A stretch of 64,000 nucleotides of DNA from the NCBI RefSeq assembly GCF_030064165.1, contig NZ_CP125947.1:3162001-3226000 (forward strand), given 5' to 3'. Source of the stretch: Comamonas resistens (GTDB taxonomy: Bacteria; Pseudomonadota; Gammaproteobacteria; Burkholderiales; Burkholderiaceae_C). The translations under genes were made by a program, and so were the position numbers. Positions 1 to 64,000 of this stretch are shown here, piece by piece. Position 1 is the first letter of the stretch; each line of letters starts with the position of its first letter. The notes beneath the pieces were generated by a model. That model was not told where the DNA came from, did not search any database, and saw nothing but the letters and a program-made list of their open reading frames with translations.

Positions 1-1
1 C

Positions 2-661
2 AGCCTGCCCCGCTTTCTGCCCTTTGGCATGCCGACCTTTGATCTGGCCGCCACCGTTCCGCTGCTGGTTTTCAGCGTGATTTCGATGGCAGAGGCCACA
101 GGCCAGACCATGGCCGTGGCCGAAATGGTGGACAGCAAGGACAGCGCCCGCGCCCTGGTGCCACGCACCATTCGCGGCGATGCGGTGATGTCGCTGGCGG
201 GCGGCTTCTTTGGCACCTCGATGATCATCACCAGCGGCGAAAACATCGGTCTGGTGCGCGCCACCCAGGTTCGCTCCCGCTATGTCACCGCCATGGCCGG
301 GCTGATGCTGGCCATCGTGGCTCTGATTGCACCGCTGGGGCGCCTGGCCAACGCCATTCCCGCCTCCGTGGTCAGCGCCACAGCCATCATCATCTTTGCG
401 GTCATAGGCACTATTGGCATCGACATTCTGCGCAAGGTCGACCTGCAACAGCGCAGCAATATGTATGTGCTGGCCGGCGCTCTGACCATGGGCCTGCTGC
501 CCATCCTCGTGCCTGGCTTCTACAGCCAGTTTCCCAAGGGCCTCCAGCCCATTCTTGGCAACGGCCTGGCCATGGGCTGCATCACCGCCGTTGTTCTGAA
601 CCTGATTTTCAACGGCAGCAGCCCTGCTGAAACCCCAGCCAGCCACGCTGCCAAGGCATAA
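2..661 (+). CDS. NCS2-family nucleobase (xanthine/uracil) permease, 5' truncated
   Basis: The open frame enters from the window edge and ends at TAA, giving the last 219 residues of a polytopic inner-membrane protein. Hydrophobic segments alternate with short loops. The stretch with EATGQTMAV, followed by TSGENIGLV, resembles the conserved transmembrane core of nucleobase:cation symporter-2 transporters, which import xanthine, uric acid or uracil with protons. The internal ATG at 29 is not the true start because the frame is open before it. The stop lies 2 bp before the ATG of the following amidohydrolase, so the two are probably cotranscribed and the substrate is probably a ring compound that the hydrolase then processes. 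The substrate itself cannot be read from this fragment. Confidence 0.85.
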   Translation, partial: SLPRFLPFGMPTFDLAATVPLLVFSVISMAEATGQTMAVAEMVDSKDSARALVPRTIRGDAVMSLAGGFFGTSMIITSGENIGLVRATQVRSRYVTAMAGLMLAIVALIAPLGRLANAIPASVVSATAIIIFAVIGTIGIDILRKVDLQQRSNMYVLAGALTMGLLPILVPGFYSQFPKGLQPILGNGLAMGCITAVVLNLIFNGSSPAETPASHAAKA

Positions 662-663
662 GA

Positions 664-2097
664 ATGTATCCAGACCTTCAAGTTGCACAGCTGCAGGGCT
701 CCACCCTGCTGCTGCACCCCCAGCATGTGCTGCTCAAGACCGGCATGGCCGCCGACCATGCGGTGCTTGTCGAAAACGGCCAGTTCAAGGACGTGGGCCC
801 GCGCGCCCTGCTGGACGCGCGCCATGCCCATATTCCTGCGCTGGACCTGCCCGGCAAGCTGCTCATGCCCGGCATGATCGACGGCCACCACCACCTGACG
901 CAGTCGTTTGGCAAATCGCTGGCCTATGGCGAGCCGTCCGAGATCTTCCGCCGCGTCTGGGTGCCGCTGGAAGCCAGCCTGGACGATGAATTCGTCTACC
1001 AAAGCGCCAAGCTGGCCGCGCTGGAATCGCTGCGCGGCGGCTTCACCACCGTGTGCGATGCCGGCACTCGCGCCAAGGGCGAAATCAGTGCCGTCGCCAA
1101 CGCCACCAGCGATGCTGGCGTGCGCTGCGTGCTGGGCCTGATCTGCAACGATGGCGGCAACCAGAGCACGCCCGAGCAGCGCGCCGCCACCTTGCAAGTG
1201 GCCGACCGCTTTATCAGCGACTATGCCAGCCATGCTATGGTGCACCCATCGCTGGCGATCTCCATCCCCGAAGTGGCCTCGGATGCCATGCTGCACGCCG
1301 TGGCGCGGCGCTGCGCCGAGGCCGGCATCATCTTCCAGACCCATGTGAATGAACACCTGGCTTCGGTGGAGCGCTCGGTTGTCGCACGCGGCATGCGTCC
1401 GCTAGAACATCTGGCCAGCGTCGGCGCCCTGGGCCCCCAGACCCTGATTGCCCACGGCACGCTGGTCATGCCGGCAGAGCTGATGCTGCTCCAGCGCACG
1501 GATACTGCCGTCAGCTACAACCCCGTGGCCAGCGCCTGGAAGGGCAATGCCGTTGCCCCCGCCGGGCTGATGGCTGCCATGGGCATACGCTTCGCACTGG
1601 GAAGCGACTCCACACGCAGCGATGCCTTCCGTCTGCTGGATGCCGCCGAGGCCGCGCAGAAGTTCGCCTTTGCCATGGCAGCAGGCGATACCTCTGCTGG
1701 CGCTGGCTGGACCTGGCTCGATCATGCGACACACGCGGGCGCGGCGGCCATAGGCCAGGGCTCGCGCATTGGCGAAATCGCCGTGGGCAAGCAGGCCGAC
1801 TTCCTGATCGTCGATGTGGATACGCCAGAGATGTGCACCAACATCGACCTGACCTGGGACCTGGTACGCCTGGCCCAGCGCGACCAGATCGTCGCCAGCT
1901 TTGTCGATGGCAAGCTGCGCCTGTTCAAGGGCTGGCCCGTGGATTGGGATGCCCGCAAGCTCATGCACGAAGTTGCCAGCGCGGCCCATGCAGCCATTGC
2001 CAAGGCCCCTATCCAGCGCCTGCATCCCACGGCCGACGCACACCGCGCCCGCACCGTGGCTGGCAACCATATCTACCCCGCACGAGGTGATCTGTAA
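664..2097 (+). CDS. Amidohydrolase-family deaminase/hydrolase
   Basis: A 477-residue cytosolic metal-dependent hydrolase of the TrzN/AtzB/guanine-deaminase branch of the amidohydrolase superfamily. Visible metal ligands are HHH in GMIDGHHHLTQ (about residue 74), the His of FQTHVNEH (about 225), the His of LIAHGTL (about 261) and the Asp of ALGSDSTRS (about 315). The C-terminal IAVGKQADFLIVD strand is typical of the composite beta-sandwich. Members hydrolyse amino or chloro groups from heterocycles. With a nucleobase permease directly upstream, a purine, pyrimidine or triazine substrate is likely, but this is inferred from context. The stop overlaps the next start (TAATG), so translation is coupled to the TauE-like gene. 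Confidence 0.85.
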   Translation: MYPDLQVAQLQGSTLLLHPQHVLLKTGMAADHAVLVENGQFKDVGPRALLDARHAHIPALDLPGKLLMPGMIDGHHHLTQSFGKSLAYGEPSEIFRRVWVPLEASLDDEFVYQSAKLAALESLRGGFTTVCDAGTRAKGEISAVANATSDAGVRCVLGLICNDGGNQSTPEQRAATLQVADRFISDYASHAMVHPSLAISIPEVASDAMLHAVARRCAEAGIIFQTHVNEHLASVERSVVARGMRPLEHLASVGALGPQTLIAHGTLVMPAELMLLQRTDTAVSYNPVASAWKGNAVAPAGLMAAMGIRFALGSDSTRSDAFRLLDAAEAAQKFAFAMAAGDTSAGAGWTWLDHATHAGAAAIGQGSRIGEIAVGKQADFLIVDVDTPEMCTNIDLTWDLVRLAQRDQIVASFVDGKLRLFKGWPVDWDARKLMHEVASAAHAAIAKAPIQRLHPTADAHRARTVAGNHIYPARGDL

Positions 2098-2810
2098 TGA
2101 CTGGTGAGCAATGGCTGCTGGCCTCCCTGGCGGTGCTGGCCGCCTCGTTTGTGCAAGGCTCCAGCGGCATGGGTTTTGCGCTCATCGTCGCGCCCGTGCT
2201 GACGCTGCTGGCGCCCGATCTGCTGCCCGTGTGTGTCTTGATTCTGATGCTGCCGCTGAACGCCTATGTGGCCTGGCGCGAGCGTCATGCGCTGGACAGG
2301 CGCGGGGCAAGCTGGATCAGCGCCGGCCGCATGGTCGGCACCTTTGGCGGCCTGGCCGTACTGGCCCTGCTCAGCGCACAGGCGCTGTCCATCTTCGTGG
2401 GTCTGTCCACCATTGCCGCCGCGGTCGTGACCTGGTTCATTCCGGCCTTCACGCCGGGGCTGCTGGCCTTCATCATGGCGGGCCTGATCACCGGCGTGAC
2501 CGAGACCGCCACCGGCATCGGCGGCCCGCCCATGGCGCTGACCTACCAGCACCGCCCCCCGGCCGAAATGCGCGCCACCATGGCACTGTGCTTCTTGATC
2601 GGCGAGCTGATCTCGCTGGTATTTCTGCTCTTCATGGGCAAGGTGCAGATGCTGCACCTGAGCGCCGCGCTACAACTACTGCCCGCGCTGGCTGTGGGAG
2701 CTGTCGCCAGCCGCTTTGTGCACACCCGCATCGATGCCAAGGTCATGCGTCTGTTCGTGCAGGCGTTTGCCGTGATCTCCGGTCTGGTGCTGCTGATCAA
2801 GGCCTGGTAA
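2097..2810 (+). CDS. TauE/SafE-family (DUF81) membrane exporter
   Basis: A 237-residue integral membrane protein with about seven to eight hydrophobic segments. The early motif FVQGSSGMGFALI and the second-half ETATGIGGPPMAL are the two repeated signatures of the TauE/SafE family, which exports sulfite, sulfoacetate and other small anions. It starts inside the stop codon of the amidohydrolase gene, so the three genes 2-2810 look like one transcript. Its role may be to release an anionic product made by the hydrolase, but nothing in the sequence fixes the substrate. Confidence 0.85.
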   Translation: MTGEQWLLASLAVLAASFVQGSSGMGFALIVAPVLTLLAPDLLPVCVLILMLPLNAYVAWRERHALDRRGASWISAGRMVGTFGGLAVLALLSAQALSIFVGLSTIAAAVVTWFIPAFTPGLLAFIMAGLITGVTETATGIGGPPMALTYQHRPPAEMRATMALCFLIGELISLVFLLFMGKVQMLHLSAALQLLPALAVGAVASRFVHTRIDAKVMRLFVQAFAVISGLVLLIKAW

Positions 2811-2831
2811 CTCAATCCCCAGCCGAAGCTC

Positions 2832-2935
2832 GATAGTTTCGCTATCAAGAAAGTAGCTGGTAGCGCATCATGCCAGCTGCTTTCAAGCAAAAATCGCTTC
2901 AAAATCAATACATATCACGCGCTAGCCGCTTCGAT
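2832..2935. repeat. Intergenic hairpin repeat (AGCTG-AGCGC arm family)
   Basis: Downstream of the TauE-like gene. The arm AGCTGGTAGCGC (2855-2866) is answered by GCGCTAGCCGCT (2919-2930), 10 of 12 complementary. It is preceded by a small GATAG/CTATC hairpin. The same arm sequence recurs in the hairpins at 15070, 34752, 42000 and, in degenerate form, 52836. No gene lies between 2811 and 3098. Confidence 0.6.
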
Positions 2936-3098
2936 TTCTGATAGCAATCCAGGTCCAAGCCCAACAAAGCTGATGAACATTGCAAGCAATGCTCATGATT
3001 TGATACAGCAAGTTCAGCGTATTGCACTTAAGCTTGCGCACTTTGACAGCCTTTAACAGCTTCAGGCACTGCGGCATTTGCCACCTGCCTCTCCATCA

Positions 3099-3416
3099 AT
3101 GCACAAGATTCTTGCCATTCTTTCCGTTTGCCTGCCAGTTGCTCTGGTAGCAGTTCCTGCGACCAGCTTTGCACATGGCCATGGTCACCACCATCATCAC
3201 AAGCACAGCCATAAAGAGGAATACTGGGACGGCCAGTGCAAGGTGGAGCGCAAGTGGAAGGGCAACGGCGAATACAAGGAAAAGCGCAAGTGCAGGGATC
3301 GCCCCATGGTCTACCAGGCACCACAGCCCGTCTATATGGCGCCACCTGCACCCGTGTACGTCGCACCTCAGCCCCAGGGCCTGGTGATCGACTCGCGCAT
3401 CGTGCTGCGCCCCTGA
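3099..3416 (+). CDS. Small secreted His-rich protein
   Basis: The predicted product is 105 residues from the ATG at 3099. An in-frame TTG seven codons earlier is less likely because the signal peptide starts cleanly at MHKILAIL. A hydrophobic signal ends near ATSFA, probably cleaved there. The mature N-terminus is a His-rich tract, HGHGHHHHHKHSH, followed by a charged Lys/Arg/Glu section with two cysteines and a Pro/Ala tail containing YVAPQPQ. The His tract suggests binding of a transition metal (Ni, Zn, Cu) in the periplasm, but no family is recognised. It runs convergently with the LysR gene. Confidence 0.6.
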   Translation: MHKILAILSVCLPVALVAVPATSFAHGHGHHHHHKHSHKEEYWDGQCKVERKWKGNGEYKEKRKCRDRPMVYQAPQPVYMAPPAPVYVAPQPQGLVIDSRIVLRP

Positions 3417-3432
3417 GGTACGCCCAGCAGCG

Positions 3433-4368
3433 CTAAGGCTCCAGCCGCTGCCTGGCTTCGTCGGCAATCAGATCCCACACCCCGTGCGCGACGGGTGAGA
3501 GTTCCCGCTGCTGACGGCGCACCAGCATGATGCTTCGCTGCACCTGGGGCACCAGCTTGCGGCTGACCAGTACGGCCTCGCTCGCGGCCTTCGCTGGGGT
3601 CGCCGCGCGCTTTTTCCAGTCGTTGGGAATCGCCAGCTGCGGCACCACGCTCAACCCCAGCCCCTGCTCCACCATGCTGTAGATCGTGGTTGTGTGGCCT
3701 ACATCCTGCACCACCGGTGCCGCAGCGCCATGGGACTGCAAGGCCGCATCAATCAGGCGGCGGCTGCCTGAGGCATGATCGAGCAGCACCAGGGGCTGCC
3801 CTGCCAGCTCTGCCCAATGCACCTCTTTCTTGCGCGCCAGCCTGTCACTGGACAAGCAGACCAGGCAAAAAGGCTCGCTCAGAATCGCCTGCGCATGCAG
3901 ATCCTGCTTTTCCGAGGGATCTATGACCACGCCAAAGTCCACCTCGCCACTGCGCACGCTCAGCAGCACATCGCTTTGAATCCGGTCCAGCAGCTGGATA
4001 TTGACGTCGGGCGAGAGTTGCCTGCCCCGCGCAATGCACTGCGGCAGCAGATGTGCCGACAGCGTAGGGCTGCTGGCCACCTTGACACGGCCCTTGCGCT
4101 GCGTGGCCAACCCCTGCACCTCCAGCAGGCAGGCGTCCAGGTCCTCCAGCACCCGCGTGACATTGCCCAGCAGCAGGCGGCCGGCCTCGGTCAATTCCAC
4201 CTCGCGCGTGGTGCGATGCAGCAGCTGCAGGCCCAGCGCCTGCTCCAGCTCGGTCACGTTGCGGCTGACGGCTGGTTGGGTCAGGGCCAGCGTATCGGCC
4301 GCCCGGCTGAAGCTGCCACTGGTGGCCACTGCCACGAAGGCGCGCAGCTGTCTCAGACTTGCATTCAT
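3433..4368 (-). CDS. LysR-family transcriptional regulator
   Basis: 311 residues. The N-terminal winged helix-turn-helix has the classic pattern (LRQLRAFVAVATSGSFSRAA, then TQPAVSRNV at about 31-39), followed by a substrate-binding domain from about residue 90. It is divergent from the BASS transporter at 4606 with a 237-bp gap, the usual arrangement for a LysR protein that controls its neighbour. The gap holds the palindrome ATAGATCTAT (4380-4389) and two ATCGAATA direct repeats. These are candidate operator parts. Confidence 0.9.
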   Translation of the reverse strand: MNASLRQLRAFVAVATSGSFSRAADTLALTQPAVSRNVTELEQALGLQLLHRTTREVELTEAGRLLLGNVTRVLEDLDACLLEVQGLATQRKGRVKVASSPTLSAHLLPQCIARGRQLSPDVNIQLLDRIQSDVLLSVRSGEVDFGVVIDPSEKQDLHAQAILSEPFCLVCLSSDRLARKKEVHWAELAGQPLVLLDHASGSRRLIDAALQSHGAAAPVVQDVGHTTTIYSMVEQGLGLSVVPQLAIPNDWKKRAATPAKAASEAVLVSRKLVPQVQRSIMLVRRQQRELSPVAHGVWDLIADEARQRLEP

Positions 4369-4432
4369 ATCAAAAAATTATAGATCTATCGAATAAATCC
4401 ATTTCTCTTTTGAATCGAATACATGTCCAATA

Positions 4433-4510
4433 GGGCTTGCGCAAACAAGGATGTGCCAAGGACTGCCGTCTTGAAACCAAGCTCTTGTCTGAATCTGATT
4501 TGCGCAAGTC
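4433..4510 (+). repeat. 78-bp dispersed repeat, copy 1
   Basis: Begins GGGCTTGCGCAAAC and ends GATTTGCGCAAGTC, so the ends are imperfect inverted repeats. Three other copies of exactly 78 bp lie at 28322-28399 (reverse), 34561-34638 and 43978-44055. This copy sits in the promoter-side gap between the LysR gene and the BASS transporter. Confidence 0.85.
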
Positions 4511-4605
4511 GTGCCCAATACACAGCCACCGCCCCGGAGCGCTGTGCAAGATTCACTACAAGTCAACGGCCGCATTCCATTCGCCTTGCCGGCCCCATCA
4601 GAACC

Positions 4606-5604
4606 ATGTCCCGTCCTCGCTTCCTTCCCGATAACTTCACCATCGCGCTGATCGCGGTGGTCGTGCTGGCCAGCTTTGTGCCCGCTTCCGGCAAATTTGC
4701 CGAATACGTGGAACTCGTCACCACCGGCATCGTCAGCCTGCTGTTCTTTCTGCATGGCGCCAAGCTCTCGCGCCAGGCCATCTTTGCCGGTATCGGCCAC
4801 TGGAAGCTGCACCTGTGGATTTTTGTCGCCACCTTCGTGATGTTCCCCATCCTGGGCCTGGCGCTGCGCCCCCTGCTCTCCCCCCTGGTCACCACCGAGA
4901 TGTATGTGGGCGTGCTCTTTCTGTGCACGCTGCCCGCCACCGTGCAGTCGGCAATTGCCTTCACCTCCATGGCACGCGGCAATGTCCCGGCAGCCGTGTG
5001 CAGCGCATCGGCCTCCACTTTGCTGGGCATTCTGGTCACGCCGATTCTGGTCAGCCTGATTCTGAACAAGACCGCCGAGGGCGGCGATGCCCTGCACGCC
5101 ATCGGCAAGATCGCCATGGAGTTGCTGCTGCCTTTCGTGGTCGGCCACCTGATGCGTCCGCTGATCGGCAACTTTCTGCAGCGCCGCGCCTCCATCGTCA
5201 AGCTGGTGGACCAGGGCTCCATCCTGTTTGTGGTCTACGCCGCTTTCAGCGCCGCCGTCATCAGCGGCCTCTGGCAGCAGACTCCCGTGCCCTCGCTGAT
5301 CGGCCTTGCGGTGCTGTGCTGCATTCTGCTGGCTGTGGTGCTGACGCTGACCACCTGGGGAGCGCGCCGTCTGGGCTTCAACAAGGAGGACGAGATCACG
5401 CTGGTGTTCTGCGGCTCCAAGAAGAGCATGGTCAGCGGCATTCCCATGGCCAATGTGCTGTTTCCCGCTGCCTCGGTGGGCGCCATCGTGCTGCCCTTGA
5501 TGCTGTTCCACCAGATCCAGCTCATGGTCTGCGCCGTGCTGGCCCAGCGCTATGCACGCCGTGAAGAGGAAGTGCAAGACAGCGATGCCGCCAAGGCTCA
5601 CTGA
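4606..5604 (+). CDS. Bile acid:sodium symporter (BASS/SBF)-family transporter
   Basis: 332 residues with about nine to ten hydrophobic helices. The ATG at 4606 (MSRPRFLPDNF) is chosen because the frame upstream runs through the 78-bp repeat and has no membrane character. The segment VELVTTGIVSLLFFLHGAKLS and the later VFCGSKKSMVSGIPMA are typical of bacterial SBF-like (YfeH-type) members. These take up or export organic anions with sodium. A divergent LysR gene upstream probably regulates it. A strong terminator follows at 5644. Confidence 0.88.
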   Translation: MSRPRFLPDNFTIALIAVVVLASFVPASGKFAEYVELVTTGIVSLLFFLHGAKLSRQAIFAGIGHWKLHLWIFVATFVMFPILGLALRPLLSPLVTTEMYVGVLFLCTLPATVQSAIAFTSMARGNVPAAVCSASASTLLGILVTPILVSLILNKTAEGGDALHAIGKIAMELLLPFVVGHLMRPLIGNFLQRRASIVKLVDQGSILFVVYAAFSAAVISGLWQQTPVPSLIGLAVLCCILLAVVLTLTTWGARRLGFNKEDEITLVFCGSKKSMVSGIPMANVLFPAASVGAIVLPLMLFHQIQLMVCAVLAQRYARREEEVQDSDAAKAH

Positions 5605-5643
5605 TCGGATCAGCAGCCAAAAAAGATAGCTGCATACGCAAAA

Positions 5644-5670
5644 GGGGCGCTGGCAGGCGCCCCTTTTTTA
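5644..5670 (+). terminator. Rho-independent terminator after the BASS gene
   Basis: GGGGCGC and GCGCCCC form a seven-pair stem with a short loop, followed directly by a run of T. Confidence 0.9.
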
Positions 5671-5802
5671 TGCGCTGCCAAATAAACATGCAATCGCGCA
5701 TATGGGCATGCTCCAATATGCCACTGGCCCGCACTTTGGTCGGGCAGCAGGTATGGATTCGGTCACTGACAAATGCATCGTCATCACGCATGGATACTCA
5801 AA

Positions 5803-6825
5803 ATGGCAGTACTTCTTCTGTTGCTGCTTTGCGGACTTGCCCTATGGGTATGGGGTAGCGGCGCGCTCTGGTTTCAAGGCCCGGCCCAGCCCGCGCTGCG
5901 CTGGACGCTGCTGGCGCTATGGACGGTCTGGATGCTGGGCAGTCTTGTGGCCTACTGGAGCAGTCAGCGCCCGGCCATGCTCATGGCCTGCTGGCTGCTG
6001 AGCTTTGTGGCGCTGACGGTGTGGTGGCAGCAGATCAAACCCAGCGACCACCGCGACTGGGCGGCTGATGTCAGCCAGCACACGCAAGTTCAGGCGATCA
6101 AAGGTCCGGGCCAGCGTGTCAGCGTGAGCAATGTCCGCAACTTTCGCTGGCGCAGCGACGAAGACCTCGATGCTCGCTGGGAGCAGCGCAGCTATGACCT
6201 GTCCCGGCTGGAGCGTGTGGACGTAGCGCTTTCCTACTGGATGGGCCCAGCCATTGCCCATACGCTGGTGTCCTTCGGCTTCAGCAATGGCGAGCACCTG
6301 GTCTTTTCCATCGAGATTCGCAAGGAGCGTGGCGAGCAGTTCGATGCCCTCGCGGGCTTCTTCAGGCGGTACGAGATGGTGCTGGTCGCCGCCGACGAGC
6401 GCGACATTCTGGCGGTACGCACCAATGTGCGTGGAGAAACCGTCCATCTCTACCAGGTGGACATGCCCGCCCAGGCCATGCGCGAGCTGTTCATGGCCTA
6501 TGCCCAGCAAGCCGACGAGCTGATCGAGCAACCCCGCTTCTACAACACCCTGACCGCCAACTGCACCACCATCGTCTGGCAGCTGGCACGCAGCATTGGC
6601 GCACAGCTTCCGCTGGACTGGCGGCTGATGGCTTCAGGCTATCTGCCCAGTTATCTGCAAGGCTTCGGCGTGCTTGCCCCTCATGCCACGCTGCAGGCCC
6701 TCAAGCAGGCCGGCAATATCACCGAGCGCGCCAAGGCATGGACAGCCATGGCCGGCCGCAGCGATGCCCAGGCCAGCATTGACTTTTCAAGGGCCGTTCG
6801 CCAGGGCATGCCGCCACTGAAGTGA
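5803..6825 (+). CDS. DUF4105 (Lnb N-terminal periplasmic domain) membrane protein
   Basis: 340 residues from the ATG at 5803. Residues 1-75 hold two to three transmembrane helices (AVLLLLLLCGLALWVWG, then a second hydrophobic block near 35-70). A periplasmic domain of the DUF4105 family follows, recognised by the NTLTANCTTIVW motif with its conserved Cys near residue 256 and by NVRNFRW near 115. The domain has a papain-like layout and is found next to lipoprotein or cell-envelope genes in other bacteria; the function is not established. It stands alone between two terminators. Confidence 0.8.
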   Translation: MAVLLLLLLCGLALWVWGSGALWFQGPAQPALRWTLLALWTVWMLGSLVAYWSSQRPAMLMACWLLSFVALTVWWQQIKPSDHRDWAADVSQHTQVQAIKGPGQRVSVSNVRNFRWRSDEDLDARWEQRSYDLSRLERVDVALSYWMGPAIAHTLVSFGFSNGEHLVFSIEIRKERGEQFDALAGFFRRYEMVLVAADERDILAVRTNVRGETVHLYQVDMPAQAMRELFMAYAQQADELIEQPRFYNTLTANCTTIVWQLARSIGAQLPLDWRLMASGYLPSYLQGFGVLAPHATLQALKQAGNITERAKAWTAMAGRSDAQASIDFSRAVRQGMPPLK

Positions 6826-6890
6826 CATCCTGGCCCCTGCCCTGCAACCTGATTGCGCTCCGGGACACCAGCCAAAAAGCAGAAAGCCAG

Positions 6891-6912
6891 GTACGAGCGA
6901 CCTGGCTTTCTT
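6891..6912. terminator. Bidirectional terminator
   Basis: AGAAAGCCAGGT and ACCTGGCTTTCT form a perfect 12-pair stem between convergent genes, with A/T-rich edges on both sides. Confidence 0.8.
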
Positions 6913-6977
6913 CACGATGGCCGTGGCCTCGCTGCGAAAAACGAGAACCCGTTTACTCCGGCAAGGCCGGCACCCGC

Positions 6978-7964
6978 TCAATCCAGGGTGACCTTGGCAT
7001 CGCGGATCACCTTGCCCCATTTGGCCGTCTCCGCTGCGATGAACTGATCGCATTCCTGAGGTGTGGAGCCTTCGGCAAATGTCCCCATGGTCTGCTGCAT
7101 GCGCTGGGAAATCTCGGGACTGCGAATGATCTTGGCGACTTCTGCCGACATGCGCTGCACAATTTCGCGCGGCACGCCCGCCGGAGCAATCATCGCAGCC
7201 CAGGTGCTGCCTTGCAGCTCCGGAATGCCCTGCTCCGCAAACGTGGGAACATCCGGCAGTACAGCCAGGCGTTTGTCGCTGGCAACACCAATCAGACGGA
7301 TGCGGCCCGCCTTGGCGGGCTGAATCAGATTGGGCGGGGGATCCAGAAAAAGCGGAATCTGCCCTCCCATCAGATCGGTCAAGGCCGGCGCCGCCCCCTT
7401 GTAGGGCACATGAACCATGTCTGTCTTGGTCAGCAGCTTCATCAGCTCCGTGGTCAGGTGCGCACTGGAGCCGCTGCCCGATGAGCCAAAACTCACCTTG
7501 CCCGGATGCGCCTTGGCATAGGCAATCAGCTCCTGCGTGGTCTTGAACGGCGCATTGTTCGCCACGGCCGCGACCAATGGAGAGATGCCCATCAGCGATA
7601 CACCGATCAGATCCTTCTTCGGGTTGTAGGGCAGCTTGGGGTAGAGCGTGGTGTTCGCGGCGTAGGCAGCAATCACCACACCAAAGGTATAGCCATCAGG
7701 CGCCGATTTGGCCAGTTGGTCCACCCCGATCAAGCTGTTCGCACCGGGCTTGTTGTCCACGATGATCGGCTGGCCCAGGGCCTTTTGCAGCCCCACCTGC
7801 AGCAGTCTGGCCATCTGATCGGTAAAACCGCCGGCTGTATAGGGCACGATGATGCGAATAGGCTTGTTGGGCCAGGCGGCCTGGGCTTTCACAGCCGGTG
7901 AAAGCATGGCCGCACCTGCTGCTGCCGTGCCGATGAAGGCCCGGCGAGAAATTGTGTCCAGCAT
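6978..7964 (-). CDS. Bug/TctC-family periplasmic substrate-binding protein
   Basis: 328 residues. The N-terminus (TISRRAFIGTAAAGAAML) has a twin-Arg-like signal, and the mature protein opens with the family hallmark WPNKPIRIIVPYTAGG. LPYNPKKDL and VPYKGAAPALTDL are further Bug signatures. These proteins bind carboxylates and related solutes for tripartite tricarboxylate transporters, but no TctA/TctB genes are present here, as usual for the many orphan Bug proteins of Burkholderiales. It follows etfA on the same strand after 151 bp containing a small hairpin, so cotranscription with the acyl-CoA cluster is possible. Confidence 0.93.
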   Translation of the reverse strand: MLDTISRRAFIGTAAAGAAMLSPAVKAQAAWPNKPIRIIVPYTAGGFTDQMARLLQVGLQKALGQPIIVDNKPGANSLIGVDQLAKSAPDGYTFGVVIAAYAANTTLYPKLPYNPKKDLIGVSLMGISPLVAAVANNAPFKTTQELIAYAKAHPGKVSFGSSGSGSSAHLTTELMKLLTKTDMVHVPYKGAAPALTDLMGGQIPLFLDPPPNLIQPAKAGRIRLIGVASDKRLAVLPDVPTFAEQGIPELQGSTWAAMIAPAGVPREIVQRMSAEVAKIIRSPEISQRMQQTMGTFAEGSTPQECDQFIAAETAKWGKVIRDAKVTLD

Positions 7965-8084
7965 GTTTGTCTCTCTTTGTTTTGAATGGCATGCAGGCCA
8001 TGCGGCATGACCTGCCAGGAAAAGCGAGCGACTTGCAGGGCCGGATTGGTCTGATGCACACCTCGGCCCTTCGCTCTAGCGAGA

Positions 8085-8103
8085 CGGGCTTACACGAAGC
8101 CCG
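8085..8103 (-). other. Short hairpin between etfA and the Bug gene
   Basis: CGGGCTT and AAGCCCG pair perfectly around a five-base loop. No T run follows on the minus strand, so it is more likely a pause or processing site than a full terminator. Confidence 0.4.
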
Positions 8104-8115
8104 CCCCTACTGCGA

Positions 8116-9048
8116 TCAGATGCTCCGGACCATTTCCGGCACAGCCGTGAACAGATCCGCCTCCAGACCGTAGTCGGCCACCGAGAAGATCGGCGCCTCC
8201 GGGTCCTTGTTGATCGCCACGATCACCTTGGAGTCCTTCATGCCCGCCAGGTGCTGGATCGCGCCCGAGATGCCGGCTGCGATGTACAGCTGAGGCGCAA
8301 CGATCTTGCCGGTCTGGCCGACCTGCAGGTCGTTGGGCGCGTAGCCCGCGTCCACAGCCGCACGGCTGGCACCGATGGCGGCACCCAGCTTGTCGGCCAG
8401 GGGCGTCATGACTTCCTGGAATTTCTCGGCCGAGCCCAGGGCGCGGCCGCCGGAGACGATGATCTTGGCAGCGGTCAGCTCGGGACGGTCGCTCTTGGTG
8501 ACTTCGCGGCCCACAAAGGCGCTCTTGCCGGAATCGGCAGTTGCAGCCACTGTTTCGACAGCCGCCGAGCCACCGTTGGCCGCTGCAGCGTCAAAGCCGG
8601 TGGTACGCACGGTGATGACCTTGACGGCATCGGCGGACTGCACGGTGGCGATGGCGTTGCCCGCGTAGATGGGGCGCTCGAAGGTGTCGGCGGAGTCCAC
8701 CTTGGTGATGTCGCTGATCTGAGCGACGTCCAGCTTGGCGGCCACGCGAGGTGCGACGTTCTTGCCCGAAGCGGTCGAGGGGAACAGGATGTGGCTGTAG
8801 TTGCCAGCGATGGCCAGAACTTGAGCCGCCACGTTTTCGGCCAGGCCATCCTTCAGCGATGCGCCATCGGCGTGGATGACCTTGGCAACACCGGCGATCT
8901 GGGCGGCGGCTGCGGCCGCAGCGCCAGCACCTTCGCCAGCCACCAGCACATGCACATCACCGCCGCAGGCCTTGGCAGCCGTCACGGTGTTCAAGGTCGC
9001 GGTCTTGATCGAAGCGTTGTCGTGTTCTGCAATAACGAGAGAAGTCAT
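8116..9048 (-). CDS. etfA: Electron transfer flavoprotein subunit alpha
   Basis: 310 residues, the usual length. The N-terminal adenine-nucleotide-like fold ([11 protein letters not shown]) is followed by the C-terminal FAD domain with VSGGRALGS (about 195), [15 protein letters not shown] (about 245) and the [12 protein letters not shown] and [12 protein letters not shown] motifs. With EtfB it accepts electrons from acyl-CoA dehydrogenases and passes them to ETF:ubiquinone oxidoreductase. A good ribosome-binding site (AAGGA) precedes the ATG, 14 bp after the etfB stop. Its place beside two acyl-CoA dehydrogenase genes fits this role. Confidence 0.97.
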
Positions 9049-9062
9049 TTGTCGTTCTTCCT

Positions 9063-9812
9063 TTAAATCACTTTGGCTTCGTTCTTGAGCTTGTCGACCA
9101 GGGCCGCCACATCGGCCACCTTGACGCCAGCGCCGCGCTTGGCGGGCTCGGCGACCTTCAGGGTCTTGAGGCGCGGCGTCACGTCCACGCCCAGATCTTC
9201 GGGCTTGAAGGTATCGAGCTGCTTTTTCTTGGCCTTCATGATGTTGGGCAAGGTGACGTAGCGGGGCTCGTTCAGGCGCAGGTCGGTGGTGATGACGGCG
9301 GGCGTGGACAGGGCCACGGTTTCCAGGCCGCCGTCCACTTCACGGGTGACATTCACCTTGTCGCCGGCGACTTCGACCTTGGAGGCGAAGGTGGCCTGGG
9401 GCAGGTCGGCCAGGGCCGCCAGCATCTGGCCGGTCTGGTTGGCATCGTCGTCGATGGCCTGCTTGCCGCAGATGACCAGACCCGGTTGCTCCTTGTCCAC
9501 CAAGGCCTTGAGCAGCTTGGCCACGGCCAGGGGCTGCAGCTCGACATCGGTCTCGACCAGGATGCCGCGATCGGCACCGATGGCCATGGCCGTGCGCAGG
9601 GTTTCCTGGCACTGGGCCACGCCGCAGGAGACGGCGATGACTTCGGTGACCACGCCTTTTTCCTTCAGGCGCACGGCTTCCTCGACGGCGATTTCGTCAA
9701 AGGGGTTCATGCTCATCTTGACGTTGGCGATGTCCACACCCGTGCCGTCCGACTTGACGCGGACCTTGACGTTGTAGTCCACCACGCGCTTGACAGGGAC
9801 CAGGATCTTCAT
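9063..9812 (-). CDS. etfB: Electron transfer flavoprotein subunit beta
   Basis: 249 residues beginning [15 protein letters not shown], the standard EtfB opening. [20 protein letters not shown] (about 33-52) and [15 protein letters not shown] (about 121-135) are diagnostic, the latter forming the AMP/signature region. It is translated just upstream of etfA and the two form an obligate heterodimer. The gap to the preceding CoA-transferase gene is 77 bp. Confidence 0.97.
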
Positions 9813-9889
9813 AAGAAAACTCTTTCTTGTTAAGGAAAATGCAGGCGGTTGGCATGGGCGTGCCCGCCTTCTGCGATAGACATCACAAA

Positions 9890-11143
9890 TCAGACGCTTG
9901 TGGACGAAACTTCCGGAACCGTGAGCACGCCACGCTGCTGCAGCTGCTGCAGCTGTTCGTCGCTCATGGCCAGCAGTTGCTGCAGCACTTCACGCGTGCC
10001 CTCTCCCAGCACGGGCGGTGCGCAGCGCACGGGCAGGCGCTGGCCGTCCAGGCGGTAGGGAGGCGCAAACACCGTGGTCGAGCCTGCTTCGGCATGCGCC
10101 ACTGTCTGCACCATGCCGGTTTGCTGGGTACGTTCACTGACCAAGGCTTCATGCAGTCCAGCAGCGCGCCCGCTGGGAATGCCGCAAGCGGCCAGACGCT
10201 GCAGCAGCACATCGCGCTCGAAGCTCGCCACCGCCTCCGAAAGAATGGGCAGCAGGCTGGCACGGTTTCTGGAGCGCTCCACATTGGTGGCATAACGTGG
10301 GTCTTCGACGATGTCCGGCCGCGCAATCACCTGCCTGCAGAACTTCTCGAACTGGCTGTTATTGCCCACTGCGATGATCAGCGGGCCATCTGCCGCTTCG
10401 AACAAACCGTAAGGCACGATGGATGGGTGATTGTTCCCATAGCGCTTGGGTTCATGGCCGAGCTGCAAAGCGTCCAGCCCGCAATAGCCGTTGATGGTCA
10501 GGCCGCAGTCATACAGCGCCATCTCGATGCGGCGCCCGCGCCCTGTGCGCTCGCGGCGAAACAGCGCGGCCAGCACGGCCTGGGCCGCATACATGCCGGT
10601 CATCATGTCGACCACGGCCACGCCGAACTTCAGCGGCGGCATGTCCTGGTCGCCGTTGACGGCCATCAGCCCCGCTTCGGCCTGTATCACCAGGTCGTAG
10701 CCCGGGCGTTTGACTTCGGGTGTGTGGCTGCTGTAGCCGGCCACGGTGCAATAGATCAGGTCCGGCTTGATGGATTTGAGCTTGTCATAGCCCAGCCCCA
10801 TCTTGTCGGCACCACCATGCTTGAAGTTGCTGATCACCACATCGAACTGCGGCAGCATGTCATAGATGATCTGCACCGCCTCAGGGGTCTGCAGATCCAG
10901 GGTGATGGAGCGTTTGCTGCGGTTGACGCTGTTGAAATAAGTCGTCTCGGTCTTGCCCACGCGCATGCCCCAGTCCCGCGTGTCGTCACCCCGGGCCGGG
11001 TGTTCCACCTTGATGACTTCGGCGCCAAAGTCTGCCAGGACCTGGCCACACAGCGGGCCGGCCAGCACGCGTGACAAATCCAGTACGCGCACCCCTTCCA
11101 GCGGGAAATCCATCTCATCGGGCAATTCTGCTTGGCTGCTCAT
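9890..11143 (-). CDS. CaiB/BaiF-family (class III) CoA-transferase
   Basis: 417 residues from the ATG at 11143, which has GGAG nine bases upstream. A longer frame from 11197 adds a non-conserved leader. The fold signature [27 protein letters not shown] lies in residues 19-45, and the catalytic Asp is expected in [11 protein letters not shown]. These enzymes move CoA from a donor thioester to a free acid, so this one could activate the substrate of the acyl-CoA pathway encoded upstream. The acid is not identifiable from sequence. Confidence 0.92.
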
Positions 11144-11214
11144 CTTGCTGTTCTCCAATCTCTGTCTCAGGAAGACCAAAAGCCTTGCACAAGGCAAGGC
11201 AGGTTTTCGCTCAA

Positions 11215-12351
11215 TCAGGCGTTCTGGCTCAAGGCCATGAAGCGCGCCAGGTGATGGTCCTCGTCACCAAACTGGTGATCGATCATGATCAGCCGCTTGG
11301 CGTAATGCGCCAGCGGCAGCTCCCAGGTCATGCCAATGCCGCCATGCATCTGTATGCTTTCCTCGGCCACCAGCGCTCCCACATAACCCACGGTGTACTT
11401 GGCGGCAGACAGCATTTTCTCGCGCTCAGCGCCCTGGGCGTTGTCGATGGCGTCAGCGGCATTGACCACGGTGGAGCGCACCTGCTCCACCTCCAGCAGC
11501 AGATCGGCCATGCGGTGCTGCAGCGCCTGAAAGCTGCCGATGGCAACGCCAAATTGCTTGCGGGTCTGCAAATACTCCAGCGTGTGCTGCTTGGCCACAT
11601 CCATGGCGCCCAGCGCCTCGGCAGCCAGTGCCAGCAACGCAAAGCCCTGCACATGCTCGAGCACTGCATAGCCCCGGCCTTCGCTGCCCAGCAGAGCATC
11701 GGCACCCAGTTGCACCTTGTCGAAATTCAGCTCGGCCGCGCGTCCACCTTCCACACGACTGTAACCGCGCCTGGTGATGCCTGCGGCGTTGCCGTCGACC
11801 AGGAACAGGCTGATGCCCATCTCGTCAAACACAGCACCTGCCGTGCGTGCCGAAACCAGCAGCAGATCGGCTTTTTCGCCAAAGGCCACCACGCTCTTGG
11901 TACCGCTCAGTTCCCAGCCGGCAGCCGTCTTCACCGCCGTGGCCGTGACCTTGTTCAGCTCGTAATGACTGCCCGGCTCGTCATGCGCCAGAGCAGCCAC
12001 CACGCTGCCTGCAATGATGTCTTCCAGCTTCTGCTTTTGCACTTCTGTGCCCGCAGCAATCAGTGCCTGGCCCACGATCAGGGCACCCAGCAGGGGCTCG
12101 GCCACCAGGCCACGGCCCAGGGCTTCGAACACCACGCTGATGTCAAAGCCCGAACCGCCAAAGCCGCCCACCGCTTCGGGAAACAGCGCGCCGATCGTGC
12201 CCAGTTCGGCAAATTGCGCATACAGCTCGGGACTGTGGCCCTCTGCGCCATAGGCCAGCTGGTTGCGGTGCTCTATGCCGTATTGCTCGGCCACAAAGCG
12301 ATTGAGGCTGTCCGCCAGCATGCGGCGGTCTTCGGTGTGTGTGAAGTTCAT
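11215..12351 (-). CDS. Acyl-CoA dehydrogenase family protein (first)
   Basis: 378 residues. N-terminal helical domain starting NFTHTEDRRMLADSLNRFV, middle FAD-binding beta domain with ALAHDEPGSHY in place of the usual serine-rich loop, and C-terminal helical domain with TRKQFGVAIGSFQALQHRMAD and QMHGGIGMTWE. Of the two dehydrogenases it is the shorter and more divergent. Pairs of this kind often form one heteromeric enzyme in sterol or aromatic side-chain degradation. It lies 72 bp from the CoA-transferase gene. Confidence 0.92.
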   Translation of the reverse strand: MNFTHTEDRRMLADSLNRFVAEQYGIEHRNQLAYGAEGHSPELYAQFAELGTIGALFPEAVGGFGGSGFDISVVFEALGRGLVAEPLLGALIVGQALIAAGTEVQKQKLEDIIAGSVVAALAHDEPGSHYELNKVTATAVKTAAGWELSGTKSVVAFGEKADLLLVSARTAGAVFDEMGISLFLVDGNAAGITRRGYSRVEGGRAAELNFDKVQLGADALLGSEGRGYAVLEHVQGFALLALAAEALGAMDVAKQHTLEYLQTRKQFGVAIGSFQALQHRMADLLLEVEQVRSTVVNAADAIDNAQGAEREKMLSAAKYTVGYVGALVAEESIQMHGGIGMTWELPLAHYAKRLIMIDHQFGDEDHHLARFMALSQNA

Positions 12352-12414
12352 GACAAATTCTCTCTACCCAATCGAACGAATCGGTGTCGCATGCCACCGC
12401 CCGGTTCGCCAGGG

Positions 12415-12488
12415 ACGCCCAGCAAGGGCCGCCCCGCAGCGAGGGCATCGTCCCCCCGGGGGGAAGGCGCGCAGCGACTCAGGGGGGA
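12415..12488 (-). repeat. CCCCCTGAG intergenic repeat, copy a
   Basis: Read on the minus strand it follows the stop of the second acyl-CoA dehydrogenase within a few bases: CCCCCTGAGTCGCTGCG, then a CCCCCCGGGGGG-type hairpin. The same element abuts gene ends at 13766, 57677 and 58340. Confidence 0.75.
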
Positions 12489-12490
12489 TT

Positions 12491-13690
12491 TCACAAGCCC
12501 AGAATCATCTTGGAGATGATGTTCTTCTGGATCTCGTTGGAGCCACCGAAGATCGACAGCTTGCGGTAGTTGAAGTAGCTGGATGCCGCGGTCGCAGCCT
12601 CGGGCAGATCGCCAATCGGCGCCTCTGCATAGTCGCCGTACTGCGCCTCTTCAATAAACGGCGTCGCGTAGATGCCCATGGCACGGCGAATCAGGGACAG
12701 GATTTCCTGGCGAATTTCCGTGCCGCGAATCTTGAGCATGGAACTCTCGGCACCGGGCACGCCGCCACCGGCCACGGCGGCGATCACGCGCAGATTGGTG
12801 GTCTTCATGTTCTCCAGGTCGATCTCGACACGGGCCATGCGGGCCGCAAACAGCGGATCCTGGTTCAAAGGCTTGCCGTTTCTATGCACCTTGGCGGCCA
12901 CGACCTTGAGCTTTTCCAGCGCGGCCATGCAAAAGCCCACGCCCGCAATGCCGGTGCGCTCATAGGTCAGCAGGTATTTGGCGTAAGTCCAGCCCTTGTT
13001 TTCTTCACCGACCAGGTTCTCCACCGGCACTTTCACATCGGTAAAGAAAACTTCGTTGACTTCCTTGTCGCCATCCAACGTGCGGATGGGGCGCAGCTCC
13101 ACGCCGGGGCTGTTCATGTCCACCAGCAAAAAGCTGATGCCGGCCTGGGCCTTGGCCTCGCGGTTGGTGCGCACCAGGCAGAAGATCATATTGGCGTGCT
13201 GGCCCTGGGTGGTCCAGGTCTTCTGGCCATTGACGATATAGAAGTCTCCATCGCGCACGGCCGTGGTCTTCACCGAAGCCAGATCGGAGCCCGCGCCGGG
13301 TTCTGAATAGCCCTGGCACCACCAGTCCTGCCCGCTCAGAATGCGCGGCAGCCAGTACTTCTTTTGCTGCTCGTTGCCGTACTTGATCAGCACCGGCCCC
13401 AGCATGTTCACGCCGAAGGGCACGATGCGCGGGCCGCCGGCCAGGGCGCACTCGGTGTCGAAGATGAACTTCTCGACCGCCCCCCAGCCCGGACCGCCAT
13501 GCTCCTGGGGCCAGTGATTCGCATACCAGCCGCGCTCGTTGAGAATGGCATGCCACTCGTCCTGATCGGCCTTGCTCAGGCGCTGGCCGGCCTTGACCTT
13601 GGCCGAAATATGCTTGGGCAGCTTTTCCTTGAGAAAAGCCTGCACCTCGGCGCGAAACGCCTCTTCCTGGGGGGTGAATTGCAAATCCAT
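12491..13690 (-). CDS. Acyl-CoA dehydrogenase family protein (second)
   Basis: 399 residues from the ATG at 13690 (MDLQFTPQEEAF), preceded by AGGAAATAGCA. The longer open frame to 13882 runs through a repeat and is rejected. It has the full three-domain fold: GYSEPGAGSDLAS in the FAD domain near residue 127, WTTQGQHAN near 160, and a C-terminal domain ending in FGGSNEIQKNIISKM, a variant of the usual GGTNEIQ that helps bind FAD. It is longer than the partner dehydrogenase, as in ACAD alpha/beta pairs. It feeds electrons to the nearby EtfAB. Confidence 0.93.
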   Translation of the reverse strand: MDLQFTPQEEAFRAEVQAFLKEKLPKHISAKVKAGQRLSKADQDEWHAILNERGWYANHWPQEHGGPGWGAVEKFIFDTECALAGGPRIVPFGVNMLGPVLIKYGNEQQKKYWLPRILSGQDWWCQGYSEPGAGSDLASVKTTAVRDGDFYIVNGQKTWTTQGQHANMIFCLVRTNREAKAQAGISFLLVDMNSPGVELRPIRTLDGDKEVNEVFFTDVKVPVENLVGEENKGWTYAKYLLTYERTGIAGVGFCMAALEKLKVVAAKVHRNGKPLNQDPLFAARMARVEIDLENMKTTNLRVIAAVAGGGVPGAESSMLKIRGTEIRQEILSLIRRAMGIYATPFIEEAQYGDYAEAPIGDLPEAATAASSYFNYRKLSIFGGSNEIQKNIISKMILGL

Positions 13691-13765
13691 TGCTATTTCC
13701 TGGTAATCCATGGCGCTGCTTCTGGCGCCTTTAATCTTCAAACTGGCATGCTCTTGCGCCAGAGG

Positions 13766-13835
13766 CTGCAAGCAAGGGCCGCCCCGCAGCAATGCAGCCG
13801 TCCCCCCTTGGGGGAAGACGCGTAGCGGCTCAGGG
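13766..13835 (-). repeat. CCCCCTGAG intergenic repeat, copy b
   Basis: Same family as 12415-12488, again placed directly after a minus-strand stop codon (thiolase, stop at 13839-13841), with a CCCCCCTTGGGGG core. Confidence 0.75.
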
Positions 13836-13838
13836 GGA

Positions 13839-15035
13839 TCAAAAGATTTCGAAAAGGCCAGCAGCGCCCATGCCGCCGGCAATGCACATGGTCACCACGC
13901 CCCACTTGACCTTGGGGTTGCGGGCCTTGCGGCGCTGGCCTTCGAGCAGGATGTGGCCGGTCAGGCGTGCGCCCGTCATGCCGAAGGGGTGGCCGATGGC
14001 AATCGCGCCGCCGTTGACATTGAGGCGCTCGTTGGGAATGCCCAGCTGACGCTGGCAATACAGGGCCTGCGAGGCAAAAGCTTCATTCAGCTCCCAGAGG
14101 TCGATGTCATCCACCGTAAGGCCGTGGCGCTTGAGCAGCTTGGGCACGGCAAACACGGGGCCAATGCCCATCTCGTCGGGTTCGCAACCGGCCACGGCAA
14201 AGCCCCGGAAAGCGCCCAGGGGCTTGAGGCCCAGGCGCTCTGCCAGCCTGGCTTCCATCACCACGCAGGCGCTGGAGCCGTCGGACAGCTGCGAGGCATT
14301 GCCGGCCGTGATGAAGTTGCCCGGACCCTTCACAGGCTCCAGCTTGACCAGCCCCTCCAGCGTGGTGCTGGCGCGGTTGCAGTTGTCCTGCGTGGCGACC
14401 ACGTCGCGGTAGGTGACTTCGCCGGTTTCCTTGTTCTTTTCCATCATGCGTGTGGAGCAGGCGATGATCTCGTCCTTGAACAGATCGGCGGCCTGGGCCG
14501 CAGCGGTGCGCTGCTGGCTTTGCAGCGAGAACGCATCCTGGTCTTCACGCGTGATGCCGTAGCGCTTGGCCACCACATCGGCGGTGTCGATCATGGCCAT
14601 GTACAGCTCGGGCTTGTGCTCCACCAGCCAGGGGTCCATGTCGGTGGGCAGATTGTTGCCGGCCCGGATGCCGGAGATGGTCTCGATACCGCCGGCCAGC
14701 ATCACGTCCACGCCCTCGGCCACGACGCGGCCCGCCGCGATGGCGATGGATTGCAGGCCCGAAGCGCAAAAGCGCGTGATCGTGGTGCCGGCGATCGACA
14801 GCGGCAGCCCGGCGCGCAACACGGTCTGGCGGCCCAGATTGCGCCCCTGGAAACCGTCGGGGTTGCCGCAGCCCAGAATCAGATCCTCGATCATTTCGGG
14901 ATCGACACCCGAGCGCTCCACCGCCGCCTTGACGGAGAAAGCAGCCAGCTGGGCGGCAGGAGTGATGTTGAACTCGCCACGATGCGACTTGGTCAGCGGT
15001 GTGCGGGCGGTGGAAACGATAACGGCTTCACGCAT
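13839..15035 (-). CDS. Acetyl-CoA C-acyltransferase (thiolase)
   Basis: 398 residues, normal thiolase size. The nucleophilic Cys is in [12 protein letters not shown] (about residue 89), the His is in [17 protein letters not shown] (about 355), and the second catalytic Cys is in [11 protein letters not shown] (about 385). It cleaves 3-ketoacyl-CoA to acetyl-CoA, or condenses the reverse way. It lies immediately downstream of the FadB-like gene, which would supply its 3-ketoacyl substrate. A hairpin repeat separates the two genes. Confidence 0.95.
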
Positions 15036-15069
15036 GGTGCTTGTCTCTGTGAATGTTTAAAACTTTGAT

Positions 15070-15145
15070 AGCTGTCATCGCATGTCATTCTTTAATTTCA
15101 GATTCATTCAGTTATGAAATCATTTATTTACAAGCGATGACAGCT
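15070..15145. repeat. Intergenic hairpin repeat (AGCTG-AGCGC arm family)
   Basis: AGCTGTCATCGC (15070-15081) pairs perfectly with GCGATGACAGCT (15134-15145), and the arms extend by a further three bases with one mismatch. The interior is AT-rich. It lies between the FadB-like gene and thiolase on the minus strand and may reduce readthrough or stabilise the upstream message. Confidence 0.7.
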
Positions 15146-15234
15146 CCTTTTTTTGATAATCCTGGCAAAGGACTGGCGGCCCCCATCAGCGAACTGTCGA
15201 GCAAGGGGCGCCTCTCAGCGGGCTCAGGAAGTGA

Positions 15235-17364
15235 TTACTTGTTCAAGCTGTCGAAGTTGCGTCCCTCGGCCACCAGCTGTTGCAGCAGCGGCGCAGGCTT
15301 CCAGAACAGCGCGTCTTCCTTGGCAAAGGCTTCGATATCGGCCAGCACCTTGGGAAGGCCCTGCATATCGGCCCACTTCATGGGGCCGCCGCGGTGGCGC
15401 GGAAAGCCATAGCCGGAGATAAAGGTCACGTCCACATCCAGCGGGCGCAGCGCAATGCCCTCGCCCACCACCTTGGCGCCTTCGTTGACCATGGCGGCCA
15501 TGTAGCGGCGCATGATTTCCTCGGCCGTGAACGGGCGCGGCGTCACGCCCTTCCTGGCGCGTTCGGCATCGACGATGGCCAGCACTTCGGGGTCGGGCTG
15601 ACCGATGCGCGCGCCCTGCGGGTAGAGATAAAAGCCGCGCCCCGTCTTCTGCCCGAACCAGCCGTTTTCACAGATGCGGTCGGCAATCTCCACGTATCTG
15701 GCCTTGGGGTCGCGCGTGGCGGCGCGGCGCTTGCGCGTGGCCCAGCCGATATCGCCGCCGGCCAGGTCGGTGACTTGGAAGGGCCCCATGGCAAAGCCGA
15801 AGCCGCGCACGGCCTCGTCGATCTCGTAGGGGCTGGCGCCGTCTTCCATCAGGTAGTCGGCGGCCTGCTTGTAGGTGGCCAGAATGCGGTTGCCGATGAA
15901 GCCGTCGCAGACGCCGGCGCGCACCGGCACCTTCTTCATCTTCTTGGCCAGCTCGAAGGCCGTGGTCACCACATCGGGCGCCACCTTGGCGGGCACGACG
16001 ATCTCCAGCAGCTTCATGATGTTGGCCGGGCTGAAGAAGTGCAGACCGATCACATCCTGCGGGCGGCTGGTGACGGCGGCAATCGCATCGATGTCCAGAT
16101 ACGAGGTGTTGGTGGCCAGCACGGCACCGCTCTTGCAGACGCGGTCCAGCTCCTTGAACACGGCCTTCTTGACCTCCAGGTCTTCAAAGACCGCCTCGAT
16201 CACCAGATCCACATCGGCAATATCGTCATAGCGGGTCGAGGGCGTATAGCGCGCAAGAATAGCGGCCTTGGCCTCCTCGCTCATGCGGCCCTTGGCGATC
16301 AGGCCGTTGTAGACCTTCTCCACATTGGCCTGGCCGCGTGCGATGGATTCGGCATCGCGCTCGATCATGGTCACGACCAGGCCGGCATCCAGCGCAGAGA
16401 CGGTGATGCCCGCGCCCATGGTGCCGCCGCCGATGATGGCAATCTTGCTGAAGGCGCGCGGCTGGGCGGCACGGGCTTCGGGAATCTTGGCCGTCTCGCG
16501 CTCGGCAAAGAAGGCGTGGATCAGACCGGCGCGCTGCGGGCTGTCGATGCAGGCCAGAAACTGGGCCCGCTCGAACTTCAGGCCTTCGGCAAAAGACAGA
16601 TCCAGCGCGGCCTGAACGCAATCGATGATCTTCAGCGGCGAGAACAGGCCGCGCGACTTCTTGGCCGTGTCCGCACGCAGCACATCGAGTTCAGCCTGGG
16701 CTGCGGCCTTGTCGGCCAGGCGTCCTGGCGTTGCGCTGACGGGACGCAGCGGCGCGCCCTGGGCCAGCAGTTCACGCGCATAGGCCAGGCCCGTGGCCAC
16801 GGGGTCCGCGCCATCGTCCAGCTTGTCCACCAGACCGGCTGCCAGTCCGGCCTTGGCGCCGATCTGCTGCCCGCTGAGCATCAGCTCGGTCGCGCCATTG
16901 ACGCCCATCAGGCGCGGCGCACGCTGGGTGCCGCCGGCGCCGGGAAGCAGACCCAGAGAGACTTCGGGCAGACCCAGCTTCGCACCACCGGAAGCATTTT
17001 GCAGCGCCAGACGGTAATGCGCCGACATGGCGATCTCAAGACCGCCGCCCAGTGCCGCGCCATGAATCACGGCCACCACGGGCTTGCTGCAGGCCTCGAT
17101 ACGGTTGCAGACATCGGGCAGGAAAGGCTGGACCGGGGGCTTGCCGAATTCGCGGATATCGGCACCGGCGATGAAAGCCTTGCCCTCGCCCACGATCACC
17201 ACGGCCTTGACCGCGGCGCTGGCATCGGCCTGCTCCATGGCCGCCATCAGCCCCTGGCGCACGGCAGCGCCCAGCGCATTGACGGGCGGATTGTTGACGC
17301 TGACGAGCAGGACGTCACCGTCTTGCTTGAGTTCAACGACAGAGGTGCTGGCTTCGGCGGTCAT
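15235..17364 (-). CDS. Bifunctional enoyl-CoA hydratase / 3-hydroxyacyl-CoA dehydrogenase (FadB/FadJ-like)
   Basis: 709 residues. Residues 1-190 are a crotonase domain with VNNPPVNALG, FIAGADIREFGK (oxyanion hole) and the acidic active-site loop near LPEVSLGLLPGAGGTQR. Residues 295-480 are the NAD-binding dehydrogenase domain with IIGGGTMGAGI and ATNTSYLDI. The C-terminal 3HCDH domains follow, with FGFAMGPFQVTDLAGGDIG. It converts enoyl-CoA to 3-ketoacyl-CoA, feeding the thiolase downstream. It is the first gene of the minus-strand cluster, with a ribosome-binding site (AGGAG) and a divergent LysR gene upstream. Confidence 0.95.
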   Translation of the reverse strand: MTAEASTSVVELKQDGDVLLVSVNNPPVNALGAAVRQGLMAAMEQADASAAVKAVVIVGEGKAFIAGADIREFGKPPVQPFLPDVCNRIEACSKPVVAVIHGAALGGGLEIAMSAHYRLALQNASGGAKLGLPEVSLGLLPGAGGTQRAPRLMGVNGATELMLSGQQIGAKAGLAAGLVDKLDDGADPVATGLAYARELLAQGAPLRPVSATPGRLADKAAAQAELDVLRADTAKKSRGLFSPLKIIDCVQAALDLSFAEGLKFERAQFLACIDSPQRAGLIHAFFAERETAKIPEARAAQPRAFSKIAIIGGGTMGAGITVSALDAGLVVTMIERDAESIARGQANVEKVYNGLIAKGRMSEEAKAAILARYTPSTRYDDIADVDLVIEAVFEDLEVKKAVFKELDRVCKSGAVLATNTSYLDIDAIAAVTSRPQDVIGLHFFSPANIMKLLEIVVPAKVAPDVVTTAFELAKKMKKVPVRAGVCDGFIGNRILATYKQAADYLMEDGASPYEIDEAVRGFGFAMGPFQVTDLAGGDIGWATRKRRAATRDPKARYVEIADRICENGWFGQKTGRGFYLYPQGARIGQPDPEVLAIVDAERARKGVTPRPFTAEEIMRRYMAAMVNEGAKVVGEGIALRPLDVDVTFISGYGFPRHRGGPMKWADMQGLPKVLADIEAFAKEDALFWKPAPLLQQLVAEGRNFDSLNK

Positions 17365-17440
17365 GCGTGTCTCCTGAATCTCTTTATGGAATGGGCTTTA
17401 TTTTTACGACGACAATGTTTTCTAACAATCCCATGAATCA

Positions 17441-17455
17441 TTGACAGACTGTCAA
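17441..17455. promoter_or_regulatory. Candidate LysR operator, TTGACAG-A-CTGTCAA
   Basis: A perfect 7-1-7 inverted repeat lies in the 112-bp gap between the divergent FadB-like and LysR genes, 22 bp from the LysR ATG. Position and symmetry fit an autoregulatory site. The left arm could also act as a -35 element. Confidence 0.5.
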
Positions 17456-17476
17456 AGAAAATTAGACAAACACGCC

Positions 17477-18397
17477 ATGGACTCCCAATCTCTGACCCTG
17501 CTAGTCGAAATCATTGATAGTGGCAATCTCAGCCAGGCCGCGCGCAAGCTCAAGATGACGCGCGCCAATGTGAGCTATCACCTGACCCAGCTGGAAAAAT
17601 CCGCAGGCGTGCAGCTGGTCAAGCGCACCACGCGCCGCGTGGAGCCCACGGAGATCGGCCTGCGCCTGTATGAGCACGGGCGCAACATCCACAACGAAAT
17701 GCTGGCCGCACGCGAGGCCATCACGGCGCTGGGCCAGAGCCTGCAGGGGCGCGTTGGCATCAGCGTGCCCAGCGGCTACGGCCAGATCGTGATGAGCGAA
17801 TGGCTGATCGAGTTCAAGCGCCTGTACCCGGGCATCGTGCTCGACGTGCTGTTCGAGAACCGGGCCGACAATCTGCGCGACGATATGGACATCATCATCC
17901 GCGTGATCCAGGAGCCGCCGCTGTCCCTGGTGGCGCGCAGTCTGGGCACGGTGCGCTACCTGGCCTGTGCCTCGCGCGAATATGCACAGATCCACGGCCT
18001 GCCCAAGACCCTGCACGAGTTGCGCGCCAGCCCGCTGATCACCGCCGGCGTCACGGGGCGGCAACTGCGCCTGGCCGCCTATCTGGGCGCCGAGCGCCAC
18101 GAGGTGATGCTGGAGCCCACCATGATCTCCGAGCATTTCCCCTTTTTGCGCGACGGCATCTTGGCCGGCCTGGGGGTAGGCCTGGTGCCCGACTATGTGG
18201 TGCAGGACAAGCTGGCCACGGGCGAGGTGCAGAGCACACTGGACGAGTACCGGCTCAGCATCTTCGGCACCCATATGTATCTGCTCTACCTGCCCAACCG
18301 GCACCAGACCAAGGCCGTGCGCACCTGTATCGATTTTCTGCTGGCCAAGGCCGAGCCCGATGCACCACCCCGGCTCGCCAGCCTGCCCGCACAGTAA
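17477..18397 (+). CDS. LysR-family transcriptional regulator
   Basis: 306 residues from the ATG at 17477 (MDSQSLTLLVEIID). The N-terminal helix-turn-helix includes DSGNLSQAARKLKMTRANVSYHLTQLE, then the linker and an effector domain from about residue 90. Its divergent placement next to the FadB-like gene suggests that it controls the acyl-CoA degradation cluster 8116-17364. An upstream in-frame ATG at 17441 overlaps the palindrome and is less likely. Confidence 0.9.
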   Translation: MDSQSLTLLVEIIDSGNLSQAARKLKMTRANVSYHLTQLEKSAGVQLVKRTTRRVEPTEIGLRLYEHGRNIHNEMLAAREAITALGQSLQGRVGISVPSGYGQIVMSEWLIEFKRLYPGIVLDVLFENRADNLRDDMDIIIRVIQEPPLSLVARSLGTVRYLACASREYAQIHGLPKTLHELRASPLITAGVTGRQLRLAAYLGAERHEVMLEPTMISEHFPFLRDGILAGLGVGLVPDYVVQDKLATGEVQSTLDEYRLSIFGTHMYLLYLPNRHQTKAVRTCIDFLLAKAEPDAPPRLASLPAQ

Positions 18398-18418
18398 GCG
18401 CCCAGCTGTCTGCAGAAC

Positions 18419-18446
18419 AAAAAAGCCAGCAGGAACGCTGGCTTTT
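18419..18446. terminator. Bidirectional terminator
   Basis: GCCAGC and GCTGGC form a stem flanked by A and T runs on both sides, between the convergent LysR and AraC genes. Confidence 0.85.
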
Positions 18447-18463
18447 GGCATTGAAGCAATGAT

Positions 18464-19480
18464 TCAGGAAAGCTTGCTGCCCATGTGCTGCTGGCGCCAG
18501 CTGCTGGGGCTTTGGTGAAAATGCTTGCCAAACCAGCGCGTGAACGAACTGTTTTCCGCAAAACCGGCCAGGGCAGCAGCCTCGCTGACCGACAGTTGCG
18601 CGCTCTTCAGCGCACGGACGGCAACCTGGCTGCGTACGGCATCCAGAATCTCCTGAAAGCTTGTATCCTGTGTCTCCAGATGGCGCTGCAAAGACCGGGC
18701 CGTATAGCCCAAGGTGCTGGCCACATGAGAAATGCTGTGCCTGCCATGGGGCAGCAGCGATGCCAGCGTACTGCGCACCTGCTGCTCTAAAGAGCGAGGC
18801 TCCGGGGCGGGCGCATGCGCATCCATCAGATTGCGGGCATGGCTCTCCATCAGACTGTCGTAGTCTGTATTGAGCCGATTCATGTCCTCGTCACTGACCA
18901 CGATTCCATCGAAATCCGAGGCGAACACGACTTCACCGCCCAGCACTCTGCGATGGTTCATGAGGCTGCCGGGCGAGCCATGGGAGAAATGGATACTCGC
19001 TGGGTTCCAGTCCCGCCCCAGCTGGTGACGGCACATGCTCAGCAACGCCGTGATACCCAGCTCGGTCGGGTGGCGGCCAGGATTTTCACGCTCGGTATCG
19101 AGATGCAGCTGAATGATGGAATAGCGCCCCTGGGTCACCACTTCGGTCGTGACCGTGCTGCTGATCAAATGGTTGTACTCCTTGAGCGTCTGCAGCATGG
19201 ACGACAGACTGGCCTGATGCTGCAAGAGCAGACTGATGGGGCCGAAGTCCGACAGACGCCAGCAAGCGCCCATCAGCAGCCCCAGCGAGGCGTCTCCGGT
19301 TTGGGCGGATGAAGCCTCCAGCAACTGGGCAAAGGCCGATTCGGACACCATGAGATCGTGCGAGTTCAGGCAGCTGTGATCCAGCCCGACCTGACGGAAC
19401 ATCCGCAAGGGATCAATACCAAGCTCGTGCGCCACTTTGGCGTATTTGCTCAGGCTAACACTTCGTATGCGCGGCTTCAT
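18464..19480 (-). CDS. AraC-family transcriptional regulator (OruR/ArgR type)
   Basis: 338 residues. Residues 1-190 resemble the arabinose-binding-type N-terminal domain of the OruR/GbdR-like group (AHELGIDPLRMFRQVGLDHSC near the start). The C-terminal AraC domain has two helix-turn-helix motifs, including HVASTLGYTARSLQRHLE and AAALAGFAENSSFTRWFGKHF. It is divergent from the TauD-Bug-porin group, 423 bp away, and is the natural candidate to regulate it. Confidence 0.9.
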   Translation of the reverse strand: MKPRIRSVSLSKYAKVAHELGIDPLRMFRQVGLDHSCLNSHDLMVSESAFAQLLEASSAQTGDASLGLLMGACWRLSDFGPISLLLQHQASLSSMLQTLKEYNHLISSTVTTEVVTQGRYSIIQLHLDTERENPGRHPTELGITALLSMCRHQLGRDWNPASIHFSHGSPGSLMNHRRVLGGEVVFASDFDGIVVSDEDMNRLNTDYDSLMESHARNLMDAHAPAPEPRSLEQQVRSTLASLLPHGRHSISHVASTLGYTARSLQRHLETQDTSFQEILDAVRSQVAVRALKSAQLSVSEAAALAGFAENSSFTRWFGKHFHQSPSSWRQQHMGSKLS

Positions 19481-19903
19481 GTCTGTCCATTGCCATGCGC
19501 CAGACCGACTGACTGGCGCAAGCTTTCATCGAGGAAAACCAGGGCGCTTTCGGCTCTGGATTCTGGGCTTTGATATATATCAACCTCATTGAAGCTGGTC
19601 AATCGAGTGATACCAGCAAAACGCATTGCAGGGCTCAGGCCCTCTTGCCGGCACAGATCTTTTTCTGGAAACGACCGCAGCTTCCCTGTCCACATCTCGC
19701 ACCAGGCGCACCAGGCGCCGCAGTTTCAACCGGCATGCGTAAACCCTCCTAGGGTTTTCCTTTGACGGCCGAAGAGGACAACAAGCTGGCGCAATTTGTC
19801 AAGCGCCGAAACTCACGCTACTCCGAGAATTTTCTCAATGCTAACGGGCTTGTCCGGGTGTCTTGCCACAAGCCTCGTCCATTCCGAAATTTAGGAGAAG
19901 ACC
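19481..19903. other. 423-bp gap upstream of the TauD gene
   Basis: No convincing gene on either strand. It contains an AT-rich patch (GATATATATCAA, about 19571-19582) and the inverted repeat AAACCCT-CCT-AGGGTTT at 19741-19757. It probably holds the divergent promoters for the AraC regulator and the dioxygenase operon. Confidence 0.5.
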
Positions 19904-20746
19904 ATGAAAGTCGAACAACTGACTTGCAGCATCGGCGCTGAAGTCTCTGGTGTCAGCCTCGGAGATGCCTCCCGTGACCTGGGCCTGGCCAATGAAATCA
20001 AAAGCCTGCTGCTCAAGCACAAGGTCCTGTTCTTTCGCGACCAGGACATCACCCGTGCCGAGCATGTCGCTTTTGCTCGCCATTTCGGCGATCTCGAAGA
20101 CCACCCCGTTGCGGGCAGTGACCCTGATCATCCGGGCCTGGTGCAGATCTATCGCAACGACAAGCGCGAGAACTACGAGAACACCTATCACACCGACGGC
20201 CAGTGGCGCGAAAACCCGACCATGGGCTGTGTGCTGCGCTGCATCGAATGTCCTCCCGTGGGGGGCGACACCATCTGGGTCAATATGGCCGAGGCCTACC
20301 GCAATTTGCCCGAAGACATCAAGCAGAAGATCGAGGGCCTGAAGGCCAAGTCCAGCATCGAGCATGGCTTCGGCGCCGTCATGCCCGAGGAAAAGCGGCT
20401 GGAGCTCGGTCGCCAGCATCCCCCCGTCGAACATCCCGTGGTGCGCACACACCCCGAAACCGGCGAGAAGATTCTCTACGTCTGCAGCTTTACCACCCAC
20501 TTTGCCAATTACCACACGCCAGAGAACGTGCGCTACGGCCAGGACAAGACACCCGGCGCCAGCCTGCTGCTGAACTACCTGATCAGCCAGGCCGCCATCC
20601 CCGAGTACCAGGTGCGCTTTCGCTGGAAGCCCGGCAGCGTGGCCATGTGGGACAACCGCTGCACCCAGCACTACGCCGTCCAGGACTACTGGCCCGCCCC
20701 ACGCAAGATGGAGCGAGCGGCCATCATCGGCGACAAGCCGTTCTGA
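19904..20746 (+). CDS. TauD/TfdA-family Fe(II)/2-oxoglutarate dioxygenase
   Basis: 280 residues preceded by AGGAGA. The facial triad is visible: His and Asp in NTYHTDGQW (about residue 89-91) and the distal His in NRCTQHYAVQDY (about 254), followed by the 2-oxoglutarate-binding Arg near the C-terminus. Family members hydroxylate taurine, alkylsulfates, phenoxyacetates or amino acids and release a fragment such as sulfite or phenol. The following genes encode uptake functions (Bug protein, porin), which suggests a catabolic role for an imported anion. The substrate is unknown. Confidence 0.92.
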   Translation: MKVEQLTCSIGAEVSGVSLGDASRDLGLANEIKSLLLKHKVLFFRDQDITRAEHVAFARHFGDLEDHPVAGSDPDHPGLVQIYRNDKRENYENTYHTDGQWRENPTMGCVLRCIECPPVGGDTIWVNMAEAYRNLPEDIKQKIEGLKAKSSIEHGFGAVMPEEKRLELGRQHPPVEHPVVRTHPETGEKILYVCSFTTHFANYHTPENVRYGQDKTPGASLLLNYLISQAAIPEYQVRFRWKPGSVAMWDNRCTQHYAVQDYWPAPRKMERAAIIGDKPF

Positions 20747-20780
20747 GCCATCAAGCCCGGCACAACCTAGGAGACAAAAC

Positions 20781-21770
20781 ATGCGCAACACAAAAAAAGA
20801 ACTGCGTCTTTGCATATCGGCCATGGCTCTGGGCCTGCTCGCAGCAGCCTCTGCCGCTCACGCTCAGTCCGACTGGCCCAACAAGCCCCTGCGCCTGGTG
20901 GTGGGGGCTCCGGCCGGCGGCAGCGCAGACAGCCTGGCCCGTTTGCTGGCCGAAGGACTGCAGCAGGAGTTGCGCAAGCCGGTCATCGTGGAAACCAAGC
21001 CGGGCGCCGGCGGCGTGCTGGCAGTCAGCGATCTCAAGGCCAACGGAAAGGACGGATATACCTTTCTCGTGATCCAGGGCGGCATCGTGGCCGAAACGCC
21101 ATTGGCCTACAAAGTCAACTACCAGCCCTTCACAGACCTGAGGCCGCTGGCCCAGCTCAGCCGTTCCGGCCTGGTGCTGGTGGCCAACAAGGACCTGCCG
21201 GTCTCCAACCTGCAACAGCTGATCGACTACACCAAGGCCCAGAAAGGTGGTCTGGACTTTGCGTCCTACGCCACCGGAATGAAGGGCCACACTTCGGGCA
21301 TCTTGCTGGCCCAGCAGGCCCAGATCGAACTCAAGCATGTGGGCTACAAAGGCTCGCCCCCCGCGCTGACCGACCTGATGGGCGGCCATGTTCCGCTGAT
21401 GTTTGACGGTCTGACCACCTCCCTGCCTCTGATCAAGAGCGGCAAGATCAAACCCATTGCCGTGAACTACCCCACGCGCATTGCCGAGCTGCCCAACACG
21501 CCGACCTTCAAGGAACTAGGCTACCCCCAGCTGGCGCAATCAGGCTGGTTTGGTGTGTGGGCGCGCCCTGATGCACCGGTTGCCGTCCAGCAGAAAGTGC
21601 GCGACATCACCCTCGCTTATTTCCGCAAGCCCGAAGTTCTGAAGCGGGTGCGTGAAATGGGCATGGATGCCCCCCTGGCATCGACCTCCGACGAGTTGAT
21701 GGAAGACCTCAAGCAGGCCAGCCAGCAGCAGGCCGCAGTGCTGAAGTCCATCAATTACAAGCCCGAATAG
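20781..21770 (+). CDS. Bug/TctC-family periplasmic substrate-binding protein
   Basis: 329 residues with a cleavable signal ending near AAHAQS and the mature opening DWPNKPLRLVVGAPAGGSAD. YKGSPPALTDLMGGHVPLMFD is the second typical block. It lies 34 bp after the dioxygenase stop with a clear AGGAG site, so cotranscription is likely. It probably captures the substrate of the neighbouring dioxygenase or ThDP enzyme. No TctA or TctB partner is encoded nearby. Confidence 0.93.
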   Translation: MRNTKKELRLCISAMALGLLAAASAAHAQSDWPNKPLRLVVGAPAGGSADSLARLLAEGLQQELRKPVIVETKPGAGGVLAVSDLKANGKDGYTFLVIQGGIVAETPLAYKVNYQPFTDLRPLAQLSRSGLVLVANKDLPVSNLQQLIDYTKAQKGGLDFASYATGMKGHTSGILLAQQAQIELKHVGYKGSPPALTDLMGGHVPLMFDGLTTSLPLIKSGKIKPIAVNYPTRIAELPNTPTFKELGYPQLAQSGWFGVWARPDAPVAVQQKVRDITLAYFRKPEVLKRVREMGMDAPLASTSDELMEDLKQASQQQAAVLKSINYKPE

Positions 21771-21942
21771 GCGCGGCGACCTCATGCTCCACTGCGGCAA
21801 CGGCCCGACAGAGCCCGGTGCCGCAGCCTGAGCAGCCCCTGCTTCCACCTTCACTCCCGATTCCAGCCTTGGCGAGCGCGTATCCATGCGCCCGGTGGCT
21901 GACTGCGCCCGCAATCTGGCGCGTTTTCTGAAAGAAACGGCA

Positions 21943-23055
21943 ATGCATCCTTCCAAACTCATGTGGAGTCTCATGGCGCTCGCGCCCTGCCTGGCATCCG
22001 CTCAATCGTCGGTCAGCGTATATGGCGTGGTCGATATGGCGATTTCGTCCTATCACGGCACGGGCTCTGGCTCCAAGCAAATGCTGACATCCAGCGGCAA
22101 CCAGGCCAGCCGTATCGGCTTCAAAGGTCAGGAAATTCTGGGCGATGGCCTGTCGGCAGGCTTCGAGCTTGAGGCCGGCCTCAATACCGATTCGGGGACC
22201 GGTCAGCCGACTAGCGCCGACAATCAGAAAAATACGGACAGCGGTGGCGGCCTGACCTTCAACCGCAAAGCCTACGTCTATCTGCAAAACAACGATTGGG
22301 GACAGCTGCGCCTGGGCAGAGACTACACCCCCGCCTTCTGGAATCTGTTTGCCTACGATCCATTTCGCGTAGGCGTTGGCATCAGCAGCCAGGTGGTCTA
22401 TGGCACGACAGCCACAGGGTTTCGCGCCTCCAATAGCATTGGCTACTTTTCTCCCGGCTGCTACAGCTTTCAGTGCAAAGGCGCTTTCTTCCAGGGCATG
22501 GTGGCCTTTGGCGAAAACGGCGGCAATGCCCCCAGCCGGCACGATGGCGATCTTCACGCCTTCCGTCTGGGCTATGGTGGTGAAAATTTTGACGTCGCCA
22601 TTGCCTCCGCCACCACCAAGAGTGCAGCCTACGGTGACTACATCCAGAGAAATATTGGCGCATCCTATCTGTGGCAGGGCCATCGCCTGATGGGACTGCT
22701 TGGACAGAACAGAACCAGCAATCTGGTGAACTTCAAGGATGGTGGCTCAGCCAACCGCATCAACTTCTGGCAGTTGGGCGCATGGATCTCCACGGGCCCG
22801 GGCAAAGGCTATTTCCCGGTCAGCTATATGCAGCTGCGACGCAACGATGTGCAGGGTGCTTCCTCCGCCCGCAAATTAGCGGTTGGCTATGTGCATCCGC
22901 TATCCAAGCGCACCGTCCTGTACGGAACATATGCGCATATCAGCAACAAGGGTGCGCTGCGCTTTCCCGTGAGTTCGGGCTCGGCGCAAGGGCCGGAACC
23001 GGTGGCAGGCGGCAATGCATCGGGTGTCGATCTGGGCATCCGCCACATCTTCTGA
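21943..23055 (+). CDS. Gram-negative general porin (Omp32-like)
   Basis: 370 residues from the ATG at 21943. Signal peptide MWSLMALAPCLASAQ, then SSVSVYGVVDMAI, the standard first strand of Burkholderiales porins. SRIGFKGQEILGDGLSAGFELE and QLRLGRDYTPAFWNLF are further family blocks. The protein ends in Phe (LGIRHIF), the outer-membrane assembly signal. These trimeric 16-strand barrels admit anions. A hairpin and a terminator follow. Confidence 0.93.
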   Translation: MHPSKLMWSLMALAPCLASAQSSVSVYGVVDMAISSYHGTGSGSKQMLTSSGNQASRIGFKGQEILGDGLSAGFELEAGLNTDSGTGQPTSADNQKNTDSGGGLTFNRKAYVYLQNNDWGQLRLGRDYTPAFWNLFAYDPFRVGVGISSQVVYGTTATGFRASNSIGYFSPGCYSFQCKGAFFQGMVAFGENGGNAPSRHDGDLHAFRLGYGGENFDVAIASATTKSAAYGDYIQRNIGASYLWQGHRLMGLLGQNRTSNLVNFKDGGSANRINFWQLGAWISTGPGKGYFPVSYMQLRRNDVQGASSARKLAVGYVHPLSKRTVLYGTYAHISNKGALRFPVSSGSAQGPEPVAGGNASGVDLGIRHIF

Positions 23056-23113
23056 GCGGCTCCGACCACGCGGCTGAATAAACATCAAATCAGCCGCAAA
23101 CGCTTTCTCCTTG

Positions 23114-23146
23114 AGCGCAAGCAGCTATTGTTTTGCGCTTTTTTTA
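23114..23146 (+). terminator. Terminator after the porin gene
   Basis: AGCGCAA and TTGCGCT pair around a 12-base loop and run into seven or more T. A perfect eight-pair hairpin (GCGGCTGA/TCAGCCGC, 23070-23097) precedes it. Confidence 0.8.
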
Positions 23147-23206
23147 TTTCCAAGGCACAGCTTGCCTGCCTTGCGCGCAAACTCCATCCAACAAGGACTC
23201 TCCACC

Positions 23207-24778
23207 ATGAATGGCGCAGAAACACTGGTCCACACGCTGCTTGACCATCAGCTCGATGTCTGCTTTACCAACCCTGGCACTTCCGAGATGCACTTCGTCG
23301 CGGCGCTGGACAAGATCGACGGCATGCGCTGCGTGCTGGGCCTGCATGAGACCGTGGTAACCGGTGCGGCTGACGGCTATTACCGCATCGCCGAACGCCC
23401 TGCCGCCACGCTGCTGCATCTGGGGCCCGGGCTGGCCAATGGTCTGGCCAATCTGCACAACGCGAAAAAGGCACGCTCGGGCATAGTCAACATCGTGGGC
23501 GACCACACCGCCAGCCATCTGGCGCTGGATGCGCCACTGACCTCCGATATCCACGGCATTGCAGCCCCCATGAGTGACTGGGTGCACACCACGGCCTGCG
23601 TGCAAGACATTGCCAGTGACGGCGCCGAAGCCGTGCGCCGTGCCGGCGCCCGGCCCGGGGCCATTGCCACGCTGGCGCTGCCCGCCGATGTCGCCTGGTC
23701 CGAAGTGCCCGAAGCGCATCGCCAGGCTCATGCAACTGACAGCCCAGCCAGTGCAGACAGCGCAGGCGATGCCGAACCTCGGGACTGGCAGGCCATCATC
23801 AAGGCCTTGCGTGATGAGCCCCAGTCCACCCTGCTCCTGCTGGGCGACCGCGCTTTGCGCGAAAGCGGCACGCTGCTGGCCGGCAAGATCGCCGCTGCCA
23901 CGGGATGCGCGATACACGCCGAGTTCTATACCGCCAGAATGGAACGCGGCGCCGGCCGCGTGCGCGTACCGCGCCTGCCCTATGCCGTGGACCTGGGTGT
24001 GGCAGCTCTGGCCTCTTTCCGGCGCATCATTCTGGTTGGCGCCAGGCCACCCGTGGCTTTCTTCGCCTACCCCGACAAGCCTGGCCGCTTGAGCGCCCCT
24101 GGCTGCGAATTCCTCACGCTTTCCACCCCGCAAGACTGCCCCGAGCAGGCACTCTCCGGGCTATGTGATGCCCTCAATGCCCATCACCTGCCGCCAGCCC
24201 ACATCAGCGAACTGCAGCAGACGCAATCTCTGTCCGGCCCCTTGACACCGGAGGGCATTGGCAAGGTGCTGGCGGCAACCCTGCCCGCCCAGACCATCGT
24301 GGTGGAAGAAGCCATGACCACAGGCCGGGGCTTTGATGCGCTGACCGCCGAAGCTGCGCCCCATGATTGGCTGACCAGTTGCGGCGGCTCCATCGGCTTT
24401 GCCTTGCCTGCAGCCGTAGGGGCGGCCATTGCGGCGCCGGAGCGGCGAGTCCTGGCCCTGGAAGGTGATGGCAGCGGCATGTACACCTTGCAGTCGCTGT
24501 GGACGATGGCGCGCGAGAGTCTGAACATCACCACCGTGATTTTTGTGAACCGTGCCTATGGAATTTTGCGCGGCGAACTGGCGGCCGTAGGCGCAGGCAA
24601 GCCAGGCAAACGCGCCACGGACATGCTGTCGCTGGACAGGCCCAACCTCGACTGGTCTGGCCTGGCGCAGAGCATGGGGGTAAGCGCCGTCAAGGTCGGC
24701 AATCTGGAGTCGCTGACCCAGGCGTTGCTACGCTCATACAGCAGCCCTGGCCCCAGTCTGATCGAAGTCATTTTCTGA
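23207..24778 (+). CDS. Thiamine diphosphate-dependent enzyme, acetolactate synthase/benzoylformate decarboxylase type
   Basis: 523 residues from the ATG at 23207, which has AAGGA upstream. The catalytic Glu sits in GLHETVVTGAADGY (about residue 47), and the ThDP/Mg motif GDGSGMYTLQ...NRAYG lies near 423-450. CGGSIGFALPAAVGAAIA is a common sequence of large-subunit acetolactate synthase-like proteins of uncertain reaction. No regulatory IlvN subunit is nearby, so a catabolic 2-oxoacid decarboxylase or carboligase is more likely than branched-chain amino acid synthesis. It lies just after the porin terminator, so it may have its own promoter. Confidence 0.87.
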   Translation: MNGAETLVHTLLDHQLDVCFTNPGTSEMHFVAALDKIDGMRCVLGLHETVVTGAADGYYRIAERPAATLLHLGPGLANGLANLHNAKKARSGIVNIVGDHTASHLALDAPLTSDIHGIAAPMSDWVHTTACVQDIASDGAEAVRRAGARPGAIATLALPADVAWSEVPEAHRQAHATDSPASADSAGDAEPRDWQAIIKALRDEPQSTLLLLGDRALRESGTLLAGKIAAATGCAIHAEFYTARMERGAGRVRVPRLPYAVDLGVAALASFRRIILVGARPPVAFFAYPDKPGRLSAPGCEFLTLSTPQDCPEQALSGLCDALNAHHLPPAHISELQQTQSLSGPLTPEGIGKVLAATLPAQTIVVEEAMTTGRGFDALTAEAAPHDWLTSCGGSIGFALPAAVGAAIAAPERRVLALEGDGSGMYTLQSLWTMARESLNITTVIFVNRAYGILRGELAAVGAGKPGKRATDMLSLDRPNLDWSGLAQSMGVSAVKVGNLESLTQALLRSYSSPGPSLIEVIF

Positions 24779-24801
24779 TCGGTCAACAGCTCTGCCGCAT
24801 G

Positions 24802-24833
24802 AAAAAGGTCTCCACGAATGGAGACCTTTTTTG
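24802..24833. terminator. Terminator between convergent genes
   Basis: AAAAAGGTCTCC and GGAGACCTTTTTT form a perfect stem with A and T runs, serving the ThDP gene and probably the opposite strand. Confidence 0.9.
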
Positions 24834-24896
24834 CGCATATCAGCTCAGAGAGTTAAGCCGGACATTGCCCAAAGAGCGCAGCCTCGCTTTTGATCA

Positions 24897-25955
24897 TCAG
24901 GCCGTTTTGCGCAAAAAGCCTTGATTGGCGCCTGGGCGGTTGGGCGCAAAGCCGTTGGCCGCCAGGCTTTCCTCCACGGTGTCGTAGAACACGCCGATCT
25001 TGCTGATTTCACGCGCTTCCTTGGCGGTGGCAATGGGGCGGCCGAACTCGCGCGAGATGCGCACCAGCTGCTCGATCTGCGAGACGGTGCTGGCCTTTTC
25101 GGTACGCGTCTGGTTCCACAGACAGTCTTCGGTGCCGCAGCGCACATGCAGACCGGCGGCGATGCCCCACATGTTCACGGGCAACACATTGCGCACATTG
25201 CTCTCCACCGTCAGCACCGCGCCATCGGGCACGGCGCGCACAAAGTTGGCCAGGCTGTACAGGCTGGGGGTGTCCATGCCGCCAGCAATCGCCACCCAGT
25301 TCATGACCAGCGGTCCCATGTAGAAGCCGCGGCGCATCAGGCGCTCCACCGACTCAAAACTGTTGAGGTTGTAGCACTGGAAGGCGCTCTGAATACCGGC
25401 CTTGGTCAGGCGGCGCACATGCTCCTCCACCCAGCCCGGCTGCGCGGGCACGGTCATTTCCTTGTAGGCATTGAACAGCGTGGGGTTCTGGCGCGACGTG
25501 CCGGCAAAGTCGGCGTCTTCGGCCTGGTCGGTCACATTCATCTGTGAGGTGTTCACCGTCACGGTCACCTGATCGGGCACAGGGTCCAGATCGGCCAGCA
25601 TATGGCGGGTATCGTCACTCAGCCACTTGGCCGCCTGGCCCTCGTCTTCGGGAGCAAAGCTGATGGAGCCGCCGACCTGGATGATCATCTCCGGCACGGC
25701 CTTGCGCACACCGGCGATCAGCTCGTTGAACTTGGACAGGCGCTTGCTGCCCTTGCCATCGAGTTCGCGCACATGCAGATGCAACACAGTCGCCCCAGCG
25801 TTGTAGCAATCCACTGCTTTCTGGATTTGCGCTTCCATCGTGACGGGGATGTCCTCGGGGAAGTCGGAAGGCAGCCAGCCTGGCGCGTAAGGCGCTGCGG
25901 TGATGATCAGGGGCTGCTGGTTTTCAGGGAACAGATGGCCGTCGAGAAAGTTCAT
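24897..25955 (-). CDS. BKACE-family (DUF849) beta-keto acid cleavage enzyme
   Basis: 352 residues from the ATG at 25955 (MNFLDGHLFPENQ), which has GGAGACG upstream. The family signature LHLHVRELDGKGS (about residue 54) carries the zinc-binding HxH, and VGGSISF and the GMDTPS region form the rest of the TIM-barrel site. These enzymes use acetyl-CoA to cleave beta-keto acids such as 3-keto-5-aminohexanoate, yielding acetoacetate and a CoA ester. The gene faces the ThDP gene across a terminator, so cooperation with the dioxygenase cluster is possible but unproven. Confidence 0.9.
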   Translation of the reverse strand: MNFLDGHLFPENQQPLIITAAPYAPGWLPSDFPEDIPVTMEAQIQKAVDCYNAGATVLHLHVRELDGKGSKRLSKFNELIAGVRKAVPEMIIQVGGSISFAPEDEGQAAKWLSDDTRHMLADLDPVPDQVTVTVNTSQMNVTDQAEDADFAGTSRQNPTLFNAYKEMTVPAQPGWVEEHVRRLTKAGIQSAFQCYNLNSFESVERLMRRGFYMGPLVMNWVAIAGGMDTPSLYSLANFVRAVPDGAVLTVESNVRNVLPVNMWGIAAGLHVRCGTEDCLWNQTRTEKASTVSQIEQLVRISREFGRPIATAKEAREISKIGVFYDTVEESLAANGFAPNRPGANQGFLRKTA

Positions 25956-26178
25956 GTGCGTCTCCAGTTGAATGCTGATTTCGGCGGATCTGCCAGGTTG
26001 GGCTCGCACCTTGCGCAAGGTGCGGGCTCCCTGATCGGACTGACTGCCTGCAGTCATTCATCCGCCCAAAGCCAAAGTCAATTCACTGTAGAACAGGCAT
26101 GGGCCTGAGCATTTGCCATATCGCGCTGCCGGCTTGGCAAAGTACGCCACGCCGCAGGCGAAAACGCGCAAGCCCGCC

Positions 26179-28191
26179 CTATACCGGCCCCGGCCTGACG
26201 GGCTTGGCACGCCCTTCCAGCAGCCACAGGGCCGCACGCGCACGGGTCATCGCCACATACAACATATTGCGCTCCCTATAGGCCTCCTCATGCCGCGAGG
26301 GGCCGGGGAAGCGCCCCCTCTCCACAAAGGGCACAGCCACAAACATGAACTCACGCCCCTTGCTGGCTTCAATGCTCAGAATGCGCAGGGTCACGGGCTC
26401 CTTGCTTCTGTGCATCTCAATGCTCTTGGTCACGATCAAGGTCAGGCGCCCCAGAAATTCACCCACCGGTATGCCGCGCGCCAGATCGGCCAGGGCCTTC
26501 AGGCTGGCCAGGCAGGCTTTGCGCTCTTTCTCGTTGATCGGCGCTTCAGCAAAAATACGCCGCAGCAATGAATGCTCGCAAAATTCCCCGGCGTCATCGG
26601 GCCATGGCCCGGAGCTGCCCAGGATGGCAGCGCAGGCATCCGTCTGGGGCACGGCCCTCAGGTCCAGCGTTCCATAAGTGATATAGCGCCGTGTACGCTC
26701 TATGTCGCCATGGAGCGACGCCGCCACCGTATGGCCTTCCCGGATACCCGGCAGCTCGCGCCAGCCGGACTCGTCAAACTGGCTTTGCGCCAGGCGATCA
26801 GGGTTAGCCGCCTTGCTGCCCAGGCTGCGGCGACCATAGTGCGCCAGCCCTTCCACGGCGGCGCTGAGGATGCCCGGCGTCAACAGCTTTTCCCCGGCAT
26901 TGCCGTGGATGGCCCACATCAAAGCCAGCGTCAGCGCCACCTCCTTGCGCAGATAAAAGGGGCTGATGCCCTGGCAGCCATAGTGCACGCCTTCATGCCC
27001 GAACATCCATTCGATCAGGAAGCTGTCCTTGGGCTCGCGCAGTATGACGTTGAGCGCGCTGTCCCCACCCTGCCTGCCCTGTCTAGAGCTCCAGCCATTC
27101 GCGACCTGGGCATGCAGCTCCACCAGTTGCTGCACGCAGTGCAGATCCGTGTCGTAGCTCAGCGGCACAAAGGCATCGGACACCTCTTCCAAAGGCTGAA
27201 ATTCCACCTTGAACAAGGGGTTCAGCGCATTGCAGATTTCTGCGCCGAAACGGCGCGTGGTGTTGATGTTCAGAACCTCGGTATCTTCAGGGAGATAGGC
27301 CTTGATGCGCTGCAGCGACTCGCCAAAGACGGAAAAAGCACCTTCGTGGATATGCTGGTTGAAGTCCCCGGCGCCGACAAAAATGCCGTTGTTGCCATGT
27401 ACCAGCTTGCGCAAGACCATCAGCGCGCCTTCGTCCAGGTCGTGCAGCTCATCGAAAAGCACGGCGTCATAGCGCTCTTGCAGCCACTCATAGGGCTGGT
27501 CCCAATCCAGCAAATCCAGTTGGCGGCATACCTCGAAAGTACAGTCCCCTTCGGCGTAAAAGCCAGGCTCCCCATTGATGCCAACACGCATGCGCTCGTA
27601 TTTTTGATAGAGCCTGTAGCAGCCGTAGTGCAAATCCATGTCGGCGCAAAAATCATGGAGGCTCATGCCCGAGTCCTGCTGCTGCCTGTCCAGCAGCCTT
27701 TTCTTGACCAGGGCTTCCAGGGCCAGAAACGCGTCGATATCCACATCCCGTGCCAGCCATTCGCCAAGCTCCAGGTCATGTTCATGCTCCAGGTCCTGCA
27801 GCAAGGCCTGCTGCGCCTGCAGGATCATTTGGCGCTTGCGCACCGGGTCCTCCAGCCGCTCCATGGGGTCGCCCTGCTTTTCCAGCAGACCCGCGCAAAG
27901 CTGCTCGATGGTGAGGACCTCCAGACCCTCGGGCATCACGCCATTGAGCCTGACCATACGGTCGCGAATGGCAATGACCCCGGCCCGGGAATAGGCCAGC
28001 ACCAGAATGCGCGCCTTGCCCCCCTGCCGGCTGATCAGATTGCAGGCTTTCATGCACAGCGTGGTCGTTTTACCGGTTCCGGCCAGCGCACTGATGATGA
28101 TCGCAGCAGCGCCGGAATCCAGTACCTGCCGCTGCTCGTCGGAAGCGGTGATACGGGGCTTGAGCCAATGATTGGCAAAGGGAAGATTCAT
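26179..28191 (-). CDS. UvrD/Rep-like superfamily 1 DNA helicase
   Basis: About 670 residues from the ATG at 28191; a GTG at 28236 is an alternative, and neither has a strong ribosome-binding site. Walker A is SALAGTGKTTTL (about residue 36-47), motif II is DAVLFDELHDLDEG (about 235), and the C-terminal motifs V-VI are ASKGREFMFVAVPF and RNMLYVAMTRARAAL. It is an ATP-driven 3'-5' helicase, probably in repair or recombination. The spacing between motifs is shorter than in UvrD itself, and no nuclease domain is seen. The gene stands alone. Confidence 0.88.
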   Translation of the reverse strand: MNLPFANHWLKPRITASDEQRQVLDSGAAAIIISALAGTGKTTTLCMKACNLISRQGGKARILVLAYSRAGVIAIRDRMVRLNGVMPEGLEVLTIEQLCAGLLEKQGDPMERLEDPVRKRQMILQAQQALLQDLEHEHDLELGEWLARDVDIDAFLALEALVKKRLLDRQQQDSGMSLHDFCADMDLHYGCYRLYQKYERMRVGINGEPGFYAEGDCTFEVCRQLDLLDWDQPYEWLQERYDAVLFDELHDLDEGALMVLRKLVHGNNGIFVGAGDFNQHIHEGAFSVFGESLQRIKAYLPEDTEVLNINTTRRFGAEICNALNPLFKVEFQPLEEVSDAFVPLSYDTDLHCVQQLVELHAQVANGWSSRQGRQGGDSALNVILREPKDSFLIEWMFGHEGVHYGCQGISPFYLRKEVALTLALMWAIHGNAGEKLLTPGILSAAVEGLAHYGRRSLGSKAANPDRLAQSQFDESGWRELPGIREGHTVAASLHGDIERTRRYITYGTLDLRAVPQTDACAAILGSSGPWPDDAGEFCEHSLLRRIFAEAPINEKERKACLASLKALADLARGIPVGEFLGRLTLIVTKSIEMHRSKEPVTLRILSIEASKGREFMFVAVPFVERGRFPGPSRHEEAYRERNMLYVAMTRARAALWLLEGRAKPVRPGPV

Positions 28192-28321
28192 GGGAGCGTT
28201 CGACGCGGGAAGCAAAGGGCTACGCCCATTGTCCACGAGCCCAGACCCATGAATGGCATAGCCCTAGAGAAGCAGTTCTTTCGTCGGCCGCATTTCACTC
28301 ATGGTGCTTTCTTTTCAACAC

Positions 28322-28399
28322 GAGCTACACAAATCAGGTTCAAGTCAGAGCTCCGCCTCTGGACAACAGCCCTTGGTGCATCCTTTTTTGCGTAAGCCC
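28322..28399 (-). repeat. 78-bp dispersed repeat, copy 2 (reverse)
   Basis: On the minus strand it begins GGGCTTACGCAAAA and contains GAACCTGATTTG near the end, matching the copies at 4433, 34561 and 43978 in length and order. It lies between the helicase and H-NS genes. Confidence 0.8.
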
Positions 28400-28401
28400 T
28401 A

Positions 28402-28695
28402 TTAAATTTCGAACCGCGCAAAATCCTGGCCCTTGATCCACTCCGGCTGCCTGCCCCATCCTGTCCAGGTGCGACCACTCACTGGGTCACGATATCTAGC
28501 GGCGCCCTGGTTTCTTTCACGCTTTGGCTTGGCGGTTGGGAACACATCGGCCTGAGTCAGGCCGAACTCCTCAATCAGCGCCCGGGCTTGCTTTATGGCT
28601 GCACCGACTTCAGCTTCTCGAACCATGGCAATCTGCTGCTCAAGAGCCGCGTGCTGTTTCAGCAATTCTGTGTAGCTGGTGCTTGGTGTTGTCAT
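28402..28695 (-). CDS. H-NS/HvrA-family nucleoid-associated protein
   Basis: 97 residues. The N-terminal half is a coiled-coil oligomerisation region (TELLKQHAALEQQIAMVREAE). The C-terminal DNA-binding domain has YRDPVSGRTWTGWGRQPEWI, with the RxWxGxGR-type hook that inserts into AT-rich minor grooves. Proteins of this size silence horizontally acquired DNA in Burkholderiales. Its position at the edge of the accessory region (T1SS, insertion sequences) is suggestive. The first base of the 78-bp repeat lies only 3 bp past the stop. Confidence 0.9.
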   Translation of the reverse strand: MTTPSTSYTELLKQHAALEQQIAMVREAEVGAAIKQARALIEEFGLTQADVFPTAKPKRERNQGAARYRDPVSGRTWTGWGRQPEWIKGQDFARFEI

Positions 28696-29118
28696 GACGC
28701 GTCTCCTCTATGAATCCTCTAGGTGCGCTTGGCTTTCAATGCCTGCGGGCGTATCCGCGGCGCCATTTTTTGCTGCGAGATGCCGGAACCTGTCCATGAA
28801 CTGAGATTCGTCCTGCCGATAGTTCCGGGCCAGGTGGCGTGCTTCGACACCTACTTTCCAGCCCCACACTGCCACGACGGGCAGGAAGACACTGGAAGTT
28901 GCAAGCCACCCTCTTGACTCCGGCGCACCAGGGCATCGAAGAAGCGGCAAGCTCCACGGCACCGGTCCTCGGCTCGACAGAACGCCGCACAGGCAAGAAC
29001 ACCTGTTTGTGCGGCTGTGCCATTGATCAGCGCTCGCTCACACCGGGGTCTGAGCAGATGGCTGCAATCAACCAGCAGTCATCACGCCAATCCTGGAAGA
29101 GTCGGAACTGGTGAGGCC
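28696..29118. other. Gap with only a doubtful 84-codon frame
   Basis: A minus-strand frame (28708-28962) could encode a short protein with a charged C-terminal half, but it has no recognised family, signal or ribosome-binding site. No other feature is visible. The stretch is probably the H-NS promoter region or decayed DNA. Confidence 0.4.
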
Positions 29119-29556
29119 TCAATGCTGCGCCAGTTGCTGGCACTGCCGGCGACGCCAGACAGACTCGCGTACCGCTTTGGCATCATCGAACACCACCTTG
29201 TACTGGCACACCAGCAGATTGCCCGATTGGGGCTGGCGCAGCTTGAAGTTGTAATCCCACTCCTGCCCCTTGGGGCTGGAAGTTTGCGTCAGGGGTTCGC
29301 CCAGCGCCTGCTGCACCTGCTCCTGGGCCATGCCGGGCTTGATGGCGCGAACGCCGTCAAGCTTGTTCAGCACGCCATCGCGGGCGAACTCTGGCTTCAT
29401 CTCGGCGTAAGACACATTGACGTCGGAATACTGCAGCTTGTCCGGGTTGCTGATGGCATCCTCGGGGTTGTCGCGTGCCCCTGCGGGCATGGCGATACAG
29501 GCTGCGGCAGCCAGCACCAGGGCGGAAAGGCGGAAGGTGGATTCAAACATGCTCAT
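29119..29556 (-). CDS. BamE/SmpA-OmlA-like small exported protein
   Basis: 145 residues from the ATG at 29556, preceded by GAGAGGATG. The signal peptide runs to about AMPAGA. The mature part contains GVRAIKPGMAQEQVQQALGE (about 76-95) and WDYNF, the conserved fold of BamE/SmpA proteins. No lipobox Cys is at the cleavage site (the only signal-region Cys is in AACIAMPAG), so anchoring is uncertain. It lies 45 bp after the HlyD gene as the last gene of the type I secretion operon, so it may help stabilise the outer-membrane component or the adhesin. Confidence 0.78.
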   Translation of the reverse strand: MSMFESTFRLSALVLAAAACIAMPAGARDNPEDAISNPDKLQYSDVNVSYAEMKPEFARDGVLNKLDGVRAIKPGMAQEQVQQALGEPLTQTSSPKGQEWDYNFKLRQPQSGNLLVCQYKVVFDDAKAVRESVWRRRQCQQLAQH

Positions 29557-29601
29557 GGCATCCTCTCTCATTAGAATCAAAAAAACACGCGCTGCCGGGC
29601 T

Positions 29602-30891
29602 TCAGCGCTCTCGCAAGGCCTCGCGCGCCTTGTTCAGCGGCTTGGTCAAATAGTCCCAGACGGTCTTGCGACCCGTGCGGATATCGGTAGCTGCCACCAT
29701 GCCCGGCACAATGGGCATGCGCTGGCCGGCCTTGTTCACCAGCACGTCCGAATCGGTGCGCACCAGAACCGGGTAATAGACGATTTCGGGCTTGACCTCG
29801 TCGCGCTGGGTGTCCGGGGCAATCGTCACCACCTGGCCCTTGAGGCCGCCATAGACCGCGTAGTCATAGGCAGTCACCTTGACCAGAGCCTCCTGGCCTG
29901 GACGGATGAAGGCAATGTCGCGCGGCGAGATATGGGCCTCCACCAGCAACTGATCATCGAGGGGCACCAGGGCCATCAGCAAGCCGTTGGGTGGTACCAC
30001 GCCGCCGATGGTCGTGACCTGCAGGCTCTTGACCACACCCCGCACCGGCGACTGCAGTGTCAATCGCTCCAGTGAATCCGCACGTCCACGCACCACCGAA
30101 GACAGGGACTTCGCCTCCGCATCTGCCTTGGCCAGCTCCTCGCGGCTGCGCACCATGTAGCTGGAGCGCGCCTCGGCGATCTTCAGCTCCAGCTCCGCTC
30201 CCTGACGCTGCAAGCGGATAAGCTCGACGCTGCTGGCCGCACCGCTGGCCTGCAGCGACTGCGTGATGCCCAGTTCCTTGCGCACCAAGGCCAGCGCCTG
30301 GTTCAGACCTGTCACCGTATCGTTCAGCGCCGCGCGGCGTGAACGGAACAGCGCGCTCTCCGAGGCCTTGAGCTGCGCATGATCATCCAGCTCCTGAGGG
30401 AACTGCAGGCTGTCGCGGCCCTCGACCTCGGCACGCAAGCGCACGCTGGCGGCCAAAGCCGCACGGTATCGGGCCGCAGTCTCCTCCACGCTGGACTCGC
30501 CACGCGTAGGTTCCAGCTTGGCCAGCACCTGACCTTTCTCCACGATATCGCCCTCGTGCACCAGCAGCTCGGACAGAATGCCGCCCTCCAGTGACTGGAT
30601 GCGCTGTTCGCGCGAGGACGGGATAACCTTGCCACTGCCGTTGGATACCTCGTCGATCTCGAAGAACCAGGCCCATGCCAGAAAAGCCAGCACAAAGGCC
30701 GTGACCAGCCACACCACACGATCCGAATGGCTTGCGCGTACCTCGTCGAAGTCACCTATGACCGGCATGGCAGCATGCCGACGCGCAGACCCGGGCATGG
30801 GTGAAGGCATGGGCGCGGACTCAGCCGTCATCGCGGGTGTTGTTGTGGATGTGGCCTTCGATGTCTCACCGGGCACTGCTGTCTCCGTCAT
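29602..30891 (-). CDS. HlyD-family type I secretion periplasmic adaptor (LapC-like)
   Basis: 429 residues. A cytosolic Pro/Ser/Thr-rich leader of about 60 residues precedes one transmembrane helix (VVWLVTAFVLAFLAWAWFF). The lipoyl-type half-motifs (GGILSELLVHEGDIVEKGQ near 105), a coiled-coil hairpin (150-265) and the beta-barrel domain (SPRDIAFIRPGQEALVKVTAYDY) follow. It bridges the inner-membrane ABC exporter and TolC. Its start overlaps the ABC gene stop by 4 bp (ATGA), so translation is coupled. Confidence 0.95.
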   Translation of the reverse strand: MTETAVPGETSKATSTTTPAMTAESAPMPSPMPGSARRHAAMPVIGDFDEVRASHSDRVVWLVTAFVLAFLAWAWFFEIDEVSNGSGKVIPSSREQRIQSLEGGILSELLVHEGDIVEKGQVLAKLEPTRGESSVEETAARYRAALAASVRLRAEVEGRDSLQFPQELDDHAQLKASESALFRSRRAALNDTVTGLNQALALVRKELGITQSLQASGAASSVELIRLQRQGAELELKIAEARSSYMVRSREELAKADAEAKSLSSVVRGRADSLERLTLQSPVRGVVKSLQVTTIGGVVPPNGLLMALVPLDDQLLVEAHISPRDIAFIRPGQEALVKVTAYDYAVYGGLKGQVVTIAPDTQRDEVKPEIVYYPVLVRTDSDVLVNKAGQRMPIVPGMVAATDIRTGRKTVWDYLTKPLNKAREALRER

Positions 30892-33155
30892 TCCTGCCCC
30901 TCCTCTGCAGAGACCAGTCTTTTCACCGGTTGCACCGCTACCTTCATGCGCCCACTCTGCACGACGCGAACATTCTGCTGCGGGGCTGCCTGCTGGACAC
31001 CGCCATTCAGGCGCTTGAGCACCTCATCGCGCGCGCCCTGCAACACCACCTGCCCCTTGTCCACCACGATGATCTTGTCCACCGCCTGCAGCACAGCGGG
31101 CCGGTGCGTGGCCACGACCAGGGTGCGCCCCGGTGCAAGCTTGCGCAACCGGGCAATCACGTCACGCTCGGCCACATCGTCCAGCGCCGCCGTGGGCTCG
31201 TCCAGCAGCAGCACGCGCGGCTGGCGCAACATCAGGCGCGCCAACAACAGACTCTGACGCTGACCGCCCGACAGGCCTTGCCCTCCTTCCATGACCATGT
31301 GATCCAGCCCCGTGGGCAGGGTGCACACAAAGGCCCAGGCACCCGCGTCCTGCAGCGCAGCCATGAGTTCCGCATCGCTCGCATGAGGAGCGCCCAACAG
31401 CAGGTTCTCGCGCAGCGAACCGTAGAACAGTCGCGCATTTTGCGTCAGCAGGCCTACGTCGCGGCGCACGTCGGCCGGGTCTATGTGGGCCAGAGCCACG
31501 TCGTCCAACAGCAGGCGCCCGCTCACGGGTTCGGTCAGACCCGACAGCGCCTGCAGCAGCGTCGACTTGCCCGCTCCGTTGCGCCCCAGGATGGCGATGC
31601 GCTCACCGGCTGCGATCTGCAGCTTCTTGACCTGCAGTGCCGGGGTCTTGCCGTCGTAGCTGAACACGGCTTCGCTGAAGTCGTAGCGCCCCTCGATGAC
31701 AGGGCGGTGGACGCGGCTGCCGTCCTCGGCGTGGTCCACGGGCAGGTGCATGAGCTGGTCCAACCCATCGCTGGCCATCTTGGCCTGCTGCCAGCGATTG
31801 AGCACACCGGTCACGCTGGACAAGGGCGCCAGCATGCGGCTGACCAGAATGGAAGAGGCAACCAGCACGCCTGTGCTCATCTCGCCGCGCATCACCTGGG
31901 GAGCGCCAAAGAACACCACAAAGGCGAAAGCACTGCCCTGCACCGTCTGCATCCAGTTGCTCAGATGATGCAGCAATGCCCGCAGCTTCAGACCCGACTC
32001 GGCATTCACGACGTTGTAGTGATTCCACTGATTCTGAAAGCGCGGCTCGGCCTGCAGCAGCTTGATGTCCTCAATGCCCTGCACCGTCTCCACCAGCATG
32101 GCATTGCGCAGCGCCGATTCGCGCATGTTGGCCTGAGCCAGCTTGCGCAGACGCTTTTGGGCCAGCAGGCTGGGCGCCAGCAGCAGCACAAAGGCCGCCA
32201 GCGGCACCCACACCAGCGAGCCCGCAATCATCCAGAAGATGAAGCAGAACAGCAGAAAGAACGGCAGGTCGGCCACGGCCGCTGCCGTGGTGGAAGTCAG
32301 CATCTCCCGCACCGGCTCCAGCTCACGGATCTGGGCCACAAAGGTTCCTGTGGCGCGCGGACGGGCGCTGTTCTTCACGCGCAGCGCATGACCGAAGACG
32401 CGGTCCGAAATGCGCAGGTCTGCCCGCTTGCCCAGCATGTCGGTAATGTGCATGCGCGCGGCGCGCATGGCCCAGGCAAACGCAATGGACAGCAGCACAC
32501 CGCCGAACAGCACATACAGCGTGGGCTCGGACTGGGACGGCACCACGCGGTCATAGACCTGCATGGAAAACAGAATGCCGCCCAAGGCCATCAGATTGGT
32601 GATGAACGAGGCCAGCAGAATATGGCCATAAGGTCGCAGATCGGCAAACACGATGTCGCGCAGCCAGTGACGCTTCACGGGGCGCAGGTAGCTGTCCACG
32701 CGCGAGTCGGGTGCCGACTGCAACGGACGCAGCACCGCCATGGTCTCCACCTCGGGCTGCAACTCGGCCAGCGTGTGCGTGCTCTCGCCGCCCTCGTCGC
32801 CGCTCAGCAGCAGGCGCAAGCCGCCCTCGGTCAGAGCCGTGACGACAGCCACCTGCCCGCCGCGCAGCTGCACGGCCACGGGTAGACGCCAGGCCGTCAA
32901 CCGCGCCAGGTCCGGAGCCACCTCGGTCACGGCAAGACCTGCCTGCTGGGCCATCTGGCGCATGCCGTGGCGCAAATCCTCGCTAGACATGCCATCGGCC
33001 GCCCAGGCTGCGTCCACACGCAGACGCTCGCGCGAGGTATCGATCTGGTAATGCGCTGCCACTGCCAGCACGGCGTCCAGCCAGCCCTGCATCAATGGCG
33101 GCAATTGCTTGGCGCTTGCCTGCTCGGCAGCTACCTGGTTCATCGCTTCGTTCAT
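30888..33155 (-). CDS. Type I secretion ABC transporter, permease/ATPase (LapB-like)
   Basis: 755 residues. Residues 15-155 form a C39-peptidase-like domain that lacks the catalytic Cys at the expected N-terminal position, so it would dock rather than cleave cargo. The transmembrane domain (about 175-465) follows. The ATPase has Walker A GRNGAGKSTLL (about 525), signature LSGGQRQSLLLARL, Walker B VLLLDEPTAALDD and the H-loop His in ATHRPAVL. This architecture is that of LapB-type exporters for giant RTX adhesins. It overlaps both neighbours by 4 bp. Confidence 0.95.
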   Translation of the reverse strand: MNEAMNQVAAEQASAKQLPPLMQGWLDAVLAVAAHYQIDTSRERLRVDAAWAADGMSSEDLRHGMRQMAQQAGLAVTEVAPDLARLTAWRLPVAVQLRGGQVAVVTALTEGGLRLLLSGDEGGESTHTLAELQPEVETMAVLRPLQSAPDSRVDSYLRPVKRHWLRDIVFADLRPYGHILLASFITNLMALGGILFSMQVYDRVVPSQSEPTLYVLFGGVLLSIAFAWAMRAARMHITDMLGKRADLRISDRVFGHALRVKNSARPRATGTFVAQIRELEPVREMLTSTTAAAVADLPFFLLFCFIFWMIAGSLVWVPLAAFVLLLAPSLLAQKRLRKLAQANMRESALRNAMLVETVQGIEDIKLLQAEPRFQNQWNHYNVVNAESGLKLRALLHHLSNWMQTVQGSAFAFVVFFGAPQVMRGEMSTGVLVASSILVSRMLAPLSSVTGVLNRWQQAKMASDGLDQLMHLPVDHAEDGSRVHRPVIEGRYDFSEAVFSYDGKTPALQVKKLQIAAGERIAILGRNGAGKSTLLQALSGLTEPVSGRLLLDDVALAHIDPADVRRDVGLLTQNARLFYGSLRENLLLGAPHASDAELMAALQDAGAWAFVCTLPTGLDHMVMEGGQGLSGGQRQSLLLARLMLRQPRVLLLDEPTAALDDVAERDVIARLRKLAPGRTLVVATHRPAVLQAVDKIIVVDKGQVVLQGARDEVLKRLNGGVQQAAPQQNVRVVQSGRMKVAVQPVKRLVSAEEGQE

Positions 33156-34537
33156 CGCATCACTCCCTGGCCCCGGTCACGCAGCCGGGTATCCAGCGCG
33201 AACTCATCGGCCAGCCGCCCGCTCTGGTACCAGCACTCCACGGCCAGCCGCTGCAGGTCATGGGCGCTATCCACCTGTTCAAAGCGCGCGCCGTGGTATT
33301 CCTGCTCGGCGTTGAGCAGATCCAGCAGCGAGCGTGTACCCAATTGCAGATACTGCTCACGGTACAGATCGCGCGTGATGCGGATGCTGGCGATACGCTG
33401 GTCAACCACTGGCTGACGCTCCAACAGACCCAGGCTCTGGTCCTGCGCGTCGCGCAGCGACTGACGCGCCTGGAACTCGGCGTTGGCCACTGCCGCGTCG
33501 GCGGCCTCCAGCGCATGGCCGGCCGCGCGCTGGCGTGCCTGGTTGCGCCCGCCTTCGAACAGCGGTGCCGAGACATTGAACATCACGCGCATGTCCACAT
33601 CCGGGTAACCTGCCGGACGCGAGGCGGCGTTCAACCCGCGCGAGGCCGAGCCATCCACCGACAGCGTGGGCATGAGTTGCGCATCGGCCGCCTTCAATTC
33701 GGCCAGGGCCTGTGCCCGCTGCCCCTGAGCCCGGCGCACCGCTGCCGTGGGCTGCACCTGCGCGGCGGCGCAGGCCTGGGGCAGAGCATCGGGCACACCG
33801 CCTTTTCCTGAATTCGCTTCACTCACTGTAGGTGGCGTCTGCAACCCGGTCAGAGTCATCAGCCGCGCTTGCCAGCGGCGCGCCTGCGCCTCGTAATTGA
33901 TCAATTGGCCACGCGCGCCATCCATGCGCGACTGTGCCTGCATAAAGTCCGAACGGGTGCTCGCACCCTTGAGCTGACGCTCCCTGGCCAGCTCCGCCAG
34001 CGCGCCCACGCCTTCGAGCTGACTTTTGGCAATCGCCACCATGGCCTGCTGGCGGCGCAGCTCCACCCAGGCCTGCGCAGCCTCGCGTGCCACATCGTCG
34101 GTGGACAGATAAACCTGCGCCTGGGCAACCTCAATGCTGGCCTCGGCCTGCTGCACGGCGCTGTCCACCTTGCCGAAGTCGTACAGCATCTGCGACACCG
34201 AAACGCTGGCGTCATAGACACGTCGCGAGGTATAGGGGTAGACATCCCGGTTGTTCACCTGCGCCCCCAACTCGCCCTTGACCTGCGGGTAATAACCGGC
34301 GCGGGCCGAAGCCACGCCCTCATCTGCTCCCAGCAATTGCCCCTGCGCCGTACGCACGGCAGGGTGCCACGCCACAGCCGCCTGTACCGCTGCACGCATA
34401 TCCATGGCCAGGCCCGGCCTGGCCTGGCTTGCAGGCTCTGCTGCCTGGGCTGCACCCATCGCGCAGACCAGCGCGACCGCTGCTGCGGCCTGGCGCATGG
34501 AAGGCACAGGAAGTGGGGACTTGATCAACATATCCAT
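33152..34537 (-). CDS. TolC-family outer membrane efflux/secretion protein (LapE-like)
   Basis: 461 residues from the ATG at 34537 (MDMLIKSPLPVPSM). The longer frame to 34666 runs through the 78-bp repeat and is rejected. The signal peptide ends near AAQAAEP. Two TolC repeats are seen, each with a long helical hairpin and short beta strands (VKGELGAQVNNRDVYPYTSRR, MLYDFGKVDSAVQQAEA; then LSVDGSASRGLN, APLFEGGRNQARQ). It forms the outer-membrane channel of the type I system. The gene order (adhesin remnant, TolC, ABC, HlyD) matches LapA-type export loci. Confidence 0.93.
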   Translation of the reverse strand: MDMLIKSPLPVPSMRQAAAAVALVCAMGAAQAAEPASQARPGLAMDMRAAVQAAVAWHPAVRTAQGQLLGADEGVASARAGYYPQVKGELGAQVNNRDVYPYTSRRVYDASVSVSQMLYDFGKVDSAVQQAEASIEVAQAQVYLSTDDVAREAAQAWVELRRQQAMVAIAKSQLEGVGALAELARERQLKGASTRSDFMQAQSRMDGARGQLINYEAQARRWQARLMTLTGLQTPPTVSEANSGKGGVPDALPQACAAAQVQPTAAVRRAQGQRAQALAELKAADAQLMPTLSVDGSASRGLNAASRPAGYPDVDMRVMFNVSAPLFEGGRNQARQRAAGHALEAADAAVANAEFQARQSLRDAQDQSLGLLERQPVVDQRIASIRITRDLYREQYLQLGTRSLLDLLNAEQEYHGARFEQVDSAHDLQRLAVECWYQSGRLADEFALDTRLRDRGQGVMR

Positions 34538-34560
34538 CGCTATCGCTATCTCTATCGCTG

Positions 34561-34638
34561 GGGACTCACGCAGATCAGGATTCGCCAGGACCGCTTCCTT
34601 GAGGCGAAGCAGGTACCCGAACCTGATTTGCGTAAGTC
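34561..34638 (+). repeat. 78-bp dispersed repeat, copy 3
   Basis: Begins GGGACTCACGCAGATC and ends GATTTGCGTAAGTC. Same length and core (CTTGAGGCGAAGC) as the copies at 4433, 28322 and 43978. It lies just upstream of the tolC start. Confidence 0.85.
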
Positions 34639-34751
34639 GTGTTGCTGTTTCACAGCTTGGCATCACGGCGCTCTGCCGCGATCACCACTCCACATCGCAG
34701 CACCCAGGCCGGCGACACAGACTGTTTGTTCTTCTGATTGCTATCGCTTAT

Positions 34752-34830
34752 ATAGCTGGCAGCGCACACAGCACGCCGTTTCAAGCATTTCTCATACTTG
34801 AAACGGCGTACCTCAGGCGCTGGCAGCTAT
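34752..34830. repeat. Long intergenic hairpin (AGCTG-AGCGC arm family)
   Basis: Outer arms ATAGCTGGCAGCGC (34752-34765) and GCGCTGGCAGCTAT (34817-34830) pair at 13 of 14 positions. Inner arms ACGCCGTTTCAAG (34773-34785) and CTTGAAACGGCGT (34797-34809) pair perfectly. It lies directly after the adhesin remnant stop codon and before tolC, so it may limit readthrough between a very large adhesin message and the exporter genes. With copy 3 of the 78-bp repeat, it accounts for the 309-bp gap. Confidence 0.75.
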
Positions 34831-34846
34831 CAGGTTTGATGAAGCA

Positions 34847-35327
34847 TCAAACATGCACCGGCTGGTGCAGCTCCTCCTCAGGCAGCGGAGCTGGCATATA
34901 CAGCGCCAGATCCTGCGGCGCAGCTACAGGCGCTGCGGGTGCAGCAGGCGCATCCGCCGAACCCAGTCCTGCGATATTGCCGCCAGCCTCGCCGGCTGCA
35001 GTCTGGGGCTGTAGCACATCGTGCAGCGCAGGCAGAGCGGCAGGATCGTCCGCATCCGCATGCAGGGCATCAAGATGCTCCAGATCCAGGCTCATGGCCA
35101 TCATCGGCGACGCATGCGCAGGCTTGGGTCCGGGGTCCCCACCGTTGTAGACCACCTTCACATCCTTGACGGTCGATGCGGTGTCGCCATCCATGTCCTG
35201 AATGGTGTAGCCGAACTTGTCCCAATAGGAACTCTGCGCCTTGCCCACATAGGTGAACTTGGCCGTATCGAGCTCCACGGTCAACGAGCCCTCCATCCCC
35301 GTCTTGACGGTGATGATGTGCTTGACT
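34847..35327 (-). pseudogene. C-terminal remnant of a large type I-secreted adhesin (LapA/BapA-like)
   Basis: About 160 codons remain. The frame begins at the insertion-sequence boundary (VKHIITVKTGMEG) and runs to a normal stop. FGYTIQDMDGDTAST resembles the ends of VCBS or RTX-adhesin repeat domains. An Ala/Pro-rich tail ending in LPEEELHQPVHV is the likely uncleaved secretion signal. It lies directly upstream of tolC in the same direction, where LapA-type adhesins sit. The 5' part is absent at the other end of the insertion sequence, so the protein is almost certainly not made in full. The family assignment is by domain resemblance and context. Confidence 0.7.
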
Positions 35328-35454
35328 TGTTGATTTCCACCCAGAAGTGACCCACTAGCCCCCGGTTTTTCCATCTCAATCTGACCCACGCATTAACCCT
35401 AGCCTGCTGCTTTCTTGTGCAGCAGGAGACCAGGAGTGATTGACGTGGCCACTT

Positions 35455-35905
35455 TGCTCTAGCCAATCGTTGAGGGCTCTGAGTGTCGGAAACGCTGGTA
35501 CAGATTGCCAGATACGATGGCGAGCGTCCCGAACATTCTTCTCGACCTGTCCCTTCTCCCATCCCGAGGCTGGATTGCAAAACTGTGCCTCGAACAGGAA
35601 ATGGCTGGCCATAGCGCTGAAGCGGGCGTTGACCTCTCTGAGCTTGCCACGGCCGACACGATCGACGGCTGTGCGCATGTTGTCGTAGATCCCCCGCCTA
35701 GGGACGCCTCCAAACACCGCAAAGGCACGGTTGTGGGCATCGAACAGCATCTCATGGGTTTGCAGGGGATAGGCCCGCAGATAGAAGGCTCGGCTGTGGC
35801 TGAGCTTGAAGTGAGCCACTTGGAGCTTGGTGCGTACACCCGCGATGACAGCCCAATCCTCGCTCCAATCAAACTGGAAGGCTTCTCCAGCGCCGAAGAC
35901 CAGGT
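35455..35905 (-). pseudogene. istA fragment, inverted inside the IS21 element
   Basis: About 150 codons of the IstA transposase catalytic region, read on the minus strand: [12 protein letters not shown] (first Asp of the DDE triad), FGGVPRRGIYDNM and NPASGWEKGQVEKN (Glu). The first 120 or so residues and the C-terminus are missing. Its direction is opposite to the istA start codons at 35436-35455 and to istB, so the piece has flipped. Confidence 0.85.
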
Positions 35906-35914
35906 TCCCTGGTC
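35898..35914. repeat. Inversion junction palindrome in the IS21 element
   Basis: GACCAGG-TTC-CCTGGTC is a perfect 7-3-7 inverted repeat exactly where the minus-strand istA piece meets the plus-strand istB piece. It fits a fold-back or template-switch event. Confidence 0.7.
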
Positions 35915-36442
35915 TACAGAGATCTGGCAGGCTTTGACTTCGCACACAGTGAAGTCAATGAAGCCTTGGTACGCAGCCTTCATCGCTGTGAGTTCATCGA
36001 GAAGGCTAACAATGTGGTGCTTGTCGGTGGGCCTGGCACGGGCAAGACGCACATTGCTACGGCACTGGGTATTCAGGCCATTGAGCACCACCGTCAAAGG
36101 GTGCGCTTCTTCTCTACTGTGGAATTGGTTAATGCCTTGGAGCAAGAGAAAGTGCAAGGCAAAGCCGGACAGCTCGCCCACAGGCTGGTGCATACGGATC
36201 TGGTGATACTCGATGAGCTGGGCTATCTGCCCTTCAGCTCATCAGGTGGTGCACTACTGTTTCATCTACTCTCGACGCTTTACGAACGCACCAGCGTAGT
36301 AATCACCACCAACCTGAGCTTCAGCGAATGGGCCAGCGTGTTTGGTGATGCCAAGATGACCACGGCTCTGCTGGACCGCCTGACCCACCACTGCCATATT
36401 CTGGAAACAGGCAACGACAGCTACCGCTTCAAGCACAGCAGT
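35910..36442 (+). pseudogene. istB fragment (IS21 helper ATPase)
   Basis: About 178 codons starting near YRDLAGFDF and containing Walker [13 protein letters not shown], Walker [14 protein letters not shown] and the sensor region [17 protein letters not shown]. The N-terminal part is lost at the inversion junction. The C-terminal end is cut after DSYRFKHSS by the IS3 element. The readable frame continues into the IS3 sequence to 36577, giving a chimeric tail. Confidence 0.88.
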
Positions 36443-36472
36443 TGGGCTGCTGCCGGTTTCGTCGACACCAGC

Positions 36473-36946
36473 CTAAGCTTCTCGAGCTTCCTCGAACTCT
36501 ATCGGACTGATGTACCCAAGCGTCGAGTGCCGACGCGTCGGGTTGTAGAACCGCTCGATGTAATCAAATACATCTGACCTCGCTTGCTTGCGCGAGCGGT
36601 AGATCTTGCGAGCCGTGCGCTCCGTCTTCAGACTGCTGAAGAAGCTTTCCATTGCCGAGTTGTCCCAGACTTCGCCAGCACGGCTCATGCTGCACACGAT
36701 GCCTTGCTCATTCAGCAGATGCTGGAAGTGCTCGCTGGTGTACTGGCTGCCCTGGTCAGAGTGATGCAGCAATTCCTGCGGCCGTCCACGACGCCAAACA
36801 GCCATCATCAGCGCATCAGCCACGAGTTGGCTGGTCATGCTGGACTGCATCGACCAACCCACGATGCGTCGCGAGTACAGGTCCAGCACCACCGCCACAT
36901 ACAGCCAGCCTTCAGCCGTCCAGATATAGGTAAAGTCGGCCATCAC
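36473..36946 (-). pseudogene. IS3-family orfB, C-terminal DDE catalytic part
   Basis: 157 codons holding the rve integrase core: ADFTYIWTAEGW (first Asp), LDLYSRRIVGW, HHSDQGSQYTSE (second Asp), SAMESFFSSLKTE (Glu). The N-terminal part of orfB (FGFVAKHRGAWPVNLMCEAL, about 36950-37075) is in another frame. Around 70 residues of the HTH_21 region are missing at about 36945, so no intact transposase can be made. Confidence 0.88.
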
Positions 36947-37069
36947 TCAGGCTACGCTGGCTGCGTGGCCTCACCAACCAGGCATAGAAGCTACTTCGCG
37001 AGACACCGAGCGCCTCGCACATCAGATTCACCGGCCAGGCCCCTCGGTGTTTCGCAACGAAGCCGAACT

Positions 37070-37363
37070 TCACATCGACTCCTTGGCGAAGAAGGCCGCG
37101 GCTTTTTTCAGGATGTCGCGCTCCATCTTGAGCTTGGCAACCTCCTTGCGCAGCCGCTCTATCTCGGCCTGCTCGGGCTTCATCACACCCTTGCCGGGGA
37201 ACGCCTGCTGCGAGTCTGCCGTCAGCTCGCGCATCCATGCCCTCAGCCGCGTCTCGTGCACATCTAGATCGCGCGCAGCTTGCGCCACTGCAACGCCTCG
37301 CTCGGTCACCAGCTTGACCGCTTCAACCTTGAATTCCCGGCTGAACTGCCGTCTCGTCCCCAT
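37070..37363 (-). CDS. IS3-family orfA (transposase helix-turn-helix subunit)
   Basis: 97 residues, apparently intact: RRQFSREFKVEAVKLVTERG (HTH_8 start), AQAARDLDVHETRLRAWM recognition helix, and a C-terminal leucine zipper (EIERLRKEVAKLKMERDILKKAA). It would normally be joined to OrfB by a -1 frameshift. With orfB deleted it may act at most as a binding or inhibitory protein. Confidence 0.9.
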   Translation of the reverse strand: MGTRRQFSREFKVEAVKLVTERGVAVAQAARDLDVHETRLRAWMRELTADSQQAFPGKGVMKPEQAEIERLRKEVAKLKMERDILKKAAAFFAKESM

Positions 37364-37644
37364 AAACTACCTCCGGTTTCATCTTCCACCTTAACAAGGT
37401 GTCTTTGAAACCGGCAGCAGCCCAGAAGGAGAGAAACAAAACCTGATCCACATCTTGAGCCTTGCGGCTCAAGTCAAAGGGTGGGTCAGTTTGAGATGGA
37501 AATGGCGGGTCAGTTTTGCGTGGAAATTAACACACGAACGGCAGCTCGCAGCCTGAAGCAGCCCCACAAGTGAGGGTATGCAGAATTTTCTGTACACAGG
37601 CAAAACCGGATCAACCGTGAGGCTCAGATCGGAACTTCTATAAG

Positions 37645-38145
37645 CTATCGCAACATGCAATACTCTTGCAGCTTTTCCGAGAGCTCGGCAACTGCCTGTG
37701 GATCTGCTATTCCATTGCGCCCGCAGGTCAGCACAAGATGCTTGGATGCAGCACCTATCCATCCTTCGTCATCATCATCGAGCGCCACCCAACGAGTGGC
37801 CGACCTCCGTGTTGCATCAGCCAAGACTTGTGCGCCGCGAGTCATGGCATCGAACTCAAATTTGTTCATCGTGCTGTGAAAAGTGGCACCGATCACTCGT
37901 GATCGTAAAGCTTCTGGAAGATAGGCCTTCGCTTGAGAGAATCCCAGAACGCGAACCCATGATGTCGACAAAACGATACGCACGTCAGGATGCAGCGCCA
38001 GTGCGTCAACGAGGATTTCTGCGTGTTCGAACAAGGCATGACCAGTGTGGTCGACACCGAAATACATTCCACCTCTAGGGTGCCTGTAGACGGGCTCTGG
38101 ATGCAGGACTCCGTCATAGTCAAGATAGAGAATCGTCTTGGACAT
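37645..38145 (-). CDS. HAD-like protein (Swiss Army Knife RNA repair-type HAD domain)
   Basis: 166 residues from the ATG at 38145, which has AAGAG upstream. Motif I is LYLDYDGVLHPE (nucleophile Asp near residue 8, acid/base Asp two later), motif II is IVLSTSWV (about 60), and the late motif is WVALDDDDEGW (about 127). This matches the compact HAD domain first described in RNA-repair Swiss Army Knife proteins, which also occurs alone in many bacteria. The substrate is unknown. It lies between an IS wreck and tRNA-Pro, so it may be island cargo. It has no operon partner. Confidence 0.75.
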   Translation of the reverse strand: MSKTILYLDYDGVLHPEPVYRHPRGGMYFGVDHTGHALFEHAEILVDALALHPDVRIVLSTSWVRVLGFSQAKAYLPEALRSRVIGATFHSTMNKFEFDAMTRGAQVLADATRRSATRWVALDDDDEGWIGAASKHLVLTCGRNGIADPQAVAELSEKLQEYCMLR

Positions 38146-38318
38146 GCACTCTTGTGGACTGAAGCCATCGGTCACATGGAAACAACCTCCTGGGCATCCT
38201 ATTTGCAAAACGAGGAGATGCCGGGAGTGATGAGTCTAGAGCAGTCGCAGACTGAATCACCTTGTGCATGGAGGTCTGCGTCGCGCCCCTGCGGTCAGGC
38301 ACGGTATTTCTATCTACC

Positions 38319-38340
38319 GTTACCCCCTGAGTTACCCCCT
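38319..38340 (-). repeat. Tandem GTTACCCCCT motifs near tRNA-Pro
   Basis: Two copies at 38319-38328 and 38331-38340, 12-bp period. On the minus strand they read AGGGGGTAAC twice. Strings of GGGGGTA often precede integrase genes of tRNA-borne islands, but no integrase is present here, so they may be the scar of one. Confidence 0.45.
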
Positions 38341-38364
38341 TTTTGAGGTAATTTCGCTACAATA

Positions 38365-38402
38365 GAAAAAGGGCTCCTAACTTCATAGCTAGGAGCCCTT
38401 AT
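38365..38402 (-). terminator. Terminator of tRNA-Pro
   Basis: On the minus strand GGGCTCCTA and TAGGAGCCC form a perfect stem followed by five T, just past the tRNA 3' end. Confidence 0.88.
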
Positions 38403-38408
38403 CTAGAT

Positions 38409-38485
38409 TGGTCGGAATGGCGGGATTCGAACTCGCGACCCCTTGCACCCCATGCAAGTGCGCTACCAGGCTGCGCTACATTCCG
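38409..38485 (-). tRNA. tRNA-Pro (anticodon GGG)
   Basis: 77 nt including encoded CCA. The acceptor stem CGGAATG/CATTCCG, D arm with AGCCTGGTAGCGC, anticodon stem CTTGC/GCAAG around loop ATGGGGT (anticodon GGG), and T arm with GTTCGAATC all pair. Reads proline codons CCC and CCU. Its 3' end faces the IS/HAD region, the side on which integrative islands usually insert. Confidence 0.97.
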
Positions 38486-38494
38486 AAGACTTGA

Positions 38495-38500
38495 ATTATA
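38495..38500 (-). promoter_or_regulatory. -10 element of tRNA-Pro
   Basis: TATAAT on the minus strand lies 10 bp before the mature 5' end. A matching -35 at ideal distance is not obvious. Confidence 0.5.
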
Positions 38501-38515
38501 CACAGATTTCTGCCA

Positions 38516-38974
38516 TCAAAGAGAAAGCAGCGACCTGATCTGCAAAAGCTCCTCTTTGACTTCTTCAATGCTCAACGTTGGCACCTCCTTGGTGGGGCGT
38601 TGCGCCAGTATTTCCTGCAGCAAATGATTCTTCTCTGCCAACGCTTCCTGAGAGAGCACGGAAGCAATTGCGGGCAGCTCCTGCCCCTGCCTGACGGACT
38701 GACTGGCATGACCTGCAGAAGCCAGCTCACGCAGTCGGTTGCGTGCCCCGCTGATGGTGAAGCCCTGTTCATAAAGCAGTTCGCGGATGCGACGCACCAT
38801 CAGCACTTCATGGTGCTGGTAGTAACGGCGATTACCCCGGCGCTTCATGGGCTTGAGCTGCGCAAACTCCTGCTCCCAATAGCGCAGCACATGGGGCTTC
38901 ACATCGCACAAATCAGCCACCTCCCCAATGGTGAAGTAGCGCTTGGCGGGAATCGCTGGCAAATAGGAAGCCAT
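38516..38974 (-). CDS. MerR-family transcriptional regulator (ihfA-linked)
   Basis: 152 residues from the ATG at 38974 (MASYLPAIPAKRYFT). The winged helix motif YFTIGEVADLCDVKPHVLRYWEQEF lies in residues 13-37, followed by RRYYQHHEVLMVRRIRELL. A Cys-poor C-terminus suggests no metal site. This regulator almost always follows ihfA in beta- and gammaproteobacteria; its effector is unknown. It is the last protein gene of the translation block and is followed by tRNA-Pro. Confidence 0.92.
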   Translation of the reverse strand: MASYLPAIPAKRYFTIGEVADLCDVKPHVLRYWEQEFAQLKPMKRRGNRRYYQHHEVLMVRRIRELLYEQGFTISGARNRLRELASAGHASQSVRQGQELPAIASVLSQEALAEKNHLLQEILAQRPTKEVPTLSIEEVKEELLQIRSLLSL

Positions 38975-39112
38975 GACGGGTGCGGTCAAGTGTGAGTTTT
39001 GAAAGAGGAAGTGCTGCAATATAGCGCGAAGAGCTGACAAATCATGCAGACCTGTCAGCTCTTTCATTGTGCAATGCCTGGCAAGCTCAGGCATCAGGCT
39101 TCACGCCTATGA

Positions 39113-39439
39113 CTACAGCTCCGGGCTATCGCCCTGAATCAGCTCCTTGAGCTTGCTGCTGGCATGGAAGGTCACCACGCGGCGCGCAGCGATGGGAATC
39201 AGCTCTCCGGTGCGCGGATTGCGACCGGGACGTGGCGCCTTGGTGCGGATCTGGAAGTTGCCAAAGCCCGAAAGCTTGACATCTTCGCCGTCCACCAGCT
39301 TTTGCGAGATCAGGTCGAAAAATGCATCCACCATGTCCTTGGCTTCGCGCTTGTTCAAACCGATTTCGTCAAACAGCAGATCGGCCAGCTGCGCCTTGGT
39401 CAGCGCAGGGCTGTCGATGCTCTCTACAGCAAGCTCCAT
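39113..39439 (-). CDS. ihfA: Integration host factor subunit alpha
   Basis: 108 residues from the ATG at 39439. [23 protein letters not shown] at the start and the DNA-bending arm tip [12 protein letters not shown] near residue 70 identify Ihf[11 protein letters not shown] lies between. The protein pairs with IhfB to bend DNA at promoters and recombination sites. It is encoded just after pheT (28 bp), the conserved order in proteobacteria. Confidence 0.97.
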
Positions 39440-39467
39440 GGGTCGATCTCCTTGTGGATTGAACATA

Positions 39468-41921
39468 TCAGCGCAGACGAGCCGCAACGCGTTCAACCAG
39501 AGCCGCAATGGTGCCCTGCATGGCGGCCTCGATTTCCGCATCGGTCAGCGACGCGGTGTCGCTGCCCAGCGTCAGACGCACGGCCAGGCTCTTCTCGTCC
39601 TGGGCCAGACTGCCCGGTGCAGCTTCCTCGCCAGCCTTGAGCTTCTTGGGACGGAAGACGTCGAACAGCACGGCCGAGCGCAGAATGCCGCCCTGCACAC
39701 CTTGCTGCACGGCTTCCATCACCTGGGCGTGGGTCACGGCTTCCTTGACGACCACGGCAATGTCGCGCTCCACGGCCTGGTGCTTGGCCACAGGCTTGAA
39801 GACGGGCACCTGACGGGCCAGCACGGCATCAAGCTCCAGCTCGAACATCACCGGAGCCTGGGCCAGATCCCATTCCTGGCGCCATTGGGGGTGCAGCTCG
39901 CCGACAAAGCCGATGGCCTTGCCGTCCAGCAGCACGCGCGCGCAGCGACCGGGGTGCATGGCCGGATGCTCGGCAGGCTCGAACACGGGCTTGGCCGGGG
40001 CCAGCAGTGCCTCCACGTCGCCCTTGACGTCGTAGAAGTCAACCTTGGCTTCTGCCCTGCCCCATTGCAGCTGGTCGGCAGCGCCGTAGGCGAGACCCGC
40101 CACGCGCATGGGCTGATAAAAGCCCTTGACGGTGGTGTCGGAGTCGACCACGGACTCGTCCTTGAAGAACACGCGACCCAGCTCGAACACACGCACGCGC
40201 TGAGCCTTGCGGTCCACGTTGAACTTGAGCACCTGCAGCAGCGAGCCCAGCAGGGACGAGCGCATCACGCTCAAATGGCTGGCGATGGGGTTGAGCAGCT
40301 TGATGGCGTTGTTGTTGCCGGCCAGCTCCTGCTCCCACTTTTCTTCGACAAAGCTGAAGTTGATGGTTTCCTGGTAGCCCAGGCCCGCCAGCTCGTGGCG
40401 CACGGCATAGGGGCTGCGCTCGTTCTCGGCGCGCAGCTTGGGCGAGATCGGGGCCAGTGGCTTGGTGGTCGGCAGGTTTTCGTAGCCGATCATGCGGGCC
40501 ACTTCTTCGATCAGATCTTCTTCCAGATTGATGTCGAAGCGGAAGGTGGGAGCGGTGACGCTGATCACGCCTTCGCTGGCCACCGCAGCAGGCAGACCCA
40601 GGCCGTTCAAGGCATCCAGGCATTGCTGCTGGGTCACGCCCATGCCGATGACCTTGGCCGCACGCGCAACGCGCAGTTGCACGGCCTTGGAGGCGGGCAT
40701 ATTGGGCTTCTGGTCGTCCATGGCACCGACCTGTGTCTCGGGCGTGCCGCAGATTTCCAGCACCAGCGCGGTGATGCGCTCGATGTGCTCGGTGGTGAAC
40801 TCGGGGTCCACGCCACGCTCGAAGCGGTGACCGGCATCGGTCGAGAAGTTGAAGTGGCGCGAACGGCCGGCCACGGCCTTGGGGAACCAGAACGCGGCTT
40901 CGATGTAGATGTTCTTCGTGTCGTCGGACACGGCCGTGGCGTCGCCGCCCATGATGCCGGCCAGCGACTCGACCTGCTTGTCATCGGCAATCACGCCGAC
41001 CTTGATGAAGTCGTCGATCTTGATGGTGTTGCCATTGAGCAGCTTGAGCGTTTCGCCCTCCTTGCCCCAGCGCACATTCAGGCCGCCGCTGATCTTGTCC
41101 AGATCGAAGATATGGCTGGGACGGCCCAGCTCGAACATCACATAGTTGGAGATGTCCACCAGCGGGCTGACCGAGCGCTGGCCGCAACGCGCCAGGCGAT
41201 CCACCATCCACTGGGGCGTCTTCACCTGGGTGTTGACATTGCGCACGATACGACCCGAGAAGCGGCCGCACAGATCGGTCGCCTCGATCTTCACCGGCAG
41301 CTTGTCCTGCAAGGCCACGGCAGCAGCGGGGAAGGACAGGGCTTTGAGCGGCGTGCCGGTCAGGGCCGACAGCTCGCGGGCCACGCCGTAGACGCTCAGG
41401 CAGTGCGCCAGATTGGGCGTGAGCTTGAGCGTAAACAGCGTGTCGTCCAGGTTCAGGTACTCGCGCACGTTCTGGCCCAGGGGCGCATCGGCGGGAAACT
41501 CCAGCAGGCCGCTGGCGTCTTCGTCAATGCCCAGCTCTTTGGCCGAGCACAGCATGCCAAAGCTTTGCACGCCGCGCAGCTTGCCGATCTTGATCTTGAA
41601 GGGCTTGCCGTCTTCGCCGGGAGGCAGCTCGGCGCCCACGGTGGCGCAAGGCACGCGGATGCCGACGCGGGCATTGGGCGCGCCACAAACGATGTTCAGC
41701 AGCTCGGGGCCGCCCACATCCACTTGGCAGATGCGCAGACGGTCGGCGTCGGGGTGCTGCACGGCTTCCTTGATTTCGCCGACCACGATGCCGGTGAAAG
41801 GAGGTGCCACGGGATCGAGTTCCTCCACTTCCAGACCGGCCATGGTCAGGGTGTCGGCCAGCTCTTGGGTCGTCAGCTTCGGGTTGCAGTATTCGCGCAA
41901 CCAGGATTCAGGAAATTGCAT
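39468..41921 (-). CDS. pheT: Phenylalanine-tRNA ligase beta subunit
   Basis: 817 residues, standard length. The N-terminal region [14 protein letters not shown] is followed by the tRNA-binding (EMAP-like) domain (about 39-150), the B3/B4 editing domain (about 210-400), B5, and the C-terminal anticodon-binding FDX-ACB domain ([21 protein letters not shown] near 720). With PheS it forms the alpha2beta2 enzyme. Codon usage matches the neighbours and nothing is missing. Confidence 0.98.
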
Positions 41922-41999
41922 AGTCAGACTCTTTGGCGTTCAGGCCGGTTGCACCTTGCAGGTCTGCAGCCGGCTGGGCATGCGTACATTCAAAAGAGG

Positions 42000-42075
42000 A
42001 GCAGCCTGTGCGCTTGTACCTAGGACTTCAACATCAAAACCATCTGAAGTGCTAGGTGCATGCGCTAGGGCAGCT
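42000..42075. repeat. Intergenic hairpin between pheS and pheT
   Basis: Arms 42000-42035 and 42040-42075 pair at 24 of 36 positions, with the outer part (AGCAGCC..., ACCTAG, ACTTCA) the strongest. It carries the AGCTG-AGCGC motif shared with the other intergenic hairpins. It could tune the ratio of pheS to pheT. Confidence 0.65.
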
Positions 42076-42086
42076 CACTTTTTTAA

Positions 42087-43139
42087 TTACTGAAATTGCG
42101 ACAGGAAACGGATGTCGCCGTCGAAGAACAGGCGCAGGTCGTTCACGCCATAACGCAGCATGGTCAGGCGGTCGGGGCCCATGCCAAAGGCAAAGCCGAT
42201 GTACTTTTCGGGATCCAGCCCCATATTGCGCACCACGTTGGGGTGCACCTGGCCGGAGCCAGCCACTTCCAGCCACTTGCCGGCGAGAGGGCCGCTCTGG
42301 AACTGAATGTCGATTTCAGCCGAAGGCTCGGTGAACGGGAAGAAGCTGGGGCGGAAGCGCAGCACCAGGTCATCCTGCTCGAAGAAAGTCTTGCAGAAGT
42401 CGGTGAACACGACCTTCAAATCCTTGAAGCTCACGTTCTCGCCAATCCACAGGCCTTCGCACTGGTGGAACATGGGTGAGTGGGTGGCGTCCGAGTCCAC
42501 ACGGTAGGTGCGGCCGGGGGCAATCACGCGGATTTCGGGCATGGACTGACCAGCATCCAGTTGATTGCGGTATTTCTTGACATGCTGCACAGCGTGGCGC
42601 ACCTGCATGGGGCTGGTGTGCGTGCGCAGCAGGTTGGGCGCGTGGGCCGTGCCGCCTTCCACATAGAAGGTGTCGTGCATGGAACGCGCGGGGTGGTCTT
42701 CGGGCGTGTTCAGCGCCGTGAAGTTGAACCAGTCGGATTCGATCTCTGGGCCCTGGGCCACATCAAAGCCCATGGAGCCAAAAATGCCCTCGATGCGCTC
42801 CAGCGTGATGGACACGGGGTGCAGACCACCGGCACCGCGGCGGCGGCCGGGCAAGGTCACATCCAGCACCTCGGCCTTCAGATGGGCCTGCAGCTCGGCA
42901 TCGGCCAAGGCCTTGCGGCGGGCGGTCAAAGCAGCTTCGATCGCTTGCTTGGCCACATTGATGGCAGCGCCGCGCGATTTTTTCTCTTCGACGGAAAGCT
43001 GCGCCATGCCCTTCATGAGCTCGGTCATCTTGCCCGACTTGCCCAGAAACTGCGCCTTGGCGTTTTCCAGATCAGCGGGGGTGGCGGCCTGCGCAAACAG
43101 TTGTTGCGCGCTCTCGACCAGAGAATCCAACTCGTTCAT
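42087..43139 (-). CDS. pheS: Phenylalanine-tRNA ligase alpha subunit
   Basis: 350 residues. N-terminal coiled coil (about 1-85) that contacts tRNA, then the class II catalytic core: [12 protein letters not shown] (motif 1-2 region), [30 protein letters not shown], and motif 3 [20 protein letters not shown]. It charges tRNA-Phe with phenylalanine. A hairpin terminator or attenuator lies upstream, between rplT and pheS. Confidence 0.98.
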
Positions 43140-43160
43140 ATCGACTCTTTATCGAATCTT

Positions 43161-43203
43161 AAAAATAAACAAGGGCTAGTGCCTTTTCAAGCCCTAGCCC
43201 TTG
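43161..43203 (-). terminator. Attenuator-like terminator between rplT and pheS
   Basis: On the minus strand CAAGGGCTAG and CTAGCCCTTG form a perfect ten-pair stem followed by TTTATTTTT. An alternative shorter stem AGGGCT/AGCCCT overlaps it, so two conformations are possible. E. coli pheST is attenuated in this position, but no Phe-rich leader peptide is evident here. Confidence 0.65.
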
Positions 43204-43254
43204 CTGTTTGTGCACCAGCAGCTACTGAATCAAGAGTAACTACCGATCGTGACC

Positions 43255-43614
43255 TTAGGCAGCCAGCTTGGCCTTGACTTGGTCGACGATGGCTGCAAAA
43301 GCAGCCTTGTCGTGCACAGCGATATCGGACAGCATCTTGCGGTCGATTTCGATGGCAGCCTTCTTCAGGCCATTGGCGAATTGGCTGTAGGTCAGGCCCA
43401 GTTCACGTGCAGCAGCATTGATACGGGCGATCCACAGTTGGCGGAACACGCGCTTCTTGGTACGACGGTCACGGTAGGCGTACTGACCAGCCTTCATTAC
43501 GGCTTGCTTGGCAACGCGGAAGACGTTACCACGGCGGCCGCGGAAACCCTTAGCAAGGGCCAGAACTTTTTTGTGACGGGCGCGAGCCGTTACACCACGT
43601 TTGACGCGAGGCAT
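43255..43614 (-). CDS. rplT: 50S ribosomal protein L20
   Basis: 119 residues, full length: [19 protein letters not shown], the long basic N-terminal helix, and [25 protein letters not shown] in the globular domain. L20 is needed early in 50S assembly and in E. coli represses the rpmI-rplT cistrons. It lies 26 bp after rpmI. Confidence 0.98.
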
Positions 43615-43640
43615 GTGTTTTCTCCTTGTTCGTCAGTGAA

Positions 43641-43844
43641 TTACAGGCCTGCGGAAGGCAGCATCTTTGCGATGGAGCCCATATCGCCGGAATGCACGTT
43701 GACAATGCCACGCAGGTGACGCTTGTTCTTCGTGGTCTTCTTGGTCAAGATGTGACGCTTGAAGGCTTGACCGCGCTTGACGGTACCACCGGGACGAACG
43801 CGAAAACGCTTCTTCGCGCTGCTCTTGGTCTTCATTTTGGGCAT
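43641..43844 (-). CDS. rpmI: 50S ribosomal protein L35
   Basis: 67 residues from the ATG at 43844 ([16 protein letters not shown]), a highly basic protein ending in MLPSAGL. It is the first ribosomal gene after infC in the conserved infC-rpmI-rplT order. The 281-bp gap to infC holds a 78-bp repeat and a terminator-like hairpin. Confidence 0.98.
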
Positions 43845-43977
43845 GTGAATGCTCCTATTGAATTGTGCTCGCAAGGCGGCGTGCAACCTGCACGCACTTC
43901 GCTAGCCTCCGAGGCACTTATTCATCAGCCCCGCCAAAGCCGGGCCGATGTCTTGCAGGAAACCCTGCAAATTCCCA

Positions 43978-44055
43978 GGACTTACGCTATCAAGGATGTG
44001 CCAGGAACCTCAGCCTTGAGGCGAAGCTCCTGCCTGAACCTGATTTGCGCAAGTC
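43978..44055 (+). repeat. 78-bp dispersed repeat, copy 4
   Basis: Begins GGACTTACGCTATC and ends GATTTGCGCAAGTC. It lies in the infC-rpmI gap of the ribosomal operon. Core CCTTGAGGCGAAGCTC matches the other copies. Confidence 0.85.
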
Positions 44056-44074
44056 GCGATTCTTTCCCTGCCGT

Positions 44075-44101
44075 ACAAAACAAAAGTGGGCCGAGCCCAC
44101 T
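44075..44101 (-). terminator. Terminator-like hairpin after infC
   Basis: On the minus strand AGTGGGC-TCG-GCCCACT is followed by TTTGTTTTG. It probably gives partial termination before rpmI. Confidence 0.65.
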
Positions 44102-44125
44102 CTTGCCTGCAAAGCAAGACAGCAA

Positions 44126-44746
44126 TTATGCCTTATCTACGGCCTCAGGTGTAGCAGCGGCGCTATCAGCCTGGGCTTTTGGGGCAGCAGCAGACTTTTT
44201 ACCTGCACGAGCCGGGGCAACCATCATGATCATCTGACGGCCTTCCAGCTTGGGGAACTGCTCCACCTGGATGGAGTCGGCCAGATCGTCACGCAGACGA
44301 TTGAGCAGATTCAGACCCAGTTGCTGGTGCGTGATTTCACGGCCACGGAAACGCAGCGTGACCTTCACCTTGTCGCCATCAGCCAGGAAGCGGCGGATAT
44401 TGCGCAGCTTGATGTTGTAGTCGCCATCATCCGTACCAGGGCGGAACTTCACTTCCTTGATTTCGATGACGGTCTGCTTGGCCTTGGCCTCAGCTGCCTT
44501 CTTCTGCTCCTGGTACTTGAACTTGCCGTAGTCCATCAGACGACAGACAGGAGGAACTGCCGTCGCAGCAATTTCCACCAGATCAACGTCCAACTCACCA
44601 GCCATGCGCAGCGCTTCTTGCAGCGGCACAATGCCCAGCGGCTCGTTATCAGGTCCAGACAGACGCACTTCAGGCGCCATGATTTCTCGGTTCAGTCGAT
44701 GCTTGCGCTCTTCACGGTGGCGCCGATCGCGAAATTCAGTAGCTAT
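44126..44746 (-). CDS. infC: Translation initiation factor IF-3
   Basis: 206 residues if started at the ATA codon at 44746, which has AAGGGTG seven bases upstream (first residues [16 protein letters not shown]). An ATG-started frame from 44842 would overlap thrS and add an unconserved leader. The N-terminal domain includes [22 protein letters not shown], and the C-terminal domain ends with the basic [13 protein letters not shown] plus an Ala-rich tail. IF-3 rejects non-canonical start codons, so a rare start on its own gene allows autoregulation, as known for E. coli infC (AUU). Confidence 0.95.
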
Positions 44747-44838
44747 GGTTTTCACCCTTGGATTGAAATGGCTACAACAGCGTAGCCGCTTGCGCGCAGC
44801 GCACGCAAACGACTCGCCACGGAGAGGAAACCTCTGTA

Positions 44839-46758
44839 TCAAGCCTTAGCTGCGATGTCCTTGGAGAGCAATTCAACAAACGCATCAACCGACATCACAC
44901 CGAGGTCTTTGTTACCCCGGGCGCGCACTGCAACCGCACCAGCCGCCTTCTCCTTGTCGCCTGCAACCAGGATAAAAGGCAGCTTCTGCATTGAATGCTC
45001 ACGTATTTTATACGTAATCTTTTCATTGCGCAGATCAGTCACTACTCTAACACTTTGATTCGGCAGTGCTTTTTGCAGCTTTTCCGCCACCTCGCGGGCA
45101 TAGTCCGACTGCGCATCGGTGATATTGAGCACCGCCACCTGCACCGGAGCCAGCCATGCGGGCAAGGCGCCAGCGTGCTGCTCGATCAAGATACCGATGA
45201 AGCGCTCGAGCGAGCCCACGATCGCGCGGTGCAGCATGATGGGACGGTGGCGCTCGCCATCTTCTCCCACGAATTCGGCATCGAGGCGCTCGGGCAGGTT
45301 GGGGTCGACCTGAATCGTGCCGCACTGCCATTCGCGGCCCAGCGCGTCCTTCAGCGTGTACTCGATCTTGGGGCCGTAGAAGGCACCTTCGCCGGGCAGA
45401 TATTCGAACTCGCAACCCGAAGCACGCAGGCCTTCGGCCAGCGCGTTCTCTGCCTTGTCCCAGCTCTCGTCCGTACCGATACGCTTTTCGGGACGTGTCG
45501 ACAGGCGGTACAGAATGTTGGTGAAACCGAAGTCAGCATAGACCTTCTGCAGCAGCGAGGTGAAGGCCGTCACTTCCGCCTGGATCTGGTCTTCGGTACA
45601 GAAGATGTGGCCGTCGTCCTGCGTGAAGGCGCGCACGCGCATGATGCCGTGCAGGGAGCCGGTGGGCTCGTTGCGGTGGCAGTTGCCGAATTCGCCGAAG
45701 CGCAGCGGCAGGTCGCGATAGCTCTTGATGCCTTGCTTGAAGATGATGATGTGGCCCGGGCAGTTCATCGGCTTCAGAGCATATTCACGCTTTTCGGACT
45801 CGGTCGTGAACATGTTTTCGCGGTACTTGTCCCAGTGGCCGGTCTTCTCCCACAGACCCTTGTCCAGGATCTGCGGCGCCTTGACTTCCTGGTAGCCGTT
45901 GTCCTGATAGACCTTGCGCATGTACTGTTCGACCTGCTGCCAGATGCTCCAGCCCTTGGGGTGCCAGAACACGGTACCGGGCGAGCATTCGTCGATGTGG
46001 AACAGATCGAGTTCACGGCCCAGCTTGCGGTGATCGCGCTTCTCGGCTTCTTCCAGGCGATGCAGGTATTGCTGCAACTCGTCCTTCGAGGCCCATGCCG
46101 TGCCATAGATGCGCTGCAGCATCTCGTTACGGTGATCGCCGCGCCAGTAGGCGCCAGCCACCTTCATCAGCTTGAAGTGCTTAAGCTTGCCGGTGCTGGG
46201 CACATGAGGGCCGCGGCACAGGTCTTCAAACGCACCTTCACGGTACAGGCTCACGTCCTCGTTGCTGGGGATGGAGGCAATGATCTCGGCCTTGTAGTTC
46301 TCACCCAGGCCCTTGAAGTACTGCACGGCTTCATCACGGGGCAGCACGCGGCGCACCACCTGCTCGTCCTTGTTGGCCAGCTCGGTCATCTTCTTTTCGA
46401 TAGCCGCCAGATCCTCGGGCGTGAACGGGCGCTTGTACGAGAAGTCGTAGTAGAAGCCGTTCTCGATCACGGGACCGATGGTGACCTGGGCTTCGGGGAA
46501 CAGCTCCTTGACTGCGTAGGCCAGCAAGTGGGCGGTGGAGTGACGGATCACATCCAGGCCATCGGCATCCTTGGCAGTGATGATGGACAGGGGCGAGTCC
46601 TGCTCGATCACAAAGCTGGTGTCCACCACCTTGTCGTTGATCTTGCCGGCCAGCGCGGCCTTGGCCAGACCTGTGCCAATCGATGCAGCCACATCGGCCA
46701 CGGAAACCGGACCTGGATATTCGCGCTTGGAACCGTCGGGAAGAGTGATTTGGACCAT
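44839..46758 (-). CDS. thrS: Threonine-tRNA ligase
   Basis: 639 residues from the ATG at 46758 ([16 protein letters not shown]). Domains in order are TGS (1-62), the editing SAD domain (about 80-225, with [11 protein letters not shown]), the class II core ([37 protein letters not shown], with the zinc Cys in MNCPGH) and the anticodon-binding domain (from about 540). Normal length. It begins the translation block. Its leader (46759-47100) is over 300 bp. Confidence 0.98.
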
Positions 46759-47100
46759 GTCTTTCAATCTCGCGTCGTGGGACGCGCCTCTAGAAAACAA
46801 AATGCGCGGACTGGCCGCGCAAACTTGTGAATTGAATCGAATTGTATAAAACGGCCGCGCCTGCAAAGGTGCGCGGACCAGCACCTCAGGCGGTCGGGAG
46901 TACTCCCGTAGAGCTCTGCGTTCGCGGTGTCATAACCTAGGTGCCTTCCTTCCCTGTATCTGCGTCAACGCCGCAAAGCACATGATGGCATCGCGGTTGA
47001 CAGATGAATCCAACCATTTTAACGCGCGCCGCAGATCTGTCTCGGTTTGCGGATTTTGCGGCCTTGCACGTATCGCAGAAGGCGCCCATCACCTTCCATC
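46759..47100. other. thrS leader and intergenic region
   Basis: No gene. It contains a perfect 14-bp palindrome CGGGAGTACTCCCG (46895-46908) about 137 bp upstream of the thrS start and a TATACAAT-like -10 on the minus strand near 46843-46850. The dyad could be an operator or an RNA hairpin in the thrS leader. No T-box features are seen, as expected for a betaproteobacterium. Confidence 0.4.
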
Positions 47101-48438
47101 TCAGCGGCGCTGCGGTACAAGTGGCATGAGCGCCACGTAGCGCTCATCAGTCAAGGTGCGCAAGAAACTCACAAGGTCATCAATGTCCGTATCGGAGAGC
47201 GCCGTAACACTGCCCGGCTTGCGGTTGAGCGGAGGCGAGTTCACGTTCACGTTGTCGTGAAATTCCGGCGCCAGATCATCGAACGTCCCGCTCTTGCCAA
47301 ACCAGCGCACAGGATCTGTCCCGCGCGTGTTGTAGAACTCCATCACCTCGCGCAGTGAAGACAGCGATCCGTTGTGCATAAAGCTCTGGCGGATGGCCGC
47401 ATTGCGCAGGCCCGGCGTGCGCACATAGCCGCACCATTGTCCGGGCTCCGGCCACTTCAGTTTTTTCGCGGTTTCGCACAGGCCGTTGTCGAAATGCCGC
47501 GGATTGCGGTTTTCAACAAGCCTTTTGTTGCGCGGCGCCGCCAGGGCCTCATAGCCGAAATCCGTGAACAGCGAGCGCTCCGGGCGCGAAGCCGTCTCGG
47601 ACACGGTATGGCATGAAGCGCAGTTGCCCTTATCCGGATTCTTGAACAGAGCAAGACCGCGCAATTCAGCCACATCCAGATTTCCCTGACCCCGAATGAA
47701 GCGGTCGAACTTCGACGTGAATGGCGACAGTTCATCCGATTGGAGATAGGCCTGCAGCGAAACGCCCAAAGCATCAAGCAGGGCCTTAGGATCGCTTCTC
47801 ACCTTTTCGCCAAACCGCGGCACGAGCATCTGTGCGACGCCGTTACGCCTGAGGCGCGCGAGCAGGTTTGCCACGCTGCGGTTGTTCATCTCGCGCGGGT
47901 TGAGCAAGGGTGCGCTCACCTGCTCGGCCAGCGAGTCGCTGCTCGCATCCACCATCAGACCGCCGAAAAAGGACGGCACGAGGGCATCGTCGTCCTGATA
48001 AAAATACCGGCGCGGCACATAGCGCGCGTACAGCAGCGAAGGCGCTGCACGCTGGCCAAACTGCCCCGCCCGGCTGCCCAGCGCAGTGCCCGGGCTTTTC
48101 TCGGCATCGCGAAGGCCGCGCCGCAGGTCCGGACCGAATGCACGCGCCGGGTCATGGCAGCTTGCACAGGAGGTCCCCGATGGCTCCGACAGCCGTGTGT
48201 CATGGAACAGCTGCCGCCCCAGCGCGACAAGCTGCGGGTCGGGCGTGAACTTGGCCTGGGTCGGGTCGTAGCGCTGGGCGACCTGCGGTGTAGCTGCAAT
48301 CATCGCCACCACCCTCGCGCCAGCACCCGGAGCGAGCCAGACCCGTGTTTCAGGCACTCCTTGCGCCTGTGCGGCGAAAGCACAAAGCGCCGCCAGCGCG
48401 GTGGCGGCGCCAGACTTCAAAAACAACTGGCCAAGCAT
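47101..48438 (-). CDS. Di-haem cytochrome c peroxidase (MauG/CcpA family)
   Basis: 445 residues with a signal peptide (LKSGAATALAALCAFAAQAQG). Two haem-attachment motifs: CASCHDPARAF (about residue 95) and CASCHTVSE (about 270). QLFHDTRLSEPSGTSC and SFMHNGSLSSLREVMEFY are standard flanking blocks. It is a periplasmic enzyme that reduces peroxide with cytochrome c electrons, or oxidises a protein like MauG. Its ATG overlaps the stop of the metallophosphoesterase gene (TGATG), a tight coupling that suggests joint function. Confidence 0.92.
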   Translation of the reverse strand: MLGQLFLKSGAATALAALCAFAAQAQGVPETRVWLAPGAGARVVAMIAATPQVAQRYDPTQAKFTPDPQLVALGRQLFHDTRLSEPSGTSCASCHDPARAFGPDLRRGLRDAEKSPGTALGSRAGQFGQRAAPSLLYARYVPRRYFYQDDDALVPSFFGGLMVDASSDSLAEQVSAPLLNPREMNNRSVANLLARLRRNGVAQMLVPRFGEKVRSDPKALLDALGVSLQAYLQSDELSPFTSKFDRFIRGQGNLDVAELRGLALFKNPDKGNCASCHTVSETASRPERSLFTDFGYEALAAPRNKRLVENRNPRHFDNGLCETAKKLKWPEPGQWCGYVRTPGLRNAAIRQSFMHNGSLSSLREVMEFYNTRGTDPVRWFGKSGTFDDLAPEFHDNVNVNSPPLNRKPGSVTALSDTDIDDLVSFLRTLTDERYVALMPLVPQRR

Positions 48439-49904
48439 CAGGGCGTCAGAAAGCCGGTCTTGTCGCAGCTGAGCGAGTAGCCTTCCTGCAGGCAGGTGGC
48501 CAGCAGTTTTCCATCGGCCGTATAAGCCTTGAAGCTCCAGCCGGTCGAAGGCTTGGCGCGATGCTCCATCAGCAGGAAGCCGAAGCTCGCATGGTGCGAG
48601 ATATGGTCGACGATGGCACCGGGTGCGGGCACCACATCCGCACCCAGCGGATCGGGCAGAGCCACGTCGAGGTTGTCGCCCGCCGTGCCGCTCACGATTG
48701 TCGCGGTCTGGCCGCTCTTGAAGCTGATGGCCTGGAAGTCATGCACATGGCCGTGCAGTGCCAGGTTCACGCCAGGCGGATAGTAGGCCTGCGCATACAG
48801 GCTGGTCATCACGGACTGCATGAACGGGTTCGCCTGCGCCGGCTTGGCTCCGGCAATGGGGGCGAAGGCAAGAATGGGGTGATGGTTGGTGAAGATGCTG
48901 TTGGCCACACCGCCCTTCGCGGCGAGGGTTGCCACCTGCTGGAATTGCTTCTGGTAGATCGCAAACTGCGTGTCTTCAGGCTTGAGCGCTGCCTTGCCGT
49001 TCTTGGCCGAATCGAACACGATGACCTGCGAGTCGCTGCCAAGCTTCACGGCATAGGGATCGCTGTAATTGGCCGTCGCGTCGTTCGCGGCAAGGTCGCA
49101 GGAGCGCGCATCGCTGAACGGCTGCGGATCGAGGAAGCGGAACCAGCCCTGGCCGGCGCGTGCGCACTCCTCATGGTTGCCACGCACCATGACCCAGGGA
49201 GCCTTGGCAAGCAGCTTGGCCGCAGGCTTGAACAGATCGGCCTGCCAGGTATCCCAGCCATAGCCCCAGGGGCTGTTCTTGCAGCCCGCGACGTCAGGCG
49301 GACAGGCGTTTTCGCGATAGTGGTAGTCACCCACATGCAGCACCAGATCGGGGCTGAAGGCCGCCGCGGCATTCGCCACCTTCTCGAAAGGCCAGGCCGC
49401 CGTGTCGCCGCAGGCCTGCCATGCGTTATCGGCCTTCTTCAGGCGGCAGCCGCTATCGCCAAACACGACGATGCGTTGAGGATCCGCCTTGGGCAGAGGC
49501 AATGACTGACCGGCAACGCTCACGTCCTTCGCGCTCGCAGGCAAGGTCTGCTCGCACACGCTGACCGGGAAAGTCGAAGGCTTGGAATCCTCGGGAGCGC
49601 TTGCCGTGGGTCGCAATGCCGGATTGCTCGGCGCCACACGCAGCGACATGCGCGAGACATTGCCATCCACCGAAATCTGCGGACAGGCGGCCTGCGCACC
49701 ACCGGACACTGGCGGTACGTAATTGGTGATCACGCGCGCAATGGCCTCATTCTTGGTGCCGACCATGACAAAGGCCGACTGGATATAGCCCGAACGGCTG
49801 GCTTCATCGGCATCCGAGCCTCCGCATCCATGCAGGGCCAGCAATGCGGCTGCGGATGCCAGGGTGAATCCGCCCAGATAAATTGTGCGTTGTTGTGTGT
49901 TCAT
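48438..49904 (-). CDS. Lipoprotein metallophosphoesterase
   Basis: 488 residues. The lipobox LLALHGCGG places the Cys at about residue 27. The calcineurin-like domain has VVFGDSGCR (about 147), LHVGDYHYR (about 190), VRGNHEEC (about 240), FTNHHPIL and HGHVHDFQ (about 390), covering the di-metal ligands. It is an exported phosphatase or phosphodiesterase anchored to a membrane. A candidate Pho box lies about 67 bp upstream, fitting phosphate-starvation control. Confidence 0.9.
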   Translation of the reverse strand: MNTQQRTIYLGGFTLASAAALLALHGCGGSDADEASRSGYIQSAFVMVGTKNEAIARVITNYVPPVSGGAQAACPQISVDGNVSRMSLRVAPSNPALRPTASAPEDSKPSTFPVSVCEQTLPASAKDVSVAGQSLPLPKADPQRIVVFGDSGCRLKKADNAWQACGDTAAWPFEKVANAAAAFSPDLVLHVGDYHYRENACPPDVAGCKNSPWGYGWDTWQADLFKPAAKLLAKAPWVMVRGNHEECARAGQGWFRFLDPQPFSDARSCDLAANDATANYSDPYAVKLGSDSQVIVFDSAKNGKAALKPEDTQFAIYQKQFQQVATLAAKGGVANSIFTNHHPILAFAPIAGAKPAQANPFMQSVMTSLYAQAYYPPGVNLALHGHVHDFQAISFKSGQTATIVSGTAGDNLDVALPDPLGADVVPAPGAIVDHISHHASFGFLLMEHRAKPSTGWSFKAYTADGKLLATCLQEGYSLSCDKTGFLTP

Positions 49905-49970
49905 TGATTGTTCCGTGAGGCTTTGACTTCAGCTCTCTTTTCTGAAGGCCCACGGAGCTTATGAACGGAT

Positions 49971-50004
49971 CGTGACGCGTTGGTGACTTCAACAGTCCTG
50001 TGAC
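49971..50004 (-). promoter_or_regulatory. Candidate Pho box upstream of the metallophosphoesterase
   Basis: On the minus strand three GTCAC pentamers occur, the two nearest the gene spaced exactly 11 bp (49972-49976 and 49983-49987). PhoB boxes are GTCA-type direct repeats with 11-bp period. The match is partial and there is no test of function. Confidence 0.5.
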
Positions 50005-50027
50005 GGCAACTGCGCTTGCGCGCACGC

Positions 50028-50059
50028 AAAAAAGCGCCCGAGACTTTCGCCCCGGGCGC
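50028..50059 (-). terminator. Terminator of aceA
   Basis: On the minus strand GCGCCCG and CGGGCGC pair and are followed by six T. Confidence 0.88.
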
Positions 50060-50098
50060 ATAACCCACTTTTTACTACCTAGACAGATTGACCAATGT

Positions 50099-51430
50099 TC
50101 AGTGGAACTGCTCCTCTTCGGTGGAGCCGGTCAGCGCCTTCACGCTGGAAGAGCCACCTTGAATCACGGTGGTCACGTCATCGAAATAACCCGCGCCCAC
50201 TTCCTGCTGGTGCGACACAAAGGTGTAGCCCTTGTCGCGAGCGGCGAATTCAGGCTCCTGCACCATGTTCACATAGTGCTTCATGCCTTCGCCGCGGGCA
50301 TAGGCATGGGCGAACTGGAAGCTGTTGTACCAGTTGATATGGATGCCGGCCAGTGTGATGAACTGGAACTTGTAGCCCAGGGCAGACAGCTCGTCCTGGA
50401 AGGAGGCGATCTGGCTGTCGTTGAGGTTCTTCTTCCAGTTGAACGAAGGCGAGCAGTTGTAGCTCAGCAGCTTGCCGGGGCAGGCGGCATGCACGGCCTG
50501 GGCGAACTCGCGGGCAAAGCCGATATCGGGCACGCCGGTTTCGCACCACACCAGGTCTGCATAAGGTGCGTAAGCCACGCCGCGGCTGATGGACTGCTCC
50601 AGGCCGTTCTTGACGCGGTAGAAGCCCTCTTGCGTGCGCTCGCCGGTCAGGAAGGGCTTGTCATTGGCATCGTGATCGCTGGTGATCAGGTTGGCAGCTT
50701 CCGCATCGGTACGGGCCAGAATAATGGTGGGCACACCCATCACGTCAGCGGCGAAGCGCGCTGCAATCAGCTTTTCGCAGGCTTCCTGCGTGGGCACCAG
50801 CACCTTGCCGCCCATGTGTCCGCACTTCTTCACGGCCGCCAGTTGGTCTTCGAAGTGAACACCGGAAGCACCTGCGGAGATCATGTTCTTCATCAGCTCG
50901 AAGGCGTTGAGCACGCCGCCGAAACCGGCTTCTGCATCGGCCACGATGGGCAGGAAGTAGTCGATGAACTCCTTGTCACCGGGGTTGATGCCACGGCTCC
51001 ACTGGATTTCGTCGGCGCGCTTGAAGGTGTTGTTGATGCGACGCACCATGGTCGGCACCGAGTCGTAGGCGTACAGCGACTGGTCGGGGTACATGGTCTC
51101 GGAAGTGTTGCCGTCGGCAGCCACTTGCCAGCCCGACAGATACACGGCTTCCAGACCGGCCTTGGCCTGCTGCATGGCCTGGCCGGCAGAGATGGCGCCA
51201 AAGGCATTGACGTAGCCCTTCTTGGCATCGCCGTTGATCTTTTCCCACAACTTGGCCGCACCGCGCTGAGCCAGCGTGTATTCAGGCTGCAGGCTGCCGC
51301 GCAGACGCACCACATCGGCAGCGGAGTAACCGCGCTTCACGCCTTTCCAGCGTGGGTTTTGTGCCCAGTCCTTTTCGAGGGCGGCGATTTGCTGTTCACG
51401 GCTCAGTTGCTGGCTCAGAGATTGGGGCAT
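50099..51430 (-). CDS. aceA: Isocitrate lyase
   Basis: 443 residues from the ATG at 51430, which has GGAGTG upstream. The catalytic loop [16 protein letters not shown] (Cys about residue 195) and the ligand blocks GVHFEDQL and [10 protein letters not shown] are diagnostic. It splits isocitrate to glyoxylate and succinate in the glyoxylate shunt, needed for growth on acetate and fatty acids. That fits the acyl-CoA cluster elsewhere in the window. Malate synthase is not adjacent. Confidence 0.97.
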
Positions 51431-51572
51431 GGTGCACTCCTTAACGGTTGAAACGGGATGGTTGGTGTTCGTCCTTGGGATCCACTGTACGACGATCAAG
51501 CGTCTTCAATCACTCTTATGTCTTATAAAAGACCATAAATTTATTTCAATAAAATCAAATATTTATTTTTAT

Positions 51573-51611
51573 TTATCACAATATGATAAGTTATTTCTCA
51601 TATTGAGAAAT
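51573..51611 (-). promoter_or_regulatory. Paired palindromes in the AT-rich aceA upstream region
   Basis: TTATCA-CAATA-TGATAA (51573-51589) and ATTTCTCA-TAT-TGAGAAAT (51593-51611) are perfect dyads 3 bp apart, about 140-180 bp before aceA, within a strongly AT-rich stretch (about 51520-51660). They are candidate operators or an H-NS-prone segment. The rest of 51431-51918 holds no gene. Confidence 0.5.
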
Positions 51612-51918
51612 ATTGCCGCACCGCAACATTTAAATTTTTCATAATATGGAAAACAAATCTTGCCTGATGAAAAACCTTGAATCCATATCGCTGCAATTTC
51701 CGCCACTGCCCAGCGAATTAGTTCATCTGAACCATCAATGAAGCAGATTTCGTCAGCATCCTGGGCTTTTCTGCCCAGTGGCAAGCACTGCAATCCATGC
51801 ACTCCAGATCCACTTCTTGTTGATCAGGGTTTGCAAGCCCGAAGGAATGACGGCATCCATCACGGCAACCGCTATGCTTTGTGCCCAAGCCTTATTCCCT
51901 TGTCCAGTCTCATCAGTC

Positions 51919-52833
51919 ATGACCCTAGCGAGCCGCCCTATTGCCTATTTCTGTCTGGGTTTGAGCATGACGCTGGTTGGCAGCTATGTGGCGCTCTCCA
52001 AACCGTTGGCGCTGATTTTTCCTGTCATGCTGCTGGCCTGGCTGCGGTTTGGCATTGGCGCCATTGCCATGCTGGGATGGGTCAAGCGCCCTGCCGACGA
52101 GCCCCCGCTATCCCGTCAAACCCGCTGGCTGCTGTTTTTCGAGTCGTTTTTTGGCAACTTTCTTTTCACGCTCTGCATGATTACCGGCGTGGCGCTGACC
52201 AGCGCCGTCACCGCAGGCGTAACCATGGCGGCCATTCCTGCCGCTGTAGCGATCATGAGCTGGATTTTTTTGCGTGAATCCGTAGCTGCACGCACCTGGG
52301 CCGCCATTGCCCTGGCGGTGCTCGGTATCAGCCTCAACGCCTTGAGCAAGCCGGATACCCCCGGTGCCAGCCTCTCGGCCTCCCAGCCGCTGCTGGGCCA
52401 GTTACTGCTGGTAGCGGCGGTGCTCTGCGAAGCCACTTATGCCGTCATCGGCAAGAAGCTGACCGCCAGCGTCAGCCCCAAACGCATCACCGCACTGATC
52501 AACCTCTGGGGATTTGCCCTGTCTGCACCTGCCGGCCTGTACCTGGCCTGGCAGTTCGACTTTGCACAGGTCACGCTGCCGCAATGGGGCCTGCTGCTGT
52601 TTTACGCCTTGGCCGCCTGCGTCTGGACGGTCTGGCTATGGATGACGGGCCTGAGCACCATCCCAGCCTCTCAGGCTGGCATCTTCACCGTGCTGCTTCC
52701 CATCAGCGCGGCACTGATGGGCATGCTGGCACTGGGCGAGCGCATCAGCGGCATGCAGTCTCTGGCATTTGCGATTGCGCTGACCAGCGTTGTGATTGCA
52801 ACCTGGCCCCAGAGCAGATCAGTCAAGCGCTGA
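51919..52833 (+). CDS. EamA-family (DMT superfamily) transporter
   Basis: 304 residues from the ATG at 51919 (MTLASRPIAYFCLG). Ten hydrophobic helices arranged as two EamA repeats; SKPLALIFPVMLLAWLRFGIG and the second-half WMTGLSTIPASQAGIFTVLLPISA (split here across the family blocks) are typical. Members export amino acids or other metabolites. It is followed closely by a GATAGC palindrome and the convergent RraA gene. Confidence 0.88.
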   Translation: MTLASRPIAYFCLGLSMTLVGSYVALSKPLALIFPVMLLAWLRFGIGAIAMLGWVKRPADEPPLSRQTRWLLFFESFFGNFLFTLCMITGVALTSAVTAGVTMAAIPAAVAIMSWIFLRESVAARTWAAIALAVLGISLNALSKPDTPGASLSASQPLLGQLLLVAAVLCEATYAVIGKKLTASVSPKRITALINLWGFALSAPAGLYLAWQFDFAQVTLPQWGLLLFYALAACVWTVWLWMTGLSTIPASQAGIFTVLLPISAALMGMLALGERISGMQSLAFAIALTSVVIATWPQSRSVKR

Positions 52834-52835
52834 CA

Positions 52836-52853
52836 GCTATCAAAATTGATAGC
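52836..52853. repeat. GATAGC palindrome between EamA and RraA genes
   Basis: GCTATCAA-AA-TTGATAGC is a near-perfect 18-bp dyad next to GCTGACAGCTATC, a half-copy of the AGCTG-AGCGC hairpin family. It may serve as a transcription end between convergent genes. Confidence 0.5.
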
Positions 52854-52861
52854 CACCCGCA

Positions 52862-53368
52862 TCAAGCCATGAGATTGCGGCGGCTGACGACAATACCGTC
52901 CTCGTCCGCATACAACCAGTCGCCGCTGCGCACGGGTACACCGGCGATCTGCACCGCCACATCCCGCAGCCCCTGTCCTTGCTTGACCGTGGGCATGGGG
53001 TTCAACGCCAGCGCGTAAAGGCCTACCGGTGTGGCACCAAGCTCGGCCACATCGCGCACGCAGCCATAGACCAGTACGCCCGCCCAGCCGTTTCTGGCCG
53101 CAGATGCCGCCACATTGCCGCCCACCAGCGCACGGCGCAAGGAACCGCCGCCATCAACGACCAGCACACGCCCCAGCCCCGGCTCGGCCAATGCAGCCCG
53201 AACCAAGCTGTTGTCATCCAGGCACTGAACGGTGCGGACCTCGCCCGCAAAATATGCATGCCCGCCCAGACTGCGAAAAACCGGCGGCAAAACCCGAAAA
53301 TCGCCGCTGTCATCGCTGATCTGGGCATCGCAAAGGTCGCAGGTACTGAAAGCACGGGCATTCGTCAT
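52862..53368 (-). CDS. RraA-family protein
   Basis: 168 residues from the ATG at 53368, which has GGAG upstream. The fold signature LVVDGGGSLRRALVGGNVA (about 93-111) and AYFAGEVRTVQCLDDNS near the N-terminus match RraA proteins. GWAGVLVYGCVRDVAEL is the conserved helix-strand block. Homologues inhibit RNase E or act as 4-hydroxy-4-methyl-2-oxoglutarate aldolases. The aldolase Arg and Asp (GCVRDV) are present, so a catalytic role is possible. Confidence 0.88.
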   Translation of the reverse strand: MTNARAFSTCDLCDAQISDDSGDFRVLPPVFRSLGGHAYFAGEVRTVQCLDDNSLVRAALAEPGLGRVLVVDGGGSLRRALVGGNVAASAARNGWAGVLVYGCVRDVAELGATPVGLYALALNPMPTVKQGQGLRDVAVQIAGVPVRSGDWLYADEDGIVVSRRNLMA

Positions 53369-53657
53369 CACAAACTCCAATCAGAGTGCAGGAAAGAGCC
53401 CGATCTTGCCTTGCTCGCGCCGCCAGTCACTGCACACACGCCAGACAACGCCTACAGAGAGCAACTTTTTCACAACACTCTCGGGGGAAAAACTGTGCAA
53501 AACAGGGTTTCAAGGGCCTATGCGCAACAAATCGAGGCAAAAAAACAGCCTACTAGCTTGGAAGAGCGATTTTTTGCCATTAGCATCAGGTTCAGCCAGT
53601 GGATTGCAGCTGTATTTCGCTGGTGATAAGTCCACTACCCAATTAGGAATAAGCAAA

Positions 53658-53966
53658 ATGGCAACTGCAAAGAAGGCAACCGCTGCAGCACCCGCAGCAG
53701 CTCCCGCCGCTAAGAAGCGCACTCCCAACGCTGCCTTCATGAAACCCCTGACTCCTAGCGCTGCTCTGGCTGCAGTGGTCGGCAAGGATCCCCTGCCCCG
53801 CACGGAAATCATCAGCAAGCTGTGGGTCTACATCAAGGCCAACAATCTGCAAGACGCTGCCAACAAGCGCATGATCAATGCCGACGCAAAGCTCAAGGAA
53901 GTTTTCGGCAAGCCCCAAGTCTCCATGTTCGAGATGGCCGGCCTGATCGGCAAGCACGTCAAGTAA
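53658..53966 (+). CDS. SWIB/MDM2-domain protein
   Basis: 102 residues from the ATG at 53658. An Ala/Lys-rich basic leader (ATAKKATAAAPAAA) is followed by the SWIB fold from about residue 30 (FMKPLTPSAALAAVVG, then LWVYIKANNLQD and INADAKLKEVFG). Bacterial SWIB proteins are likely nucleoid or topoisomerase-associated; the basic tail resembles histone H1-like linkers. Its own promoter region is the 289-bp gap upstream, which shows nothing else. Confidence 0.9.
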   Translation: MATAKKATAAAPAAAPAAKKRTPNAAFMKPLTPSAALAAVVGKDPLPRTEIISKLWVYIKANNLQDAANKRMINADAKLKEVFGKPQVSMFEMAGLIGKHVK

Positions 53967-53986
53967 GCCAAGGCTTGCAGACAAGG

Positions 53987-54011
53987 AAAAAGCTGGCATT
54001 GCCAGCTTTTT
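53987..54011. terminator. Bidirectional terminator after the SWIB gene
   Basis: AAAAAGCTGGCA and TGCCAGCTTTTT make an extended stem with A and T runs between convergent genes. Confidence 0.88.
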
Positions 54012-54041
54012 ATGTTTCCGGGCAGCCTGTTTGCTAGCCGC

Positions 54042-55451
54042 TCAGTACACATCCCTGCGATAGCGGCCCGAGGCCAGCATCGCATCCACCTGTGCCTCGC
54101 CCAGAATGGCTTGCAGCGCCAGATGCACCCCCTGGCCCATGCCCTGCAGGCTGCCACAGACATAGATGGCAGCGCCCCGCTCCACCCAGCGCACCACTTC
54201 CTCGGCCTCACGATTGAGCAACTGCTGCACATAAAGCGACTGCGTGGCATGGCGTGACCAGGCCCGATCCAGGCGGGCAAGATGACCCTGCACCAGCCAG
54301 GTCTGCAGTTGCTCGCCATACAGCGCATCATGCTGCGGGCTGCGCTCACCAAACAGCAGCCATTGGTCGCCACACCCTTGCTGCACGCGTGCACGGATAT
54401 GGCTGAGCAAGCCCGCCAGACCCGAGCCATTGCCCACCAGAATCAAGGGACGCCCGGCGTTCTCGCCCAGGCGAAAGCCCGCATGTTCGCGCACAGTCAA
54501 TGGCAGCACATCGCCCACAGCCATGCCCCGGCACAGCCAGTCGGATGCCAGACCCGGCGAGCCGTCTTCACGCGTGCTCTGGCGTACCAGCAGTTGCAGG
54601 CTGCCATCGGCGGGCGTCGATGCAATCGAATAATCACGCGCGCGCTCGGGATCAGCCGGCACACATAGCGACACCAGATCGCCAGATTGCCACTGCGGCA
54701 ACGCACCGAACTGCGGCTTCCATTCCAGCCAGTAAAGCGGCCCACCCTGGCTGCCGGGATTGAGCAGCTTGCGCTGGCTCAGCACCATGGGCACGGCTGC
54801 CGGCGTCTGCAGCCAATCCTGCGCCGGCGCGCTGACCGGAGCACCGGCTTTCCCCCCCTGCAGGCTCTGGTGCATCTGCGTGACCAGGCCTTGCCAGTCC
54901 TGCAGGCTCTGGCTGTCCATATTGTCGACACAGACCACCTGGCTTCGCGCGCCACAGGCCTGTAGCCACTCATGAACCTGAAGGCCAAAGGCGCAGAACT
55001 GCTGGTATTCGCGGTCCCCCAGTGCCAGTACCAGGCTTTGATGGTTTTGCAGGTCCGGTTGCGAAGCCATCAGACCCTGTACAAATCCCAATGCCTGATC
55101 TGGAGCATCGCCCTCGCCCGTGGTCGACAGCAGCCACAGGCTTTGTGAATACCGGGCCAGCAGCTCGGCGCCGAGCTTTTGCGCAGCCAATAGCCGCACC
55201 TGCAAGCCCCGCTCCGTCAACATGGCGGCCGTGGCGCGGGCCAGTGCCTCGGCCTGGCCCGTCTGGCTGGAATACACCACCAGCACTGCAGGTGCATCGG
55301 TCTTACCCTCTGGCGCGCTGCCCTGGGCCTCGTCGGCCAGACGCTGTTTGCGTACCTTGGCACCGATACCCCAGCACATGCCGGTGTATGCCGCGAGCAG
55401 GCCCATGGCAGCCGAGAGGCGATCGGGCGTCAAAATCCATTCCACTGTCAT
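54042..55451 (-). CDS. Membrane-anchored flavodoxin/CysJ-like reductase
   Basis: 469 residues. One N-terminal hydrophobic helix (LSAAMGLLAAYTGMCWGIG), a flavodoxin domain (VLVVYSSQTGQAEALA at about 56, LLSTTGEGDAPDQALG for the FMN loops), an FAD domain (ARDYSIAST near 275) and an NADPH domain (LILVGNGSGLAGLLSH near 345). It would pass electrons from NADPH through FAD and FMN to a membrane partner, much like the reductase half of PiuB. Its start overlaps the apbE stop by 4 bp. It is the last gene of the iron locus. Confidence 0.87.
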   Translation of the reverse strand: MTVEWILTPDRLSAAMGLLAAYTGMCWGIGAKVRKQRLADEAQGSAPEGKTDAPAVLVVYSSQTGQAEALARATAAMLTERGLQVRLLAAQKLGAELLARYSQSLWLLSTTGEGDAPDQALGFVQGLMASQPDLQNHQSLVLALGDREYQQFCAFGLQVHEWLQACGARSQVVCVDNMDSQSLQDWQGLVTQMHQSLQGGKAGAPVSAPAQDWLQTPAAVPMVLSQRKLLNPGSQGGPLYWLEWKPQFGALPQWQSGDLVSLCVPADPERARDYSIASTPADGSLQLLVRQSTREDGSPGLASDWLCRGMAVGDVLPLTVREHAGFRLGENAGRPLILVGNGSGLAGLLSHIRARVQQGCGDQWLLFGERSPQHDALYGEQLQTWLVQGHLARLDRAWSRHATQSLYVQQLLNREAEEVVRWVERGAAIYVCGSLQGMGQGVHLALQAILGEAQVDAMLASGRYRRDVY

Positions 55452-56563
55452 GCCCCAAATCTCTGAATCCAGGCGGGGCTCTTCAGCTGCCGCCGCTCTT
55501 GTCCATGCGCCGTCAGCACCGCGGCAATCGCGTGCTGCCGTGCAAACTCCATGCCTTGCTCAGGCCCAAGCACCGTCAGCACCGTCGCCAAAGCATCGGC
55601 GTGCATGCACTCTTCATGAAACACGGTGACGCTGGCCAGGTCATGCTGCACCGGCCAGCCCGTGCGCGGGTCCAGCGTGTGTGAGTAGCTGCGCCCTGCC
55701 ACCGAAAACCGATGCCAGCAGTCGCCCGAGGTAGCAAAAGAGCCTTCCCCCAGGCTCACCACCAAGGGGGAGCTTTCATCTTCCGCACCCGTTCCCAGTT
55801 GCACCCGCCAAAGGCCGTCGTCAGGCCGGCGACCCCAGCTGCGCAGCTCACCGCCAATTTCAAACAAGCCGCCCTGCCAGCCAGCGGCTTGCAGGCGCTG
55901 CACCACCCAGTCCACGGCAAAGCCCTTGGCTATACCGCACAGGTCCAGCTCCAGTCCACCAGGTTGCAGCAACTCGCACCTGTCGGCATTCCACTGCAAA
56001 TGGCGGTAGCCACTGGATTGCAGCAGGCGGTCAATATCCTGAGCCAGAGGCAAGCTGGCCGCATGCGGCTGCAGAGGTTTTTGGCGCGGACCAAAGCCCC
56101 AGAGCGAGACCAGCGCCCCCATGCTGGGGTCCATGGCCGAGCCCGAGAGCTTGGCCCAGTGCAAAGCCGCATCCAGAACATGAGCAAACTCCGCAGGCAG
56201 TGTCTGCGTTTGCCCAGGTTTTGATGCATTGAACTGGCTGATGGCCGAATCTGCCTCCCAATTGCTCATCTGGGCAATCACGGCATCCAGCACCTGCTGA
56301 ACCAGCGCCTGCACAGGCTCCATGGGCTGGTAGTCAGGGTTGGCCAGCCGCAGCGACCAGGTCGTACCCATGGTGGCGCCGCTCAGGCGATGAACACGGC
56401 CATCGCTTTGCTGCTGCATGCGCGCTGACTGCCAGTGCACGCCGCCGAAATTGACTGCTGCACCGGACGCCACACCTGCGGATATGCCATTTGCAGGCGT
56501 TGCAGGCCGTGGCAGCTGCCACAGGCTGGCATCAAAGCGGACGCGGGGGGTTGAGGAGGTCAT
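55448..56563 (-). CDS. apbE: FAD:protein FMN transferase
   Basis: About 371 residues; a start at 56578 is equally open. GATMGTTWSLRLA, DLCGIAKGFAVDWVV (about 208), IGGELRSWG and HTLDPRTGWPVQ are ApbE signatures. The enzyme attaches FMN covalently to a Thr in a target protein, usually in the periplasm. No clear signal peptide is visible, and no standard target motif (Dxx[S/T]GAT) was found by eye in the neighbours, so the acceptor is open. Coupled to the flavodoxin reductase gene. Confidence 0.93.
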   Translation of the reverse strand: MTSSTPRVRFDASLWQLPRPATPANGISAGVASGAAVNFGGVHWQSARMQQQSDGRVHRLSGATMGTTWSLRLANPDYQPMEPVQALVQQVLDAVIAQMSNWEADSAISQFNASKPGQTQTLPAEFAHVLDAALHWAKLSGSAMDPSMGALVSLWGFGPRQKPLQPHAASLPLAQDIDRLLQSSGYRHLQWNADRCELLQPGGLELDLCGIAKGFAVDWVVQRLQAAGWQGGLFEIGGELRSWGRRPDDGLWRVQLGTGAEDESSPLVVSLGEGSFATSGDCWHRFSVAGRSYSHTLDPRTGWPVQHDLASVTVFHEECMHADALATVLTVLGPEQGMEFARQHAIAAVLTAHGQERRQLKSPAWIQRFGA

Positions 56564-56581
56564 CAATACGGTCTTCACCTA

Positions 56582-56704
56582 AGAGCCACTCACACAACCC
56601 GGCAAATCGCAGATTTGCGGTTGAGACGAGGCGCGAAGCCGCAGGCAGTACAAGAGTACGACAAGGCGAAGCAACGACGTATCAAGGGTTGTGTTAGCGG
56701 CTCT
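56582..56704. repeat. 123-bp element with 19-bp terminal inverted repeats
   Basis: Left end AGAGCCACTCACACAACCC (56582-56600), right end GGGTTGTGTTAGCGGCTCT (56686-56704), complementary at 17 of 19. The interior is GC-rich and non-coding (CAGTACAAGAGTACGACAAG). It lies between DUF4198 and apbE and looks like a small non-autonomous mobile element. Confidence 0.7.
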
Positions 56705-56711
56705 AAACAAC

Positions 56712-56747
56712 GACGCGCCCCGGGCATGGAATTGCCGAGGGCGCGTG
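56712..56747 (-). terminator. Possible terminator after the DUF4198 gene
   Basis: ACGCGCCC and GGGCGCGT pair around an 18-20 base loop. On the minus strand it is followed by CGTTGTTT, so T content is moderate. Confidence 0.5.
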
Positions 56748-56771
56748 TCTCAAGCCATCTGGGCCTGAAAA

Positions 56772-57572
56772 TTAAGGCAGCACTTCCAGAGTGGCGGTAT
56801 AGCTCAGGCGACGCTCGGTAGCCTTGGCAATCGTGGTCTTGTTGTCCTTGGCATCCGTGTTCAGCCAGAACAGGCCAGCGCGGGGGAACTTGATCAACAC
56901 CCGTCCCTTGGCATCGGTCTTGAACTTCATCGCGTCCATACCATCGCGGTAACGGATGCCATCAGCCACCAGTTCAATCTCCAGGTCGGCGGCGGGCTTG
57001 CCATCGATCAGGAAATCAAACGTGGCTTCTTCGCTGGCCACCAAGTCGTTGGGATGGGTCACGGGCTTGAGCTCCAGACCCTTGCCGCTCACGCCCAGTG
57101 CCGAGGGCTTGCCCAGGGACACAAAGGTCTCCATCCGGCGCAGGCTTTCAATCACATGCACCTCCTTGGCATCAGCGGGGATCTGCTTGAGCACCTCTTC
57201 CACCGAACCGCGCACGCGCTTGGGCTGTCCTTTGGCATCCTTGTAGCTGCCCATCACACCGGTCGACAACATGGTCACGCGGTGCGTGCCGGTCTGCTCG
57301 GGCTTGAAATCAAAGACGCTGCGCAACTCACCCTTGGCCACATTCTTCATTTCCACGGCCGAGCCATCGGGAGCGCTGACCTTGACGCCTTCCAGGCCCA
57401 GAGGACGATGATTGAAGAAGAACACATCGTTGGAGACAGCGGCATCCACCGTCACCCAGTCCGACTTGGACAGCACTGTGCTCGAAGGCTTGAACCAGAT
57501 GTCATGGGCCTGTGCACCCAAAGCGGCCAGAGCCAGGGTTGCAGCAACGAGAGCACGTGTTTTGAATTTCAT
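56772..57572 (-). CDS. DUF4198 periplasmic protein
   Basis: 266 residues from the ATG at 57572. The signal peptide ends at LGAQAHD, so the mature protein begins with His. AHDIWFKPSSTVLSKSDWVTV and FFFNHRPLGLEGVKV are family blocks; two immunoglobulin-like halves follow. The N-terminal His and the family link to Ni/Co or iron uptake suggest metal binding, but the role is unproven. It sits between DUF2271 and apbE. Confidence 0.88.
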   Translation of the reverse strand: MKFKTRALVAATLALAALGAQAHDIWFKPSSTVLSKSDWVTVDAAVSNDVFFFNHRPLGLEGVKVSAPDGSAVEMKNVAKGELRSVFDFKPEQTGTHRVTMLSTGVMGSYKDAKGQPKRVRGSVEEVLKQIPADAKEVHVIESLRRMETFVSLGKPSALGVSGKGLELKPVTHPNDLVASEEATFDFLIDGKPAADLEIELVADGIRYRDGMDAMKFKTDAKGRVLIKFPRAGLFWLNTDAKDNKTTIAKATERRLSYTATLEVLP

Positions 57573-57676
57573 ATCGGGTCCTTGAAAACAGAAAGGATGA
57601 CAAATCGAAAACAAAAGGCGCGTTCTCAAAAACTGGCGCGCCCTTATGAAAGAGACAGCGAGCAAGACCTAGGCGC

Positions 57677-57757
57677 CCCCCGCCGCCGCGCAGCGAAGCT
57701 GTCGTCCCCCTCCCTAGTGCGCAGCACGTAGAGAGAGGGGGAAGCGGCAAAGCCGCT
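57677..57757 (-). repeat. CCCCCTGAG intergenic repeat, copy c
   Basis: Read on the minus strand CCCCCTGAGCGGCTTTGCC begins inside the DUF2271 gene, and its TGA is that gene's stop codon. A hairpin rich in CCCCC/GGGGG follows. Confidence 0.75.
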
Positions 57758-58278
57758 CAGGGGGTGACATTTAACTTGATCGCACCCAGCTCGGTCTTGC
57801 CCGTGGCGCTCAGGCTGGTGGCAGATTTCGCGGGCCACTCGAAGGGAATGGACACCAGTTCACGGCCACCGACTTCGCGCGCGGCCTCCACCATCAGCTT
57901 GTACTGGCCGGGAGCCAGCTTGGGCAGCGGGTTCTTGCCTTCGGCAAACGACAGAGCATGGGCGCCCGCAGGCTTGGTAGGCTGAGTCACGCCGTCGATG
58001 GGAAAGCTCAGCTCGCGACCGGTACGGCGCCACCACTGGCGCATGTCCTTGAGCCATTTGGTGCCTTCGGCATCGTGCTTTTTCACGTCGTACCAGACGG
58101 ACAGATTGGCCGCCATGCCGCCCTCGGCCTTTTCCAGCCACACGGCCACATAGGGCTTGTGGTACTCGGCCACCTGCAACTGGGGCACGGTCACCGTCAC
58201 ATCCAGTCCGCCAGCGATTGCCGGCAGACCCACCACGGCGCTCAAAGCCACCGAGGTCTTGAAAATCCGCTTCGCCAT
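57757..58278 (-). CDS. DUF2271 periplasmic protein
   Basis: 173 residues from the ATG at 58278, which has GGAAG upstream. The signal peptide ends near GLPAIAGG. VTVTVPQLQVAEYHKPYVAVWLE is the family start, and KDMRQWWRRTGRE and LPKLAPGQYKLMVEAAREVGG are further blocks. DUF2271 genes travel with PepSY and ApbE genes in iron-regulated sets, so an electron-transfer or haem/siderophore-handling role is likely. The last codons (Thr-Pro-stop) are supplied by a CCCCCTGAG repeat. Confidence 0.88.
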   Translation of the reverse strand: MAKRIFKTSVALSAVVGLPAIAGGLDVTVTVPQLQVAEYHKPYVAVWLEKAEGGMAANLSVWYDVKKHDAEGTKWLKDMRQWWRRTGRELSFPIDGVTQPTKPAGAHALSFAEGKNPLPKLAPGQYKLMVEAAREVGGRELVSIPFEWPAKSATSLSATGKTELGAIKLNVTP

Positions 58279-58339
58279 TTTTTCTTCCTTCACAAATTCC
58301 AGTAGTACTCCGCGCAATCAGCACCCCAACTCAGAGACA

Positions 58340-58412
58340 GCCAGCAAGGGCCTGAGCTGGCCGCGCCGCCCCGTCCCCTTTTGGGGGAAGCGGCTCAGCC
58401 GCTCAGGGGGTA
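58340..58412 (-). repeat. CCCCCTGAG intergenic repeat, copy d
   Basis: Follows the PepSY gene stop (58418-58420) within a few bases: CCCCCTGAGCGGCTGAGCC, then CTTCCCCC/GGGGAC. It carries its own strong GGCTGAGCC-type hairpin. Confidence 0.75.
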
Positions 58413-58417
58413 CTTCA

Positions 58418-59068
58418 CTAATGCACCAGCAGCAGCACCAGCAGTGCTGGCAGCACCAGCCCAAGCCCCACCATGGGCCAGGTCATGGGACGGCGCTGTG
58501 CATGCATCTTCAGAATCAACAGCCCGGTGATACAGAACACCAGGCAGCCAATCGCAAATACATCAATGAACAGACTCCAGACGCCGCCGGTATTGCGGCC
58601 CTTGTGCAAGTCGTTCAGATAGGAAATCCAGCCTCGGTCGGTGCGCTCGTATTCCACGGCACCATCCTTGAGATCCACCCGCAGCCAGGCATCGCCACCG
58701 GGACGCGGCATGGGGACATAGGCCTCGTCCTCGCTCCACTCCACAGCAAAGCCCTTGGCGCTGACCCTGATCTGTTGGGCCAGCCAGCCGTCAACATCGA
58801 CGGGCAAGTTCACTCCTGCATTGCTAGCAGCTTGCGCGCTCTGCTCCTGGGCTTGCAGGAGTTTTTTCAATAAATCTTCGGGAAGCTGCGCCTCGCGCGT
58901 TTCCACCTTGGGCCTGGCTTCGATCTGCCCTGCGTGGTTGAGGGTGAAACCTGTCACGGCGAACAACAACATGCCGATCAGGCAGATGGCAGAGCTGATC
59001 CAGTGCCATTCATGCAGTTTTTTGAGCCAGTACGCCCGCTGCGGAGCATTGGAAGAAGCCGCTGTCAT
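58418..59068 (-). CDS. PepSY-associated transmembrane protein
   Basis: 216 residues with an N-terminal helix (WISSAICLIGMLLFAVTGFTL), a periplasmic PepSY-like loop, and two C-terminal helices (WSLFIDVFAIGCLVFCITGLLIL, MTWPMVGLGLVLPALLVLLLV). HEWHWISSAIC and LNDLHKGRNTGGVW supply conserved His ligands for haem, as in FpvG/PiuB. It is the likely membrane haem arm of a ferric-siderophore reductase. It is the first gene of the minus-strand set, divergent from the siderophore receptor. Confidence 0.9.
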   Translation of the reverse strand: MTAASSNAPQRAYWLKKLHEWHWISSAICLIGMLLFAVTGFTLNHAGQIEARPKVETREAQLPEDLLKKLLQAQEQSAQAASNAGVNLPVDVDGWLAQQIRVSAKGFAVEWSEDEAYVPMPRPGGDAWLRVDLKDGAVEYERTDRGWISYLNDLHKGRNTGGVWSLFIDVFAIGCLVFCITGLLILKMHAQRRPMTWPMVGLGLVLPALLVLLLVH

Positions 59069-59349
59069 TCAGAACTTTCAGGGATTGCAAAGCCACCAGA
59101 CCCCAGCGGGACGCTTGGCACGCTGGGGCAAAACCTTGGACACCTTGTAAAGGCTTGCACAGCAAGGCGGCATTCTAGTTGCGCGAAATTCTAAATGCAT
59201 ATCACTTCTATTTACTTTACCTGACGTAAACAAACCCACAGCCGTCAGGTCCGCCAGGACAAAGCCGCTTGTCGAGCCTGAACCCAAGCTGCGCCGACCG
59301 AACTGTTGCCGCTCGGCAACAAGTCAAGAGCTGCCATTCCTTTTTTGGT

Positions 59350-59380
59350 AATGGTATCAAGAACCATTATCAATATCATC
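59350..59380. promoter_or_regulatory. Fur-like box between the PepSY set and the siderophore receptor
   Basis: AATGGT-ATCAAGA-ACCATT (59350-59368) is a perfect 19-bp dyad, followed by ATCAATATCAT. Both fit the GATAATGATAATCATTATC consensus loosely. It sits in the divergent gap (59069-59426) where iron control is expected. A small dyad TTTAC-CTGAC-GTAAA (59216-59230) is nearer the PepSY gene. No gene is in this gap. Confidence 0.65.
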
Positions 59381-59426
59381 TAGAATCCGCCACGCTTTGC
59401 AAAAAACCGATTCTTCATCCAAAAGC

Positions 59427-61691
59427 ATGTCCAACCACAACCACCTGACTCCCACCGACTCCAACGGCTTGCGCTGCGAGCTCAAGCAAATCGTGATTGC
59501 CGCAGGCCTGTGCCTGATTGGCGCCAGCGCGATGGCTCAGCAGGAAACCACACTCTCCACCGTGAACGTGGAAGCCGCAGCCGACAATGCCTTCAAGGCA
59601 GAAACCAGCAGCCAGGGCAAGTTCACCGCCCCGTTGTTGGACACGCCCAAGACCGTTCAGGTCATCAATGAAGAAATCATCAAGCAGACCGGCGCCACCA
59701 GTCTGCAGGACGCCCTGCGCTCCACCCCCGGCATCACCTTCGGCAACGGCGAAGGCGGCAACCCCTCGGGCGATCAGCCTTTCATTCGCGGCATGGACGC
59801 CCAGTCCAGCACTTTTGTGGACGGCATGCGCGATATCGCGGCCGGTACGCGCGAAGTGTTCAACGTGGAGTCGGTGGAGGTCATCAAGGGTGCCGACTCG
59901 GCCTACGCCGGTCGTGGCGGTGCAGGTGGCTCGATCAACATCACCACCAAGAAGGCCAAGAACGAGAACTTCATCTCGGGCGACGTGGGCCTGGGCACCG
60001 ACAACTATCTGCGCGGCACGCTGGACATCAACCGCAAGATCAACGAAACCACTGCCATCCGTCTGAACGCCATGGGCCACAGCGCCGACGTTCCCGGCCG
60101 CAACGGTCCCGACAACAAGCGCTGGGGTATTGCTCCCACCGTGACCTTCGGCCTGGGCACCCCTACCGAAGTGACCCTGTCCTGGCAGCATCTGCAGACA
60201 GACAACACGCCCGACGGCGGCGTGCCCTATCTGTACAGCAACACCGCCATGGCCAAGCTGCCCGGCGGCTCCACCGTGCGCCCCACTTATGGCAATGACC
60301 GCGCTAACTGGTACGGTCTGAACAACCGTGACTATGAGAAGGAAAAGAGCGATCTGTTCACCGCCTCGGTCACACACAAGTTCACCGACACCAACAAGGT
60401 CCGCAACAGCCTGCGCTACAGCAAGACCAAGCAGGACTACATCTGGACTCAGCCTGACGACTCCAAGGGCAATGCCATCAACGGCTTTGTCTGGCGCCGT
60501 GGCAACTTCCGTTTCTGGGACACCACCACGCTGCAGAACGTGACCGAGTTCACCGGCAAAGAACAGACGGGCTCCATCGGCCATACCTATGCCTTTGGTC
60601 TGGAACTGTCCAAGGAAAAATCTGACGGTACTTCCGGCGCCATCCAGAGCGCCAGCGGCGTCTGCACCTCGGTGTCCGACCCCTGGTGCACCACGCTGAG
60701 TAACCCCAGCGGTGCCAATGCTGCCTGGAATTTCCCGATCACGCTGCCTGCTCAATCGACGATCAACAAGATCGACACGATTGCCCTGTATGGCTTTGAC
60801 ACGCTCAAGCTCAACGAGCAATGGCTGGTGAACGCCGGTCTGCGCGTGGACCACTACAAGCTGTCCTCCTCCGGCCCCGCCGGTGGCCGTGCCCCCAACA
60901 ACTACCCTGCGTATGACCTGAGCCGCAGCGACACCCTGTTCAATTACCAGCTGGGTGTGGTTTACAAGCCTGCAGCCAATGGCAGCATCTACGCTAATAT
61001 CGGCACTTCCTCGCGTCCCGGCGGCTCCACCCTGGGTAACGGCAGCGAAGACCTGACCACGACCACGGATGCGCTGATCAGCCTGAAGCCTGAAAAGACC
61101 AAGTCCATCGAGCTGGGCACCAAGTGGGATCTGCTGGACAAGAAGCTGAACCTGGCGGCTGCCATCTTCCGCAACGAAGTGACCAATGTCCGTATCTCCG
61201 ATGCCACCGGCACCTATATGGGCGGCAACAAGGAAGTCAACGGTCTGGAACTGGGCTTCACCGGCCAGATCCTGTCCAACCTGAGTGTGTTCGGCGGCTA
61301 TACCTTCATGGATAGCGAGCAGAAGAACATGGGCATCGGCAACGTGGCCAATGGTCAACCCTTCACCAACACGCCCAAGCACAGCTTCAGCCTGTGGACC
61401 AGCTACAAGCCCATGCCCAAGCTGACTCTGGGTCTGGGCATCTATGCACAAAGCAGCGTCAATGCCGCCTATGCAGTGTCCACCGTGGATGGAGGCATCG
61501 TGACCAAGGGCGCCAATGGCTTTGCCCGTTACGACGCCATGCTGGCCTACCAGATCGACAAGAATCTGAGCTTCCAGCTGAACGTCTACAACCTGGGCAA
61601 CAAGGTGTACTACACCGGCGTGCGCTCGCCTCATTACGCCAATATGGGCGCTGGCCGCTCCGCCGTGGCTTCGCTCAAGTTCATGTACTAA
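59427..61691 (+). CDS. TonB-dependent siderophore receptor (PiuA/Fiu-like)
   Basis: 754 residues from the ATG at 59427; a TTG at 59397 is less likely. Signal peptide ending SAMAQ, a TonB-box-like TLSTVNVEA, a plug domain (TPKTVQVINEEIIKQTGATSL, FIRGMDAQSSTFVDGMRD, GRGGAGGSINITTK), then a 22-strand barrel ending in Y after VASLKFMY. The plug resembles catecholate receptors of the Fiu/PiuA type. It imports ferric siderophores using TonB energy. Confidence 0.95.
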   Translation: MSNHNHLTPTDSNGLRCELKQIVIAAGLCLIGASAMAQQETTLSTVNVEAAADNAFKAETSSQGKFTAPLLDTPKTVQVINEEIIKQTGATSLQDALRSTPGITFGNGEGGNPSGDQPFIRGMDAQSSTFVDGMRDIAAGTREVFNVESVEVIKGADSAYAGRGGAGGSINITTKKAKNENFISGDVGLGTDNYLRGTLDINRKINETTAIRLNAMGHSADVPGRNGPDNKRWGIAPTVTFGLGTPTEVTLSWQHLQTDNTPDGGVPYLYSNTAMAKLPGGSTVRPTYGNDRANWYGLNNRDYEKEKSDLFTASVTHKFTDTNKVRNSLRYSKTKQDYIWTQPDDSKGNAINGFVWRRGNFRFWDTTTLQNVTEFTGKEQTGSIGHTYAFGLELSKEKSDGTSGAIQSASGVCTSVSDPWCTTLSNPSGANAAWNFPITLPAQSTINKIDTIALYGFDTLKLNEQWLVNAGLRVDHYKLSSSGPAGGRAPNNYPAYDLSRSDTLFNYQLGVVYKPAANGSIYANIGTSSRPGGSTLGNGSEDLTTTTDALISLKPEKTKSIELGTKWDLLDKKLNLAAAIFRNEVTNVRISDATGTYMGGNKEVNGLELGFTGQILSNLSVFGGYTFMDSEQKNMGIGNVANGQPFTNTPKHSFSLWTSYKPMPKLTLGLGIYAQSSVNAAYAVSTVDGGIVTKGANGFARYDAMLAYQIDKNLSFQLNVYNLGNKVYYTGVRSPHYANMGAGRSAVASLKFMY

Positions 61692-61746
61692 TTGGAGTCC
61701 GGCCTGTGCTTGATCCAGCACAGCTCAGCCTCAAGTCATGACACAC

Positions 61747-61781
61747 AGCCCCGCCGGCCTCTGGTGCCAGCGGGGCTTTTT
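61747..61781 (+). terminator. Terminator after the siderophore receptor
   Basis: AGCCCCGC and GCGGGGCT form a perfect eight-pair stem followed by five T. Confidence 0.92.
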
Positions 61782-61959
61782 ACATGCACACTTGCAGACT
61801 GGAAACCGCATTGCGCCAGTCCCAGCTATCAAAAGCATTGCTGCCAGCACTTGATATACAAGGTTTTAAACCATCAAGGCATTGAACTCAAGTAACAGCA
61901 AGCGCCAGTTGCTATGGTTTCCAGCATCTGTAGATCGATATCTCCTACCAGACCCAGCC

Positions 61960-62640
61960 ATGCTGCTAAGAATTCCCGCCCTGCTCACTCCCGATGAAGT
62001 CCGTCACTGCCGCCAGGCACTGGAAGCTGCCACCTGGCAGGATGGACGCACCACGGCTGGCCATGTGGCGGCCCAGGTCAAAAGCAATCTGCAACTGCCG
62101 CTGGACAGCAAGACGGGCCAGCAGATTGGCGACCTGCTGCTGGACCGGCTGGGCCGCAACCCGCTGTTCATGTCGGCCGCCCTGCCGCTCAAGGTTTTGC
62201 CCCCGCGCTTCAACCGCTATGAAGGTGGCGGCACCTACGGCAACCATATCGACAATGCGTTCTTCACCATTCCGGGCACGGCCATCAAGGTCAGAACCGA
62301 TGTCTCCACCACGGTCTTCTTCAGCGACCCTGAGGAATACGAGGGCGGCGAGCTGATGGTGGAAGACACTTTCGGCCAGCAAAGCGTGAAACTGGCGGCC
62401 GGCGATGCCATCGTCTATCCCGGCACCAGCCTGCACCGCGTCAACCCTGTGACCAGCGGCACACGCTATGCCTCTTTTTTCTGGACGCAGAGCCTGATCA
62501 AATCCGCCGAGCAGCGCCGCCTGCTGTTTGACCTGGACCAGACCATCCAGCAGCTGACGCAGGAGCAACCCGAGCACTCACGCATTGCTGCACTATCGGG
62601 CACTTATCACAATCTTTTACGCATGTGGTCTGAAAGCTAA
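61960..62640 (+). CDS. piuC: PKHD-type Fe(II)/2-oxoglutarate hydroxylase (PiuC)
   Basis: 226 residues from the ATG at 61960 ([14 protein letters not shown]), normal for the family. Facial triad His-x-Asp in YGNHIDNAF (about residue 96-98) and distal His in [12 protein letters not shown] (about 158), followed by the 2-oxoglutarate Arg in SGTRYASFF. PiuC is encoded beside PiuA-type receptors and its substrate is unknown. Here it is 268 bp after the receptor gene and probably shares iron regulation. AGCTATC repeats (61824-61830) lie in the gap. Confidence 0.93.
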
Positions 62641-62700
62641 TCCCTGAGGGGGGACAACGCCCTCGGCTGGGCGCCCCCGCCGCGAGGCGACTCTTGCGCG
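62641..62700 (+). repeat. CCCTGAGGGGGG repeat after piuC
   Basis: Starts at the piuC stop codon: TCCCTGAGGGGGGACAACG, with a CCGCCGCGAGGCG core. It is a relative of the CCCCCTGAG elements but differs in arm order. Confidence 0.55.
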
Positions 62701-62775
62701 GCGTCTCTGGGTTAGAGCATGCCGGTTTGCACATCGCGCCCAAACATTGATTTCGCTTGAGAACGCACCCGCAAA

Positions 62776-63942
62776 ATGAATTCCACTCCCCTCAATATTC
62801 TTGGCACGCCGGCGCAGCCGCCTTTGCAAAGCATTCCGACCAATATCGCCAGTCTGGCCGACTACGCCTCTCTGGCACGCGAGCATATGGAAGCTGGAGC
62901 CTGGGCCCATATTGAAAGCGGCGCCGACCAGCAGCTGACACTGGCCCATAACCGCGCCGCCTTCGACCAACTACGCCTGTGCCCGCAGGCGCTGGCGGAC
63001 CTATCGAGCGCGCACACAAGACAGACGCTGCTGAACGAGCCACTGCACTGGCCGGTGCTGCTGGCACCCGTGGCCTACCAGCGCCTGGCCCACCCCGAAG
63101 GCGAGCTGGCCGCCGTACGCGCCGCCATGGCCATGCGCACCGGCATGGTGGTCAGCACCTTGTCCAGCCATAGCCTGGAAGACATCGCCCAGGCTGCGCA
63201 GAGCGCGGCTCAGGAACTGGGACGCAGCGGCCCGCTGTGGTTTCAGCTCTATCAGCAAGCCTCGCGCGAGCACACGCTGCAGCTGGTGCGCCGTGCCGAA
63301 GCCGCAGGCTACACAGCGCTGATGTGGACGGTGGATGCGCATATCAAACGCTCCAGCTACCCGCTGCCGCCCGGCGTGGAGGCCGTCAATCTGCGCGGCA
63401 TGCCGCAGCAACGCCACAGCGCCGATCTGATGAGCGAGCAGATTCTGTTCGGCACCGAACTGACCCGCCACGCCCCCAGCTGGGACGACCTTGTCTGGCT
63501 GCGCGCACAGACCCGGCTGCCACTGATTGTCAAAGGTGTGCTGTCCCCCCAGGTCGCCGCCAGGGCGGCTGAGCTGGGCGCCGATGCGGTCGTTGTCTCC
63601 AACCACGGCGGGCGGGTGCTCGATGGTGCTGTGTCGCCGCTGGAAGTGCTTCCGGCCATCCGCGCTGCCCTGCCCGGCTCCATCCCACTTCTGATGGACA
63701 GCGGCGTACGCCTGGGCACCGATGTGCTCAAAGCCGTGGCCATGGGTGCCAGCACCGTCATGGTCGGCCGCCCACAGATGCATGCACTGGCCGTAGCCGG
63801 CATGCTGGGTGTGGCCCATATGCTGCATCTGCTGCGTGCCGAACTGGAGCTGGCCATGGCCCAGACAGGCTGTGCCACGCTGGCCGACATCGGGCCGCAA
63901 CTGCTTGTTTCCCAAGCATTTTCAGTGGAAAGCCAGCTTTAA
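62776..63942 (+). CDS. FMN-dependent alpha-hydroxy acid oxidase/dehydrogenase
   Basis: 388 residues. TIM-barrel FMN enzyme: the LAPVAYQRLAHPEGE block near the phosphate-binding end, SSHSLEDIA for the flavin face, FQLYQQASREHT, and the catalytic His in VVSNHGGRVLDG (about residue 275) with the substrate Arg two residues later. It oxidises L-lactate, glycolate or mandelate-like acids. It follows piuC by 136 bp, but a functional link is not evident. Confidence 0.9.
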   Translation: MNSTPLNILGTPAQPPLQSIPTNIASLADYASLAREHMEAGAWAHIESGADQQLTLAHNRAAFDQLRLCPQALADLSSAHTRQTLLNEPLHWPVLLAPVAYQRLAHPEGELAAVRAAMAMRTGMVVSTLSSHSLEDIAQAAQSAAQELGRSGPLWFQLYQQASREHTLQLVRRAEAAGYTALMWTVDAHIKRSSYPLPPGVEAVNLRGMPQQRHSADLMSEQILFGTELTRHAPSWDDLVWLRAQTRLPLIVKGVLSPQVAARAAELGADAVVVSNHGGRVLDGAVSPLEVLPAIRAALPGSIPLLMDSGVRLGTDVLKAVAMGASTVMVGRPQMHALAVAGMLGVAHMLHLLRAELELAMAQTGCATLADIGPQLLVSQAFSVESQL

Positions 63943-64000
63943 CCACAGCAGCAACACGCCTAATTGGCGGGCATGCATTGCAAATGCGATGGATTCTCAT

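Follow-up and report, generated by a model that had tools for sequence, protein, structure and literature searches.

In Pseudomonas, the adhesin LapA adjoins a dedicated type I exporter, LapBCE. We analyzed a 64,000-nucleotide stretch of the Comamonas resistens genome (hereafter the window) that contains such an exporter, and compared it with related genomes, which are referred to by G numbers, G000 being the genome analyzed here. The exporter's ABC protein was found at an E-value of 1e-150 or better in 10 of the 53 genus genomes searched, this one included. The original prediction placed a LapA/BapA-like adhesin upstream of such exporters, and comparison at the tolC locus bore this out for the BapA_N type: a full adhesin frame lies directly upstream of the same exporter in G050 (3837 aa), G048 (3406 aa), and G007 (1277 aa). 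Each of the three proteins combines a BapA_N prefix with Big_9/cadherin repeats and a VWA domain and shares its C-terminus with the remnant described below; they contain 28, 24, and 4 Big_9 stretches, respectively. The prefix domain, PF22783, is present in G033 as well as in these three, and the adhesin of G045 extends past the end of its contig. Genes for a response regulator and a 7TM sensor kinase are oriented divergently to the adhesin gene in the relatives. No published account of this cluster was found in literature listings and abstracts or in the accessible part of PMC10122671.

In the window, the adjacent TolC/ABC/HlyD exporter that is a feature of BapA_N-type adhesin loci is present (29602-34666, minus strand; Table 1). 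The operon is intact, as had been noted: all four frames of tolC, abc, hlyD, and the BamE-like gene are open, and the three exporter proteins score above the NCBIfam cut-offs for type I secretion components. Homology with the clusters of G050, G048, G007, and G045 stops at 29116-29117. The gap between the adhesin and tolC carries a repeat of about 85 bp that is found in G000, G050, and G045 and cleanly absent from G048 and G007, and this presence and absence indicates that the repeat is, or formerly was, mobile. With its inverted ends and long hairpin, the repeat also occurs at 43978-44056 and, more weakly, at 4440-4513 and 28316-28399, and at least 36 copies lie elsewhere in the genome (36 of the 50 matches listed, with 40 of 163 candidates scored). 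Plasmid mobility of the locus was considered and rejected, as no plasmid record covered 80% of 28900-37600, the best being from Variovorax (40% at 77%).

Table 1. Features of the window around the truncated adhesin gene.
Feature	Position	Strand	Evidence or remark
BamE-like small envelope protein, final conserved cluster gene	29119..29580	-	PF04355
HlyD-family periplasmic adaptor	29602..30891	-	TIGR01843, 322 bits (cut-off 209)
Type I secretion ABC permease/ATPase	30888..33155	-	TIGR03375, 772 bits (cut-off 693)
TolC-family outer membrane channel	33152..34537 (ORF extendable to 34666)	-	TIGR01844, 243 bits (cut-off 225)
Palindromic dispersed repeat (~85 bp) between adhesin and tolC	34562..34642	.	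Comparison of relatives
Adhesin remnant	34847..35327	-	Last 159 codons and stop of giant BapA_N-type adhesin
Defective IS21-like element	35328..37532	.	blastn against four full-length copies in the genome and the Comamonas sp. C11 plasmid copy
IS21 left end	35328-35456		99.2% identical to full-length genomic copies
IS21 inner segment, inverted	35454-35903		95.3% identical to full-length genomic copies
IS21 inner segment	35900-36442		92.8% identical to full-length genomic copies
Nested IS3-like element	36443..37423	-	Bounds are the gap between IS21 segments
IS3-like integrase-core ORF	36473-36946	-	Pfam rve
IS3-like HTH_Tnp_1 ORF	37070-37363	-	Pfam HTH_Tnp_1
IS21 right end	37424-37532		94.5% identical to full-length genomic copies
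Right IS flank: HAD_SAK_2 gene (37645-38208) beside tRNA-Pro	37549..38330	-	PF18143
tRNA-Pro(GGG)	38409..38485	-	ARAGORN

The adhesin stop codon lies at 34847, the last adhesin base is 35327, and the IS21-like element begins at 35328. The short frame of about 160 codons noted as starting at the left end of an IS21 element is real: a 180-codon ORF at 34847-35389 has a GTG start within the IS, its final 159 codons are complete adhesin codons on the minus strand, and the remainder is the IS21 end. In the 0.34 kb bordering the IS (34992-35327), the remnant DNA is 83-90% identical to the adhesin 3' ends of G007, G048, and G045, and 63% identical to that of G050. DNA homology reaches the last bases before the IS (35327 in G048, 35326 in G045, and 35324 in G007), and in protein alignments the remnant carries the adhesin's own C-terminal tail, common to far longer BapA_N-type adhesins. 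Because homology runs up to the IS edge and the C-terminus is common to longer adhesins, the adhesin identity of the remnant is not a matter of chance. The G050 adhesin diverges just before the common tail, unlike those of G048, G045, and G007, which is a sign of domain swapping. A likely secretion signal in the remnant went unconfirmed at the level of domain models: TIGR03661, which we take to be the model of the C-terminal type I secretion target domain, gave no match at an E-value of 0.01 in the remnant or in the G050 adhesin.

The adhesin thus ends at the first IS base, but the predicted IS21 element is not whole, having missing and inverted parts and a second element nested in it. Its IS21 family membership is indicated by TG...CA ends and by relatives annotated with istA/istB; no intact istA/istB was found in the window copy, its segments being missing and inverted. 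Four mutually identical full-length copies of 2496 bp occur elsewhere on the chromosome, one of them about 76 kb away in the opposite orientation, and compared with these the remaining parts of the IS21 are missing from the window copy. The two inner segments are nearer to the copy on the Comamonas sp. C11 plasmid (96.9% and 96.7%) than to the full-length genomic copies. A 450-bp part (35454-35903) is inverted between two deletions, with joint overlaps of 3 and 4 bases, and may have arisen through template switching or end joining. Within the nested element, 36443-37239 shares 92.7% identity with part of the G007 region compared, in which IS21 itself had no match. Judged from these features, the window IS21 looks like a fossil that would be unable to move on its own. 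No target duplication flanks it, an absence that fits a deletion but is not specific, because three of the four full-length copies also lack one, the fourth having TATTCAG. No flank of another IS21 copy pairs with the window flanks over 4 bases or more.

The site was also found without the IS. A public protein of 210 aa, P0001, is identical to the remnant at 156 of 156 residues, and its upstream part is adhesin sequence where this strain has the IS, aligned to residues 3194-3406 of the G048 adhesin. P0001 was one of three short homologues of the remnant recovered in a search restricted to proteins of 0.55-1.75 times the query length, a size range within which long adhesins cannot appear. Since P0001 is encoded on a 4,323,506-bp contig, it does not come from the 5.25-Mb chromosome analyzed here, and since it continues in adhesin at the IS position, the IS is not fixed. 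About nine of its residues beside the IS position do not fit G048 and may represent a frameshift of the same DNA. As P0001 comprises just 210 aa, its frame must also be interrupted farther upstream, through sequencing error or for real. P0001 shows the site free of the IS, without in itself being proof of an intact adhesin in that strain. A relative with the same short gene and no insertion sequence, the observation singled out beforehand as speaking against truncation by the IS, is matched in part: P0001 is short and free of the IS, but its frame is interrupted upstream. None of the best 120 of 234 matches to the regulator lay on the P0001 contig.

We searched the rest of the genome (5.30 Mb, with the locus on a single 5.25-Mb contig of a three-contig assembly) for the missing part of the adhesin. 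BapA_N (PF22783) gave no match in the window or the genome, in a search in which 14 control genomes were silent too. In a second search, 10 of 12 Comamonas genomes matched, which establishes that the search works; the silent ones were this genome and G021. Big_9 repeats likewise gave no match in this genome, and the other three of the four genomes in that search matched. A 20-kb stretch of G050 (L033) produced one long match, from the adhesin's last 0.24 kb through tolC, and its other matches were short, paralogous, or repeat (40 of 143 candidates scored). No match to the adhesin, regulator, or kinase DNA of G033 was reported among 40 of 76 candidates scored, among which two other pieces of the G033 region were found elsewhere in this genome. 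The adhesin 5' part, suggested to lie beside another IS21 copy, was thus not found by any of these searches and is most likely gone from this genome.

To the right of the IS, 37549-38500 and the second tRNA-Pro locus of G028 share 84.6% identity. The 16 bases that directly follow the IS on this side resemble G028 no more closely than shuffled sequences do (2989 of 5000 reach the score), which leaves an uncertainty of about 16 bp in the right breakpoint. In the 12 relatives' loci compared, homology from the merR side ends at 38323-38394, and gene order near tRNA-Pro varies among the relatives compared. The HAD_SAK_2 gene, whose domain Pfam describes as a HAD domain in RNA repair proteins, adjoins tRNA-Pro, and the same pair stands at the second tRNA-Pro of G028. 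In this genome, a second tRNA-Pro(GGG) lies at G000:C1:1755656-1755732 (L145 9656-9732), on the opposite strand and 1.44 Mb from the window copy. The HAD gene is at the other tRNA-Pro copy in G028, and the adhesin cluster is downstream of the other copy in G050. The two tRNA-Pro(GGG) genes seem to have exchanged downstream flanks; an inversion through them would exchange flanks, but the gene order of G033 does not fit a single inversion.

G033 gave the best match to the 6.1-kb tRNA-Pro/phe region (92%; merR, 91% at the nucleotide level), and the nearest genome varies gene by gene, ihfA and pheT, for example, being closer to G050. A 19.6-kb contig of G033 carries tRNA-Pro, about 13 kb with several other genes, the kinase, the regulator, and then the adhesin 5' end, within which the contig ends. 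The orientation of BapA_N, the regulator pair, and tRNA-Pro is that expected from the window. The HAD gene is absent from this contig, so a single clean deletion would not turn a G033-like order into that of the window. The G033 assembly, which is 85% complete, yielded no match to the exporter. The presence of the adhesin 5' end near tRNA-Pro in G033 fits a deletion in the window.

Taken together, we consider it likely that the adhesin body and the regulator pair were removed by a deletion ending at an IS21-like element that lay toward the 3' end of the adhesin gene. The ancestral cluster would have comprised the response regulator/sensor kinase pair, a divergent giant adhesin gene, and then tolC, abc, hlyD, and the bamE-like gene. 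An IS21-like element would have settled within the 3' portion of that adhesin gene. A deletion, one endpoint of which coincides exactly with the IS, would have taken the remainder of the adhesin together with the regulator pair, setting the right end of the IS beside the HAD gene adjoining tRNA-Pro. The route may have been recombination of two IS copies or a transposase-made adjacent deletion; either leaves the IS at the breakpoint, and the data do not separate them. We infer the order of the deletion relative to the scrambling of the IS, and this scrambling makes the original state of the element unreadable. Deletion is favored by the long adhesins in relatives, the absence of a 5' match in the genome, and the adhesin-IS junction defined to the base; of the two events originally proposed, deletion or inversion, an inversion with the 5' part kept does not fit. 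The strain would retain an adhesin tail lacking its body and an exporter for which this genome no longer encodes a substrate of BapA_N type, and adhesin-dependent attachment would be expected to have been lost in this strain.

An alternative is that the cluster was imported ready-truncated from the Comamonas testosteroni group, so that no adhesin was ever lost in this lineage. The exporter is indeed close to that group: between 30.2 and 35.0 kb, its DNA shares 94.8-97.5% identity with that of G050, and dS to G050 is 0.09 for abc, 0.15 for tolC, and 0.23 for hlyD. Values for other window genes are 0.16 (ihfA), 0.24 (rplT), 0.25 (pheT), 0.27 (infC), 0.32 (pheS), 0.53 (50099), 0.62 (thrS), 0.87 (54042), 0.91 (merR), and 0.98 (55448), so that abc and tolC fall below all 10 and hlyD below 9 of the 10. 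However, ihfA, rplT, pheT, and infC are likewise near G050, and dS in genes such as these is often low through codon bias. The BamE-like end of the cluster is clearly more diverged (82% identity; dS 0.42-0.64), suggesting that a recombination tract entered a locus already resident, and in P0001, identical to the remnant, the site is free of the IS. The exporter core is probably best explained by such a tract from the C. testosteroni group, and import of a truncated cluster is improbable.

The exporter itself shows no sign of decay, as its dN/dS and private changes resemble those of the relatives. Pairwise dN/dS for its three genes spans 0.03-0.14 when this genome is one of the pair and 0.05-0.14 among the relatives themselves. 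With G007 and all codons having more than one change or gaps left out, the private N/S counts summed across tolC, abc, hlyD, and the BamE-like gene are 24/78 in G000, 15/55 in G050, 7/64 in G045, and 31/106 in G048. Of the 24 private replacements in G000, 13 fall in the BamE-like gene, and the exporter alone (11/56) is within the range of the relatives. An undecayed exporter would fit either a recent loss of the adhesin or an exporter still in use, and the term orphan exporter holds only with respect to BapA_N/Big_9-type substrates, neither domain having a match in the genome. That the exporter has taken on a non-BapA substrate encoded at another locus, or that its cargo is the IS-adhesin fusion frame, is unlikely; in either case, the loss of the giant adhesin would be a cargo switch rather than decay. 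Narrower still is the proposal that the 180-codon frame starting within the IS is a working small protein, exported by the adjacent system and keeping the exporter under selection. The frame is open, its C-terminus is conserved, and exporter dN/dS is not raised. However, a simple scan of 34500-35700 found no promoter-like site (0.4 expected by chance), the three homologues found include no like fusion, and low dN/dS is equally expected after recent loss, which makes such a protein very unlikely.

Repetitive adhesin genes are known to break assemblies, and the contigs of G045 and G033 end inside theirs; nevertheless, an assembly error has little to recommend it here, because the locus lies within the single 5.25-Mb contig noted above, the left flank is DNA that occurs once in the genome, and the IS can be told apart from the other copies by its divergence. 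Least credible is a split of the adhesin by inversion or translocation with its 5' part beside another IS21 copy, for which four other copies, one in opposite orientation, are available but which, barring a replicon missing from the assembly, is contradicted by the genome searches (none of BapA_N, Big_9, adhesin 5' DNA, or the regulator pair was reported, the two DNA searches resting on the candidates scored) and by the unpaired flanks.

This kind of event is well known; the value of the case is in the close comparison. Loss of the adhesin body by deletion at the IS would make this locus a strain-level case in which the adhesin is lost, the exporter is intact, and a public sequence has the same site without the IS. 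It makes it possible to test directly for how long an exporter dedicated to one cargo outlasts it, and it indicates that exporter genes alone are no predictor of an adhesin.

Compared with known systems, the window copy differs from the IS21 family in its broken, partly inverted istA region, its nested IS3-like element, and the lack of a target duplication. The copy on the Comamonas sp. C11 plasmid, annotated with istA/istB, is 96.7-99.2% identical in three of the four retained segments and 94.2% identical in the right end. The locus shares the order tolC, abc, hlyD, bamE-like and the adhesin C-terminus with the adhesin cluster of the C. testosteroni group (G050, G048, and G045). In contrast to that cluster, the divergent regulator/kinase pair is missing here, and about 96%, 95%, and 88% of the adhesin is missing relative to G050, G048, and G007, respectively. 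As in LapA/LapBCE of Pseudomonas, what remains of the adhesin stands beside its dedicated type I exporter.
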